Of a stretch of 41,993 nt of DNA, positions 1 to 41,993 are shown one piece after another (within the stretch, counting starts at the first letter, position 1; every line of letters starts with the position of its first letter). The stretch is from the NCBI GenBank assembly GCA_021647245.1, contig JAKIVC010000027.1:1-41993 (forward strand). Reading direction: 5' to 3'. The DNA comes from Gammaproteobacteria bacterium. GTDB taxonomy: Bacteria > Pseudomonadota > Gammaproteobacteria > RBG-16-57-12. The notes below the pieces were generated by a model. The model worked only from the letters and a program-made list of their open reading frames with translations, searched no databases and had not been told where the DNA came from. Made by a program: the position numbers and the translations under genes.

Positions 1-148
1 AGAGTGAATTAAATCCAAGTTTATCCAGAAATTTGATGACAGGAATCAATCCAGCTTTACTGGTCATGTTTTTCCCTGTTTTCTGAAAATGAATTTTTGC
101 TGGCTTTGTGCGTGCCTTGCTGGGGGGTTTTCTGGTATGCTTACTCAT
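1..148 (-). CDS. IS1380-like transposase, N-terminal part (runs off window edge)
   Basis: Reading the minus strand from an ATG at 148 gives 49 codons without a stop before the window edge. The N-terminus is Lys/Arg-rich (MSKHTRKPPSKARTK). It is followed by TSKAGLIPVIKFLDKLGF, which resembles the conserved start of IS1380-family (DDE_Tnp_1_4) transposases, where a 'T-S/A-x-G-L' turn precedes a helical segment. The catalytic DDE residues would lie outside the window, so intactness cannot be judged. The family call rests on recall of this short N-terminal pattern. I did not identify a terminal inverted repeat between this start and dapA with any certainty. Confidence 0.55.
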   Translation of the reverse strand, partial: MSKHTRKPPSKARTKPAKIHFQKTGKNMTSKAGLIPVIKFLDKLGFNSL

Positions 149-484
149 GAAAATGGTGACTCATCGGTTGTGGTTAAATGCAATTAACTGATTGATGAGT
201 TTACCATTTTCTTTCATTGCTGTTATCTACTTGCAGGATTTAGGTTTGAGTCTATTCCTCACGCTTGCGGAGTGACCCGCTTCTAGTTGTGGGTGCAAAG
301 CTCTTACAGTAAAAAATATTAGTTGTTCCTAGTGGTTTGGCGGTTGTCTTTTGTTTTGTTGTAAAATCAACAGCTTGTGCGGTTGGTTCGTTTCTATTTC
401 GGGATTTAGGTTTCAAGCACAGCTTGAGTTATTTCGCGCCCCCCCGTAAAATCGCCCCCTTTGACTCTTTTTGCGGAGATCGAC
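149..484. other. Intergenic region between transposase start and dapA
   Basis: About 336 bases with no convincing gene. It should contain the outer end of the IS element, the transposase promoter and the dapA promoter, but no clean -35/-10 pair or IS end could be fixed. An A/T-rich segment near 310-370 contains a TAAAAT hexamer at 362-367 that might serve as a -10 for dapA. No good -35 lies at the right distance. A purine-rich ribosome binding site (GGAG, 475-478) sits six bases before the dapA ATG. Confidence 0.4.
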
Positions 485-1363
485 ATGTTTCACGGTAGTA
501 TGGTGGCACTGGTAACCCCGATGCATGCGGATGGCAGCATCGATTTTGAGGGGTTGGCTCGATTGGTTGAGTTCCACATAGAGAACAAAACCGATGCCAT
601 TGTTTCGGTTGGCACAACGGGCGAGTCGGCAACACTCAGTGAAGAGGAGCACACCCGTGTCGTTCGTCACACGGTGGAGCTGGTGAAGGGGCGCATTCCG
701 GTGATTGCCGGTAGTGGCTCAAACTGTACCCGCGAAGCGACTGCCTTGACTCAGGCGGCTATGGAGGCGGGTGCCGATGCTTGTCTGCTGGTGACACCTT
801 ATTATATTAAACCCACGCAAGAGGGGCTCTACCAGCACTATAAGTCGATAGCTGAGGCGGTCGCTATTCCACAAATTCTTTATAATGTACCGGGGAGAAC
901 GGCGGTGGATCTGTTGCCAGAGACGGTTGCCCGGCTTGCTGAAATTCCAAATATTGTCGGTATTAAAGAAGCGACGGGTGATTTGCAGCGCGCTAAAGAT
1001 ATTTTAGCGTTGTGTGGTGAAAAGCTGGATCTCTACAGTGGCGATGATCTTACCAGTCGTGAGTTTATTTTGCTGGGCGGTAAGGGCGCGATATCGGTAA
1101 CGGCAAATGTTGCGCCTGGGTTGATGCATGATATGTGTGCGGCGGCCCTGGCGGGTGATCTGCCTGCGGCGGAAGAGCTGGATGGTTCGCTGGTGGGGCT
1201 GCATGAAAATCTGTTTCTAGAGGCGAACCCGATTCCCGTAAAGTGGGCTGTAGCACGTATTGGTTTGATTGAGTCGGCTATTCGCCTGCCACTGACGACG
1301 CTTTCTGAACAGCACCATAACAGCGTGGCAGGTGCGATGTGCCAAGCCGGAGTATGTATATGA
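485..1363 (+). CDS. dapA: 4-hydroxy-tetrahydrodipicolinate synthase
   Basis: Condenses pyruvate with aspartate semialdehyde, the first committed step of the lysine/diaminopimelate branch; cytosolic TIM-barrel enzyme. The 292-residue product has the same length as the E. coli enzyme, and its key residues fall at the same numbers: Thr44-Thr45 in VGTTGES, Tyr107, Tyr133, Arg138, and the Schiff-base Lys161 in GIKEATGD. An upstream in-frame start at 461 exists. The ATG at 485 (MFHGSMVALVTP) matches family N-termini and has GGAG six bases upstream. The stop overlaps the bamC start by four bases (ATGA), so the two are probably translationally coupled. The dapA-bamC pairing is standard in gammaproteobacteria. 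Confidence 0.97.
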   Translation: MFHGSMVALVTPMHADGSIDFEGLARLVEFHIENKTDAIVSVGTTGESATLSEEEHTRVVRHTVELVKGRIPVIAGSGSNCTREATALTQAAMEAGADACLLVTPYYIKPTQEGLYQHYKSIAEAVAIPQILYNVPGRTAVDLLPETVARLAEIPNIVGIKEATGDLQRAKDILALCGEKLDLYSGDDLTSREFILLGGKGAISVTANVAPGLMHDMCAAALAGDLPAAEELDGSLVGLHENLFLEANPIPVKWAVARIGLIESAIRLPLTTLSEQHHNSVAGAMCQAGVCI

Positions 1364-2385
1364 GTCATCGTTATTTCTTGCTTGGCTTGGCGCTGCTGAT
1401 CTCTGTAACGCTAAGCGGTTGCTCAAATTACTCAGCAAGCCATGAGTATTACAAGGCACGCCCTGAGGCCAAGTTGGAGATTCCTCCTGGTTTAGACCGC
1501 CCGATAGAGCGGTTGGATATGACCCTGCCTACGGTGGCTGACAGCACCACAACCTATTCCAGCTATAGTGGTGATTGCAAGCAAGATCCGTCGACGCTGA
1601 ATATGGTCGCTCAGCAAGATCTTTCTGTGGTGCGTGAAGGTGATTTCATCTGGCTTCACGCCAACACCAACCCAGAGCAGTTATGGGGCCCAACACGCTC
1701 CTTTTTAAAGAAAAAAGGCTTTGGCATCGCCCGTGAGGACGATGAGTTGGGTATATTGGAGAGTGATTGGTTTGAGTATCAGGAGGATGGCCACTCTTTG
1801 CGTGACAAGTATCGGCTACGCTTTGAATTTGGAAAAACGGCGGGCAGTAGTGAAATTTATTTGAGCCTTCGCAGTGAGCGCTTGTCGGGAGGTGAGTGGC
1901 AGCCCCGTGAAACAGATGTAGAGCTTGAAATTGAGATGCTGAAGCGCTTGGCGCTCTATCTGGGCGATAGTGAGGTTGAATTTTCAGAAGTGCCAACGGC
2001 AGAAACTGAGGTGGCCCTTCATGACCGGGGTAAAAAAGGCGGTTTGAGTCTGGTTGTCAATCATGGTTTTGATGAGGCGTGGCGGCGCACTATTCGGGCG
2101 ATTGAAAAAGGTGGCCATGCTGTAGAGGAGCGATTAATCAACCAACGCTTCCTGATCGCTCGTTTTGACGATAAAAGTGAAGCCGCGAAAGCACGCCAGA
2201 GTTCATGGATGGGCAGTGTGCTGACACCGTCTGATAAACATGCTGTGGGGCGTTACCGTATCGAGTTTTTCATTCGAGGTGAAAACAGCACTGAGGTTCA
2301 AATTCAGAATCTGCAAGGCAAAGTGACCTCAAGTGAGCGTGCGAAAAAAGTTATCGCTGAGTTGGAGCAGGCACTCAGTGAATAG
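1360..2385 (+). CDS. bamC: Outer membrane assembly lipoprotein BamC (NlpB)
   Basis: Lipoprotein subunit of the BAM complex that inserts beta-barrel proteins into the outer membrane. The 341-residue product starts with a short signal peptide and a lipobox ending LSGC, so Cys would be lipidated. The next part (KLEIPPGLDRP) matches the flexible N-terminal BamC segment that contacts BamD. Two helix-grip-like domains follow, the second containing the typical GRYRIEFFI strand. The chosen ATG overlaps the dapA stop as ATGA. A more upstream in-frame start would overlap dapA further and lengthen the signal peptide unnaturally. Identity rests on the lipobox, the pattern of the mature N-terminus and the dapA-bamC-MBL-purC context. 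Confidence 0.9.
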   Translation: MSHRYFLLGLALLISVTLSGCSNYSASHEYYKARPEAKLEIPPGLDRPIERLDMTLPTVADSTTTYSSYSGDCKQDPSTLNMVAQQDLSVVREGDFIWLHANTNPEQLWGPTRSFLKKKGFGIAREDDELGILESDWFEYQEDGHSLRDKYRLRFEFGKTAGSSEIYLSLRSERLSGGEWQPRETDVELEIEMLKRLALYLGDSEVEFSEVPTAETEVALHDRGKKGGLSLVVNHGFDEAWRRTIRAIEKGGHAVEERLINQRFLIARFDDKSEAAKARQSSWMGSVLTPSDKHAVGRYRIEFFIRGENSTEVQIQNLQGKVTSSERAKKVIAELEQALSE

Positions 2386-2394
2386 TGGCTATTA

Positions 2395-3156
2395 ATGCGA
2401 TTTGCTTATCTGGGTAGCGGCAGTGGTGGAAATGGTTTTTTAGTCGAGCAGGGTAACACTTGCCTGCTGGTTGACTGTGGATTTTCGGCAAAAGAGTGTG
2501 AGCGTCGCTTGGCTATACTGGGGAAAACAGCCAGCCAGCTAGCCGGCATTCTGGTAACACACGAGCATGGTGATCATATCAACGGTGTGGGGCGCTTGGC
2601 ACGCAAGCACAACCTGCATGTGTGGTTGAGTGCCGGTACGCTTCGAGCCGAACGTACGGGTGAGCTGCCTACCTTCTGTTTGATGAATACCCACCAAGTA
2701 TTATCCATCGGCGATCTGGAGATAAACCCATTCCCGGTTCCCCATGATGCGCACGAGCCGTGTCAGTTTACCTTCTCAAATGGTGCGGAAAAGCTGGGTT
2801 TAGCCACTGACTTTGGTTGTGAAACCCCTCATGTTATTGAGCAGCTGAGTGGCTGTGATGCGCTGGTGCTGGAGTGTAATCATGATCTGGCGATGCTGTT
2901 GAATGGTGAGTATCCAGCCTATTTAAAGCGTCGGGTGAGTGGTGATCATGGCCATTTGAGTAATCAACAAGCGGCAAACTTGTTAGCACAGTTGGATAAC
3001 TCGAGGCTCCAGCACATTGTTGCTGCGCACCTGAGTGAAAAGCACAATACACCACAGTTGGCTCGCAACGCTTTGAGCGACGTTTTGAACTGCCAGCCAG
3101 AGTGGATATCTGTTGCGGAGCAACAGCAAGGCCTGGCTTGGCGAGAGGTCGCTTGA
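2395..3156 (+). CDS. Metallo-beta-lactamase-fold hydrolase, WalJ/YycJ-like
   Basis: A 253-residue metallo-beta-lactamase-fold protein. The metal-binding motif THEHGDHINGVG begins near residue 54, a second acidic/His site is near LATDFG, and a late His lies in AAHLSEKHNTP. The start MRFAYLGSGSGGNGFLV is typical of the YycJ/WalJ group, members of which have been linked to nuclease activity in DNA metabolism. The substrate here is unknown. It follows bamC by nine bases and is probably cotranscribed with dapA-bamC and purC, an arrangement also seen in Pseudomonas-type genomes. No signal peptide is visible, so it is cytosolic. Confidence 0.88.
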   Translation: MRFAYLGSGSGGNGFLVEQGNTCLLVDCGFSAKECERRLAILGKTASQLAGILVTHEHGDHINGVGRLARKHNLHVWLSAGTLRAERTGELPTFCLMNTHQVLSIGDLEINPFPVPHDAHEPCQFTFSNGAEKLGLATDFGCETPHVIEQLSGCDALVLECNHDLAMLLNGEYPAYLKRRVSGDHGHLSNQQAANLLAQLDNSRLQHIVAAHLSEKHNTPQLARNALSDVLNCQPEWISVAEQQQGLAWREVA

Positions 3157-3272
3157 CTTCATCTATCTCGAAAATTGCACCCATAGAGCGACGGTTACTG
3201 CGCTCTCTGAAACAAGTCAGCACAACTCCCGCTCAGCCTAAATCTAACCAGACTTATTCAGCGCTTCTTTGA
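3153..3272 (+). CDS. Possible 39-residue basic peptide between WalJ-like gene and purC
   Basis: A TTG codon overlaps the preceding stop (TTGA) and has a GAGAGG ribosome-binding-like sequence four bases upstream. It opens a 39-codon frame that ends at 3270-3272, inside the purC ribosome binding site. The predicted peptide ([18 protein letters not shown] then a Ser/Thr/Gln-rich tail) has no recognisable domain. Overlap on both sides would fit translational coupling. A 120-base frame with a TTG start can equally arise by chance, so this is only a candidate. Confidence 0.25.
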
Positions 3273-3280
3273 GGAATACC

Positions 3281-4012
3281 ATGCAAAAAACCACCGAACT
3301 CTACGCCGGAAAAGCTAAGTCAGTTTATAATACTGATCACCCTGATTATCTGATTATGTCGTTCCGTAACGATACGTCTGCCTTTGATGGTGAAAAAATT
3401 GAACAGCTTGAGCGAAAAGGTGAGGTTAACAATAAGTTTAACCACTTTATTATGCAGAAGTTGGAAGCCGCAGGAGTTCCGACACAAGTGGAATCACTGC
3501 TTTCAGATACCGAATCGGTGGTGAAGCGTTTAGAGATGATCCCGGTTGAGTGTGTGGTGCGTAATATTTCGGCGGGTAGCCTCTGTCGTCGTCTGGGTGT
3601 AGAGGAGGGGTTGGATTTGCAGCCGCCTACCTTTGAGCTATTTCTCAAAAATGATGCGTTGCACGATCCCATGTTGAACGAGTCGCTGGCGATAACGTTT
3701 GGTTGGGCAACACAAGCGCAGTTGACAAAAATGAGAGAGCTGACCCTCACGGTAAATAAAGTGTTGAGCACGCTTTTTGATGATGCCGGTATGTTGCTGG
3801 TGGATTACAAGCTGGAGTTTGGCCTGTTTAAAGGGGAGATTACGTTGGGGGATGAGTTCTCCCCTGATGGTTGTCGTTTGTGGGACAAAGAGAGCCGCGA
3901 AAAGTTGGATAAAGATCGCTTTCGTCAAGGCTTGGGCGGCGTTGTTGAAGCCTATCTTGAGGTTGCCAGTCGCCTGGGTATTGATATGGGGCCTGTTGAG
4001 CGCTCAAGCTGA
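3281..4012 (+). CDS. purC: Phosphoribosylaminoimidazole-succinocarboxamide synthase (SAICAR synthetase)
   Basis: ATP-dependent ligation of aspartate to CAIR in purine biosynthesis; cytosolic. The 243-residue protein begins [16 protein letters not shown], the nucleotide-binding strand and loop of SAICAR synthetases. It contains [12 protein letters not shown], the signature [12 protein letters not shown] and the later LVDYKLEFG and [12 protein letters not shown] motifs, which include Asp residues that bind metal and aspartate. The ATG at 3281 is chosen over one at 3269 because GAGG (3271-3274) lies at proper spacing and the protein aligns from MQKTTELY. It is the last gene of the dapA-bamC-MBL-purC cluster. 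Confidence 0.96.
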
Positions 4013-4037
4013 GAGATGATTTAAAATGAGTTGTTAA

Positions 4038-4061
4038 CCCAGATGATTTGCTGAGTCTGGG
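4038..4061. terminator. Terminator-like hairpin between convergent purC and HDOD gene
   Basis: CCCAGA (4038-4043) pairs with TCTGGG (4056-4061), with further AA/TT pairing possible outside. It lies in the 60-base gap between two converging genes. There is no strong T-run on either strand, so it may be a weak or bidirectional stop signal. Confidence 0.4.
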
Positions 4062-4072
4062 GGTTGCCAGTA

Positions 4073-4933
4073 TCAGGCGCGGAAGAAGTGCAGAATATCT
4101 CTAATTTCGCTGGCAGCTTGTTTAAGGGTATTAACGCTCTCTTCGGGTGTTAATTTCAAAGTTTTGAACGCGGATATCTCTCCCCAGTTTACTTTGCTAC
4201 GTGGGCCACAGACGGTGACGGTGCTGTGCAGGTTAGCCACCGTAACCACATCAATCAGTTCAGGCGTGTTGGCCGACTCTCGGCCAAGGTTTTCATGTTC
4301 TGCTGCAGTTAAAATGAAGGCTTCCGGGAATTTCCAGATTTCAAGAATACGTTTGCCGATAATCGTATGCGTCTCTTTGAGCGCTTCATCCAGTGCATCG
4401 GGGTCGTTGATTATTTCGGGGAATTGCAGTGCGTGCTCCAAAATTGGGAGTACCCCAATATCATGAATAAGTCCTGCTAACATTGCCTCATCAGGCTTTA
4501 GGAAAGTGTGGTTGCGAGCCAGTACATAGCTGAGTGCAGCCACTTGTGTGTTGTGTTTCCAAAGGCGTGAGGTGCGTTGGCGTAGCAAGGGTGATTTGGG
4601 GCGGTGAGACTGCTCAACCAACATTACGGTGACTAAACTTCTCACTAGGGATTGGCCCATACGGATGATAGCGGTGTTCAGGTCTTCGATAGGATCCTGA
4701 CCACGAAATATCGGGCTGTTGGCTACTTGAATGATGCGCGCCGAAATGGCGGCATCCATGCCCAGTGCCTTGGCGATGTCGGTAACGCTGGCTTGTGGGT
4801 TGTTAAGCAGCTTATGTACTTTCAGCGCAACATCAGGAAGGACAGGGAGTACCAGTGAGTTGGTTTCTAAGTCTTTTAGCAGGCTGTCAATAAATTCAAC
4901 GGTGGTGCTCACGGTATTTCCTTTTTTGTCCAT
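4073..4933 (-). CDS. HDOD-domain protein
   Basis: A 286-residue protein made almost entirely of an HDOD domain. Recognisable stretches are LPVLPDVALKVHKLLNNP near residue 30, LGMDAAISARIIQVANSP, the AIIRMGQSLVRSLV helix, and a retained GLIHDIGV that keeps an HD pair. HDOD proteins are thought to act in signalling or stress regulation; catalytic activity is generally not shown. The ATG at 4933 has a poor ribosome binding site. A GTG at 4912 preceded by AAGGAA gives MSTTVEFIDSLLKDLE and may be the true start. It is transcribed in the same direction as ygfZ, which lies 30 bases upstream, and may share its transcript. Confidence 0.85.
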   Translation of the reverse strand: MDKKGNTVSTTVEFIDSLLKDLETNSLVLPVLPDVALKVHKLLNNPQASVTDIAKALGMDAAISARIIQVANSPIFRGQDPIEDLNTAIIRMGQSLVRSLVTVMLVEQSHRPKSPLLRQRTSRLWKHNTQVAALSYVLARNHTFLKPDEAMLAGLIHDIGVLPILEHALQFPEIINDPDALDEALKETHTIIGKRILEIWKFPEAFILTAAEHENLGRESANTPELIDVVTVANLHSTVTVCGPRSKVNWGEISAFKTLKLTPEESVNTLKQAASEIRDILHFFRA

Positions 4934-4963
4934 GATGGGTGGCGAAGGTGATTGTTTCTGTTG

Positions 4964-6013
4964 CTAGGCAGATTCATCGGACTCTTGGTAAGGAAGTTTA
5001 CCTATTTTGATCGATACGCCATCGGGTGAGCCGAGTACCAGCCCGTCCATTTTGGCATCAGTGATGCGTAATACTGCCAGCAGCTCGTACCCCTGGTCTG
5101 CTGAGAGTTGGCACTCAACGACTTTTCCTGCAACTTCGCCACTCTGGCTATTAAAAATTTCATCACCCGGCTGGGGTGCTGTATCGCTGTCAATGTGGGC
5201 CAGGTACATCTGGCGTTTTAACTTCCCCAGGTATTGCGAGCGAGCAACAATTTCTTGGCCGGGGTAGCAACCTTTGGTGAAACTGAGAGCACCTATTTTG
5301 TGCATGTTTATCATCTGTGGCACAAAAGCTTCGCTGACGGCTTGTCCAATATTGGGGAGACCATTGAGAATGTCATGCAGCTGCCACTGGTAGCTGCCCA
5401 CCGGTGCCGCCTGAACATTGAGGCGCTGCCAGGCCATTTTAATTGCTTCGAATTCGCCGATTAACTCAAAGCGGGTGGGTGTGCCAGGCAGGCGAATGAT
5501 GGTTACTTCCTGCTGCTGGACGACATCATTGGCTTGTGTGGGCAGTTGTGATGAGACCATGCCAAGCTCCTGCTCAATGGTGGGGCCACAACAACCGATG
5601 CGTACAAAGCTATTACTGGCATCAAGGATGTCGACGTTAGACATCATCTTGTACATCTGTAACCGTTTCGATACCCCTTCAATCTGGTCCATGGGAAGTT
5701 GAAGGTAGTAGCTGTCACCGCGCATGAAGATGCGAAAGTTGGCAATAACACGCCCTTTAGCACTACAGATGGCACTGAGTTGACTGGTGTTGCTATCGAC
5801 CTCTCGAATGTCATTACAAAACAGATTTTGCATGAAAGTGGTGGCATCTTCGCCATGAATGGCAATCAGTCCGAATTGACTGAGATCCATTATTGTATTG
5901 CCAGCAGTGGATACTCGGGATTCACGTTCGGGGTTGCCAAAATGTTCAACGGCAATATCGTTAAAAACCGCACCAGCATCGCGCTCAAGGTACTCTTTCC
6001 AGTTATCTTTCAT
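4964..6013 (-). CDS. ygfZ: tRNA-modifying / Fe-S maintenance protein YgfZ (GcvT-like)
   Basis: Folate-binding GcvT-like protein needed for efficient function or repair of some Fe-S enzymes, including the tRNA methylthiotransferase MiaB. The 349-residue product has the diagnostic KGCYPGQE motif (within FTKGCYPGQEIVARSQ) carrying the essential Cys. Its N-terminal half matches the T-protein-like folate domain (LSQFGLIAIHGEDATTFMQN, then AICSAKGRVIANFRIF). It is divergent from the succinate dehydrogenase operon, separated by about 116 bases, which fits the common ygfZ-sdhE neighbourhood in gammaproteobacteria. No ideal ribosome binding site precedes the ATG at 6013. Confidence 0.93.
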   Translation of the reverse strand: MKDNWKEYLERDAGAVFNDIAVEHFGNPERESRVSTAGNTIMDLSQFGLIAIHGEDATTFMQNLFCNDIREVDSNTSQLSAICSAKGRVIANFRIFMRGDSYYLQLPMDQIEGVSKRLQMYKMMSNVDILDASNSFVRIGCCGPTIEQELGMVSSQLPTQANDVVQQQEVTIIRLPGTPTRFELIGEFEAIKMAWQRLNVQAAPVGSYQWQLHDILNGLPNIGQAVSEAFVPQMINMHKIGALSFTKGCYPGQEIVARSQYLGKLKRQMYLAHIDSDTAPQPGDEIFNSQSGEVAGKVVECQLSADQGYELLAVLRITDAKMDGLVLGSPDGVSIKIGKLPYQESDESA

Positions 6014-6129
6014 ATATGTTGTGCCTGTTGAGATAATTTAATGTGGACAAAATTCAGTGGTGTGATACTACTATATTTACTTGTCTGGACGGGTGTGGCA
6101 AGGCAATTCTAATAACAAGTCATTAAATT

Positions 6130-6513
6130 ATGAATAAAAAAAATCAGCGGCCAGTTTTTCTGAACTTAACTAAGATCAGCTTGCCCGTCACAGGTGTTGT
6201 CTCAATTTTCCATCGCCTCTCCGGCCTCTTTCTAGCGCTCTCTATTCCGCTGCTGATCTACCTGTTTGATCTATCGTTACGAAATGCTCAGGGCTTTGCC
6301 GAGGCGCAGCAGCTGCTGCAATCGCCACTGTTGAAACTGCTGCTCACAGTAGGGGCCTGGGCGTTGGCCCACCATCTTGTGGCGGGTGTACGATTTTTAT
6401 TGATCGACCTTGATATCGGGGTGCTGAAAATAGCCGCCCACAGGAGTGCATGGATAACCCATGGGCTAACGACATTAATTCTATTACTGGCAATCGTGGT
6501 GATCTGGTTATGA
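6130..6513 (+). CDS. sdhC: Succinate dehydrogenase cytochrome b556 subunit
   Basis: Membrane anchor of respiratory complex II, with three membrane segments, binding heme b and ubiquinone together with SdhD. The 127-residue sequence begins with the SdhC signature RPVFLNLTKISLPVTGVVSI. It has the quinone-site His28-Arg29-x-Ser31-Gly motif and His81-His82, one of which should be the axial heme ligand in the HHLVAGVRFLLID segment. It opens the sdhCDABE operon and overlaps sdhD by four bases. A promoter must lie in the 6014-6129 gap shared with divergent ygfZ, but I could not pick one confidently. Confidence 0.95.
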   Translation: MNKKNQRPVFLNLTKISLPVTGVVSIFHRLSGLFLALSIPLLIYLFDLSLRNAQGFAEAQQLLQSPLLKLLLTVGAWALAHHLVAGVRFLLIDLDIGVLKIAAHRSAWITHGLTTLILLLAIVVIWL

Positions 6514-6851
6514 GATGGGGCTTAGGTGGTTTTAGACCGTGGCTTTTTCAGCGTGTAAGTGCGGTTTACATGTTGGGGTTTTTGCTGTTTTTTATGCTGG
6601 CAATTTTCGGTTGCCCCCCTTCCGATTATCAAGCGTGGCGTGCGTGGTTTGCTCATCCAGTCATGTGGATGGCGACAGCGATGTTCTTTGTCGGCCTCTT
6701 TCTCCATGTCTGGATTGGCCTGCGAGATGTCATTCTCGATTATCTCCACAGCGTGCCTGTTCGCCTGCTTGTTTTAGTTGGCTTGGGTATTTTTTTGATC
6801 AGCCTGATCCTGTGGGTCTTTAAGGCTCTCTTTACAGTGGTTTTATTATGA
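6510..6851 (+). CDS. sdhD: Succinate dehydrogenase hydrophobic membrane anchor subunit
   Basis: Second membrane anchor of complex II. The 113-residue protein has three hydrophobic helices and the motif FQRVSAVYM near residue 13. His66 lies in [16 protein letters not shown], followed by the Asp77-Tyr78 pair at the ubiquinone site. An in-frame ATG at 6450 would overlap sdhC by 64 bases. The ATG at 6510 instead overlaps the sdhC stop as ATGA and gives the usual length of about 115 residues, so it is preferred. It also ends with an ATGA overlap into sdhA. Confidence 0.94.
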
Positions 6852-8611
6852 GTGTGGCAAGAAGAAAGTTCGATACGCTGGTGATTGGTTCAGGTGGCGG
6901 TGGTCTGCGTGCGGCATTGCAACTGGCAAAGGCAGACGCTAACGTGGCGGTGGTCTCCAAGGTGTTTCCAACGCGCTCACACACGGTAGCTGCACAAGGT
7001 GGTATTAACGCTGCACTGGCCAATGTAGTGCCGGATAACTGGCATTGGCATATGTATGACACCATCAAGGGGAGTGATTACCTGGGTGATCAGGATGCGA
7101 TTGAGTATATGTGTCGAGCGGCATCTCATTTAGTGGTCGAGCTGGAGCATGCCGGTGTTCCCTTTTCGCGGCTGGATAATGGAAAAATTTATCAACGCCC
7201 TTTCGGCGGGCAGAGCCAGAACTTTGGCGGCGCCCAGGCGGCACGCACCTGTGCAGCGGCGGATCGAACCGGGCATGCTATGTTGCACACCCTTTATCAG
7301 CAAAATATCCAAGCTAAAACCCACTTTTTTGATGAATATTTTGCGATTGATCTGATTCGTGATGAAAAGGGCGCGGTGCTGGGTGCCGTTGTTCTGGAGA
7401 TCGAAACGGGAGAGCCACTGATTATCGAGGCTAAAACAACTCTACTGGCCACCGGTGGAGCCGGGCAGATTTTTCGTACCAATACTAATGCGCGCATTAA
7501 TACCGGCGATGGCCTTGGAATGGCCTTGCGGGCGGGCATTCCTCTGCAAGATATGGAGTTTTTCCAGTTCCACCCTACCGGCATTGCGGGAAAGGGAATG
7601 CTGATCACCGAAGGTGCGCGGGGTGAGGGGGGCTATCTGCTGAATAAAGAGGGCGAGCGCTTTATGGAGCGGTATGCGCCGCATGCCAAAGATCTGGCTT
7701 CGCGGGATGTGGTGAGTCGTGCTATTTACACCGAAGTTAAAGAGGGGCGTGGTTGTGGCCCTAAGGGTGACCATGTTTTATTGAAACTGGATCACTTGGG
7801 AGAAGAGGTGGTTCAAAAACGTCTTCCAGGCATTCGCCAAACGGTGAAAACATTCCTCCACATCGACCCCGCCTATGAGGCGATTCCTATCTATCCGACC
7901 GCTCACTACACCATGGGTGGCATTCCGACCAATCGACATGGCCAAGTGGTGGTGCCGATGGCCAATACTTCGGAAGAGCAGGTGACAGGGCTTTATGCGG
8001 CGGGTGAGTGCGCCTGTGTTTCGGTGCATGGGGCAAACCGTTTGGGTGGTAATTCGCTGTTGGATATCGTGGTTTTCGGGCGGGCTGCAGGCAATCACAT
8101 CATTAAATACCTTAAAGAGAACCGCCAGCACCGCCCGTTGGATATGGCGAGTGTTGATCGGGCACTGGCGCGCCTTGCGCGTTGGAATCTAGAGGGTGAA
8201 GGTGAGTCGGTGCAAACACTGAAAGCGGAACTGCAAAAGACCATGGAGGAGTATTGCGGAGTCTTCAGGAATCAGGAGATTCTTGATCAAGGTATTGAGC
8301 GCGTTAAAGATATTCGCCAACGGCTGCAAAATGTACGTTTACAGGATCATAGCCAAATCTTTAATACGGCACGTATTGAGGCCCTTGAACTAGAGAATCT
8401 TGTTGAAGTTGCGTTGGCGACGGTGGTTTCGGCGGCCAATCGCAAGGAGAGCCGTGGAGCACACTCGCGCACTGATTATCCTGAACGTGATGATGTGCAC
8501 TGGTTAAAGCATAGTCTCTGTTTTACCACTGACCTGCGGCTGGAGTATAAACCTGTGCGTATGAAGCCGCTCACCGTCGACTCTTTTCCACCTAAGCCAC
8601 GGGTCTATTGA
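6848..8611 (+). CDS. sdhA: Succinate dehydrogenase flavoprotein subunit
   Basis: Catalytic subunit of complex II that oxidises succinate to fumarate on the cytoplasmic face of the inner membrane. The 587 residues start with a Rossmann GSGGGG loop. His45 in [12 protein letters not shown] is the covalent FAD attachment site, at the same number as in E. coli. Further signatures are [22 protein letters not shown], the [13 protein letters not shown] active-site loop, and the C-terminal [18 protein letters not shown]. It overlaps sdhD by four bases and is followed 26 bases later by sdhB. Its flavinylation should depend on the sdhE product encoded in the same operon. Confidence 0.98.
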
Positions 8612-8637
8612 TCTTCTGAGAATATGATGAGGTAATA

Positions 8638-9330
8638 ATGCGCTTTCTGATTCAACGATTTAACCCGGAAACAGACAAAAAGCCCTATATGCAGGAGTAT
8701 GAGATCGCGGTCACTGCCGATATGATGCTGCTTGATGCGTTTAAGCTGATTAAAGAGCAGGATGAGAGTCTTGCGGTTCGCTACTCTTGTGGTGAAGGTG
8801 TCTGTGGCTCTGATGCGGTTAATATTAATGGCGTTAACGGCCTCTCTTGTATCACCCCGTTAGCTGAATTGAAGGAGCCGGTGACCGTAAATCCGGTGCC
8901 GGGTATGCCCATTATTCGTGATTTAATTGTCGATATGAGTCAGTTTTACCACCAATATCGCGCCGTTAAACCCTACCTTGTTCGTCACGATCCTGAGCCA
9001 GAGATGGAGGTGTTACAGTCACCCGAAGAGCGAGACAAGTTGGATGGCTTATATGAGTGTATCTTGTGTGGCTGCTGCTCTACCGCTTGCCCATCTTTTT
9101 GGTGGAACCCCGACAAATTCAGAGGCCCGGCTGCGCTGTTACAGGCGTGGCGTTTTCTTGCCGATAGCCGAGACCAGGCCACGGCGATGCGCCTGGATGA
9201 GCTGGAAGGCCCCTATCGATTGTTTCGTTGTCACACCATTATGAACTGCATGAATGTTTGTCCAAAACAGCTTAATCCGACTGAGGCGATTGGCAATATT
9301 AAAAAACTGATGTTGAAACACTCCTTATGA
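8638..9330 (+). CDS. sdhB: Succinate dehydrogenase iron-sulfur subunit
   Basis: Transfers electrons from FAD to ubiquinone through three Fe-S clusters. The 230-residue protein shows the plant-type [2Fe-2S] site as Cys51, Cys56, Asp59 and Cys71, with Asp replacing a Cys as in E. coli. The [4Fe-4S] and [3Fe-4S] sites are in CILCGCCSTACP (Cys141-Cys151) and CHTIMNCMNVCP (Cys198-Cys208). A GAGG ribosome binding site precedes the ATG. The stop overlaps sdhE by four bases. Confidence 0.98.
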   Translation: MRFLIQRFNPETDKKPYMQEYEIAVTADMMLLDAFKLIKEQDESLAVRYSCGEGVCGSDAVNINGVNGLSCITPLAELKEPVTVNPVPGMPIIRDLIVDMSQFYHQYRAVKPYLVRHDPEPEMEVLQSPEERDKLDGLYECILCGCCSTACPSFWWNPDKFRGPAALLQAWRFLADSRDQATAMRLDELEGPYRLFRCHTIMNCMNVCPKQLNPTEAIGNIKKLMLKHSL

Positions 9331-9572
9331 GTGAAATATCTCGCCTTCAATGGCAGTGTCGGCGCAGTATGTTGGAGCTGGAGTTGCTGCTGCGTGGCTT
9401 TCTGGATAGCTGCTATGAGCAGGAGGACACAGCAGTACAGAGTGCTTTTGTTGCGTTGCTAGCACTTTCAGATCAGACGCTCCAGGAGCTGCTCTTTAAC
9501 GAAGTAATATCAGAAGAGGCAGGGATTGCCGATGTCGTCGAACGTATCAAAAAGCAACCACTTTCAGCTTAA
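9327..9572 (+). CDS. sdhE: FAD assembly factor SdhE (YgfY/CptB family), with altered RGxxE motif
   Basis: Small helical protein that promotes covalent flavinylation of SdhA. The 81-residue product and its position (ATGA overlap with sdhB, upstream of a ygfX-like gene) fit the family. The N-terminal signature normally reads RRGMxELD, with an RGxxE core regarded as essential. Here it is CRRSMLELE, so the invariant Gly is Ser while the Arg and Glu remain. The rest, including a C-terminal helical end (IADVVERIKK), is ordinary. It may still work, or the motif may tolerate Ser in this lineage. Confidence 0.88.
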   Translation: MSEISRLQWQCRRSMLELELLLRGFLDSCYEQEDTAVQSAFVALLALSDQTLQELLFNEVISEEAGIADVVERIKKQPLSA

Positions 9573-9972
9573 GGTAGAGAGTTCACGTTACCTTGCTGCC
9601 CTTCTGCTCCTGTTCTACCTTGGGGCGCTGTTTCTATTATGGATAATGCCGATCCCCATCTGGATCAAACTACCGCTCTCTTTGTTGTTGATCCTGGATT
9701 GCCGACGGCACTGGCGGTGTTATGTTTCGCGAGTTGAAGTGAAAGCAGTGCAGTGGTTGATATGGCACGGTGAGGGGGAGTGGAGTTTATGGCAGCAGGG
9801 CGGGGGGCATGTTGCCCATTTGCAGCTGGTGCAAAGTGTTAACCACCCCCTGCTGATTGTGTTGAATTTTTCCCGTAGACACCCGCTGGTGTTGTTGCCC
9901 GATAGCGCTGATACCGATCAGCTGCGGAAATTGCGGGTGCTGCTCCGGCACACTTTGAAAATCTTGGATTGA
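9532..9972 (+). CDS. ygfX: YgfX/CptA-like inner-membrane protein
   Basis: A 146-residue protein with two adjacent hydrophobic segments, AALLLLFYLGALFLLWIM and IWIKLPLSLLLILDC, followed by a soluble C-terminal domain rich in Trp (WLIWHGEGEWSLWQ). That layout matches the YgfX/CptA family encoded next to sdhE, described as a membrane partner of SdhE and debated as a toxin acting on cell division. Similarity here is mainly structural and contextual. The ATG at 9532 has AGGG seven bases upstream; a TTG at 9526 is also in frame. The gene starts inside sdhE and ends seven bases from the convergent nadB. Confidence 0.75.
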   Translation: MSSNVSKSNHFQLKVESSRYLAALLLLFYLGALFLLWIMPIPIWIKLPLSLLLILDCRRHWRCYVSRVEVKAVQWLIWHGEGEWSLWQQGGGHVAHLQLVQSVNHPLLIVLNFSRRHPLVLLPDSADTDQLRKLRVLLRHTLKILD

Positions 9973-9979
9973 GTGGTGG

Positions 9980-11605
9980 TTACTCTGCCTGGCTTGGGTC
10001 AAAATTTGGCGGAGTCAGAATCGTTGGCTGAGGCTGAGCGTCATTGTTTTGAGTGGGGTAATCCTGTGTATAGTGCAGGCCACGGCTCTCTTTGCGATTG
10101 AGGGCGCACTGCACAATAAGGTCAGCAATGACCACCAGGTTACGCAGCTCGATTAGATCATTGCTCACACAGTGAAGGTGGTAGTGCTCTTCAATTTCGT
10201 TACGCAGCAAATTAATCCGCCGTTTAGCGTACTGTAAGCGCTTGTTGTTGCGCACAATACCCACGTAGTCCCACATACATCGACGCAGCTCATCCCAGTT
10301 GTGCGAAATGAGCACCGCTTCATTGGCGTGGGTCACCTGGCTATCATCCCAGTGGGGAAGTGAAATTTCCGGGCCTTGTTGGTCGACGAGTTGCTGGCAA
10401 ATATCTTTGGCCGCCGCTGCGGCAAATACCAGGCACTCCAGTAGTGAGTTGCTGGCCATGCGGTTGGCTCCGTGCAGCCCTGTATAGGCCGCTTCACCTA
10501 TGGTATAGAGTCCATCAATATCCGTTTGGCCTTGTTGGTTGGTCATCACACCGCCACAGGTGTAATGGGCGGCGGGTACCACCGGGATTCGCTCCCGTGT
10601 GATATCAATGCCGAATGTGAGGCAGCGCCGGTGAATATTTGGGAAGTGTTTGATGATGAATTTTGCAGGCTTATGGGTGATGTCAAGATAGACACAGTCA
10701 CTGCCTAATCGCTTCATCTCTGCATCAATCGCCCGAGCAACAATATCTCGCGGTGCTAACTCGGCCCGCTCGTCGTAGCGTGGCATAAAGCGTTCACCAC
10801 TCTCAAGCTGCAAGGTTGCTCCTTCACCTCGTAGTGCCTCGGTTATTAAAAACGATTTTGCCTGCGGGTGGTAGAGGCAGGTAGGATGAAATTGAATGAA
10901 CTCCATGTTGGCCACACGGCAGCCTGCTCGCCAAGCCATGGCGATGCCATCACCTGTGGCAACATCAGGGTTGCTGGTGTAGAGATAAACCTTACTAGCA
11001 CCCCCTGTGGCTAAAACAACGGTTTTGGCATGGAATGTTTTTATCCGCTGGCTGTGACGATCCAGCACATAAACGCCATGTACTCGGTTTCCGGGGATAC
11101 CTATTTTTTGGCTGGTGATCAGGTCGATAGCGATGTGGTGTTCAAATATATCAATATTTTGGTGCTTGTGTACCTGGCTCTCAAGCGTACTCTCCATGGC
11201 GCGACCAGTCGCATCCTCTGCATGGGCGACACGGCGATGGCTATGCCCACCTTCCTGGGTTAGATGGTAGTGTTTCCCGCCACTCTCCCCAAGTGTTGTA
11301 AAAGGCATGCCCTGTTGTGCAAGCCAGTTAATCTGCTCGGCACCGTGGCTGACCGTATATTTAACGATGGCTTCATCACATAATCCGGCACCCGCATTTT
11401 GAGTGTCATTGATGTGGGACTGAATCGAGTCATGCTCATCGAGTACCGCAGATATTCCCCCCTGAGCGTAATAGGTCGCCCCCTCCAAAAGGTTGCTTTT
11501 TGCGAGTACGCAAACCTTGATGTTTTGCGCAAGGTGTAGCGCAAGGCTAAGGCCAGAAGCGCCACTGCCAATAATCAGTGCATCGTATTGAATGGGTGAG
11601 GTCAT
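9980..11605 (-). CDS. nadB: L-aspartate oxidase
   Basis: FAD enzyme converting aspartate to iminoaspartate, the first step of de novo NAD synthesis; cytosolic. The 541 residues start with the dinucleotide-binding [17 protein letters not shown]. They continue with [45 protein letters not shown] (cited in part), the [13 protein letters not shown] loop with the catalytic Arg, and a C-terminal [14 protein letters not shown]. It resembles SdhA, but the shorter length, the absence of a His-flavin motif and the TYYAQGG segment point to NadB. It is divergent from rpoE, a typical gammaproteobacterial arrangement. Confidence 0.97.
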
Positions 11606-11730
11606 AGGGGTGATATCAGCTTGATATTATGTGTGTGAGTTCAGAGGAAATTATAATTGCTCAGAACTCTGCGTGGGTCGATTTGGGATCCATTTTAGTA
11701 TAGTGTGCCTCTGTTGGGTCAATAAAAAAC

Positions 11731-11757
11731 GAACTATATTTAATAACCCTAGTCAGA
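11731..11757 (+). promoter_or_regulatory. Sigma-E-type promoter of rpoE
   Basis: GAACTA (11731-11736) is separated by exactly 16 bases from TCAGA (11753-11757). This closely follows the RpoE/AlgU consensus GAACTT-N16-TCTGA/TCAAA. It lies about 60 bases upstream of the rpoE start, so the operon is probably autoregulated. Only the sequence match supports this. Confidence 0.75.
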
Positions 11758-11818
11758 TTGCTCATGTAAGTTAGATAGTGGGCAATTTTTACAACAATAA
11801 AAAAGGAGTTATCCCCGA

Positions 11819-12397
11819 ATGGGTGAGAATTTCACTGATCGGGAGCTGGTAAAAAGAGTACAAAATGGTGATAAAACTGCTTTTGACCTGTTGGTGCTCA
11901 AGTACCAGCATAAGATTATCAAATTAGTATCCCGTTTTGTTCGCGAGCCAAGTGATGCTCTGGATGTCACCCAGGACTCCTTCATTAAAGCGTACCGGGC
12001 GCTGCCCAATTTTCGCGGTGAGAGTGCTTTTTATACCTGGCTTTACCGTATTGCCAGCAATACCGCAAAAAACTTCTTGGTCTCGCAGCGTCGTCGCTTG
12101 GGTGATGTGGGCATAGACAGTGAAGAGATGATGTCGCGAGAAGAGGAGTTTGGCCTGAACGATGTGGCCACTCCCGAGAATATTTTGGCAAAAGATGAAG
12201 TGCAGCATACTGTTTTCGAGACAATTGAAAATTTACCTGATGATTTGCGTACCGCACTCACTTTGCGCGAGTTTGATGGTCTTAGCTATGACGAGATAGC
12301 TGAAGTGATGGAGTGCCCGGTGGGTACCGTTCGTTCACGCATATTTCGCGCCCGTGAAACGGTTAGCGAAAAACTACGTGCATTATCAGGTGAATAA
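11819..12397 (+). CDS. rpoE: RNA polymerase sigma-E factor (RpoE/AlgU)
   Basis: ECF sigma factor directing transcription of envelope-stress genes. The 192-residue protein has region 2 (about residues 10-85: DALDVTQDSFIKAYRALPNF and AFYTWLYRIASNTAKN, which melts and reads the -10). Region 4 follows (LREFDGLSYDEIAEVMECP then GTVRSRIFRARE, the -35 helix-turn-helix). The ribosome binding site AAGGAG is a few bases upstream. It is followed by rseA, rseB, rseC and degP in the algU-mucABCD order, and it is preceded by a sigma-E-type promoter. Confidence 0.97.
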   Translation: MGENFTDRELVKRVQNGDKTAFDLLVLKYQHKIIKLVSRFVREPSDALDVTQDSFIKAYRALPNFRGESAFYTWLYRIASNTAKNFLVSQRRRLGDVGIDSEEMMSREEEFGLNDVATPENILAKDEVQHTVFETIENLPDDLRTALTLREFDGLSYDEIAEVMECPVGTVRSRIFRARETVSEKLRALSGE

Positions 12398-12413
12398 GCA
12401 AGAGGGTTTGGGT

Positions 12414-12989
12414 ATGGAAAAGGGCGATAAAATAAAAAGCCAGGTCTCATCTTTTATGGATGGCGAAATAGCAGAGGGTGAAGTTTCAATGCTCTGTAAG
12501 CGCATCGTAAAGGATCAAGCGTTGCGCGAGCGCTGGCGTGACTACCATCTGATTAGTGATGCACTCAAACAGCAACTGCCTGCACAGGCAAATATCGACC
12601 TCTCCCAACGCATTCATGATGCCCTGGTGGATGAGCCTGCACTTTCCAAAGGCAATAAACCGGTTTCTAGTGCCAACAGGATAGTCAAGCGTTTTTCAGG
12701 CCTGGCAGTTGCCGCGTCGGTTGCTATTTTGGGGGTGGTTGTGGTGTTGAATACAGCGGTGCAACCGAGCGGTGGTGAACCGATGATTTTGGCCAAAAGT
12801 ACACCTGACACGGTAGTGACTCAAACACAAGTGGCTGGGTTATCGAATGCTCCAAACTCTACGGAACGTACAATCGACCCGCGCCTTAATAAATATCTGG
12901 TTGACCATAGTGAGTATGCAGTGAGTGCCAGTGTTCACGGCATGTTGCCGTATGCGCGCATTGTTGGGCAGCAGACAGTGCGGAAGTAG
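12414..12989 (+). CDS. rseA: Anti-sigma-E factor RseA (MucA)
   Basis: Inner-membrane anti-sigma factor that sequesters RpoE until cleaved during envelope stress. The 191-residue product has a cytoplasmic N-terminal domain (VSSFMDGEIAEGE and ALRERWRDYHLISDAL). One membrane segment lies near residues 95-114. The periplasmic tail ends in a MucA-like block (YLVDHSEYAVSASVHGMLPY) that normally binds RseB. A start further upstream would overlap rpoE; the ATG at 12414 with AGAGGG upstream gives the canonical N-terminus. Regulation is by cleavage through DegS-type and RseP-type proteases, not encoded here. Confidence 0.92.
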   Translation: MEKGDKIKSQVSSFMDGEIAEGEVSMLCKRIVKDQALRERWRDYHLISDALKQQLPAQANIDLSQRIHDALVDEPALSKGNKPVSSANRIVKRFSGLAVAASVAILGVVVVLNTAVQPSGGEPMILAKSTPDTVVTQTQVAGLSNAPNSTERTIDPRLNKYLVDHSEYAVSASVHGMLPYARIVGQQTVRK

Positions 12990-12994
12990 TTTTT

Positions 12995-13948
12995 ATGTTG
13001 AGGGTTTGCTCATTTCTGGTTCTCCTTATATGCGGAACAACAGCACTCTCTGCCCAGCCAGTGGATGCGCTGGGGTGGTTGCAAAAAATTGGAGATGCGC
13101 AAAAAGGACTTAACTATCACGGAACATTTGTCTACGCACATGATGATCAACTTGAGTCGATGATGGTGGTTCACTCAAGCAGTGCCGAGGGTGAGCGCGA
13201 GCGACTGGTTCACCTGAATGGCGCTGCCCGTGAAATTATTCGTAATAATGATTTGGTGACCAGCATCTTTCCTGAAGAGAAGGTGGTGCTGGTAGCTCAC
13301 CGCAACAACCTTGCAACGTCACCCTTTATTCAGCCTGAAAGCTTAAAGTTATTTGAGAAATACTACCATCTCTCTCTGGGCAGGAAAGAGCGTATCGCAG
13401 GTGTTGTTACCCAGCGTATCGACTTTAAACCGAAAGATGTTTACCGTTACGGTTACCGCTTCTGGGTTTCACCTGAAGGGCTTCTACTGCGCTCTGACCT
13501 GTTGGATGGCGACGGCAAAGCGATCGAGCGCATTATGTTTACAGATATTCATCTGGTCGACCAAATTCCCCACGAACTCATATCTCCCAAGATCGATCTG
13601 ACCGACTATAAATGGTATCGCCAGCCCCCCCCTGTCACACTGGAAGATGCAGGGGAAAGTCGCTGGCATATTACTGAGCTACCGGATGGGTTTTCGCTGA
13701 AGTCGCGGAATTTGCGTGAGGAGAGCGCATCTCCGGTTGAGCACCTGTTGATTTCTGATGGTCTCGCCTCCATCTCTATTTTCATTGAAAAAGAAGACAG
13801 CAGTGCAGAGCCTCGTGTCGGCGAGTTCCGTGTGGGAGCGCTGAATGGTTTTGGGCGCTTGCTGGGTGATTATGTGGTGGTTGTGGTGGGCGATGTGCCT
13901 CTGGAAACGGTCACGCTAATTGCTGAGTCTGTGGCTGAAAATGATTGA
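12995..13948 (+). CDS. rseB: Sigma-E regulator RseB (MucB)
   Basis: Periplasmic protein that binds the RseA periplasmic tail and protects it from cleavage until it senses lipid or LPS signals. The 317-residue protein has a signal peptide (about residues 1-20, ending ALSAQ). It then has the MucB/RseB lipid-binding domain with LNYHGTFVYAHDDQLESM and YRYGYRFWVSPEGLLLRSD. The C-terminal smaller domain contains WHITELPDGFSLKSRN. It starts six bases after rseA, and its end overlaps rseC by eight bases. Confidence 0.93.
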   Translation: MLRVCSFLVLLICGTTALSAQPVDALGWLQKIGDAQKGLNYHGTFVYAHDDQLESMMVVHSSSAEGERERLVHLNGAAREIIRNNDLVTSIFPEEKVVLVAHRNNLATSPFIQPESLKLFEKYYHLSLGRKERIAGVVTQRIDFKPKDVYRYGYRFWVSPEGLLLRSDLLDGDGKAIERIMFTDIHLVDQIPHELISPKIDLTDYKWYRQPPPVTLEDAGESRWHITELPDGFSLKSRNLREESASPVEHLLISDGLASISIFIEKEDSSAEPRVGEFRVGALNGFGRLLGDYVVVVVGDVPLETVTLIAESVAEND

Positions 13949-14408
13949 AGAGAGTGCCACGGTGGTTGCTGTTGATGATAACTTTGCATGGGTCGAGAGT
14001 GAGCGTGCTTCAAGTTGTAACAGCTGTGCGGCGAACAAAGGGTGTGGAACCGCTACTTTACAAAAAGTAATGGGACAAAAGAGAACACAACTGAAGGCGA
14101 TCAACCAGGCCAAAGCACGGGTAGGTGAGCGGGTTGTGATTGGTTTGCAAGAGCAAGCACTCTTGAAAGGCTCGCTCTACGCCTATATTTTACCTCTTCT
14201 GCTGTTATTTGTTTTTGCTTTTGTTTTTGAGCAGCTGTTCTCAAGTGAAGGCATCACTATTTTGGCGGGTCTGGGTGGATTATTGTTGGGTTTTGTTCTC
14301 TTAAAGTATCTGAGTAAGCAACTGGCGGAAGATGAACGCTTTCAAGCCGTGATTTTGCGGCGTGAAAATGAAGCGGTGAAAATAGTAAAGTTTAATCATG
14401 AGTCCTAA
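13941..14408 (+). CDS. rseC: Sigma-E positive regulator RseC/MucC
   Basis: A 155-residue inner-membrane protein of the RseC/MucC family, linked to redox or Fe-S signalling (in other bacteria it connects with SoxR reduction or thiamine synthesis). The N-terminal cytoplasmic part has a Cys cluster C26-x2-C29-x5-C35 in SSCNSCAANKGCGT. Two membrane helices follow (LYAYILPLLLLFVFAFVF and an ILAGLGGLLLGFVLL segment). The ATG at 13941 begins inside rseB. About 66 bases separate it from degP. Confidence 0.9.
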   Translation: MIEESATVVAVDDNFAWVESERASSCNSCAANKGCGTATLQKVMGQKRTQLKAINQAKARVGERVVIGLQEQALLKGSLYAYILPLLLLFVFAFVFEQLFSSEGITILAGLGGLLLGFVLLKYLSKQLAEDERFQAVILRRENEAVKIVKFNHES

Positions 14409-14474
14409 TCTACACGTCATATCGAGTTTCGATGTGTGGAGTAGGAGGGTTTGAATGAGTGACTGGGAGTTGAA

Positions 14475-15917
14475 ATGTTAAAGATACGCTGTGTTGTGTA
14501 TGCTAAATTTACAGTTTTGCTATTAATAGCGCTGCTTTGTTTACAGAGTGCTGCTCTGGCCGACAGTGGCCTGCCAAACTTTACAAAGCTGGTGGATAAA
14601 TACAGCCCGGCCATTGTAAATATAAGCACTACTCAAAAAATACAGCATCCAAAATTGCGCAATCCCCACGGTCTACCCAGTATGCCCAATATGCCGGAAG
14701 GGCCGTTTGGCGATCTTTTTAGGCACTTTTTTGATGATAAAAATGGCAATAAGCGTGAGTTTGAAGAGTTTAAAAATGAGTCGCTTGGCTCGGGTTTTAT
14801 CATCTCGAGTGACGGTTATGTGCTCACAAATCATCATGTTATTAAAGATGCCGATGAGATCATCGTTCGGCTCTCTGACCGGCGTGAGCTACTGGCTAAA
14901 GTCGTTGGTTCGGATAAAAAGAGTGATATTGCGCTGTTGAAAGTCGATGCCGATGACCTTCCTGTGGTCAAGCTGCAACGTCACAGTGATGTGAAAGTGG
15001 GTGAATGGGTACTGGCTATTGGCTCACCTTTTGGTTTTGAGGCAACAGTGACCGCCGGTATTGTCAGCGCCACAGGCCGCAGCTTGCCACGTGATAACTA
15101 TGTTCCCTTTATCCAAACCGATGTTGCAATCAACCCAGGTAACTCGGGTGGCCCGCTGTTTGATGTGGAGGGTAATGTGATCGGGGTTAACTCGCAGATA
15201 TTCAGTCGTACCGGTGGCTTTATGGGGCTCTCATTTGCGATCCCTATTGAGGTGGCAATGGGCGTGGTCGAGCAGATAAAGGATCAGGGTTTCGTCTCTC
15301 GCGGCTGGTTAGGTGTGCTGATTCAGGATGTGACCCGGGAGCTGGCTGAGTCAATGAACATGGCGCGTCCGGAAGGGGCTTTGGTCTCTCAGGTGATGCC
15401 CGATAGCCCTGCGCAAAAAGCGGGCTTGCGAGTGGGCGATGTTATTGTGGAGTTTAACGGCAAAACACTTGCACGTTCATCTAGTCTGCCGCCACTTGTG
15501 GGCATGACGGCGGTGGGCAGCGCCACCAAGGTGAAGGTTGTGCGCAATGGCAAAACAATCACCTTAAAGGTGGTGTTGGGCGAGCTGCCTGGTGAAGAGG
15601 TGGTGGCTGCGGTGGATAGTACACCGGCAATAACAGCCGGTGGTCGTTTGAACTTGCAAGTAGCCGATTTAAACAGCGAGCAGCGTCGCCGCTCGGGTGT
15701 CGAGTCGGGTGGAGTTCTGGTGCTTTCGGTTGATACGGGTGCGGCTAAAAAAGCGGGGATTCGGCGAGGAGATGTTATCTTGATGCTCAATAACGAAGAG
15801 ATTACCAACGTGGCCCAATTCTCTGAGCTGGAAGAAGGCTTGCCAAGCGGTAAGAGCATTCGAGTATTGGTACAGCGAGGTAAGGCCCCGCTGTTCCTGG
15901 CGTTGAAACTGGATTGA
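14475..15917 (+). CDS. degP: Periplasmic serine endoprotease DegP/MucD
   Basis: HtrA-family protease/chaperone that degrades misfolded envelope proteins. The 480-residue protein has a signal peptide ending near ALAD. The trypsin-like domain has the catalytic triad His121 (TNHHVI), Asp151 (KSDIALLKVD) and Ser224 (NPGNSGGPL). Two PDZ domains follow (about 275-370 and 385-475), each with a G-x-x-x-G-D-V/I-I repeat. It is the last gene of the sigma-E operon, as mucD is in Pseudomonas. Its presence here supports envelope-stress control, since substrates of this protease are the signal for the pathway. Confidence 0.96.
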   Translation: MLKIRCVVYAKFTVLLLIALLCLQSAALADSGLPNFTKLVDKYSPAIVNISTTQKIQHPKLRNPHGLPSMPNMPEGPFGDLFRHFFDDKNGNKREFEEFKNESLGSGFIISSDGYVLTNHHVIKDADEIIVRLSDRRELLAKVVGSDKKSDIALLKVDADDLPVVKLQRHSDVKVGEWVLAIGSPFGFEATVTAGIVSATGRSLPRDNYVPFIQTDVAINPGNSGGPLFDVEGNVIGVNSQIFSRTGGFMGLSFAIPIEVAMGVVEQIKDQGFVSRGWLGVLIQDVTRELAESMNMARPEGALVSQVMPDSPAQKAGLRVGDVIVEFNGKTLARSSSLPPLVGMTAVGSATKVKVVRNGKTITLKVVLGELPGEEVVAAVDSTPAITAGGRLNLQVADLNSEQRRRSGVESGGVLVLSVDTGAAKKAGIRRGDVILMLNNEEITNVAQFSELEEGLPSGKSIRVLVQRGKAPLFLALKLD

Positions 15918-15921
15918 TACC

Positions 15922-16194
15922 GTGGATAGGGTGCAGCTCACCGTTTACGGTCATGACTATTGCTCGCTTTGTGGCGTGATGCTTGAGGCACTGCTCCCCT
16001 ATCAAGCATCGCTGGGCTTTGATGTTTCTTGGGTTGATATTGAAGGCGATACCACTCTGGAGCAGCGTTTTGGTGAGTGGGTCCCGGTATTGATGGCGGG
16101 AGAAGCTAAGATATGTCATTACCACTTAGATGAGTTAGCACTACGACAACACTTCAATCAGAGTCGAAAAAGTACTTCCCCGGAGGTTTCATAA
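15922..16194 (+). CDS. Glutaredoxin-like protein (DUF836 family)
   Basis: A 90-residue thioredoxin-fold protein. It has a CxxC redox pair at Cys14-Cys17 (HDYCSLCGVM) after the first strand, then a VDIEGD strand and VPVLMAGE containing the cis-Pro. This fits the short glutaredoxin-like DUF836 (PF05768) family. The substrate is unknown. The start is GTG at 15922, four bases after degP, so it is probably at the end of that transcript. A strong hairpin terminator follows at 16278. Confidence 0.85.
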   Translation: MDRVQLTVYGHDYCSLCGVMLEALLPYQASLGFDVSWVDIEGDTTLEQRFGEWVPVLMAGEAKICHYHLDELALRQHFNQSRKSTSPEVS

Positions 16195-16277
16195 ATTTGC
16201 GTAAAGATTATGCATAATTTATGGCCTATTCGGGCTATAATCCGCGCTTGGTATTGACAGCCTAGCGCATCATTTTC

Positions 16278-16304
16278 AAAAAAGGCGTCCTAGACGCCTT
16301 TTTT
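16278..16304 (+). terminator. Rho-independent terminator after degP-glutaredoxin genes
   Basis: A/T tracts flank a GGCGTC (16284-16289) - CTA - GACGCC (16293-16298) stem, followed by six T residues and a further T-rich stretch. With the AAAAAA/TTTTTT extension the arms are 12 bases. It is a textbook intrinsic terminator. Because a TATAAT lies upstream at 16236-16241, it might also act as an attenuator for lepA. Confidence 0.9.
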
Positions 16305-16340
16305 GTTTTGGTTTGGCCCCATTCTGAGTGAGAAAACCTT

Positions 16341-18143
16341 GTGTCCGAGATGAAGTACATCCGAAATTTTTCAATCATCGCCCATATTGATCATGGCAAG
16401 TCGACATTGGCAGATCGTTTTATTCAAGTGTGTGGCGGGCTCGCTGAGCGAGAAATGGAGGCACAGGTTTTGGACTCCATGGATATTGAGCGTGAGCGCG
16501 GTATCACTATCAAGGCGCAAAGCGTCACGCTAAATTATAAAGCGGCCGATGGTCACACATATCGGCTCAATTTTATTGATACACCGGGGCATGTTGATTT
16601 TTCGTATGAGGTCTCCCGCTCACTGGCCGCCTGTGAGGGCGCGCTGCTGGTGGTGGATGCGGCACAGGGGGTCGAGGCACAAAGCGTTGCCAACTGCTAT
16701 ACCGCCATCGAGCAGGGTCTCGAAGTGGTGCCGGTGCTTAATAAAATTGACCTGCCCTCCGCAGATCCCGACAAAGTAACCGCTGAAATTGAAGATATTA
16801 TTGGCATTGATGCCATGGATGCGGTGCGCTGCAGTGCCAAAACCGGCGTGGGTGTCGAGGAGGTGTTGGAACGGCTGGTGAAAGAGATTCCACCACCTGA
16901 GGGTGACCCTGATGCCCCCTTGCAGGCACTGATTATCGACTCCTGGTTTGATAATTACCTTGGCGTGGTGTCACTGGTGCGGGTGAAGCACGGGGTGTTG
17001 CGCAAGGGGCAGAAGTTTAAAATTATGTCGAATGGTAATGTCCATATTGCAGACAAAGTGGGGATCTTTACACCCAAGCGTACCGAAACCACTGAGTTAC
17101 GTCCCGGTGAGGTGGGTTTCCTGAATGGTAGTATTAAAGAGATTGATGGTGCGCCGGTAGGGGATACGATTACCGGTGCCAACAACCCGGCGCAAGATAT
17201 TTTGCCCGGATTTCAAGAGATAAAGCCACGGGTATTTGCTGGGCTGTTTCCGGTGAATGCTGAAGATTATGAAGGGTTACGCGATGCGTTGAGCAAGCTG
17301 CGCATTAACGACTCGGCACTTTTTTATGAGCCAGAAAACTCAACCGCGTTGGGCTTTGGTTTTCGCTGTGGTTTTCTGGGTATGCTGCATATGGAGATCA
17401 TCCAGGAGCGGCTGGAGCGAGAGCATGATATTGACTTGATCACCACCGCTCCCACCGTGGTGTACGAGGTTCTGGATACAAAAGGGAATATATTATCCAT
17501 CGACAATCCAGCCAAGCTACCTGAAGTCAACCATATTGAAGAGATGCGTGAGCCAATTATTGATGCCAGTATCATGGTGCCACAGGAGTTTTTGGGCAAT
17601 GTCATTACCCTCTGCGTTGAAAAACGCGGTGTACAAAAAAATATGCACTATAGCGGTAGCCAGGTCACACTGACATATGAGTTGCCAATGGCTGAAGTGG
17701 TGCTCAACTTTTTTGATCGCCTGAAATCGGTGTCCAAAGGTTACGCCTCCATGGAATATAGCTTTAATCGCTTTCAAGAGGCTAATATGGTGCGGCTGGA
17801 TATTATGATCAATGGTGATAAAGTGGATGCGCTAGCGGTGATTGTTCATCGTGACCAGGCACAACACCGTGGACGTGACTTGGTGGATAAAATGAAAGAG
17901 ATTATCTCCCGGCAAATGTTCGATGTGGCTATTCAGGCGGCGATTGGCACGCAAATTATCGCTCGCTCAACGGTGAAAGCACTCCGCAAAAATGTCACCG
18001 CGAAATGTTACGGCGGTGATATTTCTCGCAAGCGCAAGCTGCTTGAAAAGCAGAAGGCGGGTAAAAAACGTATGAAACAGATCGGCTCAGTAGAGATTCC
18101 TCAAGAAGCCTTCCTGGCGGTACTGGATGTAGGGAAAAAATAA
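16341..18143 (+). CDS. lepA: Elongation factor 4 (back-translocating GTPase)
   Basis: Ribosome-associated GTPase. The 600-residue protein has the G1 motif [10 protein letters not shown]2 RGITIKAQ, G3 DTPGHVDF and G4 [10 protein letters not shown]. The LepA-specific C-terminal domain includes [20 protein letters not shown]. Length matches the family (about 600). The likely start is GTG at 16341 with GTGAG upstream. An ATG at 16350 begins exactly at the typical [16 protein letters not shown] but has no room for a ribosome binding site. LepB follows after four bases. Confidence 0.97.
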
Positions 18144-18147
18144 TAAA

Positions 18148-18966
18148 ATGAATGTCGATTTTGAGCTGATAATGGTATGGGCACTGCTGGTGTGTGGCTT
18201 AATATGGCTGCTTGATGTGGTGTGGTGGAAGCCCGCTCGTACTGCGAAGGCGGAAGCTCTGAGGCCCGAATTAGGCGAGAGTGAGGTTAACCTGCAAGCA
18301 CAGCTAAAGCGTGAGCCGGTGCTGATTGAGTATGCCCGTTCATTCTTCCCCGTTATATTAATTGTGCTGATCTTACGCTCATTCCTGATGGAGCCTTTTC
18401 GCATTCCATCGGGTTCAATGATGCCGACACTGTTGGTGGGCGATTTTATCATGGTGAATAAGTTCAGCTACGGTCTTCGCCTGCCGGTGACTCACCATAA
18501 AATATTAGAGCTGGGCGAACCGGAGCGCGCCGATGTGGTGGTTTTTCGCTTCCCCGAAGATCCTGATATTGATTATATAAAACGTGTTGTTGGCTTGCCG
18601 GGTGACACCGTTGGTTATATCAATAAGCAGATATATATTAATGGTGAAGCGGTTAAACAGGAGTTTCTCCACCCTTATGAAGGGGTGGGTGCCGGCTTCA
18701 ATATGACCGGAAATCACTTGTTAAGTGAGCAGCTGGGTAGCGTTAAACACCAGATTTTGATTAACCCTGACCGAGCCTCGATGAGTGGCGAGTTGACGGT
18801 TCCTGAAGGGCACTATTTTGTCATGGGCGATAACCGTGACAATAGTAATGATAGTCGCGTCTGGGGCTTTGTACCTGAAGAGAATCTAGTGGGCAAAGCG
18901 GTATTGATCTGGATGAGCCTGGATGGTGGCGTTGGCTGGGGCCGTATCGGAACATTGATTGACTAA
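18148..18966 (+). CDS. lepB: Signal peptidase I
   Basis: Inner-membrane protease that removes signal peptides from exported proteins. The 272-residue protein has an N-terminal membrane segment (residues about 5-28) and a second near 65-80. The catalytic Ser90 lies in IPSGSMMPTLLVGD and Lys145 in DIDYIKRVVGLPGD, aligning with E. coli Ser91 and Lys146. The box GDNRDNSNDSRVWGFV near the end is also present. It sits between lepA and rnc, as in most gammaproteobacteria. Confidence 0.97.
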   Translation: MNVDFELIMVWALLVCGLIWLLDVVWWKPARTAKAEALRPELGESEVNLQAQLKREPVLIEYARSFFPVILIVLILRSFLMEPFRIPSGSMMPTLLVGDFIMVNKFSYGLRLPVTHHKILELGEPERADVVVFRFPEDPDIDYIKRVVGLPGDTVGYINKQIYINGEAVKQEFLHPYEGVGAGFNMTGNHLLSEQLGSVKHQILINPDRASMSGELTVPEGHYFVMGDNRDNSNDSRVWGFVPEENLVGKAVLIWMSLDGGVGWGRIGTLID

Positions 18967-18975
18967 GGGGGCAGT

Positions 18976-19353
18976 ATGCGCAACATGAGAAGAGAGGGCG
19001 GCATGTCAATGATGTCGCTGATGCTGGTTTTGGCTGTAGTGGTTATTTTTGCGTTGGTCGCCATTAAAGTAACACCTATTTATCTGGAAAATAGTCAGAT
19101 TGTCTCTGCCATGAAACGCCTTGTTCAGCAATCCGAGCAGCAAGAGATGAACTTGAAGGAGGTTAGAAAAGGTCTGAGTAGTCGTTTCAGTATTGAAAAT
19201 ATTCGAGTAATTGATGACCGTGATGTAGATATTGAGATTGGGCCAGATGGTAGTGTCTCGCTCTATCTGTTTTATGAAGACCGAACTCGGCTGTTTGGGA
19301 ATATTGATTTAATCATCTCATTCGAAGAGGAGATAGGTGCGAGTGACTATTAA
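18976..19353 (+). CDS. DUF4845 membrane-anchored protein
   Basis: A 125-residue protein with an N-terminal hydrophobic segment (MMSLMLVLAVVVIFALVAIKV) after a short basic start, then a soluble domain. It matches the DUF4845 family regularly found between lepB and rnc in Pseudomonas-type and sulfur-oxidising gammaproteobacteria. Function is unknown. The N-terminal RREGGMSMMSL resembles pilin-like/holin-like starts, but no GFxxxE cleavage motif is present. Its stop (TAA) shares one base with the rnc ATG. Confidence 0.8.
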   Translation: MRNMRREGGMSMMSLMLVLAVVVIFALVAIKVTPIYLENSQIVSAMKRLVQQSEQQEMNLKEVRKGLSSRFSIENIRVIDDRDVDIEIGPDGSVSLYLFYEDRTRLFGNIDLIISFEEEIGASDY

Positions 19354-20024
19354 TGGCTGATATAGCAAAGCTATCGCGCACCCTTCAATACTCGTTTCAA
19401 AACAGTGCGCTGTTGCTTCAGGCGCTCACTCACCGCAGTGTGGGGTCAAATAACAATGAACGGCTGGAGTTTCTGGGGGACTCGATTCTCAACTTCGTTA
19501 TTGCGGCGCAGCTGTTCCAGCAGTTTCCCCGCGAAAGTGAGGGGGTTCTCAGTCGCTTGCGATCCAGCTTGGTGAAAGGTGAAACATTAGCCCTGTTAGC
19601 CAAAGATCTCGAGCTGGGTGAGTATCTCTCCCTTGGTCAGGGGGAGATGAAAAGCGGTGGCTTTCGTCGGCAATCGATATTGGCAGATGCCTTTGAGGCT
19701 ATTATCGGCGCGGTCTATCTGGATGGCGGGTTTGAAGAGGCGAAGGCGTTACTGCTGCGCTTGTTTGCTGAACGGCTAAAAACAATCTCACCCAATGTGA
19801 CCATAAAAGACCCTAAAACCCGTCTTCAGGAGTATCTGCAGGGGCGAAAAAAACCGCTGCCTGTCTATGCATTAGTCTCACTTGAGGGTGAGGCGCATGA
19901 ACAACAATTTATTATCTCCTGCCAGATCGAAGGGTTAGAGCAGGTGACCGAGGGGCGGGGTTCTAGCCGTCGTAAAGCGGAGCAAACAGCCGCACAAGTA
20001 TTTTTGGAGATATTGGGACAATGA
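19353..20024 (+). CDS. rnc: Ribonuclease III
   Basis: Double-strand-specific endoribonuclease processing rRNA and mRNA. The 223-residue protein has the signature [17 protein letters not shown] with Glu39 and Asp43. A second acidic site is Asp112/Glu115 in [18 protein letters not shown]-terminal double-stranded RNA binding domain (about 150-223) contains [12 protein letters not shown] and [13 protein letters not shown]. It overlaps era by four bases. Confidence 0.97.
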
Positions 20025-20929
20025 ATGATTTAGCCAAAGGTTTTCGTTGTGGTTATGTGGCGATTATTGGGCGACCCAATGTCGGAAAATCAACGCTGTT
20101 GAACTATATTCTCGAACAAAAAATCAGTATCACTGCCCACAAGCCACAAACCACCCGTCATCGTATTCTTGGCATCAAAACAACCGCGCAAGCGCAAGTG
20201 ATCTATATCGATACGCCCGGCATGCACATGCAGGGCAAGCGTGCGATGAATCGCTACCTCAACCGAGCAGCCAGTGCCTCGATTGATGATGTTAATGTGG
20301 TGGTCTTCATGGTCGAAGGTGATCGCTGGAATGGTGATGACCAGATGGTGCTGGAGCGCCTGCAAAAAGTAGATGTCCCGGTTATTCTCGCCGTCAATAA
20401 AACGGATAAAATTAAACAAAAAAGTGAGCTGTTACCGCTCATCGAAAGGTTATCGGCTAAGCGTGATTTTGTAGCCGTGGTGCCGGTCTCTGCACGTAAT
20501 AGCGACAACCTGGATCGTCTGCAATCTGAAATCGAACAGCTATTGCCAGAATCAGACACCCTGGTGTTCCCTGAAGATCAGGTCACCGACCGCAGCATGC
20601 GCTTTCTGGCGGCGGAACTTATTCGGGAAAAATTGATACGGGCATTGGGCGAAGAGCTACCCTACGCTCTAACGGTCGAGATCGAAAAGTTTAAAGAGGA
20701 GAAAGGGCGTATTCATATCTGTGCGCGGATCTGGGTTGAGCGCTCAGGCCAAAAGGCTATCGTAATCGGCAAAGGTGGTCAGGTGCTGAAAAAAGTGGGT
20801 CAGGATGCGCGCAAGGATATGAACAAACTATTTGATGGTAGAGTGCATCTCGAGTTGTGGGTGAAGGTGAAAGAGGGGTGGTCAGATGATGAGCGCGCCC
20901 TGAGAAGCCTAGGCTACGATGACCAGTAA
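20021..20929 (+). CDS. era: GTPase Era
   Basis: GTPase that binds the 3' end of 16S rRNA and assists 30S maturation. The 302-residue protein has G1 GRPNVGKST (residues 17-25), G3 DTPGMH, G4 NKTDK and G5 VSARN. A C-terminal KH domain carries the [18 protein letters not shown] loop. It overlaps rnc at its start and recO at its end by 11 bases, so the rnc-era-recO genes are probably coupled. Confidence 0.97.
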
Positions 20930-21656
20930 CAGCCAGCGTATTTGCTTGCAGCCTGCTTACCTATTGCACCGTCGTCCATACCGAGAAACCAGCGCCATCC
21001 TCGAATTATTTACCCCGGAACATGGGCGCATCGCCCTGGTAGCCAAAGGGGTGCGACGAAAAAAGTCGCCCCTGACACCTCTTTTTCAGCTCTATCGACC
21101 GTTATTACTCTCCTGGCGTGGACGTGGCCCCTTATATTCGCTTGACCAGGTCGAAGAGAATGGCAGCATGCACTTGTTGAGTGGCCTCTCGATGATGAGT
21201 GGCTTTTATATCAACGAACTACTGGTGCGACTACTACAGCACGAAGAAGCTTATCCGGCGCTCTATGCTCTGTACGAGCTGCTGCTTAAACAGTTATCAC
21301 AAGATGAAAAAGGTGCTGAATTAGAGTGGCTGTTACGGCAATTTGAATTAAGATTACTGAATGATTTAGGGTATGCTCTTAACCTTGAAACTGAGGTGGC
21401 GAGCGGTGAGGCACTGCAACCGGAGCAGCGTTACCACTATCAGCCGATGCGCGGTGCCTATCACTGGCGAGATGGCGAACAGAGTGGCCTGCCACTACAC
21501 GGTGGCACACTGCTTGACCTTGCCAGCGGTGACTTAAGCCAACAGCGCAGCCGCCGCGAAGCAAAAAAGTTAATGCGTACAATGCTGGCTGTACTGCTGG
21601 GTGACAAACCCCTGAACAGTCGAGAATTGATTCAAAAAATGAAAGTAACTGATTGA
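20919..21656 (+). CDS. recO: DNA repair protein RecO
   Basis: Mediator that, with RecR, loads RecA onto SSB-coated single-stranded DNA. The 245-residue protein has the N-terminal OB-fold block ([21 protein letters not shown] and [11 protein letters not shown]). The helical C-terminal part contains [18 protein letters not shown] and a [15 protein letters not shown] segment. The zinc-finger Cys residues present in some RecO proteins are absent, as in many gammaproteobacteria. The start lies 11 bases inside era. Confidence 0.94.
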
Positions 21657-21665
21657 GGAGTCCGC

Positions 21666-22406
21666 GTGATAGAGCAAGGTAACCTTCTACTGGGTGTCAA
21701 TATTGACCATGTGGCGACACTGCGCCAGGCGCGTGGTACACGCTACCCTGACCCTATTCAGGCAGCGATCGAAGTCGAGCAGGCGGGAGCGGATGCGATC
21801 ACACTGCACCTGCGCGAAGATCGCCGTCACATACAAGATCGGGATGTCGAAATGCTCAAGGATATCCTGCTGACTCGAATGAATCTTGAGATGGCAGTCA
21901 CCGACGAGATGCTGAGCATTGCCGAAAAAATACAACCGGAAGAGTGCTGCCTGGTTCCCGAGCGTCGGGAAGAGTTGACCACCGAAGGTGGGCTGGAAAT
22001 TGTAGCCCAGAAAACACGCATTAAAGAGGCGTGCGAACGACTCGCAGAGGCGGATGTTCGGGTTTCACTTTTTATCGATGCCGATTGTGCACAAATTGAA
22101 GCCGCCAAAGAGGTGGGCGCGCCGGTTATCGAAATTCATACCGGCCACTATGCCGATGCAAAAACAGCAAAAGCGCGGGAAATCGAATTTGTCCGCATTC
22201 AAAAGGCGGTAAGCTTTGGTGCCTCAATAGGCTTGCGAGTGAATGCCGGTCACGGACTTAACTATCAAAATGTAAAACCAATCGCCACACTGGCTGAGAT
22301 AAAAGAGCTGAATATTGGTCATGCGATCATTGCGCGGGCACTCTTTACTGGCCTGCAAGCGGCGGTGATTGAGATGCGTAACCTAATGGCATCCGCTCGC
22401 GCATGA
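21666..22406 (+). CDS. pdxJ: Pyridoxine 5'-phosphate synthase
   Basis: Condenses 1-deoxyxylulose 5-phosphate with 3-amino-2-oxopropyl phosphate to make pyridoxine 5'-phosphate. The 246-residue TIM-barrel protein begins with [21 protein letters not shown], cited here as its first block. It also has [16 protein letters not shown], an [18 protein letters not shown] block and the phosphate-binding [11 protein letters not shown]. The start is GTG at 21666 after GAGG (21656-21659). It overlaps acpS by four bases, the usual pdxJ-acpS pair. Confidence 0.97.
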
Positions 22407-22786
22407 TCGTGGGCATCGGCACCGATATCGTCGCCGTTGCAAGAATGGCGGCGGGAATAGAGCGTCACGGAGAGCGCTTTGCCCAGCGGATACTCTCAGA
22501 CGATGAAATGACGACGTATCGCAAACAGATCCATCAAGCCAACCACCTGGCCAAGCGGTTTGCCGCAAAAGAGGCCGTGGTAAAATCCCTGGGCTGTGGT
22601 TTTCGTGATGGTATCAGTATGCGGCAGGTGGTGATCAGTAATGACTCTTTGGGTAAGCCAGAAGTGACCCTGAGTGATAAAGCGGCAGAGCGGGCAGAGC
22701 AGATGCAGGTAGGCGAGATATTTCTCTCACTATCGGATGAGCGCGACTTTGCCATTGCCTATGTCATTGCACAAAAAACAGGGTAA
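22403..22786 (+). CDS. acpS: Holo-[acyl-carrier-protein] synthase
   Basis: Transfers 4'-phosphopantetheine from CoA to a Ser of acyl carrier protein. The 127-residue protein has the Mg-binding Asp8 in [12 protein letters not shown], the [13 protein letters not shown] motif with Glu, and the C-terminal strand pattern FAIAYVIAQ. It ends the lepA-to-acpS run and is followed by about 230 bases without a gene before the tRNA. Confidence 0.96.
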
Positions 22787-22973
22787 CGACTCAACGCACT
22801 CATTTTTTGCCCCCCCCAATGTTTGGTTGTTTTCGTACTTAATCGGTCACATAAGCCCTAAATGTTTCCTCTGCGTGTGCGAAAACACCTCGATTTGAGG
22901 CGAAATATAAACACGTGGAATAGCTACAAAGTATTTTTAATTCAATAAGAAAGCAACGATTGATGAATAGCGC

Positions 22974-23001
22974 TTGCGTTCTAAATTTTTTTTGTTAGAA
23001 T
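22974..23001 (+). promoter_or_regulatory. Promoter of the initiator tRNA gene
   Basis: TTGCGT (22974-22979), a 16-base spacer and TAGAAT (22996-23001) end 14 bases before the first tRNA base. The spacing and hexamers fit a sigma-70 promoter. The rest of 22787-22973 is A/T-rich and shows no gene. Confidence 0.6.
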
Positions 23002-23015
23002 ACGCCACAAGTTGA

Positions 23016-23092
<77 letters not shown>

Positions 23093-23101
23093 AATTATAA
23101 G

Positions 23102-23153
23102 CGGCTTAGACAAAGTGTTGTCATCGACAGCAATTTTTCTAAGCCGTTTTTTT
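23102..23153 (+). terminator. Terminator of the tRNA-fMet transcript
   Basis: CGGCTTAGA (23102-23110) pairs with TCTAAGCCG (23138-23146), followed by seven T residues. The loop contains a second hairpin (TGTTGTC/GACAGCA), giving an extended stem. Confidence 0.85.
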
Positions 23154-23227
23154 ATGCCTGTATTATTCATAGGGTTCTCCTGTGAAGCTATCTCTAAAGT
23201 TACCGCCAAAGTGTAATGGAAAGGCTC

Positions 23228-23413
23228 TTATTCGAAAGGGTTTTGCAGAGAGATAGGAGGTGCGTAACACCTTCCTTTGTGACCCATTTGCACGGGGCGG
23301 ACACCATATGCCTGATTAATTTCGTTGATCGTTTTCACACCTTTGAGCGCTTCAAATTCCACTTTTTACTTGAATTCAGCAGTGTATAGTTTGCGTTTTT
23401 TCTGCTCACTCAT
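23228..23413 (-). pseudogene. Remnant of IS3-type transposase orfA
   Basis: Minus-strand reading from an ATG at 23413 gives MSEQKKRKLYTAEFK, then a TAA stop, then VEFEALKGVKTINEINQAYG and VRPVQMG. This is the helix-turn-helix start of IS3-family OrfA transposases. Similarity fades after VQMG and another stop follows at 23228-23230. No OrfB is present. The copy is therefore a truncated, stop-interrupted fragment with no expected function. Confidence 0.8.
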
Positions 23414-23464
23414 TTCCTGACCTTCAGGGTACAGCTTAAACTACTGTCTGGAATCTGGGGTCCA
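23228..23464 (-). mobile_element. Decayed IS3-like element beside tRNA-fMet
   Basis: The orfA remnant is preceded (minus strand) by TGGACCCCAGATTCCAGACA starting at 23464, which looks like the left terminal repeat of an IS3-type element. The opposite end was not found, so the right boundary is set at the last coding-like base. The fragment lies between the tRNA terminator and the end of the copper histidine kinase gene. Confidence 0.6.
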
Positions 23465-23475
23465 CTTTAAGGGGG

Positions 23476-24876
23476 CTATGTGGTCTTTGTCCCGCGTGTT
23501 ATTTGAGCGATGGCTTTGGCGGTGGTGTGGTGAAGTATGGCTACGAATTGAGTCTGTTTTTCGTTTGAGTGGGCCTGAATGGTGCCACCGTGTGCTTCGA
23601 TAATTGATTTTACGATGGCCAGCCCTAGCCCCGTGCCCTCTCCATTGCGTTGGCGAGAGGGGTCAACACGATAGAAGCGGTCGAAGAGTTTGGAGAGGTG
23701 CTCTTCAGGTATGGGGGTGCCGGGGTTTTTTACCCGGACGATCGTTTGATTATCGTTATGCTCCAGTTGTACGGTTACTGTCTGTTCAGCCGGGGTGTGG
23801 CGTATGGCATTGGAGAGCAGGTTGCTTAATGCTCGCCGCAACATTAGCCGGTCACCTTGAATCTGGCAGCTCCCTTCTAGTCGTAGTGAAACGTGACACT
23901 CTTCTGCCCAGGCTTCGTAGTAGTCGAATAGGTTGAGCAGTTCGGCTTTTAAATTGATATTTTCTGTATTAAGCGGGCTTAGGTTGTTGTCAGCTTTGGC
24001 TAAAAAGAGCATGTCGCCGATCATTTGCGCCATGCGCTCATACTCTTCAATGTTGGAGTAGAGTATCTCTTGGTACTCTTCAGTGTTGCGCGCTTGTGAG
24101 AGGGCAACCTGGGTTTGGGTCATTAGGTTGGTCACCGGGGTGCGCAGCTCGTGAGCGATGTCGGCGGAAAAGTTGGAGAGGCGGTTGAAGGCCTCTTCCA
24201 TGCGCTGGAGTAGTTCATTGAACGAGTGGGCTAGCTCGGTGAGTTCTGCGGGAACTACCTCAGGGTTGAGACGGGCGTTGAGTTGACTGGCACGGGTTTG
24301 GCTTATTTGTTGCACAATGTTGTGCAGTGGGCGGTGGCCTTGTCGTACCGCTACCCAGCTCAATACGCCCATGACGATGATGCCCAGTATCACCATGAGC
24401 CACAGGGTGTAGCGGAACTCTTTGATAAAGTGCAGGTGGAAGTCGATGGCGACGGCGATGGTGACGCTATACTGGCCGCCATTTTCAGCGGGGATCTGTT
24501 GGATGAGTACGCGGTAGCTGTGGTGTTCATCACGCCATAGCTGGATATTATTTTGGCTCTCTGTGATCGATAAGAGGTCGGGGCCGGGGCTGCGATAGAG
24601 TGTTTCGCCTGCTGGGGTTTTGATGTGGAGTAGTGGCCCGTGGTGGCCGATGAGAATGTCATCCAGGCGCTGTTTGATGCCGCTTGGGTTGGTATGCCGT
24701 GTGGTGAGTGCGCGCTCTACCGCTTGGGCGATCACTTTAAGCTCTTTGATATCTTCTTGGGCAAAGTGTTCGTTGATTGAGCGTTCGATGAGCCAGCCAA
24801 AGGTCAGAAAAACCACGGTGGCTGCGATGCTGAAGAAGAGTGTTAATCGGTAGGTGAGTGAGATGGGGCGTTTCAT
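23476..24876 (-). CDS. cusS: Copper/silver sensor histidine kinase, CusS-like
   Basis: Inner-membrane sensor of a heavy-metal two-component system. The 466-residue protein has a first membrane segment near residues 11-31, a periplasmic domain of about 120 residues and a second membrane segment near 156-177. A HAMP region and the dimerisation helix with His242 in FSADIAHELRTPVTN follow. The ATPase domain carries N (LLSNAIRHTP), the CusS/CopS-typical FDRFYRVDPSR, and G boxes (GEGTGLGLAIVKSI). Its ATG abuts the stop of cusR, so the pair is cotranscribed. Metal identity is inferred from similarity of architecture and the neighbouring cusCBA genes. Confidence 0.88.
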   Translation of the reverse strand: MKRPISLTYRLTLFFSIAATVVFLTFGWLIERSINEHFAQEDIKELKVIAQAVERALTTRHTNPSGIKQRLDDILIGHHGPLLHIKTPAGETLYRSPGPDLLSITESQNNIQLWRDEHHSYRVLIQQIPAENGGQYSVTIAVAIDFHLHFIKEFRYTLWLMVILGIIVMGVLSWVAVRQGHRPLHNIVQQISQTRASQLNARLNPEVVPAELTELAHSFNELLQRMEEAFNRLSNFSADIAHELRTPVTNLMTQTQVALSQARNTEEYQEILYSNIEEYERMAQMIGDMLFLAKADNNLSPLNTENINLKAELLNLFDYYEAWAEECHVSLRLEGSCQIQGDRLMLRRALSNLLSNAIRHTPAEQTVTVQLEHNDNQTIVRVKNPGTPIPEEHLSKLFDRFYRVDPSRQRNGEGTGLGLAIVKSIIEAHGGTIQAHSNEKQTQFVAILHHTTAKAIAQITRGTKTT

Positions 24877-25563
24877 CTAACGGCCATCATCCGGGGTATC
24901 GATCATATAGCCCATGCCGCGTACGGTCTGAATCAGCTTGAGTGTAAAGTCATCATCGATTTTTCCACGCAGACGACGAATGGCAACATCGATGACATTG
25001 GTGTCACTGTCGAAATTCATATCCCAAACCTGTGAGGCAATCAGTGAGCGGGGTAGCACTTCACCTTGGCGGCGAACTAACAGTTCCAGCAGGGAGAACT
25101 CTTTGGCGGTAAGATGGATGCGTTTGCCGTTACGACTGGCGCGATGGCGGGCTAAATCCAGCTCCAGATCGGCGATTCTTAGGCTCATCTCGGTGGCGGG
25201 TGCGCTGCTGCGGCGTAGCAGGGTGCGCACTCGAGCAAGCAGTTCGGCGAAGGCGAAGGGTTTGACCAGGTAGTCATCAGCACCCAGCTCCAGCCCTTTT
25301 ACTCTGTCATCGACACTATCCCGAGCGGTGAGAAACAGCACGGGAACCTCTTTGCCTGCTTCCCGCAGTGATTTCAAAATCCGCCAGCCGTCGACATCGG
25401 GCAGCATGATATCCAGCACCATTAAGTCATACTCGCCGGTCATTGCCAGGTGGTGGCCATCCAGTCCGTTATGTGCCAGATCGACAATAAAGCCTGCTTC
25501 ACCTAGCCCCTGCTTGAGGTATTCGCCGGTTTTAATTTCATCTTCAACAATCAATATTTTCAT
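24877..25563 (-). CDS. cusR: Copper/silver response regulator, CusR-like (OmpR family)
   Basis: DNA-binding response regulator. The 228-residue protein has a receiver domain with the acidic VEDE pair, phospho-acceptor Asp51 ([12 protein letters not shown]), Thr in LTARD and Lys in [14 protein letters not shown] winged-helix domain follows, including [20 protein letters not shown] and [18 protein letters not shown]. This pattern is typical of the CusR/CopR/IrlR heavy-metal group. It is divergent from the CusCBA operon across a 129-base region holding three dyad symmetries, which it presumably binds. Confidence 0.92.
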
Positions 25564-25586
25564 TCTAACAGCTTAGTCCACAGCGT

Positions 25587-25646
25587 CTGTCATGAGTATG
25601 ACAGCAACATTACAAAATTGTAATGCTATCGTCACCCAAGTGACAG
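25587..25646. promoter_or_regulatory. Three dyad operators spaced 21 bp in the cusR-cusC intergenic region
   Basis: Dyad 1 is CTGTCAT-GAGT-ATGACAG (25587-25604, perfect 7-base arms). Dyad 2 is CATTACAA-AA-TTGTAATG (25608-25625, perfect 8-base arms). Dyad 3 is GTCAC-CCAA-GTGAC (25631-25644, perfect 5-base arms). Their centres fall at 25595.5, 25616.5 and 25637.5, exactly 21 bp apart. Dyad 2 closely resembles the CusR/CopR box (AATGACAAnnTTGTCATT type), differing by one base per half in the core. Dyads 1 and 3 share GTCA/TGAC at the same offset from centre. They lie between the divergent cusR and cusC starts. Confidence 0.75.
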
Positions 25647-25692
25647 CCGATATTCACTACTCTTAATCCAAAATATCCATGGGGTAGCTGAT

Positions 25693-26994
25693 TTGTATTT
25701 TCGTTCTCAAAATTGTTGTTACTCGCTCACACGGCTGCTGTTGGCATTGGCGCTGATGTTGGGGTTACACACTGCGCAGGCGGCGGAATGGCTCTCTTTG
25801 GAGAGTGCGGTGGCCGAGAGTTTGAGCGCTAATCCTGGTTTGGCGGCGATTGATGCTAGAGCCCAGGCATTGGCGGAAATTCCTGATCAATCTGAAGCGT
25901 TACCCGACCCGGTGCTCTCTATTAATCTGGCCAATTTGCCACTGGATAGTTTCTCTTTTACTCAGGAGGGGATGACACAACTTCAGGTGGGTATTACCCA
26001 GGCACTGCCTTATCCCGGAAAACTGGCATTGCGTTCTGAGGCGGCTCTGCATGAGGCGGGCGCGGCAGTGGCTGACGTAGCAGAGAAGCGGCTGCAACTG
26101 GTACGTGATGTTAAAACGGTGTGGTGGAATATATTTTACCTGGATCGGGCGCTGGTGGTGATTGCACAAAATCAAATCTTATTGGCTCAGTTTGTGAATG
26201 TCGCTGAGGTGCGCTATACGGTTGGCCGAGGGTTGCAGCAGGATATTTTGTTGGCACATTTGGAGTTGTCCACATTGAGTGATCGTGCGCTGCGTGCCGA
26301 AAACATGCGCAAAAATGAGGTGATACGCCTGAATGTGTTGATGAATCGCCCGGCACAGCAAACGATTCAGCTACCCGCGCTGGTTGAAGAGGGACTGCCG
26401 ATGTTGAGCAGTTCAGAGACGTTGCAGCAACAGGCTGAAGCTATTCGCCCGAAACTGAAAGCGCAAAATGAGCGGTTGAGTGCGGCGCGCAGCCGGGTTG
26501 ATTTGGCGAAAAAAGAGTATGCGCCCAACTTTAAGGTGGGTGCGGTCTATGGGCTGCGCAGTGGCCGTGATCCGGATGGTGGCCGCCGTGCCGACCTCGG
26601 TTCTATTATGTTCAGCATGAATCTTCCCCTTTACACCGGCAGCAAACAGGATCGGAGCGTTGACCAGCGCAACGCTGAGCGCTTGCAACAGCAGTATCAG
26701 CTTCATGATCAACGTAATCAGGTGCTCTCACAAGTAGAGCAGGCAGCGGCGGATTACCACTACGCCCGTGAGCGAACCGTGCTTTTTCAGCGGGAGATTA
26801 TTCCGCAAGCGCGTCAGACGGTTGATGCGATGTTGGCGGGCTATCAGGTAGGCAAGGTCGACTTTCTTGACCTGGTGCGCAGTCAAACCACACTTTATAA
26901 CTATGAAACCCAATATTGGAAGGCATTAAGTGCCGCGAACCAGGCCAAGGCGCGCTTAGTTGCCGCCGTTGGTGAGGAGAATGTTTATGAGTAA
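25693..26994 (+). CDS. cusC: Outer membrane efflux channel of the copper/silver system, CusC-like (TolC family)
   Basis: TolC-family outer membrane factor, 433 residues. It has an N-terminal signal peptide (hydrophobic LLLALALMLGLHTAQA, cleavage near residue 31) and two repeated helical segments, including ITQALPYPGKLALRSEAAL and the second-half block FSMNLPLYTGSKQD. Length and the 'LP(Y/L)P GK' pattern suit heavy-metal CusC/CzcC-like members. No N-terminal lipobox was seen. The start is TTG at 25693 with GGGG eight bases upstream; no ATG gives a full signal peptide. It overlaps cusB by eight bases. Confidence 0.88.
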   Translation: MYFRSQNCCYSLTRLLLALALMLGLHTAQAAEWLSLESAVAESLSANPGLAAIDARAQALAEIPDQSEALPDPVLSINLANLPLDSFSFTQEGMTQLQVGITQALPYPGKLALRSEAALHEAGAAVADVAEKRLQLVRDVKTVWWNIFYLDRALVVIAQNQILLAQFVNVAEVRYTVGRGLQQDILLAHLELSTLSDRALRAENMRKNEVIRLNVLMNRPAQQTIQLPALVEEGLPMLSSSETLQQQAEAIRPKLKAQNERLSAARSRVDLAKKEYAPNFKVGAVYGLRSGRDPDGGRRADLGSIMFSMNLPLYTGSKQDRSVDQRNAERLQQQYQLHDQRNQVLSQVEQAAADYHYARERTVLFQREIIPQARQTVDAMLAGYQVGKVDFLDLVRSQTTLYNYETQYWKALSAANQAKARLVAAVGEENVYE

Positions 26995-28468
26995 GGCGCT
27001 TATTAGCGTAGCCGTGATTACCGCACTGGGTATCGGTTTTGGTGCGGGTTATCTTACATCAGGCTCACCTGTGACAGGGGGTGGTGTGGCGACAGGGGAT
27101 TCATCCTCCGAGCGAAAGGTGCTGTTTTATCGCAACCCGATGAATCCGGCGATTACTTCACCCGTCTTTACGCAAGATGAGATGGGAATGGACTATATCG
27201 CGGTCTATGCAGATGAAGAGAAACCGAAGGAGAAGGCGGTACTTTTCTATCGTAACCCAATGAATCCAGCCATCACCTCGCCGGTCTTTATGCAGGATGA
27301 TATGGGCATGGATTATATCGCTGTTTATGCCAATGATGGCGGTGCAGATGAACCCGTGGGTACGGTAACCATCGATCCGGTTACCGTGCAAAATATCGGG
27401 GTGCGGACGTTCTTAGCTGAAACACGCGAGCTATCACGGGTGTTGAATGGTTTGGGGCGCGTTGATTTTAACGAGGAGCGTCTCTCTCGTCTGCACCCAA
27501 AAACTTCCGGTTGGATTGAGAGGTTGAAGGTGGATCAGACCGGTAAAAAGGTGAGTAAAGATACCATTTTACTCGGTATTTACTCCCCCGAGTTGGTTGC
27601 CGCGCAACAAGAGTATCTGGTGGCGTTGAGTAACTGGGAGGCGCTGCAAAATAGCGGTGCTGAGCAGATGAAAAAGAGTGCTCGAACCCTTCTCACCAGT
27701 GCCCGTGATCGCTTGCAGCTATTTGATGTACCTGAACACCAAATTCGCGAGTTGGAGCAGAGCCGAAAAATCAAAAAAGAGCTCCACATTCACTCACCCT
27801 TTGAGGGGCGAGTGATGCACATTGGGGTGCGGGAGGGGCAATATGTGACCCCTAAAGATGAGCTTTACCTGATTGCTGATCTGAGTCGTATCTGGGTCAA
27901 TGTGGATATTTTTGAGGATGAGCTGAGCTGGCTGGCCTTGGGTGATCGTGCTGAAATGCGCGTTCGAGCAGCACCGGGCCGAACTTACAACGGAAAAATA
28001 ACCTTCATTCACCCCATACTGAATCGTAAGAGTCGCACCGTGCAGGTGCGCCTGGAATTTGATAATGCCGATCAGTCACTCAAGCCGGGCATGTTTGCCA
28101 ATGTGGCGCTCTATGTTGATCCACAGCCCGATGCGATTGTGGTGCCCTCAGAGGCGATTGTCCGCTCGGGGAGTCGTGAGCAGCTGTTTGTGGTGCGTGA
28201 GCCGGGCAAGTTTGAACCCCGCGAAGTGACCTTGGGGGTGAGTGCTGAAGGGTTTACTCAGATTCTCTCCGGGATCGAGGAGGGTGAAGAGGTGGTCACC
28301 TCCAGCCAGTTCCTGATTGATTCCGAATCCAAGCTGCGCGAAGCCACTGCCAAAATGATGGCCGCGATGGAAGGTAGGGCAGAGCCCGATATGAGTGACA
28401 TGGAGATGGATGAGATGGAGATGTCGGATATGGATATGGATGGTATGAGCATGGGGGAGTCTAAGTAA
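26987..28468 (+). CDS. cusB: Copper/silver efflux periplasmic adaptor, CusB-like, with duplicated metal-binding domain
   Basis: Membrane-fusion protein linking CusA to CusC. The 493-residue product has an N-terminal membrane anchor or signal (VAVITALGIGFGAGYL). Two nearly identical heavy-metal-binding segments follow at residues 44-75 and 84-115 (core LFYRNPMNPAITSPVF, then Q-D-x-M-G-M-D-Y-I). Then come the usual barrel-sandwich/hairpin and beta-barrel domains (LHPKTSGWIERLKVDQTGKK, HSPFEGRVMHIGVREGQYV). The C-terminal tail has nine Met among Asp/Glu in 27 residues. The ATG at 26987 has GGAG at good spacing, while an ATG six bases earlier does not. It is followed directly by cusA with a one-base overlap. 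Confidence 0.92.
   Translation: MSKALISVAVITALGIGFGAGYLTSGSPVTGGGVATGDSSSERKVLFYRNPMNPAITSPVFTQDEMGMDYIAVYADEEKPKEKAVLFYRNPMNPAITSPVFMQDDMGMDYIAVYANDGGADEPVGTVTIDPVTVQNIGVRTFLAETRELSRVLNGLGRVDFNEERLSRLHPKTSGWIERLKVDQTGKKVSKDTILLGIYSPELVAAQQEYLVALSNWEALQNSGAEQMKKSARTLLTSARDRLQLFDVPEHQIRELEQSRKIKKELHIHSPFEGRVMHIGVREGQYVTPKDELYLIADLSRIWVNVDIFEDELSWLALGDRAEMRVRAAPGRTYNGKITFIHPILNRKSRTVQVRLEFDNADQSLKPGMFANVALYVDPQPDAIVVPSEAIVRSGSREQLFVVREPGKFEPREVTLGVSAEGFTQILSGIEEGEEVVTSSQFLIDSESKLREATAKMMAAMEGRAEPDMSDMEMDEMEMSDMDMDGMSMGESK
27116..27331 (+). repeat. Tandem in-gene repeat encoding two metal-binding segments of CusB
   Basis: Two copies of about 96 bases (27116-27211 and 27236-27331), 120 bp apart, encode almost the same 32 residues. 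Most differences are at third codon positions, so the duplication is old and has been kept under protein-level selection. Confidence 0.85.
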
Positions 28469-31400
28469 TGGTCATTAGTATCATTGATGCCTCTCTGCGT
28501 AACCGCTTCCTGATTATTATCGCGGCGATTATTATTGTTGCGGCGGGTTGGTGGTCAATGAAAAACACCCCGCTGGATGCGATTCCTGACCTCTCCGATG
28601 TGCAGGTCATTGTTTTCACCGAATATCCTGGCCAAGCGCCGCAAGTGGTTGAAGATCAGGTGACCTATCCGCTCACCACGGCGATGCTGGCGGTGCCGAA
28701 TGCCAAAGTGGTGCGTGGCTACTCCTTTTTTGGCTTCTCGTTTGTCTACATTATTTTTGATGATGGTACCGACATGTACTGGGCACGCTCGCGGGTGCTG
28801 GAGTATCTCAACTACGTTAGTGGTCGTCTGCCCAGTGGTTTAACCCCTTCGCTAGGGCCTGATGCGACGGGTGTGGGTTGGATTTATGAGTATGCGCTGG
28901 TGGATAGAACCGGTAATACCGACCTGGCTGAGCTGCGCTCAATCCAGGATTGGTATCTGCGTTATCCGTTGCAGACTGTTGAAGGGATTTCGGAAGTGGC
29001 CTCGGTGGGTGGTTACGTTAAGCAGTACCAGGTGGAGGTTGATCCCAATGCACTTCTAGCCTACAACATTCCTCTCTCAAAAATAAAACATGCCATTCAA
29101 CGCTCCAATAATGATGTGGGCGGCAAGTTGATCGAGATGGCGGAAACCGAATATATGGTACGTAGTTCAGGCTATATCCAGTCGATTGATGACCTTAATG
29201 TTATTCCCGTGGGTGTGGATGAAAAGGGTACGCCGATTCGTTTGCAAGATGTCGCCCATATTCAGATCGGGCCAGAGTTGCGCCGTGGTGTTGCTGAGTT
29301 GAATGGTGAAGGCGAAGTGGCGGGTGGCGTGGTGATTATGCGTTACGGTGAAAATGCCATGGCGGTGATCGAGCGGGTGCGTGCCAAGCTGGAAGAGCTT
29401 AAACCCGGCCTGCCGGACGGGGTGGAGATCGTGCCGGTTTATGACCGTGGTGATCTGATTACCCGGGCGGTGGATAACCTGAAAACAAAATTGATCGAAG
29501 AGATCTTTGTGGTCAGCCTTATTTGTATCATCTTTTTGATGCACGCTCGCTCGGCGCTGGTGGCTATTCTCTCGCTACCTATTGGTATTTTGCTCGCTTT
29601 TGTTTTCATGAAATGGCAGGGGATTAATGCCAATATTATGTCGCTAGGGGGTATCGCTATTGCGATAGGAGCCATGGTGGATGGGGCGATTGTGATGATT
29701 GAAAACTGTCATAAACATCTGGAACAGATGGTGAAAGAGAAGGGGCGCGAGTTGCAGTCATCGGAGCGATGGCAGGCGGTGACTGAAGCTTCGCGGGAGG
29801 TCGGGCCGGCGCTGTTTTTTTCGCTGCTGATTATTACGGTTTCCTTTCTGCCAGTATTCACCCTGCAAGCACAAGAGGGGCGGCTGTTTGCGCCGCTGGC
29901 CTTTACTAAAACCTACGCTATGGCGGCGGCAGCTATTTTGGCAATCACCTTGGTGCCCGTTTTGATGGGCTATTTTATTCGGGGGAAAATCCCGGCGGAG
30001 TCAAAAAACCCGGTTAATCGATTCCTCCATTTTATTCATGTTCCCACCTTGAATCTGGCGATTCGCTGGCGTTGGCTGACGATGTTTCTGGCACTGATTC
30101 TATTGGCCGTTACTTTTTATCCACTCAGTAAATTGGGCAGCGAATTTATGCCGCCATTGAATGAAGGGGATATTCTCTATATGCCGACGACTTATCCCGG
30201 CATCTCCATCACCAAGGCGAAAGAGCTGCTGCAACAGACGGATAAGATTATTAAATCTTTCCCTGAAGTGCATCATGTCTTCGGCAAAGTAGGGCGTGCC
30301 GAGACCGCAACCGATCCGGCACCGCTGGCGATGCTGGAAACAACCATTCGACTTAAGCCCAAAGATGAGTGGCCTGACCCCAGTAAAACAGTCAAAGAGC
30401 TGATGGATGAGATGGATGCGGCGATCAAATTCCCCGGTCTCTCTAACGCCTGGACCATGCCGATCAAGACACGAATTGACATGCTCTCTACCGGCATAAA
30501 AACGCCGATTGGTATCAAAGTCAGTGGCCCTGATTTGAACGTATTGGAGGCGGTCGGTAATGAGATTGAACAGGCACTGAAACAACTGCCTGATACCCTG
30601 TCGGCTTTTGCGGATAAAGCGGCGGGTGGTTACTATCTTGATTTTGATATTGATCGGCAAGAGGCCTCACGCTACGGGCTGACTACCGGCGATGTGCAGG
30701 ATGTGATACAGAGCGCCATTGGCGGTATGAATGTCACCTACACGGTTGAGGGGCTGGAGCGCTATCCGGTTAATGTACGCTACCCCCGTGAGTTGCGTGA
30801 CAACCTGGAGAGCCTCAAACGGGTATTGATTCCAACCCCCACTGGGGCGCAGATTCCGTTATCACTGGTGGCCGACTTGCAACTGCGCCGTGGCCCCCCG
30901 AGTATCAAGAGTGAAAACTCCCGTCCCAACGCCTGGGTCTACGTGGATATTAAAACATCTGACATCGGTGGCTATGTGGCAAAAGCAAAAAAAGTAGTGG
31001 CTGAACAGGTCAGCATACCGCCGGGGTATGACCTGGTCTGGTCGGGGCAGTTTGAGTATATGGAGCGGGCGGCTGAAAGGTTGCGCATTGTGGTACCCGC
31101 GACGCTGTTGTTGATTTTTCTGTTGCTCTACTTCAACTTCCGCAATATTACCGCACCACTGGTGGTGATGCTCTCCATCCCCTTTGGTTTGATCGGCGGA
31201 TTTTGGTTGATCTACCTGCTGGGCTTCAATATCTCGGTTGCCGTGGTGGTCGGTTTTATCGCCCTGGCGGGAGTAGCGGCAGAGATAGGCGTATTAGTGC
31301 TCACCTTTATTGATCAGGAGCTTGCCCGGCGGCGCAAAGCGAAGGGTGGGCGTTTAACAGGGGCTGAAATTATGGCGGCGGTACACCATGGCACCTCAGA

Positions 31401-31617
31401 GCGTGTACGCCCCATCGCTATGACCGCTACCGCCATCACCGCCGGACTGTTGCCTATTATGTGGGGCAGCGGCACCGGGTCTGAAGTGATGCAACGTATT
31501 GCCGCACCGATGGTGGGTGGCATGGTCACTGTCACACTGCTTTGTCTGTTGGTATTGCCGGTTATTTACGGGGTGATATTGCAGATGCAGGAAAAATATA
31601 AACAGCAAGCACCATAA
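28468..31617 (+). CDS. cusA: Copper/silver RND efflux pump, CusA-like
   Basis: Inner-membrane proton-driven RND transporter of the heavy-metal (HME) class, 1049 residues. It has the expected twelve-helix pattern and two large periplasmic loops. The start contains DAIPDLSDVQVIV, characteristic of Cu/Ag pumps. TM4 has GAMVDGAIVMIENCHKH with the charged relay Asp and Glu. The three Met residues of the CusA copper site appear in context: ILYMPTTYPG, APLAMLETTI and RIDMLSTGIKTPIG. Together these make monovalent Cu/Ag the best-supported substrate. It overlaps cusB by one base. Confidence 0.95.
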   Translation: MVISIIDASLRNRFLIIIAAIIIVAAGWWSMKNTPLDAIPDLSDVQVIVFTEYPGQAPQVVEDQVTYPLTTAMLAVPNAKVVRGYSFFGFSFVYIIFDDGTDMYWARSRVLEYLNYVSGRLPSGLTPSLGPDATGVGWIYEYALVDRTGNTDLAELRSIQDWYLRYPLQTVEGISEVASVGGYVKQYQVEVDPNALLAYNIPLSKIKHAIQRSNNDVGGKLIEMAETEYMVRSSGYIQSIDDLNVIPVGVDEKGTPIRLQDVAHIQIGPELRRGVAELNGEGEVAGGVVIMRYGENAMAVIERVRAKLEELKPGLPDGVEIVPVYDRGDLITRAVDNLKTKLIEEIFVVSLICIIFLMHARSALVAILSLPIGILLAFVFMKWQGINANIMSLGGIAIAIGAMVDGAIVMIENCHKHLEQMVKEKGRELQSSERWQAVTEASREVGPALFFSLLIITVSFLPVFTLQAQEGRLFAPLAFTKTYAMAAAAILAITLVPVLMGYFIRGKIPAESKNPVNRFLHFIHVPTLNLAIRWRWLTMFLALILLAVTFYPLSKLGSEFMPPLNEGDILYMPTTYPGISITKAKELLQQTDKIIKSFPEVHHVFGKVGRAETATDPAPLAMLETTIRLKPKDEWPDPSKTVKELMDEMDAAIKFPGLSNAWTMPIKTRIDMLSTGIKTPIGIKVSGPDLNVLEAVGNEIEQALKQLPDTLSAFADKAAGGYYLDFDIDRQEASRYGLTTGDVQDVIQSAIGGMNVTYTVEGLERYPVNVRYPRELRDNLESLKRVLIPTPTGAQIPLSLVADLQLRRGPPSIKSENSRPNAWVYVDIKTSDIGGYVAKAKKVVAEQVSIPPGYDLVWSGQFEYMERAAERLRIVVPATLLLIFLLLYFNFRNITAPLVVMLSIPFGLIGGFWLIYLLGFNISVAVVVGFIALAGVAAEIGVLVLTFIDQELARRRKAKGGRLTGAEIMAAVHHGTSERVRPIAMTATAITAGLLPIMWGSGTGSEVMQRIAAPMVGGMVTVTLLCLLVLPVIYGVILQMQEKYKQQAP

Positions 31618-31650
31618 AATAATGGGTATTTTTTAACACAGGAGTCAACA

Positions 31651-32160
31651 ATGAAAAACTCAATAAAATCTTTGTCAATTATCACATTGACCGCTTTACT
31701 GGTCGCTGGTCCTTTGCAGGCGGCGGGTGAGCATGACGGGGGGCATGGCCATGATCATGGCTCTATGGATCACGGTGACCACAGTGGACAGGACGATCAC
31801 GCAGACCATGGCGATCATGGCTCCGCAATGGGCGGCGGCATGTTTTTGGTTGAAAGAGAGATCGATGGTTACGATGTGACCTTCCACGTTATGAAGGCCA
31901 AACCAGGTAAAGAGATGGGCGGTAGCCATGACTTTATGATTAAAGTCGAAAAAGATGGCAAGGCACTCAGCGGCCTCACTATGAATACTAAAGTGGTGCA
32001 CCCCAGTGGCGAATCAGAAACCAAAAAAGCGATGAAAATGGGCGACTGGATGATGGCTGGTTATGACCTGGGCCATGGCGGCAAGCATCAACTGATGATT
32101 CTATTTAAAACGGCCGATGGCGAAAAACATAAAGGTGGTGTTTACTATCCACAAAAATAG
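31651..32160 (+). CDS. His-rich secreted protein of the copper module, function unknown
   Basis: A 169-residue protein with a clear signal peptide (residues 1 to about 25, ending LQAA). A segment with nine His among Asp, Gly and Ser follows (about residues 26-58). The 100-residue C-terminal domain has a beta-rich pattern (EIDGYDVTFHVMKA, FMIKVEKDGKALSGL, KHQLMILFKTADGEKHKG) somewhat like YtkA/FixH-type periplasmic domains. A good ribosome binding site (AGGAG) precedes it, 33 bases after cusA. Context and His content suggest metal binding, perhaps storage or delivery to CusCBA in the role CusF plays in E. coli. It does not resemble CusF in sequence. Confidence 0.75.
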   Translation: MKNSIKSLSIITLTALLVAGPLQAAGEHDGGHGHDHGSMDHGDHSGQDDHADHGDHGSAMGGGMFLVEREIDGYDVTFHVMKAKPGKEMGGSHDFMIKVEKDGKALSGLTMNTKVVHPSGESETKKAMKMGDWMMAGYDLGHGGKHQLMILFKTADGEKHKGGVYYPQK

Positions 32161-32181
32161 ACAACATGGGTGAGCTAATCG

Positions 32182-32931
32182 GTGTCAGCAAATTTTCCAG
32201 TAGTAAAGGGAGTGCCCAGTACGCGTTATATTGCAATCGACGCAGCGCGTGGTGTGGCGATCGTCATGATGGTTGTTTTTCATTTTACCTATGACTTAAA
32301 CCACTTCAATTACCTTGAAGTGGACTTTTACCGTGACCCATTTTGGCTCAACTTCCGCACCCTGATTGTGACTTTTTTTCTCTGTCTAGTGGGCATTAGC
32401 CTTCAATTGGCGGCAGGGAAGGGGCTTAACCTACGCCGCTATGGCACTCGATTGATGTTATTGGTGGGTGCAGCGGGGCTGGTTAGCTTTGGCAGCTACC
32501 TGGTGTTTCCAGACAAAGTGATTCTATTTGGTATTTTACACTTTATCGCTCTTGCAAGCGTTATTGGCTTGCTGTTTCGACGCTTTTACTGGATGAACCT
32601 ACTGCTGGGGGTATTGTTGATAGCGACAGCAAACCTATTCCAGCATGAGTGGTTCAATGCCCCCGCCCTACACTGGTTTGGCTTGGTGACCCAAGGGCCG
32701 CGTACCGTGGATTATGTGCCGTTTCTTCCCTGGTTTGGTGTTGTTCTACTGGGCATGTTCCTAGGGCGTTTGATTGAAAAATACCCGTTGTTGAGTACCA
32801 CCTCACAGCCGCGTAACGGCTTGGTTCGCTCTCTTGCGTTAGGTGGTCGTCACAGTCTGTTGATCTATCTTATCCACCAGCCTCTGCTATTCGCGGGATT
32901 CTATCTGGTGATGCTCCTTCATTCATTGTAA
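32182..32931 (+). CDS. DUF1624 / heparan-glucosaminide N-acetyltransferase-like membrane protein
   Basis: A 249-residue inner-membrane protein with about seven hydrophobic segments. The N-terminal AIDAARGVAIVMMVVFHFTYDL is the signature of DUF1624/HGSNAT_cat proteins, where the His is thought to take part in acyl transfer. FLCLVGISLQLAAGKG and a C-terminal GRHSLLIYLIHQPLLF also fit. The substrate is unknown. The start is GTG at 32182 with only a GGTGAG-like site upstream. It follows the His-rich gene by 21 bases and could be cotranscribed, but no link with copper is known. Confidence 0.82.
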   Translation: MSANFPVVKGVPSTRYIAIDAARGVAIVMMVVFHFTYDLNHFNYLEVDFYRDPFWLNFRTLIVTFFLCLVGISLQLAAGKGLNLRRYGTRLMLLVGAAGLVSFGSYLVFPDKVILFGILHFIALASVIGLLFRRFYWMNLLLGVLLIATANLFQHEWFNAPALHWFGLVTQGPRTVDYVPFLPWFGVVLLGMFLGRLIEKYPLLSTTSQPRNGLVRSLALGGRHSLLIYLIHQPLLFAGFYLVMLLHSL

Positions 32932-33005
32932 CTACTCAACTCTTCATTGTTTATGTACGGCAGATTCAACCTCGAAGTGCATAACCACCTAAGCTGCAAT
33001 CGCAG

Positions 33006-33074
33006 CCCTATGTACAGACCGACCCCTTCACCTTCACATACAGTGACTGTATGGGGTTAGGTTGACACATAGGG
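33006..33074. repeat. Nested palindrome
   Basis: CCCTATGT (33006-33013) is the exact reverse complement of ACATAGGG (33067-33074). Inside it lies the 17-base perfect palindrome CATACAGTGACTGTATG (33037-33053). A weaker ACCxACCCC / GGGGTxAGGT pairing lies between. A multi-part hairpin or a remnant of a mobile repeat is likely. Confidence 0.6.
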
Positions 33075-33209
33075 TCGCTGTCAGTGAAGTGTGGTTGAAT
33101 CCAGAAAGTTAGGGTAAAAAAGGGCCTGGAATTAGAGGAGAATCAGCAGAGCGCTGGACAACTATCTTGACAAACATCGCAAGGAAGCAACCGCAGTTTG
33201 AGTCAAACC

Positions 33210-33376
33210 CTAGGAGGCTGTCGGACTCAGGGTGAATCTACTGCGGAAAAGCCATTCAGGCCCATTTCTCCGATCATTTTCGTTGAATATGCTCAATATT
33301 CGCCTCAAACGATCAAAAAAATGGACTCAAAATGGCTTTCCCTCGCTACGATCACCTAAGCCCGACAGCCTCCTAG
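33210..33376. mobile_element. 167-bp foldback (MITE-like) element
   Basis: The ends CTAGGAGGCTGTCGG (33210-33224) and CCGACAGCCTCCTAG (33362-33376) are perfect 15-base inverted repeats. The interior is also near-palindromic about a centre at 33293 (GAATAT-GCTCA-ATATTC). GGAAAAGCCATT pairs with AATGGCTTTCC, CCATTT with AAATGG, and GATC with GATC at mirrored positions. No coding capacity exists. The palindromic CTAG at both outer ends could be a target duplication. Confidence 0.75.
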
Positions 33377-33383
33377 CGAGTCT

Positions 33384-33403
33384 CCCCCAGCATAGCTGAG
33401 GGG
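33384..33403 (-). terminator. Terminator-like hairpin after zwf
   Basis: CCCCCAGC-ATA-GCTGAGGGG forms an eight-base stem with one G-T pair, about 35 bases beyond the zwf stop on the minus strand. No T-run follows, so strength is uncertain. Confidence 0.45.
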
Positions 33404-33437
33404 ATAGCCAGTTGAATTAAGAGTGCTATCCTTGAGT

Positions 33438-34922
33438 CTATAGCTCAAACTCGCCGACCATGTTGCGCCAATACTGGTCATCACTGTCGAATAGGCGGTT
33501 GACTTCGGCCGGGCCCCAGCTTCCGGCTGCGTAGGTGTGAATGAAGTCACGTTCCATTGACCAGACTTTGAGGATTGGGTCGACGATTTTCCAGGCCCAG
33601 TTCACTTCGTCGTAGCGAAGGAATAGGGTGCTGTCACCCTCGATTATATCGAGCAGCAGCGCTTCATAGGCATCCAGTTTGACATCACTGGCCCGGCAGT
33701 AGCTGGCATCCATCTGGGTGGTGCGAATTTTCATCTCAAGGCCAGGTTCTTTAACTTGAACCACAAAGCGCAGGCACTCATTAGGTTGTATGCCGAGTAC
33801 TAACCAGTTGGGTTCAAAACGCTGAATTTGGGTCTCTTGAAAAAGCTGTTGGGGTGGTCGCTTAAAGCGAATGCTGATGACAGAGCTGTTTTGTGCCATC
33901 CGTTTGCCGGTGCGCAGGTAGAAGGGGACTCCTTTCCAGCGCCAGTTGTCCACATAGAGTTTTAGGGCAGCATAGGTTTCGGTGGAGCTGTTTTTGGGTA
34001 CATTAGACTCCTCTAGGTAGCTGCTTACCTTTTCGCCATCCACTGTTCCGTGTGTGTATTGGGCGCGGAATGAGTGGGCGTGGGCGGCGTGTTGTGGTAT
34101 TTGGCGTACTGATTTCAGTACTTTTACTTTTTCGTCGCGTACTGATTCTGCATCCAGTGTGGCGGGGGGTTCCATGGCTACCAGTGTCATTAACTGCATA
34201 AGGTGGCTCTGGATCATGTCACGCATGGCACCCGCGCCGTCGTAGTAGTCAGCACGGTTTTCGATGCCTTTCGATTCTGAGTGGGTAATCTGTACATGGT
34301 CGATGTAGTTGCGGTTCCACAGTGGCTCTAGCAGGATGTTGGCAAAGCGGAATGCTAATACATTTTGTACAGTGCCTTTTCCGAGGTAGTGATCGATTCG
34401 GTAAATCTGGCTTTCGCTAAAATCTTTATGCATGCGCTGGTCGAGCATCTGTGCGCTTTCTAGATCATAGCCAAACGGTTTTTCGACAACAATGCGCCGC
34501 CAGCCACTCTCTTCGCTATTGAGCCCCGCATCTGCCAGGTATTGGCTGACGGTGCCGAATTCAGAGGGGCGTATTGCCATGTAGAAGGCGATATTGTCGG
34601 GCAGGTCGCTATCCTCAGCGATGAGTTTTTTTAGCTTGTGGTAGGCATCCGGATTGGTCAGATCTCCTTGAAAATAGCACAGGCGTTGGCAAAAATTTGC
34701 GAATACCTTTTCGTTAATGCCGCCTCGTGCTTTGTTTTCGAGATAGCCTTTTACCTGTTTACGCCAGATAGTGTTATCCCACTCACGACGACCAATGGCG
34801 AGAATTTTCAGGCCATCGGGTAGTTTTCCGGCCTCTTCCAAGTGGTAGAGGGCGGGTAGTAATTTAATCTGCGAAAGGTTGCCGGTGGCACCAAAAATCA
34901 CAAAAGTGCATGGTTCGATCAT
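33438..34922 (-). CDS. zwf: Glucose-6-phosphate dehydrogenase
   Basis: Oxidises glucose 6-phosphate to 6-phosphogluconolactone with NAD(P)+. The 494-residue protein starts [20 protein letters not shown] (nucleotide-binding loop). It has the EKPFG motif (Glu147-Lys148) and the substrate site [13 protein letters not shown] with His178 and Lys182. The later [20 protein letters not shown] block is typical. An AGGAGAT ribosome binding site precedes the ATG. It lies 12 bases downstream of gnd on the same strand, so the two oxidative pentose-phosphate dehydrogenases form an operon with gnd first. No lactonase gene is adjacent. Confidence 0.97.
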
Positions 34923-34934
34923 GATGATCTCCTG

Positions 34935-35846
34935 TTAATTGGCACTCTTCATGGCGTGGCCACCAAAGGCATTTCGCATCATGGATAACATCTTGTTGCC
35001 GTAGTCACCATTACCTTGGCTGGCAAAGCGTGCATGGATGGCGAGTGAGAGTACGGGTGCGTAGATACCTTGGTCGATCGCTTCAATGCAGGTCCAGCGT
35101 CCTTCGCCCGAGTCAGAAACGTAGGGGTCGATTGCGGTGAGTTTTTGATCCGCTTTGAGGAAGTCGGCAGTTAAGTCTAACAACCAACTGCGCACTACAG
35201 AGCCGTGACGCCATGACTCTGCAAGGGCTGCGAGATCGAGGTTGAACTCTTTCTTGCTCTCCATGATGGCAAAACCCTCTGCCATCGCCTGCATCATGCC
35301 GTATTCGATACCGTTGTGGATCATTTTGGTGTAGTGGCCTGAACCGCAAGGTCCGGCGTGAATCCAGCCATCTTTTTCGCTGGGCGCAAGTACTTTGATG
35401 ATGGGCTCAATGGTGGCAAAATTTTCCTTAGAGCCTCCCACCATCATGCAGTAGCCATTATCCAGCCCCCATACGCCCCCTGAGGTGCCCGCATCCATGA
35501 AGCTAATGCCGTGCTCGGCCAGCATCTGGTGGCGGCGCTGGGTATCGTGAAAGTTAGAGTTACCCCCGTCAATAACAATGTCACCTTTATTGAGTTGCGG
35601 AATCAGCTGTTGAATCATCTGCTCAGTCGGTTCGCCACAAGGGAGCATGAGCCAGATAATACGTTGTCCCTCCAGTTTGCTGATTGCGTCGTTGACTGAG
35701 GTTGCGGGAATCATTCCCTCTTCGGATGCTAAGGTGTTCACAATTTCTGGTGAACGATTAAAACCGATCACATCGATGCCGCCGCGACGGAGACGGCGGG
35801 CCATATTGCCGCCCATTTTACCAAGGCCGATGAGTGCCATTTTCAT
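34935..35846 (-). CDS. gnd: 6-phosphogluconate dehydrogenase (decarboxylating), short form
   Basis: Converts 6-phosphogluconate to ribulose 5-phosphate and CO2. The 303-residue protein belongs to the short (about 300-residue) YqeC/GndA-type group rather than the 470-residue enzyme of E. coli. It begins MKMALIGLGKMGGNMARRL (Rossmann GxGxxG). It has DAGTSGGVWG, the catalytic Lys/Asn region HYTKMIHNGIEYGMMQA, and a shortened C-terminal end with GNGDYGNKMLSMMRNAFGG. Short forms often prefer NAD+, but cofactor use was not judged here. It is the first gene of a gnd-zwf operon. Confidence 0.93.
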   Translation of the reverse strand: MKMALIGLGKMGGNMARRLRRGGIDVIGFNRSPEIVNTLASEEGMIPATSVNDAISKLEGQRIIWLMLPCGEPTEQMIQQLIPQLNKGDIVIDGGNSNFHDTQRRHQMLAEHGISFMDAGTSGGVWGLDNGYCMMVGGSKENFATIEPIIKVLAPSEKDGWIHAGPCGSGHYTKMIHNGIEYGMMQAMAEGFAIMESKKEFNLDLAALAESWRHGSVVRSWLLDLTADFLKADQKLTAIDPYVSDSGEGRWTCIEAIDQGIYAPVLSLAIHARFASQGNGDYGNKMLSMMRNAFGGHAMKSAN

Positions 35847-36005
35847 GGGTATAAATCCTTATGGTGAGTGGTTAGGGTTGGATTGCCATTATATTCGTCA
35901 TAGCGTCTTAATAGTTTAGTGATCTAGTCTCTTTTATAGCCTATTATTGTGGCGGGTAGGCATCTGAATTTTAAATGTTATATAACTAATGATAGGGGGA
36001 ACAGC

Positions 36006-36209
36006 ATGAAAATGCCGCAAGTACGTAAAATCGCCAAACAACGTGGTTTAACGGTGGGTAAGCTGAAAAAGTTTGAGCTGATCCGCATGATTCAGTCTCA
36101 TGAGGGTAATCATCCCTGCTATGCCACCGATGCGGATGGTGTGTGTAGAGAGCGCTCCTGTCTGTGGATTGACGACTGTTCCGGCATGGCGAAAAAGAGG
36201 GTTGGTTGA
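36006..36209 (+). CDS. Small SAP-like protein with four-Cys C-terminal motif
   Basis: A 67-residue protein. Residues 4-32 (PQVRKIAKQRGLTVGKLKKF then ELIRMIQ) form a SAP/Rho-N-like helix-turn-helix, a fold often used for nucleic-acid binding. Cys38, Cys47, Cys52 and Cys58 in the second half (NHPCYATDADGVCRERSCLW, then IDDC) could bind zinc or an Fe-S cluster. From memory this layout matches a widespread short proteobacterial family of unknown role. The ATG at 36006 with GGGGGA upstream is preferred over a start at 35949. It is divergent from gnd. Confidence 0.75.
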   Translation: MKMPQVRKIAKQRGLTVGKLKKFELIRMIQSHEGNHPCYATDADGVCRERSCLWIDDCSGMAKKRVG

Positions 36210-36363
36210 GGAGCCTCTGAACAGGTCATGAATATTTTATGCTGGCTGAAATCATCTTCATTTATTTATCCTGGATAAGGGTATCAGCAAGGCTTAACGG
36301 TTACTGCGCACTGAGTGCCTGGTTTTCTAACGTAAAGCGGGCCGCACGATAGCTAATCGAGCG

Positions 36364-36393
36364 ACTTCACCGCCTCAAACGGGGTGGTGAAGT
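36364..36393. terminator. Hairpin between SAP-like gene and VF530 gene
   Basis: ACTTCACC-GCC pairs with GG-GGTGGTGAAGT around a TCAAAC loop (11-12 pairs with small bulges). On the plus strand it is followed by GTTTTAG, and it lies just beyond the stop of the minus-strand VF530 gene, so it may terminate both transcripts. Confidence 0.6.
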
Positions 36394-36396
36394 GTT

Positions 36397-36627
36397 TTAG
36401 GTATCAGTGGGCCAGTGGGTTTTTAGGTAGAGGTTCTCTACTTTTTCTCTTGCCCAAGCTGTTTTGCGTAAAAACTTTAGGCTGGAGTTGATGCTGGGGT
36501 CTTTGCTGAAACATTTGATGTTAATGCGGTGTGCTAGTGCGTCCCAGCCGTACTTTTCAACCAGCTGGGTGACGACTTTTTTTAGCGTGATACCGTGCAG
36601 AGGATCTTGTTTGGGTGAGTCACCCAT
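36397..36627 (-). CDS. VF530 family protein (DUF2132), putative DNA-binding
   Basis: A 76-residue protein containing the conserved core [20 protein letters not shown], then [13 protein letters not shown] and [20 protein letters not shown], which matches the VF530/DUF2132 family. A structure of the Vibrio member suggested a DNA-binding-like helical fold; the biological role is unknown. Upstream in-frame starts at 36690 and 36642 would overlap the RRM gene more. The ATG at 36627 follows AAGG at good spacing and overlaps the RRM stop by eight bases. Confidence 0.85.
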
Positions 36628-36889
36628 TGGATGTGCCTTCATCGGTCGGTTTTGGTTCTGCTTTTTTAACGCGGATTTTTTGGCCCTCAATATCTTTGTA
36701 GTTAAGCGCTTTCATGGCGGCTTTCCCTTCTCCTGGTTTTGGCATCTCAACAAAGCCGAAGCCTTTTGAGCGACCGCTCACTGTGTCCATTACCAAGGTG
36801 CAGGATTGAACGGTGCCGTGCACTTCGAATAGCGTGCGAAGGGTCTCTTCTGTGGTGGTGCGCGAGAGGTTGCGAATCAGTAGTTTCAT
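36620..36889 (-). CDS. RRM-domain RNA-binding protein
   Basis: A single RNA recognition motif with a short charged tail, 89 residues. RNP2 is KLLIRNLS (residues 2-9) and RNP1 is KGFGFVEM (about residues 42-49), both with the expected aromatic and hydrophobic residues. The tail ([15 protein letters not shown]) is basic then acidic. Bacterial proteins of this kind are often cold- or stress-inducible RNA binders. It is followed by and overlaps the VF530 gene, and has its own promoter at 36918-36945. Confidence 0.9.
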
Positions 36890-36917
36890 GGGTTTTCCGT
36901 CTGTTTATTGAGAAAGG

Positions 36918-36945
36918 ATTATAACTGAGCAGGCCACACTAACAA
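36918..36945 (-). promoter_or_regulatory. Promoter of the RRM-VF530 gene pair
   Basis: On the minus strand TTGTTA (36945-36940), a 16-base spacer and a perfect TATAAT (36923-36918) lie about 30 bases before the RRM ATG and begin right after the stop of the permease gene. Confidence 0.6.
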
Positions 36946-38145
36946 CTATTCTGTTCTTAGTGCTTCCACCGGGTCGAGTCTGGCGGCGTGTCGTGCGGGC
37001 AGCACCCCGGCAATCAGGCCGATGAAGGCAGAGAGCAGTATTGAAGCGATCACATAGCTCCAGGCGATATTGACCGGCAGTGCCGGTAGTAGCCAACTAA
37101 GCAGGAGTGCCGAGCCAAGGCCAATGCCGAGCCCGAGGATGCCGCCAACAAGTGCTAATAGAATCGCTTCGCCCAAAAATAGAGTAAGAATTTGCCGTCG
37201 TCGTGCACCGAGGGCGCGTAACAGGCCAACCTCTGAGGTGCGTTCGTTGACCGCAATGGTCATGATGGTGAGCACGCCGATAGCGCCTACCAGTAGTGAA
37301 ATTGAGCCGATCACCGCCACTGCAAAGGTGAGGGTGTTGAGTATTGAGCCAAGCACCTCCAGCATCTCTTGTTGGGTGATGATGGTGAAGTCTTCCCGGC
37401 GATGGCGCTGTTTCAGGGTTTTGCTGATTTCTGCAGTGAGCTCATCAATGTCGGCAGCTGGGTGGTAGAGGAGGTCGATCTCCATCAAGCTTTCACGGTT
37501 AAACATTGCCAGCGCTTTAGCGGCGGGAATGTAGACAGCATCATCCATGTCGAAACCCAATATCTGCCCTTTTGATGCCATTACGCCAATAACACGATAG
37601 CGTTCATTGGCTATTTTTACGCGCTCACCTACGGGGTTCTGGTTGGGGAATATTTCATTGGCGACCTTATGCCCGAGCACCACAAATGATCGTGCACTGC
37701 GTGAATCATCGGGGGGAAGGAACTGCCCAAGGCTGATCTCAAGGCTCCACACCTCCCGGGTGGCAGCACCCACACCCAAGATGGTGGTATCACGTGCCAG
37801 GGGGGCGGCCTCCACTTTTGCCGCACCTTGCACGACCGGTACTGAGGCGATGATATGGGGGATTCGCAGGAGTGCTTCGGCATCTTCGATGGTCAGGGGG
37901 CGGGTATTGGCAAATGTGCTGGTTGATCCGCCGTGGGTTTCACTCTTGCCGGGGGTAATGCCGATGATGTGTGTGCCAAACTGGGTGAATTCAGAGAGTA
38001 CGAAGCGGTGAATGCCCTCGCCGATGGCTGTCAATAGCACCACCGAGGCGATACCGATGGCGATACCCAGTGTGGTCAGTATTGAACGGGTTCGGTAACT
38101 GAATACGGAACTGAGCGAGAGGCGGAGTAGGTCGGAGAGTTTCAT
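36946..38145 (-). CDS. MacB/FtsX-type ABC permease (second of two)
   Basis: A 399-residue permease with one N-terminal membrane helix (SILTTLGIAIGIASVVLLTA), a periplasmic MacB-PCD-like domain (to about residue 270) and three C-terminal helices in the FtsX pattern. The ERTSEVGLLRALGARRRQI coupling loop and the final LPARHAARLDPVEALRTE are typical. It lacks a fused ATPase. The ATG at 38145 follows GAGG and sits one base after the previous permease gene, making them cotranscribed. The two permeases share family motifs but differ in much of the periplasmic domain, so the transporter is probably a heterodimer. Confidence 0.9.
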   Translation of the reverse strand: MKLSDLLRLSLSSVFSYRTRSILTTLGIAIGIASVVLLTAIGEGIHRFVLSEFTQFGTHIIGITPGKSETHGGSTSTFANTRPLTIEDAEALLRIPHIIASVPVVQGAAKVEAAPLARDTTILGVGAATREVWSLEISLGQFLPPDDSRSARSFVVLGHKVANEIFPNQNPVGERVKIANERYRVIGVMASKGQILGFDMDDAVYIPAAKALAMFNRESLMEIDLLYHPAADIDELTAEISKTLKQRHRREDFTIITQQEMLEVLGSILNTLTFAVAVIGSISLLVGAIGVLTIMTIAVNERTSEVGLLRALGARRRQILTLFLGEAILLALVGGILGLGIGLGSALLLSWLLPALPVNIAWSYVIASILLSAFIGLIAGVLPARHAARLDPVEALRTE

Positions 38146-38146
38146 G

Positions 38147-39352
38147 TTAACGCCTCGCCAATGCGGTGACCGGGTCCAGTTGTGCCGCATGTTTGGCGGG
38201 TAGTACACCAAATAGAATGCCACTGCCTAGGCAGATACCCAGGGCGGCGCCAATTACCCAGCCTGGCGGGGCGATGGGCAAGGTGGGGTAGAGCTGCGCC
38301 AATAGCTCCGAAACCCCGATGCCAAGTGCAATGCCAATTAAGCCACCCAGTAGTGACAGCAGCGCTGCTTCACTGATAAACAGCCACAGGATCTGCCTTG
38401 ACGAGGCTCCCACTGCTTTGAGTAGACCAATTTCGGCACGACGCTGGCTAACGGAGATCAGCATCACGTTCATGATCAAGACCCCGGCCACCAGCAGGCT
38501 GACGCTGGCGATTCCGGCGACGCTCATGGTGAGTGCGCCCAAAATACGGTCGAAGGCATTCAATACGGCATCCTGTGTGATCACCGTAACATCCTCTTCG
38601 CCATCATGACGCTTGGTGATCAATGCCACTGTGTCGTCGCGTACCTGTTCAATGTTTTCACGATTACGTGTGTGAATTAGAATGCGAAATAGTGAAGGGG
38701 TGTTAAACAACTGCTGCGCCGATGCAACCGGAATAATGACGATTTCATCCCGATTGATACCCATTGCAGTGCCTGCTGAACGGGTCACGCCAATCACACG
38801 AAAGCGGTAATTTTCGATACGGATCCACTCGCCTAGCGCCGGTTGAGTGCCGAACAGCTCTTCACGTATTTTGGCACCGATAACCGCCACCGGGCTGGTT
38901 TTTCGCGGGTCGATATCGGGAAGGAATTCGCCCTCTGCCAGCTCGATGTCCTGGATGGCAGCCAGTGCATGGTTGCTACCAAAAATGGTGGTTTCCCGTT
39001 CACGCCGTCGCCAGTCGATGGGAGCACTACCCACATTGATAGGTGCAATATGGGTGATGCCGGGAATGCGTTTCAGCGCCATGGCATCTTCGATGGTAAG
39101 GTCGTTAGGTGCTTCGCCTACTACGGGTGGTAAGGCTCCTGTGGTCTCGGCTTTGCCCGGGAATACAATGATTAGATTGGTGCCCATGGAGCTGAATTCG
39201 TTGATAACATAGTTGCGGGCACCTTCACCCAGCGAGGTGAGGATAACGACAGAGGCGACACCAATGGCAGTGGCCAGCAGCATCAGGCTGAGGCGCAGCC
39301 GATGGGCACGAAAGGTGGTGAGAGTGTAGTTGAGGGTATCAGTAAGTGTCAT
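38147..39352 (-). CDS. MacB/FtsX-type ABC permease (first of two)
   Basis: A 401-residue permease with the same layout: an N-terminal helix (LRLSLMLLATAIGVASVVIL), a periplasmic domain, and three C-terminal helices with QRRAEIGLLKAVGASSRQI and an ending LPAKHAAQLDPVTALAR. It lies five bases after the ATPase gene. The ATG at 39352 gives a start MTLTDTLNYTLTTFRAHR matching the family, while an ATG 42 bases upstream would overlap the ATPase. Substrate is unknown: the family exports lipoproteins, peptides, antibiotics or siderophores. Confidence 0.9.
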   Translation of the reverse strand: MTLTDTLNYTLTTFRAHRLRLSLMLLATAIGVASVVILTSLGEGARNYVINEFSSMGTNLIIVFPGKAETTGALPPVVGEAPNDLTIEDAMALKRIPGITHIAPINVGSAPIDWRRRERETTIFGSNHALAAIQDIELAEGEFLPDIDPRKTSPVAVIGAKIREELFGTQPALGEWIRIENYRFRVIGVTRSAGTAMGINRDEIVIIPVASAQQLFNTPSLFRILIHTRNRENIEQVRDDTVALITKRHDGEEDVTVITQDAVLNAFDRILGALTMSVAGIASVSLLVAGVLIMNVMLISVSQRRAEIGLLKAVGASSRQILWLFISEAALLSLLGGLIGIALGIGVSELLAQLYPTLPIAPPGWVIGAALGICLGSGILFGVLPAKHAAQLDPVTALARR

Positions 39353-39356
39353 GGCA

Positions 39357-40040
39357 TCACCGGCGTAGATGTTCGGTGATCTGTCCATCGACAATACGAA
39401 TCTGCTCGTGGGCGCGTGCGCCTAATTCAGGGTCGTGGGTGACCATGATCAGGGTGATGCCACCACTATTGAGCCGTTCAATGATTTCCATCACTTCGTG
39501 GCCATTTGCACGGTCCAGGTTACCGGTGGGTTCATCGGCAAGGATGATTTTGGGTTGCATGATGGTGGCGCGGGCAATGGCGACACGTTGGCGCTGCCCC
39601 CCTGAGAGTTGGTCGGGGCGATGCTCTGCACGGTCAGTAATACGGTAATCAGAGAGTAATTTGTTGGCACGTTGGTGGCGCTCGGTGGGCTCGATACCGG
39701 CTAGCAGCATCGGTAGCTCAATATTTTCCCGTGCAGTCAGGCGAGGTACCAGGTGGAAAAATTGAAACACAAAGCCGATCTGCTCTCGGCGTACCGTAGC
39801 TTGCTCATCATCACTGAGTGCGGTGGTTTCGCGGCCATTGAGTAGGTACTCTCCTGCGGTTGGTCGGTCGAGTAAGCCAATCATATTGAGCAGGGTAGAT
39901 TTGCCAGATCCGGAAGGCCCCATTATCGCCATATACCCCCCTTGCTCAATGGTGAGGTCGATATGGTCAAGTGCTTTGACGCGTTGTTCACCCACCTGGA
40001 AGTGGCGCGCAATTCCGTTGAGTTGGATGATTGGCGACAC
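39357..40040 (-). CDS. ABC transporter ATPase, MacB/LolD class
   Basis: A 227-residue stand-alone ATPase with Walker A GPSGSGKST, Q-loop FVFQFFHLVPRLTARENIEL, signature LSGGQRQRVAIARA, Walker B IILADEPTGNLD and the switch His in MVTHDPE. It belongs to the MacB/LolD group that drives FtsX-type permeases by mechanotransmission. The start is GTG at 40040, two bases after the adaptor gene, and the gene is followed by the two permeases. Confidence 0.95.
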   Translation of the reverse strand: MSPIIQLNGIARHFQVGEQRVKALDHIDLTIEQGGYMAIMGPSGSGKSTLLNMIGLLDRPTAGEYLLNGRETTALSDDEQATVRREQIGFVFQFFHLVPRLTARENIELPMLLAGIEPTERHQRANKLLSDYRITDRAEHRPDQLSGGQRQRVAIARATIMQPKIILADEPTGNLDRANGHEVMEIIERLNSGGITLIMVTHDPELGARAHEQIRIVDGQITEHLRR

Positions 40041-40042
40041 GG

Positions 40043-41185
40043 TCAGTCTGCCTTGGCCATAGGTTGTACCGGCATCTCTTCTTTCAGTTCGATGTTGCCA
40101 CTGGGTAGAATAATCTGCTCGCCTTCGCTAAGCCCGCTGATGACCTCGCTGGTTTGCCAGTTGCTGAGTCCGATCTCCAGTGGCCGCTTCTCCAGCTTAC
40201 CCTCAACATAGAGCCATACATTGTCATCACGCAGCAGTGCCGTGTTAGGAATCCAAAGCGTGTCAGTGTGGCGCTTGAGAATAACTTCTACATCGGTTGA
40301 GTAGCCCGGCAGCATCTGCTGTTCAATTTTTGGATCACTAAATTCAACTTCGACCTCAACGGTGCGAGCCTGCTTTTCCAGGTCGAGAACATACGGGGCA
40401 ATCCGGCGCACGGTGCCGCTAAAAGTCTCCCCCGGAAAGGCATCTAGAGTGATTTTGGCTTGCATACCTGCCTGTACCGCAGGGGCATCAATTTCATCAA
40501 TGGGTGCTGAGATGTAGAGGCAGCCCTTCTCGATAATATCGATACTGCCACCCCTAACACCCTCTGTGGAGAGTGGCGCGAGCACCTCACCTAATTCGGC
40601 ATGCACTTCGGCTATGACTCCATCAAAAGGTGCGTTGAGCGAGGTGCGTTGCAGCGCGGCCTCAGCTACCTGGCGCTGAGCCTTGGCCACCTCCACAGAG
40701 GCATTGGCGGCACGACAGGAGGCATCACGGGCGATGGCATTATTTTGTGCTTGGTCATAACTCTCCTCAGATGAAAGTCCTTTGCGCTGTAACGTTTTGA
40801 TGCGCTCCGCATCACGCTGTGACAGCTCAGCGATAACACACACCTCATCAGCTTGCGCTTTGGCCGCATTAGCTTGGCTGTGGGTGAGCCTTAGCTGTGC
40901 CGCCAGATCATCACTCCACAGAGATAACAACGGTTGACCCGCTTTAACGTTATCACCCTTTTTGACCCGCAGCTGATCGACGCGGCCACTGATAATAGGG
41001 GCGATATGGCTGCGTCGACAAGCCATAATCGTACCGGTACGGGTGTTGGCAATAGTGGATTCAACGCTGCCAGAGGTGACGGTGTGGAGGTTAACCTCCA
41101 CCGGGGGAGTGCGGTTTATCCACCAGAGTGCGACCGCGATTAAACCGATGATGCCAATGTATATTAAACGACGAGATAAACGCAC
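40043..41185 (-). CDS. Periplasmic adaptor (MacA/HlyD-like membrane-fusion protein)
   Basis: A 380-residue membrane-fusion protein with an N-terminal anchor (LIYIGIIGLIAVALWWI). The lipoyl halves (RVDQLRVKKGDNVKAGQPL and LNAPFDGVIAEVHAELGEVL) flank an alpha-helical hairpin of about 80 residues, and a beta-barrel region follows. It would connect the MacB-type permeases with an outer-membrane channel, but no TolC gene is in this operon. The start is GTG at 41185, preceded by GAGGGAG. It is the first gene of the four-gene exporter operon. Confidence 0.92.
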   Translation of the reverse strand: MRLSRRLIYIGIIGLIAVALWWINRTPPVEVNLHTVTSGSVESTIANTRTGTIMACRRSHIAPIISGRVDQLRVKKGDNVKAGQPLLSLWSDDLAAQLRLTHSQANAAKAQADEVCVIAELSQRDAERIKTLQRKGLSSEESYDQAQNNAIARDASCRAANASVEVAKAQRQVAEAALQRTSLNAPFDGVIAEVHAELGEVLAPLSTEGVRGGSIDIIEKGCLYISAPIDEIDAPAVQAGMQAKITLDAFPGETFSGTVRRIAPYVLDLEKQARTVEVEVEFSDPKIEQQMLPGYSTDVEVILKRHTDTLWIPNTALLRDDNVWLYVEGKLEKRPLEIGLSNWQTSEVISGLSEGEQIILPSGNIELKEEMPVQPMAKAD

Positions 41186-41461
41186 ACTACTCCCTCTTGA
41201 TTATCCGAATAATTCATAATCGCTGACACGGAACCCTCTCGAAAATTTTCCTGAAAAATCTAAACACGCTGAATAGTGACAATAAATTAAGATACTCGAG
41301 CTCAGTTCTGAGGGTAAATTAATTGTATGCCTAAATCAGCTTTTCTGCTGACATAAAGCAGATGTATGTGTGCTGATATGTGTAGGCGATTATTTTGATG
41401 AAGTATGAGGCTTTTGATGCCGATACTGTTGTTGAATGTTCGACTAATTGGGGGTAGGTAA
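41186..41461. other. Divergent intergenic region between exporter operon and receiver gene
   Basis: About 276 A/T-rich bases without a gene. It must hold promoters for both directions. A short hairpin TCAGC-TTTTCT-GCTGA is present near 41337-41352. No reliable -35/-10 pair was identified. A GGGGTAGG site precedes the plus-strand ATG at 41462. Confidence 0.4.
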
Positions 41462-41869
41462 ATGGCTACACAGGAGTTTGATTTTGCCACGGGTAAGGTG
41501 GTGGATGTGGCTTGTCGGCAGCTGATGGTTCTGAGTGGCTGTGAAGAGACCAGCGAGCGGGTTGAGACGTATGCAAGGGGGAACCGCTATAAGTTTTTGG
41601 GGAAATCAGCTGATTTACGCCAAGCGCTTGAGTTGGTGAGAAAATTTAAGCGAGGCCTGTTTTTTCTGGATGCGGATACCCAGGGGGTGGATGCACTCTC
41701 CTTAATCAAGGTTTTAACTGATAAAGCACCGTTGTTTAAGGTGATTTTGATGAGCCAATCACCGACGAAAGCGCTGTTAAGTGAGGGGCGTGAAGCGGGC
41801 GCGGCGGGTTTTTTGGCAAAGCCACTGAAGATTGATGTCATGGAGAAGACCATAAAGCAGATCACCTAG
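41462..41869 (+). CDS. Stand-alone receiver-like domain protein (degenerate)
   Basis: A 135-residue protein whose second half matches a response-regulator receiver domain. Asp70 in GLFFLDADTQG is the likely phospho-acceptor. VILMSQS supplies the Ser/Thr (Ser98), and GAAGFLAKPL carries the conserved Lys120. The usual acidic pair at the end of the first strand is missing: the strand LMVLSG is followed by CEETS. No output domain is present. It may be a CheY-like adaptor, or a pseudo-receiver that is not phosphorylated normally. It is followed at once by a long inverted repeat. Confidence 0.7.
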   Translation: MATQEFDFATGKVVDVACRQLMVLSGCEETSERVETYARGNRYKFLGKSADLRQALELVRKFKRGLFFLDADTQGVDALSLIKVLTDKAPLFKVILMSQSPTKALLSEGREAGAAGFLAKPLKIDVMEKTIKQIT

Positions 41870-41940
41870 ACTTTATGTATTAACTCGCCACCAGCTTAAT
41901 TATCCATAATATGGATTGTTGGCGAGTAAATACATAAAGT
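41870..41940. repeat. Long inverted repeat directly after the receiver gene
   Basis: The 21-base arm at 41870-41890 (begins ACTTTATGTATT) is the reverse complement of 41920-41940 (ends AATACATAAAGT) with one mismatch. A second, inner palindrome ATCCATAATATGGAT lies at 41902-41916. No T-run follows. It could act as a terminator, an mRNA-stabilising hairpin or a small mobile repeat. Confidence 0.75.
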
Positions 41941-41957
41941 CCGATGGTATTAGACAA

Positions 41958-41993
41958 TCATTATTCCAGAAAAAAAGACTTCTGGAATAATGA
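41958..41993. repeat. Perfect 14-bp inverted repeat at window end
   Basis: TCATTATTCCAGAA (41958-41971) and TTCTGGAATAATGA (41980-41993) are perfect reverse complements around an A-rich eight-base loop. It reaches the window edge, so it may be longer. The minus strand has a run of seven T in the loop, which is not a standard terminator layout. Confidence 0.7.

Follow-up and report, generated by a model that had tools for sequence, protein, structure and literature searches.

Positions 33210-33376 of the window, the 41,993-nucleotide stretch of DNA from a Gammaproteobacteria bacterium analysed here, fold back on themselves between two genes, which raises the question of whether this sequence is a mobile element or a structured RNA belonging to its locus. 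The preliminary description read these 167 bp as a MITE or a large REP-like foldback, and held that a single copy conserved in place across relatives would point to a local structured RNA or terminator.

Structure of the locus and copies in the source genome

The stretch is short, non-coding and without a transposase gene. As described before, it lies between two genes; they converge on it, and we take them from reading the ORFs, without a database search, to be a DUF1624-like ORF (32182-32931, plus strand) and zwf (33438-34922, minus strand). The perfect 15-bp inverted repeat that had been noted, CTAGGAGGCTGTCGG / CCGACAGCCTCCTAG, indeed bounds it; the terminal inverted repeat of the MITE copy reaches 22 bp at 91%, and inward of it a second arm pair extends over 26 nt at 73%. 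"Near-palindromic throughout" was apt in that self-complementarity over the entire element is 72% and folding is strong against dinucleotide shuffles, both as DNA (z = -6.4) and as RNA (z = -9.2 and -13.0, one per strand), but the palindrome is imperfect and asymmetric. The differing left and right subterminal motifs give the element a polarity. The features are as follows.

33210-33376, no strand: MITE copy with both CTAG target copies, 167 bp (about 38 copies in its own genome and a covariance model match)
33214-33372, no strand: element proper, 159 bp (comparison of filled and empty sites puts CTAG outside the inserted unit)
33210-33213, no strand: left copy of the target CTAG (CTAG occurs once at each of four distinct paralogous empty sites and twice in the filled site)
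33373-33376, no strand: right copy of the target CTAG (filled and empty sites compared)
33214-33231, plus strand: left terminal inverted repeat, GAGGCTGTCGGACTCAGG, resembling the IS1182-family ends [G/C]AG[C/T]CTGTCGGACTT
33355-33372, minus strand: right terminal inverted repeat, GAGGCTGTCGGGCTTAGG in minus-strand reading (inverted-repeat search)
33237-33246, plus strand: left subterminal motif, TCTACTGCGG, kept family-wide (consensus of alignment A1, 28 elements)
33341-33351, minus strand: right subterminal motif, TCGTAGCGAGG, unlike the left one and kept family-wide (A1 consensus)
33280-33309, no strand: apical hairpin region, TCGTTGAATAT...ATATTCGCCTCAAA (near-invariant A1 columns; helix 6)

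The covariance model match extends over 1-167 with an E-value of 3e-37, for a model that itself includes this copy. The source genome of the window, G000 (2.57 Mb, 64 contigs), holds at least 38 full or near-full copies on many contigs at 91-100% identity, with 40 of 74 candidates scored, which bears out the earlier surmise of many genomic copies. Several contigs break inside the element, and solo ends without a partner also occur. At 35796-35865 of contig C14 lies a shortened version of about 70 bp that has both ends but lacks most of the interior. When 30 copies from G000 were aligned, CTAG was found on both flanks of 15 and was absent on one or both sides of the other 15, eight of which have a second repeat on the missing side.

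The target was defined at one locus, L008, where the copy is inserted in another repeat and has CTAG on each side. The empty counterparts of this site read CAGAATCGCTGA-CTAG-GCAATATAAG, also given as GAATCGCTGA-CTAG-GCAATATAAG, with a single CTAG; six matches amount to four distinct places, three loci overlapping. A single CTAG in the empty state against CTAG...CTAG in the filled state therefore identifies CTAG as a 4-bp target duplication. The element proper is thus 159 bp, and the 167 bp originally described are repeat-bounded but include the duplicated target in their outer CTAGs. Clean empty counterparts were obtained for this one filled site and are paralogous; an orthologous empty site, sought around zwf in relatives, was not found because gene order there is insufficiently conserved. 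The proposal that the outer CTAG is the target duplication is supported by the L008 site with its paralogous counterparts and by the 15 copies with CTAG on both flanks.

Two congeners, G001 and G002, both have zwf, but the 4-kb loci surrounding it contain no end-like sequence; the element is thus not conserved in place, and it is not single-copy either. The MITE reading of the preliminary description is supported by the dispersed copies, the target duplication with its empty-site counterpart, the terminal inverted repeats in a short and geneless body, the absence in congeners and the IS-family-like ends. We regard the identity of the element as a MITE as firm.

By simple ORF calling, none of the 30 copies interrupts a long gene; six fall inside short ORFs (92-172 aa) that may not be real genes, and gene orientation around the 30 copies has no clear bias. 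In a few copies CTAG supplies the TAG of an adjacent ORF's stop codon, with an overlap of 2-3 bases. Insertion at a stop codon could restore the stop in this way, which would fit the intergenic positions of the copies.

Two other dispersed repeats occur beside the element. The window ends (41866-41993, the contig end) inside R2, which has a long form of 148 bp and a short palindromic form of about 71 bp (ACTTTATGTATTAACTCGCC...GGCGAGTAAATACATAAAGT) with CTAG on both sides, and which is found at about 19 places in G000. In most of its copies this long form adjoins the MITE at the same base (..CATATC followed by AGGAGGCTG), at either MITE end; such junctions are found at L006, L014, L015, L017, L018, L023, L024 and L027, and at C35:7472, C46:2311 and C17:22423. 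R2 may target the MITE end, or the pair may move together. The third repeat, R3, has the end AGGGTTGATGTA beside CTAG (L008, L013, L021, L057, L061, L062) and was the source of the empty sites in the L008 comparison.

Distribution and folding of the family

We searched 398 genomes sampled from the phylum with a covariance model based on 28 elements. Full-length relatives were found in 52 of them; eight of these belong to the window's class and 44 to a different one, the latter nearly all from one family; the matches listed span the entire model, with lengths near 167 bp. One copy resides on a conjugative Pseudomonas plasmid. Phage records and E. coli genomes gave no match to the element, and in viral contigs one exact end was matched. 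A second end type, CTGTCCGAGAATAG, replaces CTGTCGGACTTAG on the same core at L042 (1242-1408), at L034, on plasmid NZ_CP034782.1 (140983-141149) and at many loci of the other class; no IS with the CTGTCCGAGAATAG end was seen.

In the alignment of the 28 elements, from which the structure itself was derived and for which the shuffle control takes the elements as unrelated, standard pairs make up 94.3% of the paired cells versus 78.6% after shuffling. Both sides changed in 39 of the 56 pairs, and the pairing signal was lost when the partner was slid by one base. The analysis was repeated on 29 elements outside the model, a set that the model itself had retrieved and that was folded from its own alignment, hence not fully blind, with 93.8% versus 73.2% standard pairs and changes on both sides in 40 of 57 pairs. 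One and the same strand has the lower minimum free energy in 27 of the 28 elements and in all 29 of the second set (56 of 57). On this better-folding strand, G-U exceeds A-C by 45 to 16 among the pairs common to the folds of both strands, and a G-U pair at the right subterminal motif (33341-33351) is conserved in 46 of the 57. Both subterminal motifs are kept across the 28-element alignment while differing from each other. Among the G000 copies, from which the pairing was predicted for this comparison, paired columns inside the terminal repeats vary by 1.0% and unpaired ones by 4.4%; the recent mutations there comprise 18 G-U versus 7 A-C cells, too few and non-independent to count as evidence of a strand bias. 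A scan for T-run terminators found none.

These sequence comparisons indicate that the folded interior is likely under constraint, which may act via RNA, via single-stranded DNA, via a functionless arm-to-arm correction or via an asymmetry in protein binding. A hairpin kept by paired changes in two classes, together with a consistent better-folding strand, suggests that one strand probably works in folded form, either as single-stranded DNA or as RNA, the latter for example within the 3' ends of adjacent transcripts. The RNA role is the one we prefer, given the preference for G-U pairs on one strand.

The paired changes could also be purely mutational. Template switching in quasi-palindromes would copy one arm onto the other and renew the hairpin without any function, for which the arms are suitably long and imperfect; moreover, a TTAG-to-TGAG change in G000 affects both arms of certain copies but a single arm of others. 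Template switching alone, however, predicts neither the same better-folding strand in 56 of 57 elements nor the kept, differing motifs on the left and right, and we consider it an unlikely account of the interior, albeit one with an appreciable chance. It is also rather doubtful that the hairpin is needed as DNA, in the form of a cruciform or a single strand recognised by the transposase. The terminal helix is well kept, and IS1272, which is placed in the IS1182 family, reportedly uses stem-loops as targets and replaces them (PMC5678879), a family link to structure-targeting transposition that makes such a role conceivable; but in IS copies of the same subgroup no more than ends of about 19 bp are seen, and a double-strand cruciform predicts no strand preference. 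Both estimates concern the interior only and not the identity of the MITE.

Returning to a strand that works folded, it is quite possible, although we propose it tentatively, that this is a mobile family in at least two classes whose sole cargo would be a structured RNA or single-stranded DNA, strand-specific and under selection, its core kept while the terminal repeats switched type (CTGTCGGACTTAG versus CTGTCCGAGAATAG).

The candidate transposase

Pfam and NCBIfam identified one intact IS1182-family IS in G000, with a 453-aa transposase (NF033551, 375 bits versus a cut-off of 270). Its ends, CTAGCAGCCTGTCGGACTT (pattern CTAGCAGCCTGTCGG[A/G]CTT), are identical to the MITE end at 17 of 19 positions and differ at two; an IS with identical ends was not found within the same genome. 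A 1,569-bp IS in another genome (G343) carries CTAGGAGCCTGTCGGACTT at both ends, exactly the majority end of the MITE family. Relatives of the G000 transposase were located at ten loci in public genomes, which have the same end pattern wherever both ends are present. Both ends were read in 18 IS1182 elements, among them ISAzo2 and a further five plasmid-borne ones, and are of the type CTAG[G/C]AG[C/T]CTGTCGG, with a single mismatch at one end of the G093 element. The method used for IS1182 ends found none in the plasmid element L240, and among more divergent IS1182 elements (42-45% identity) CTAGGAG is kept but the sequence after it differs. A control search with the reversed pattern gave zero matches, versus 43 of 369 class genomes with the true pattern.

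An IS bearing this genome's own end, GGAGGCTGTCGG, was sought and not found, and the parent is therefore assigned at the level of the family. The earlier suggestion to look for an IS with the same ends thus led to the IS1182 family, whose ends match, but to none with exactly GAGGCTGTCGG. Close transposases (E <= 1e-60) were found in 7 of the 369 class genomes versus 43 with MITE ends, so that most carriers sampled have no detected close partner. The interior of the MITE is unlike the ends of the IS elements examined; an origin from a known IS by mere internal deletion is therefore not supported.

Other candidates within G000 were rejected. The other transposases examined there, one of DDE_Tnp_1_4 type (L047) and a second DDE_Tnp_1 (L048), are without such ends. 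At 52456-52469 of contig C24, a solo end has the exact MITE end sequence, with ATG GCC GCC AAA TTT ATT about 80 bases in. It could be a decayed parent IS, but beyond the end, similarity to known IS ends was no better than shuffled, and there is no intact transposase ORF.

From the matching ends of the 18 IS1182 elements and of the G343 IS, we infer that the element is probably mobilised in trans by an IS1182 transposase. A separate IS would encode the DDE transposase of this family, which would bind the inverted repeats of the MITE, mobilise the element and join it to another CTAG, duplicating those 4 bases. Another CTAG-targeting transposase, such as one of the IS5 group, might move the same element, as proposed for MITEPsy1, which likewise duplicates CTAG and has ends nearly identical to those of ISPsy2 (PMC3189936). 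We find this very improbable, given that all two-ended IS1182 elements checked agree with the MITE ends over 17-19 bases and that the MITEPsy1 ends, GGAAGGTCTGAAAAAGCC, differ. A structured RNA gene or terminator that stays in place and is repeated by chance would suit the strong covariation and strand polarity, but dozens of copies at unrelated sites, the CTAG duplication, the IS1182-type ends, the absence from the zwf site in congeners and the lack of a T-run terminator in the scan leave it scarcely credible.

The account that we consider highly probable as a whole is that of a geneless MITE in a duplicated CTAG, with an IS1182-family transposase as its presumed mover and an interior fold that is probably more than filler. 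Of the two options originally opposed, mobile element or structured RNA, the first holds, but the opposition may be too strict, the base-pair covariation being strong as well.

Comparison with known systems

The family appears to be undescribed, as judged by Rfam and the literature searched: five loci gave no Rfam covariance model match up to E = 1, and a literature search, with most subscription journals outside its scope, found no paper with these ends. The element works like other bacterial MITEs, such as MITEPsy1, ERIC and Correia elements.

IS1182 insertion sequences of the ISAzo2 type share with it the CTAG on both sides and the ends [G/C]AG[C/T]CTGTCGGACT, but they are about 1.55-1.65 kb long and carry a transposase gene, and the examined IS ends are without the MITE interior. 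MITEPsy1 from Pseudomonas syringae is similarly small and geneless with a CTAG or YTAA target duplication; its transposition was observed, and its authors tied it to ISPsy2 / IS5 (PMC3189936). It differs in its length of 100 bp and in its ends, which rule out identity. YPAL / RU-2 from Yersinia is likewise intergenic, palindromic and about 168 bp long, whereas its inverted repeats are internal and its target duplications are 3-26 bp (PMC2229807, PMC2759123). Identity with the published 168-nt RU-2 was rejected by eye, as the printed ttcagactgctgac... is without the CTAGGAG...CTGTCGG ends, and by the differing target duplications. ERIC and Correia/NEMIS are also short repeats with transcripts that fold into long hairpins, but they have TA-type termini (PMC2229807); RNase III cleaves Correia RNA (PMC10969869).

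In the present family, an ERIC-like fold is accompanied by a candidate family of transposases, a defined target site and numerous diverged copies. To our knowledge (see also PMC2229807), structured mobile repeats of the ERIC type are largely without a known mover or a known reason for their fold; with the candidate transposase, the target and the diverged copies at hand, the questions of what moves such an element and why its fold is kept both become testable.
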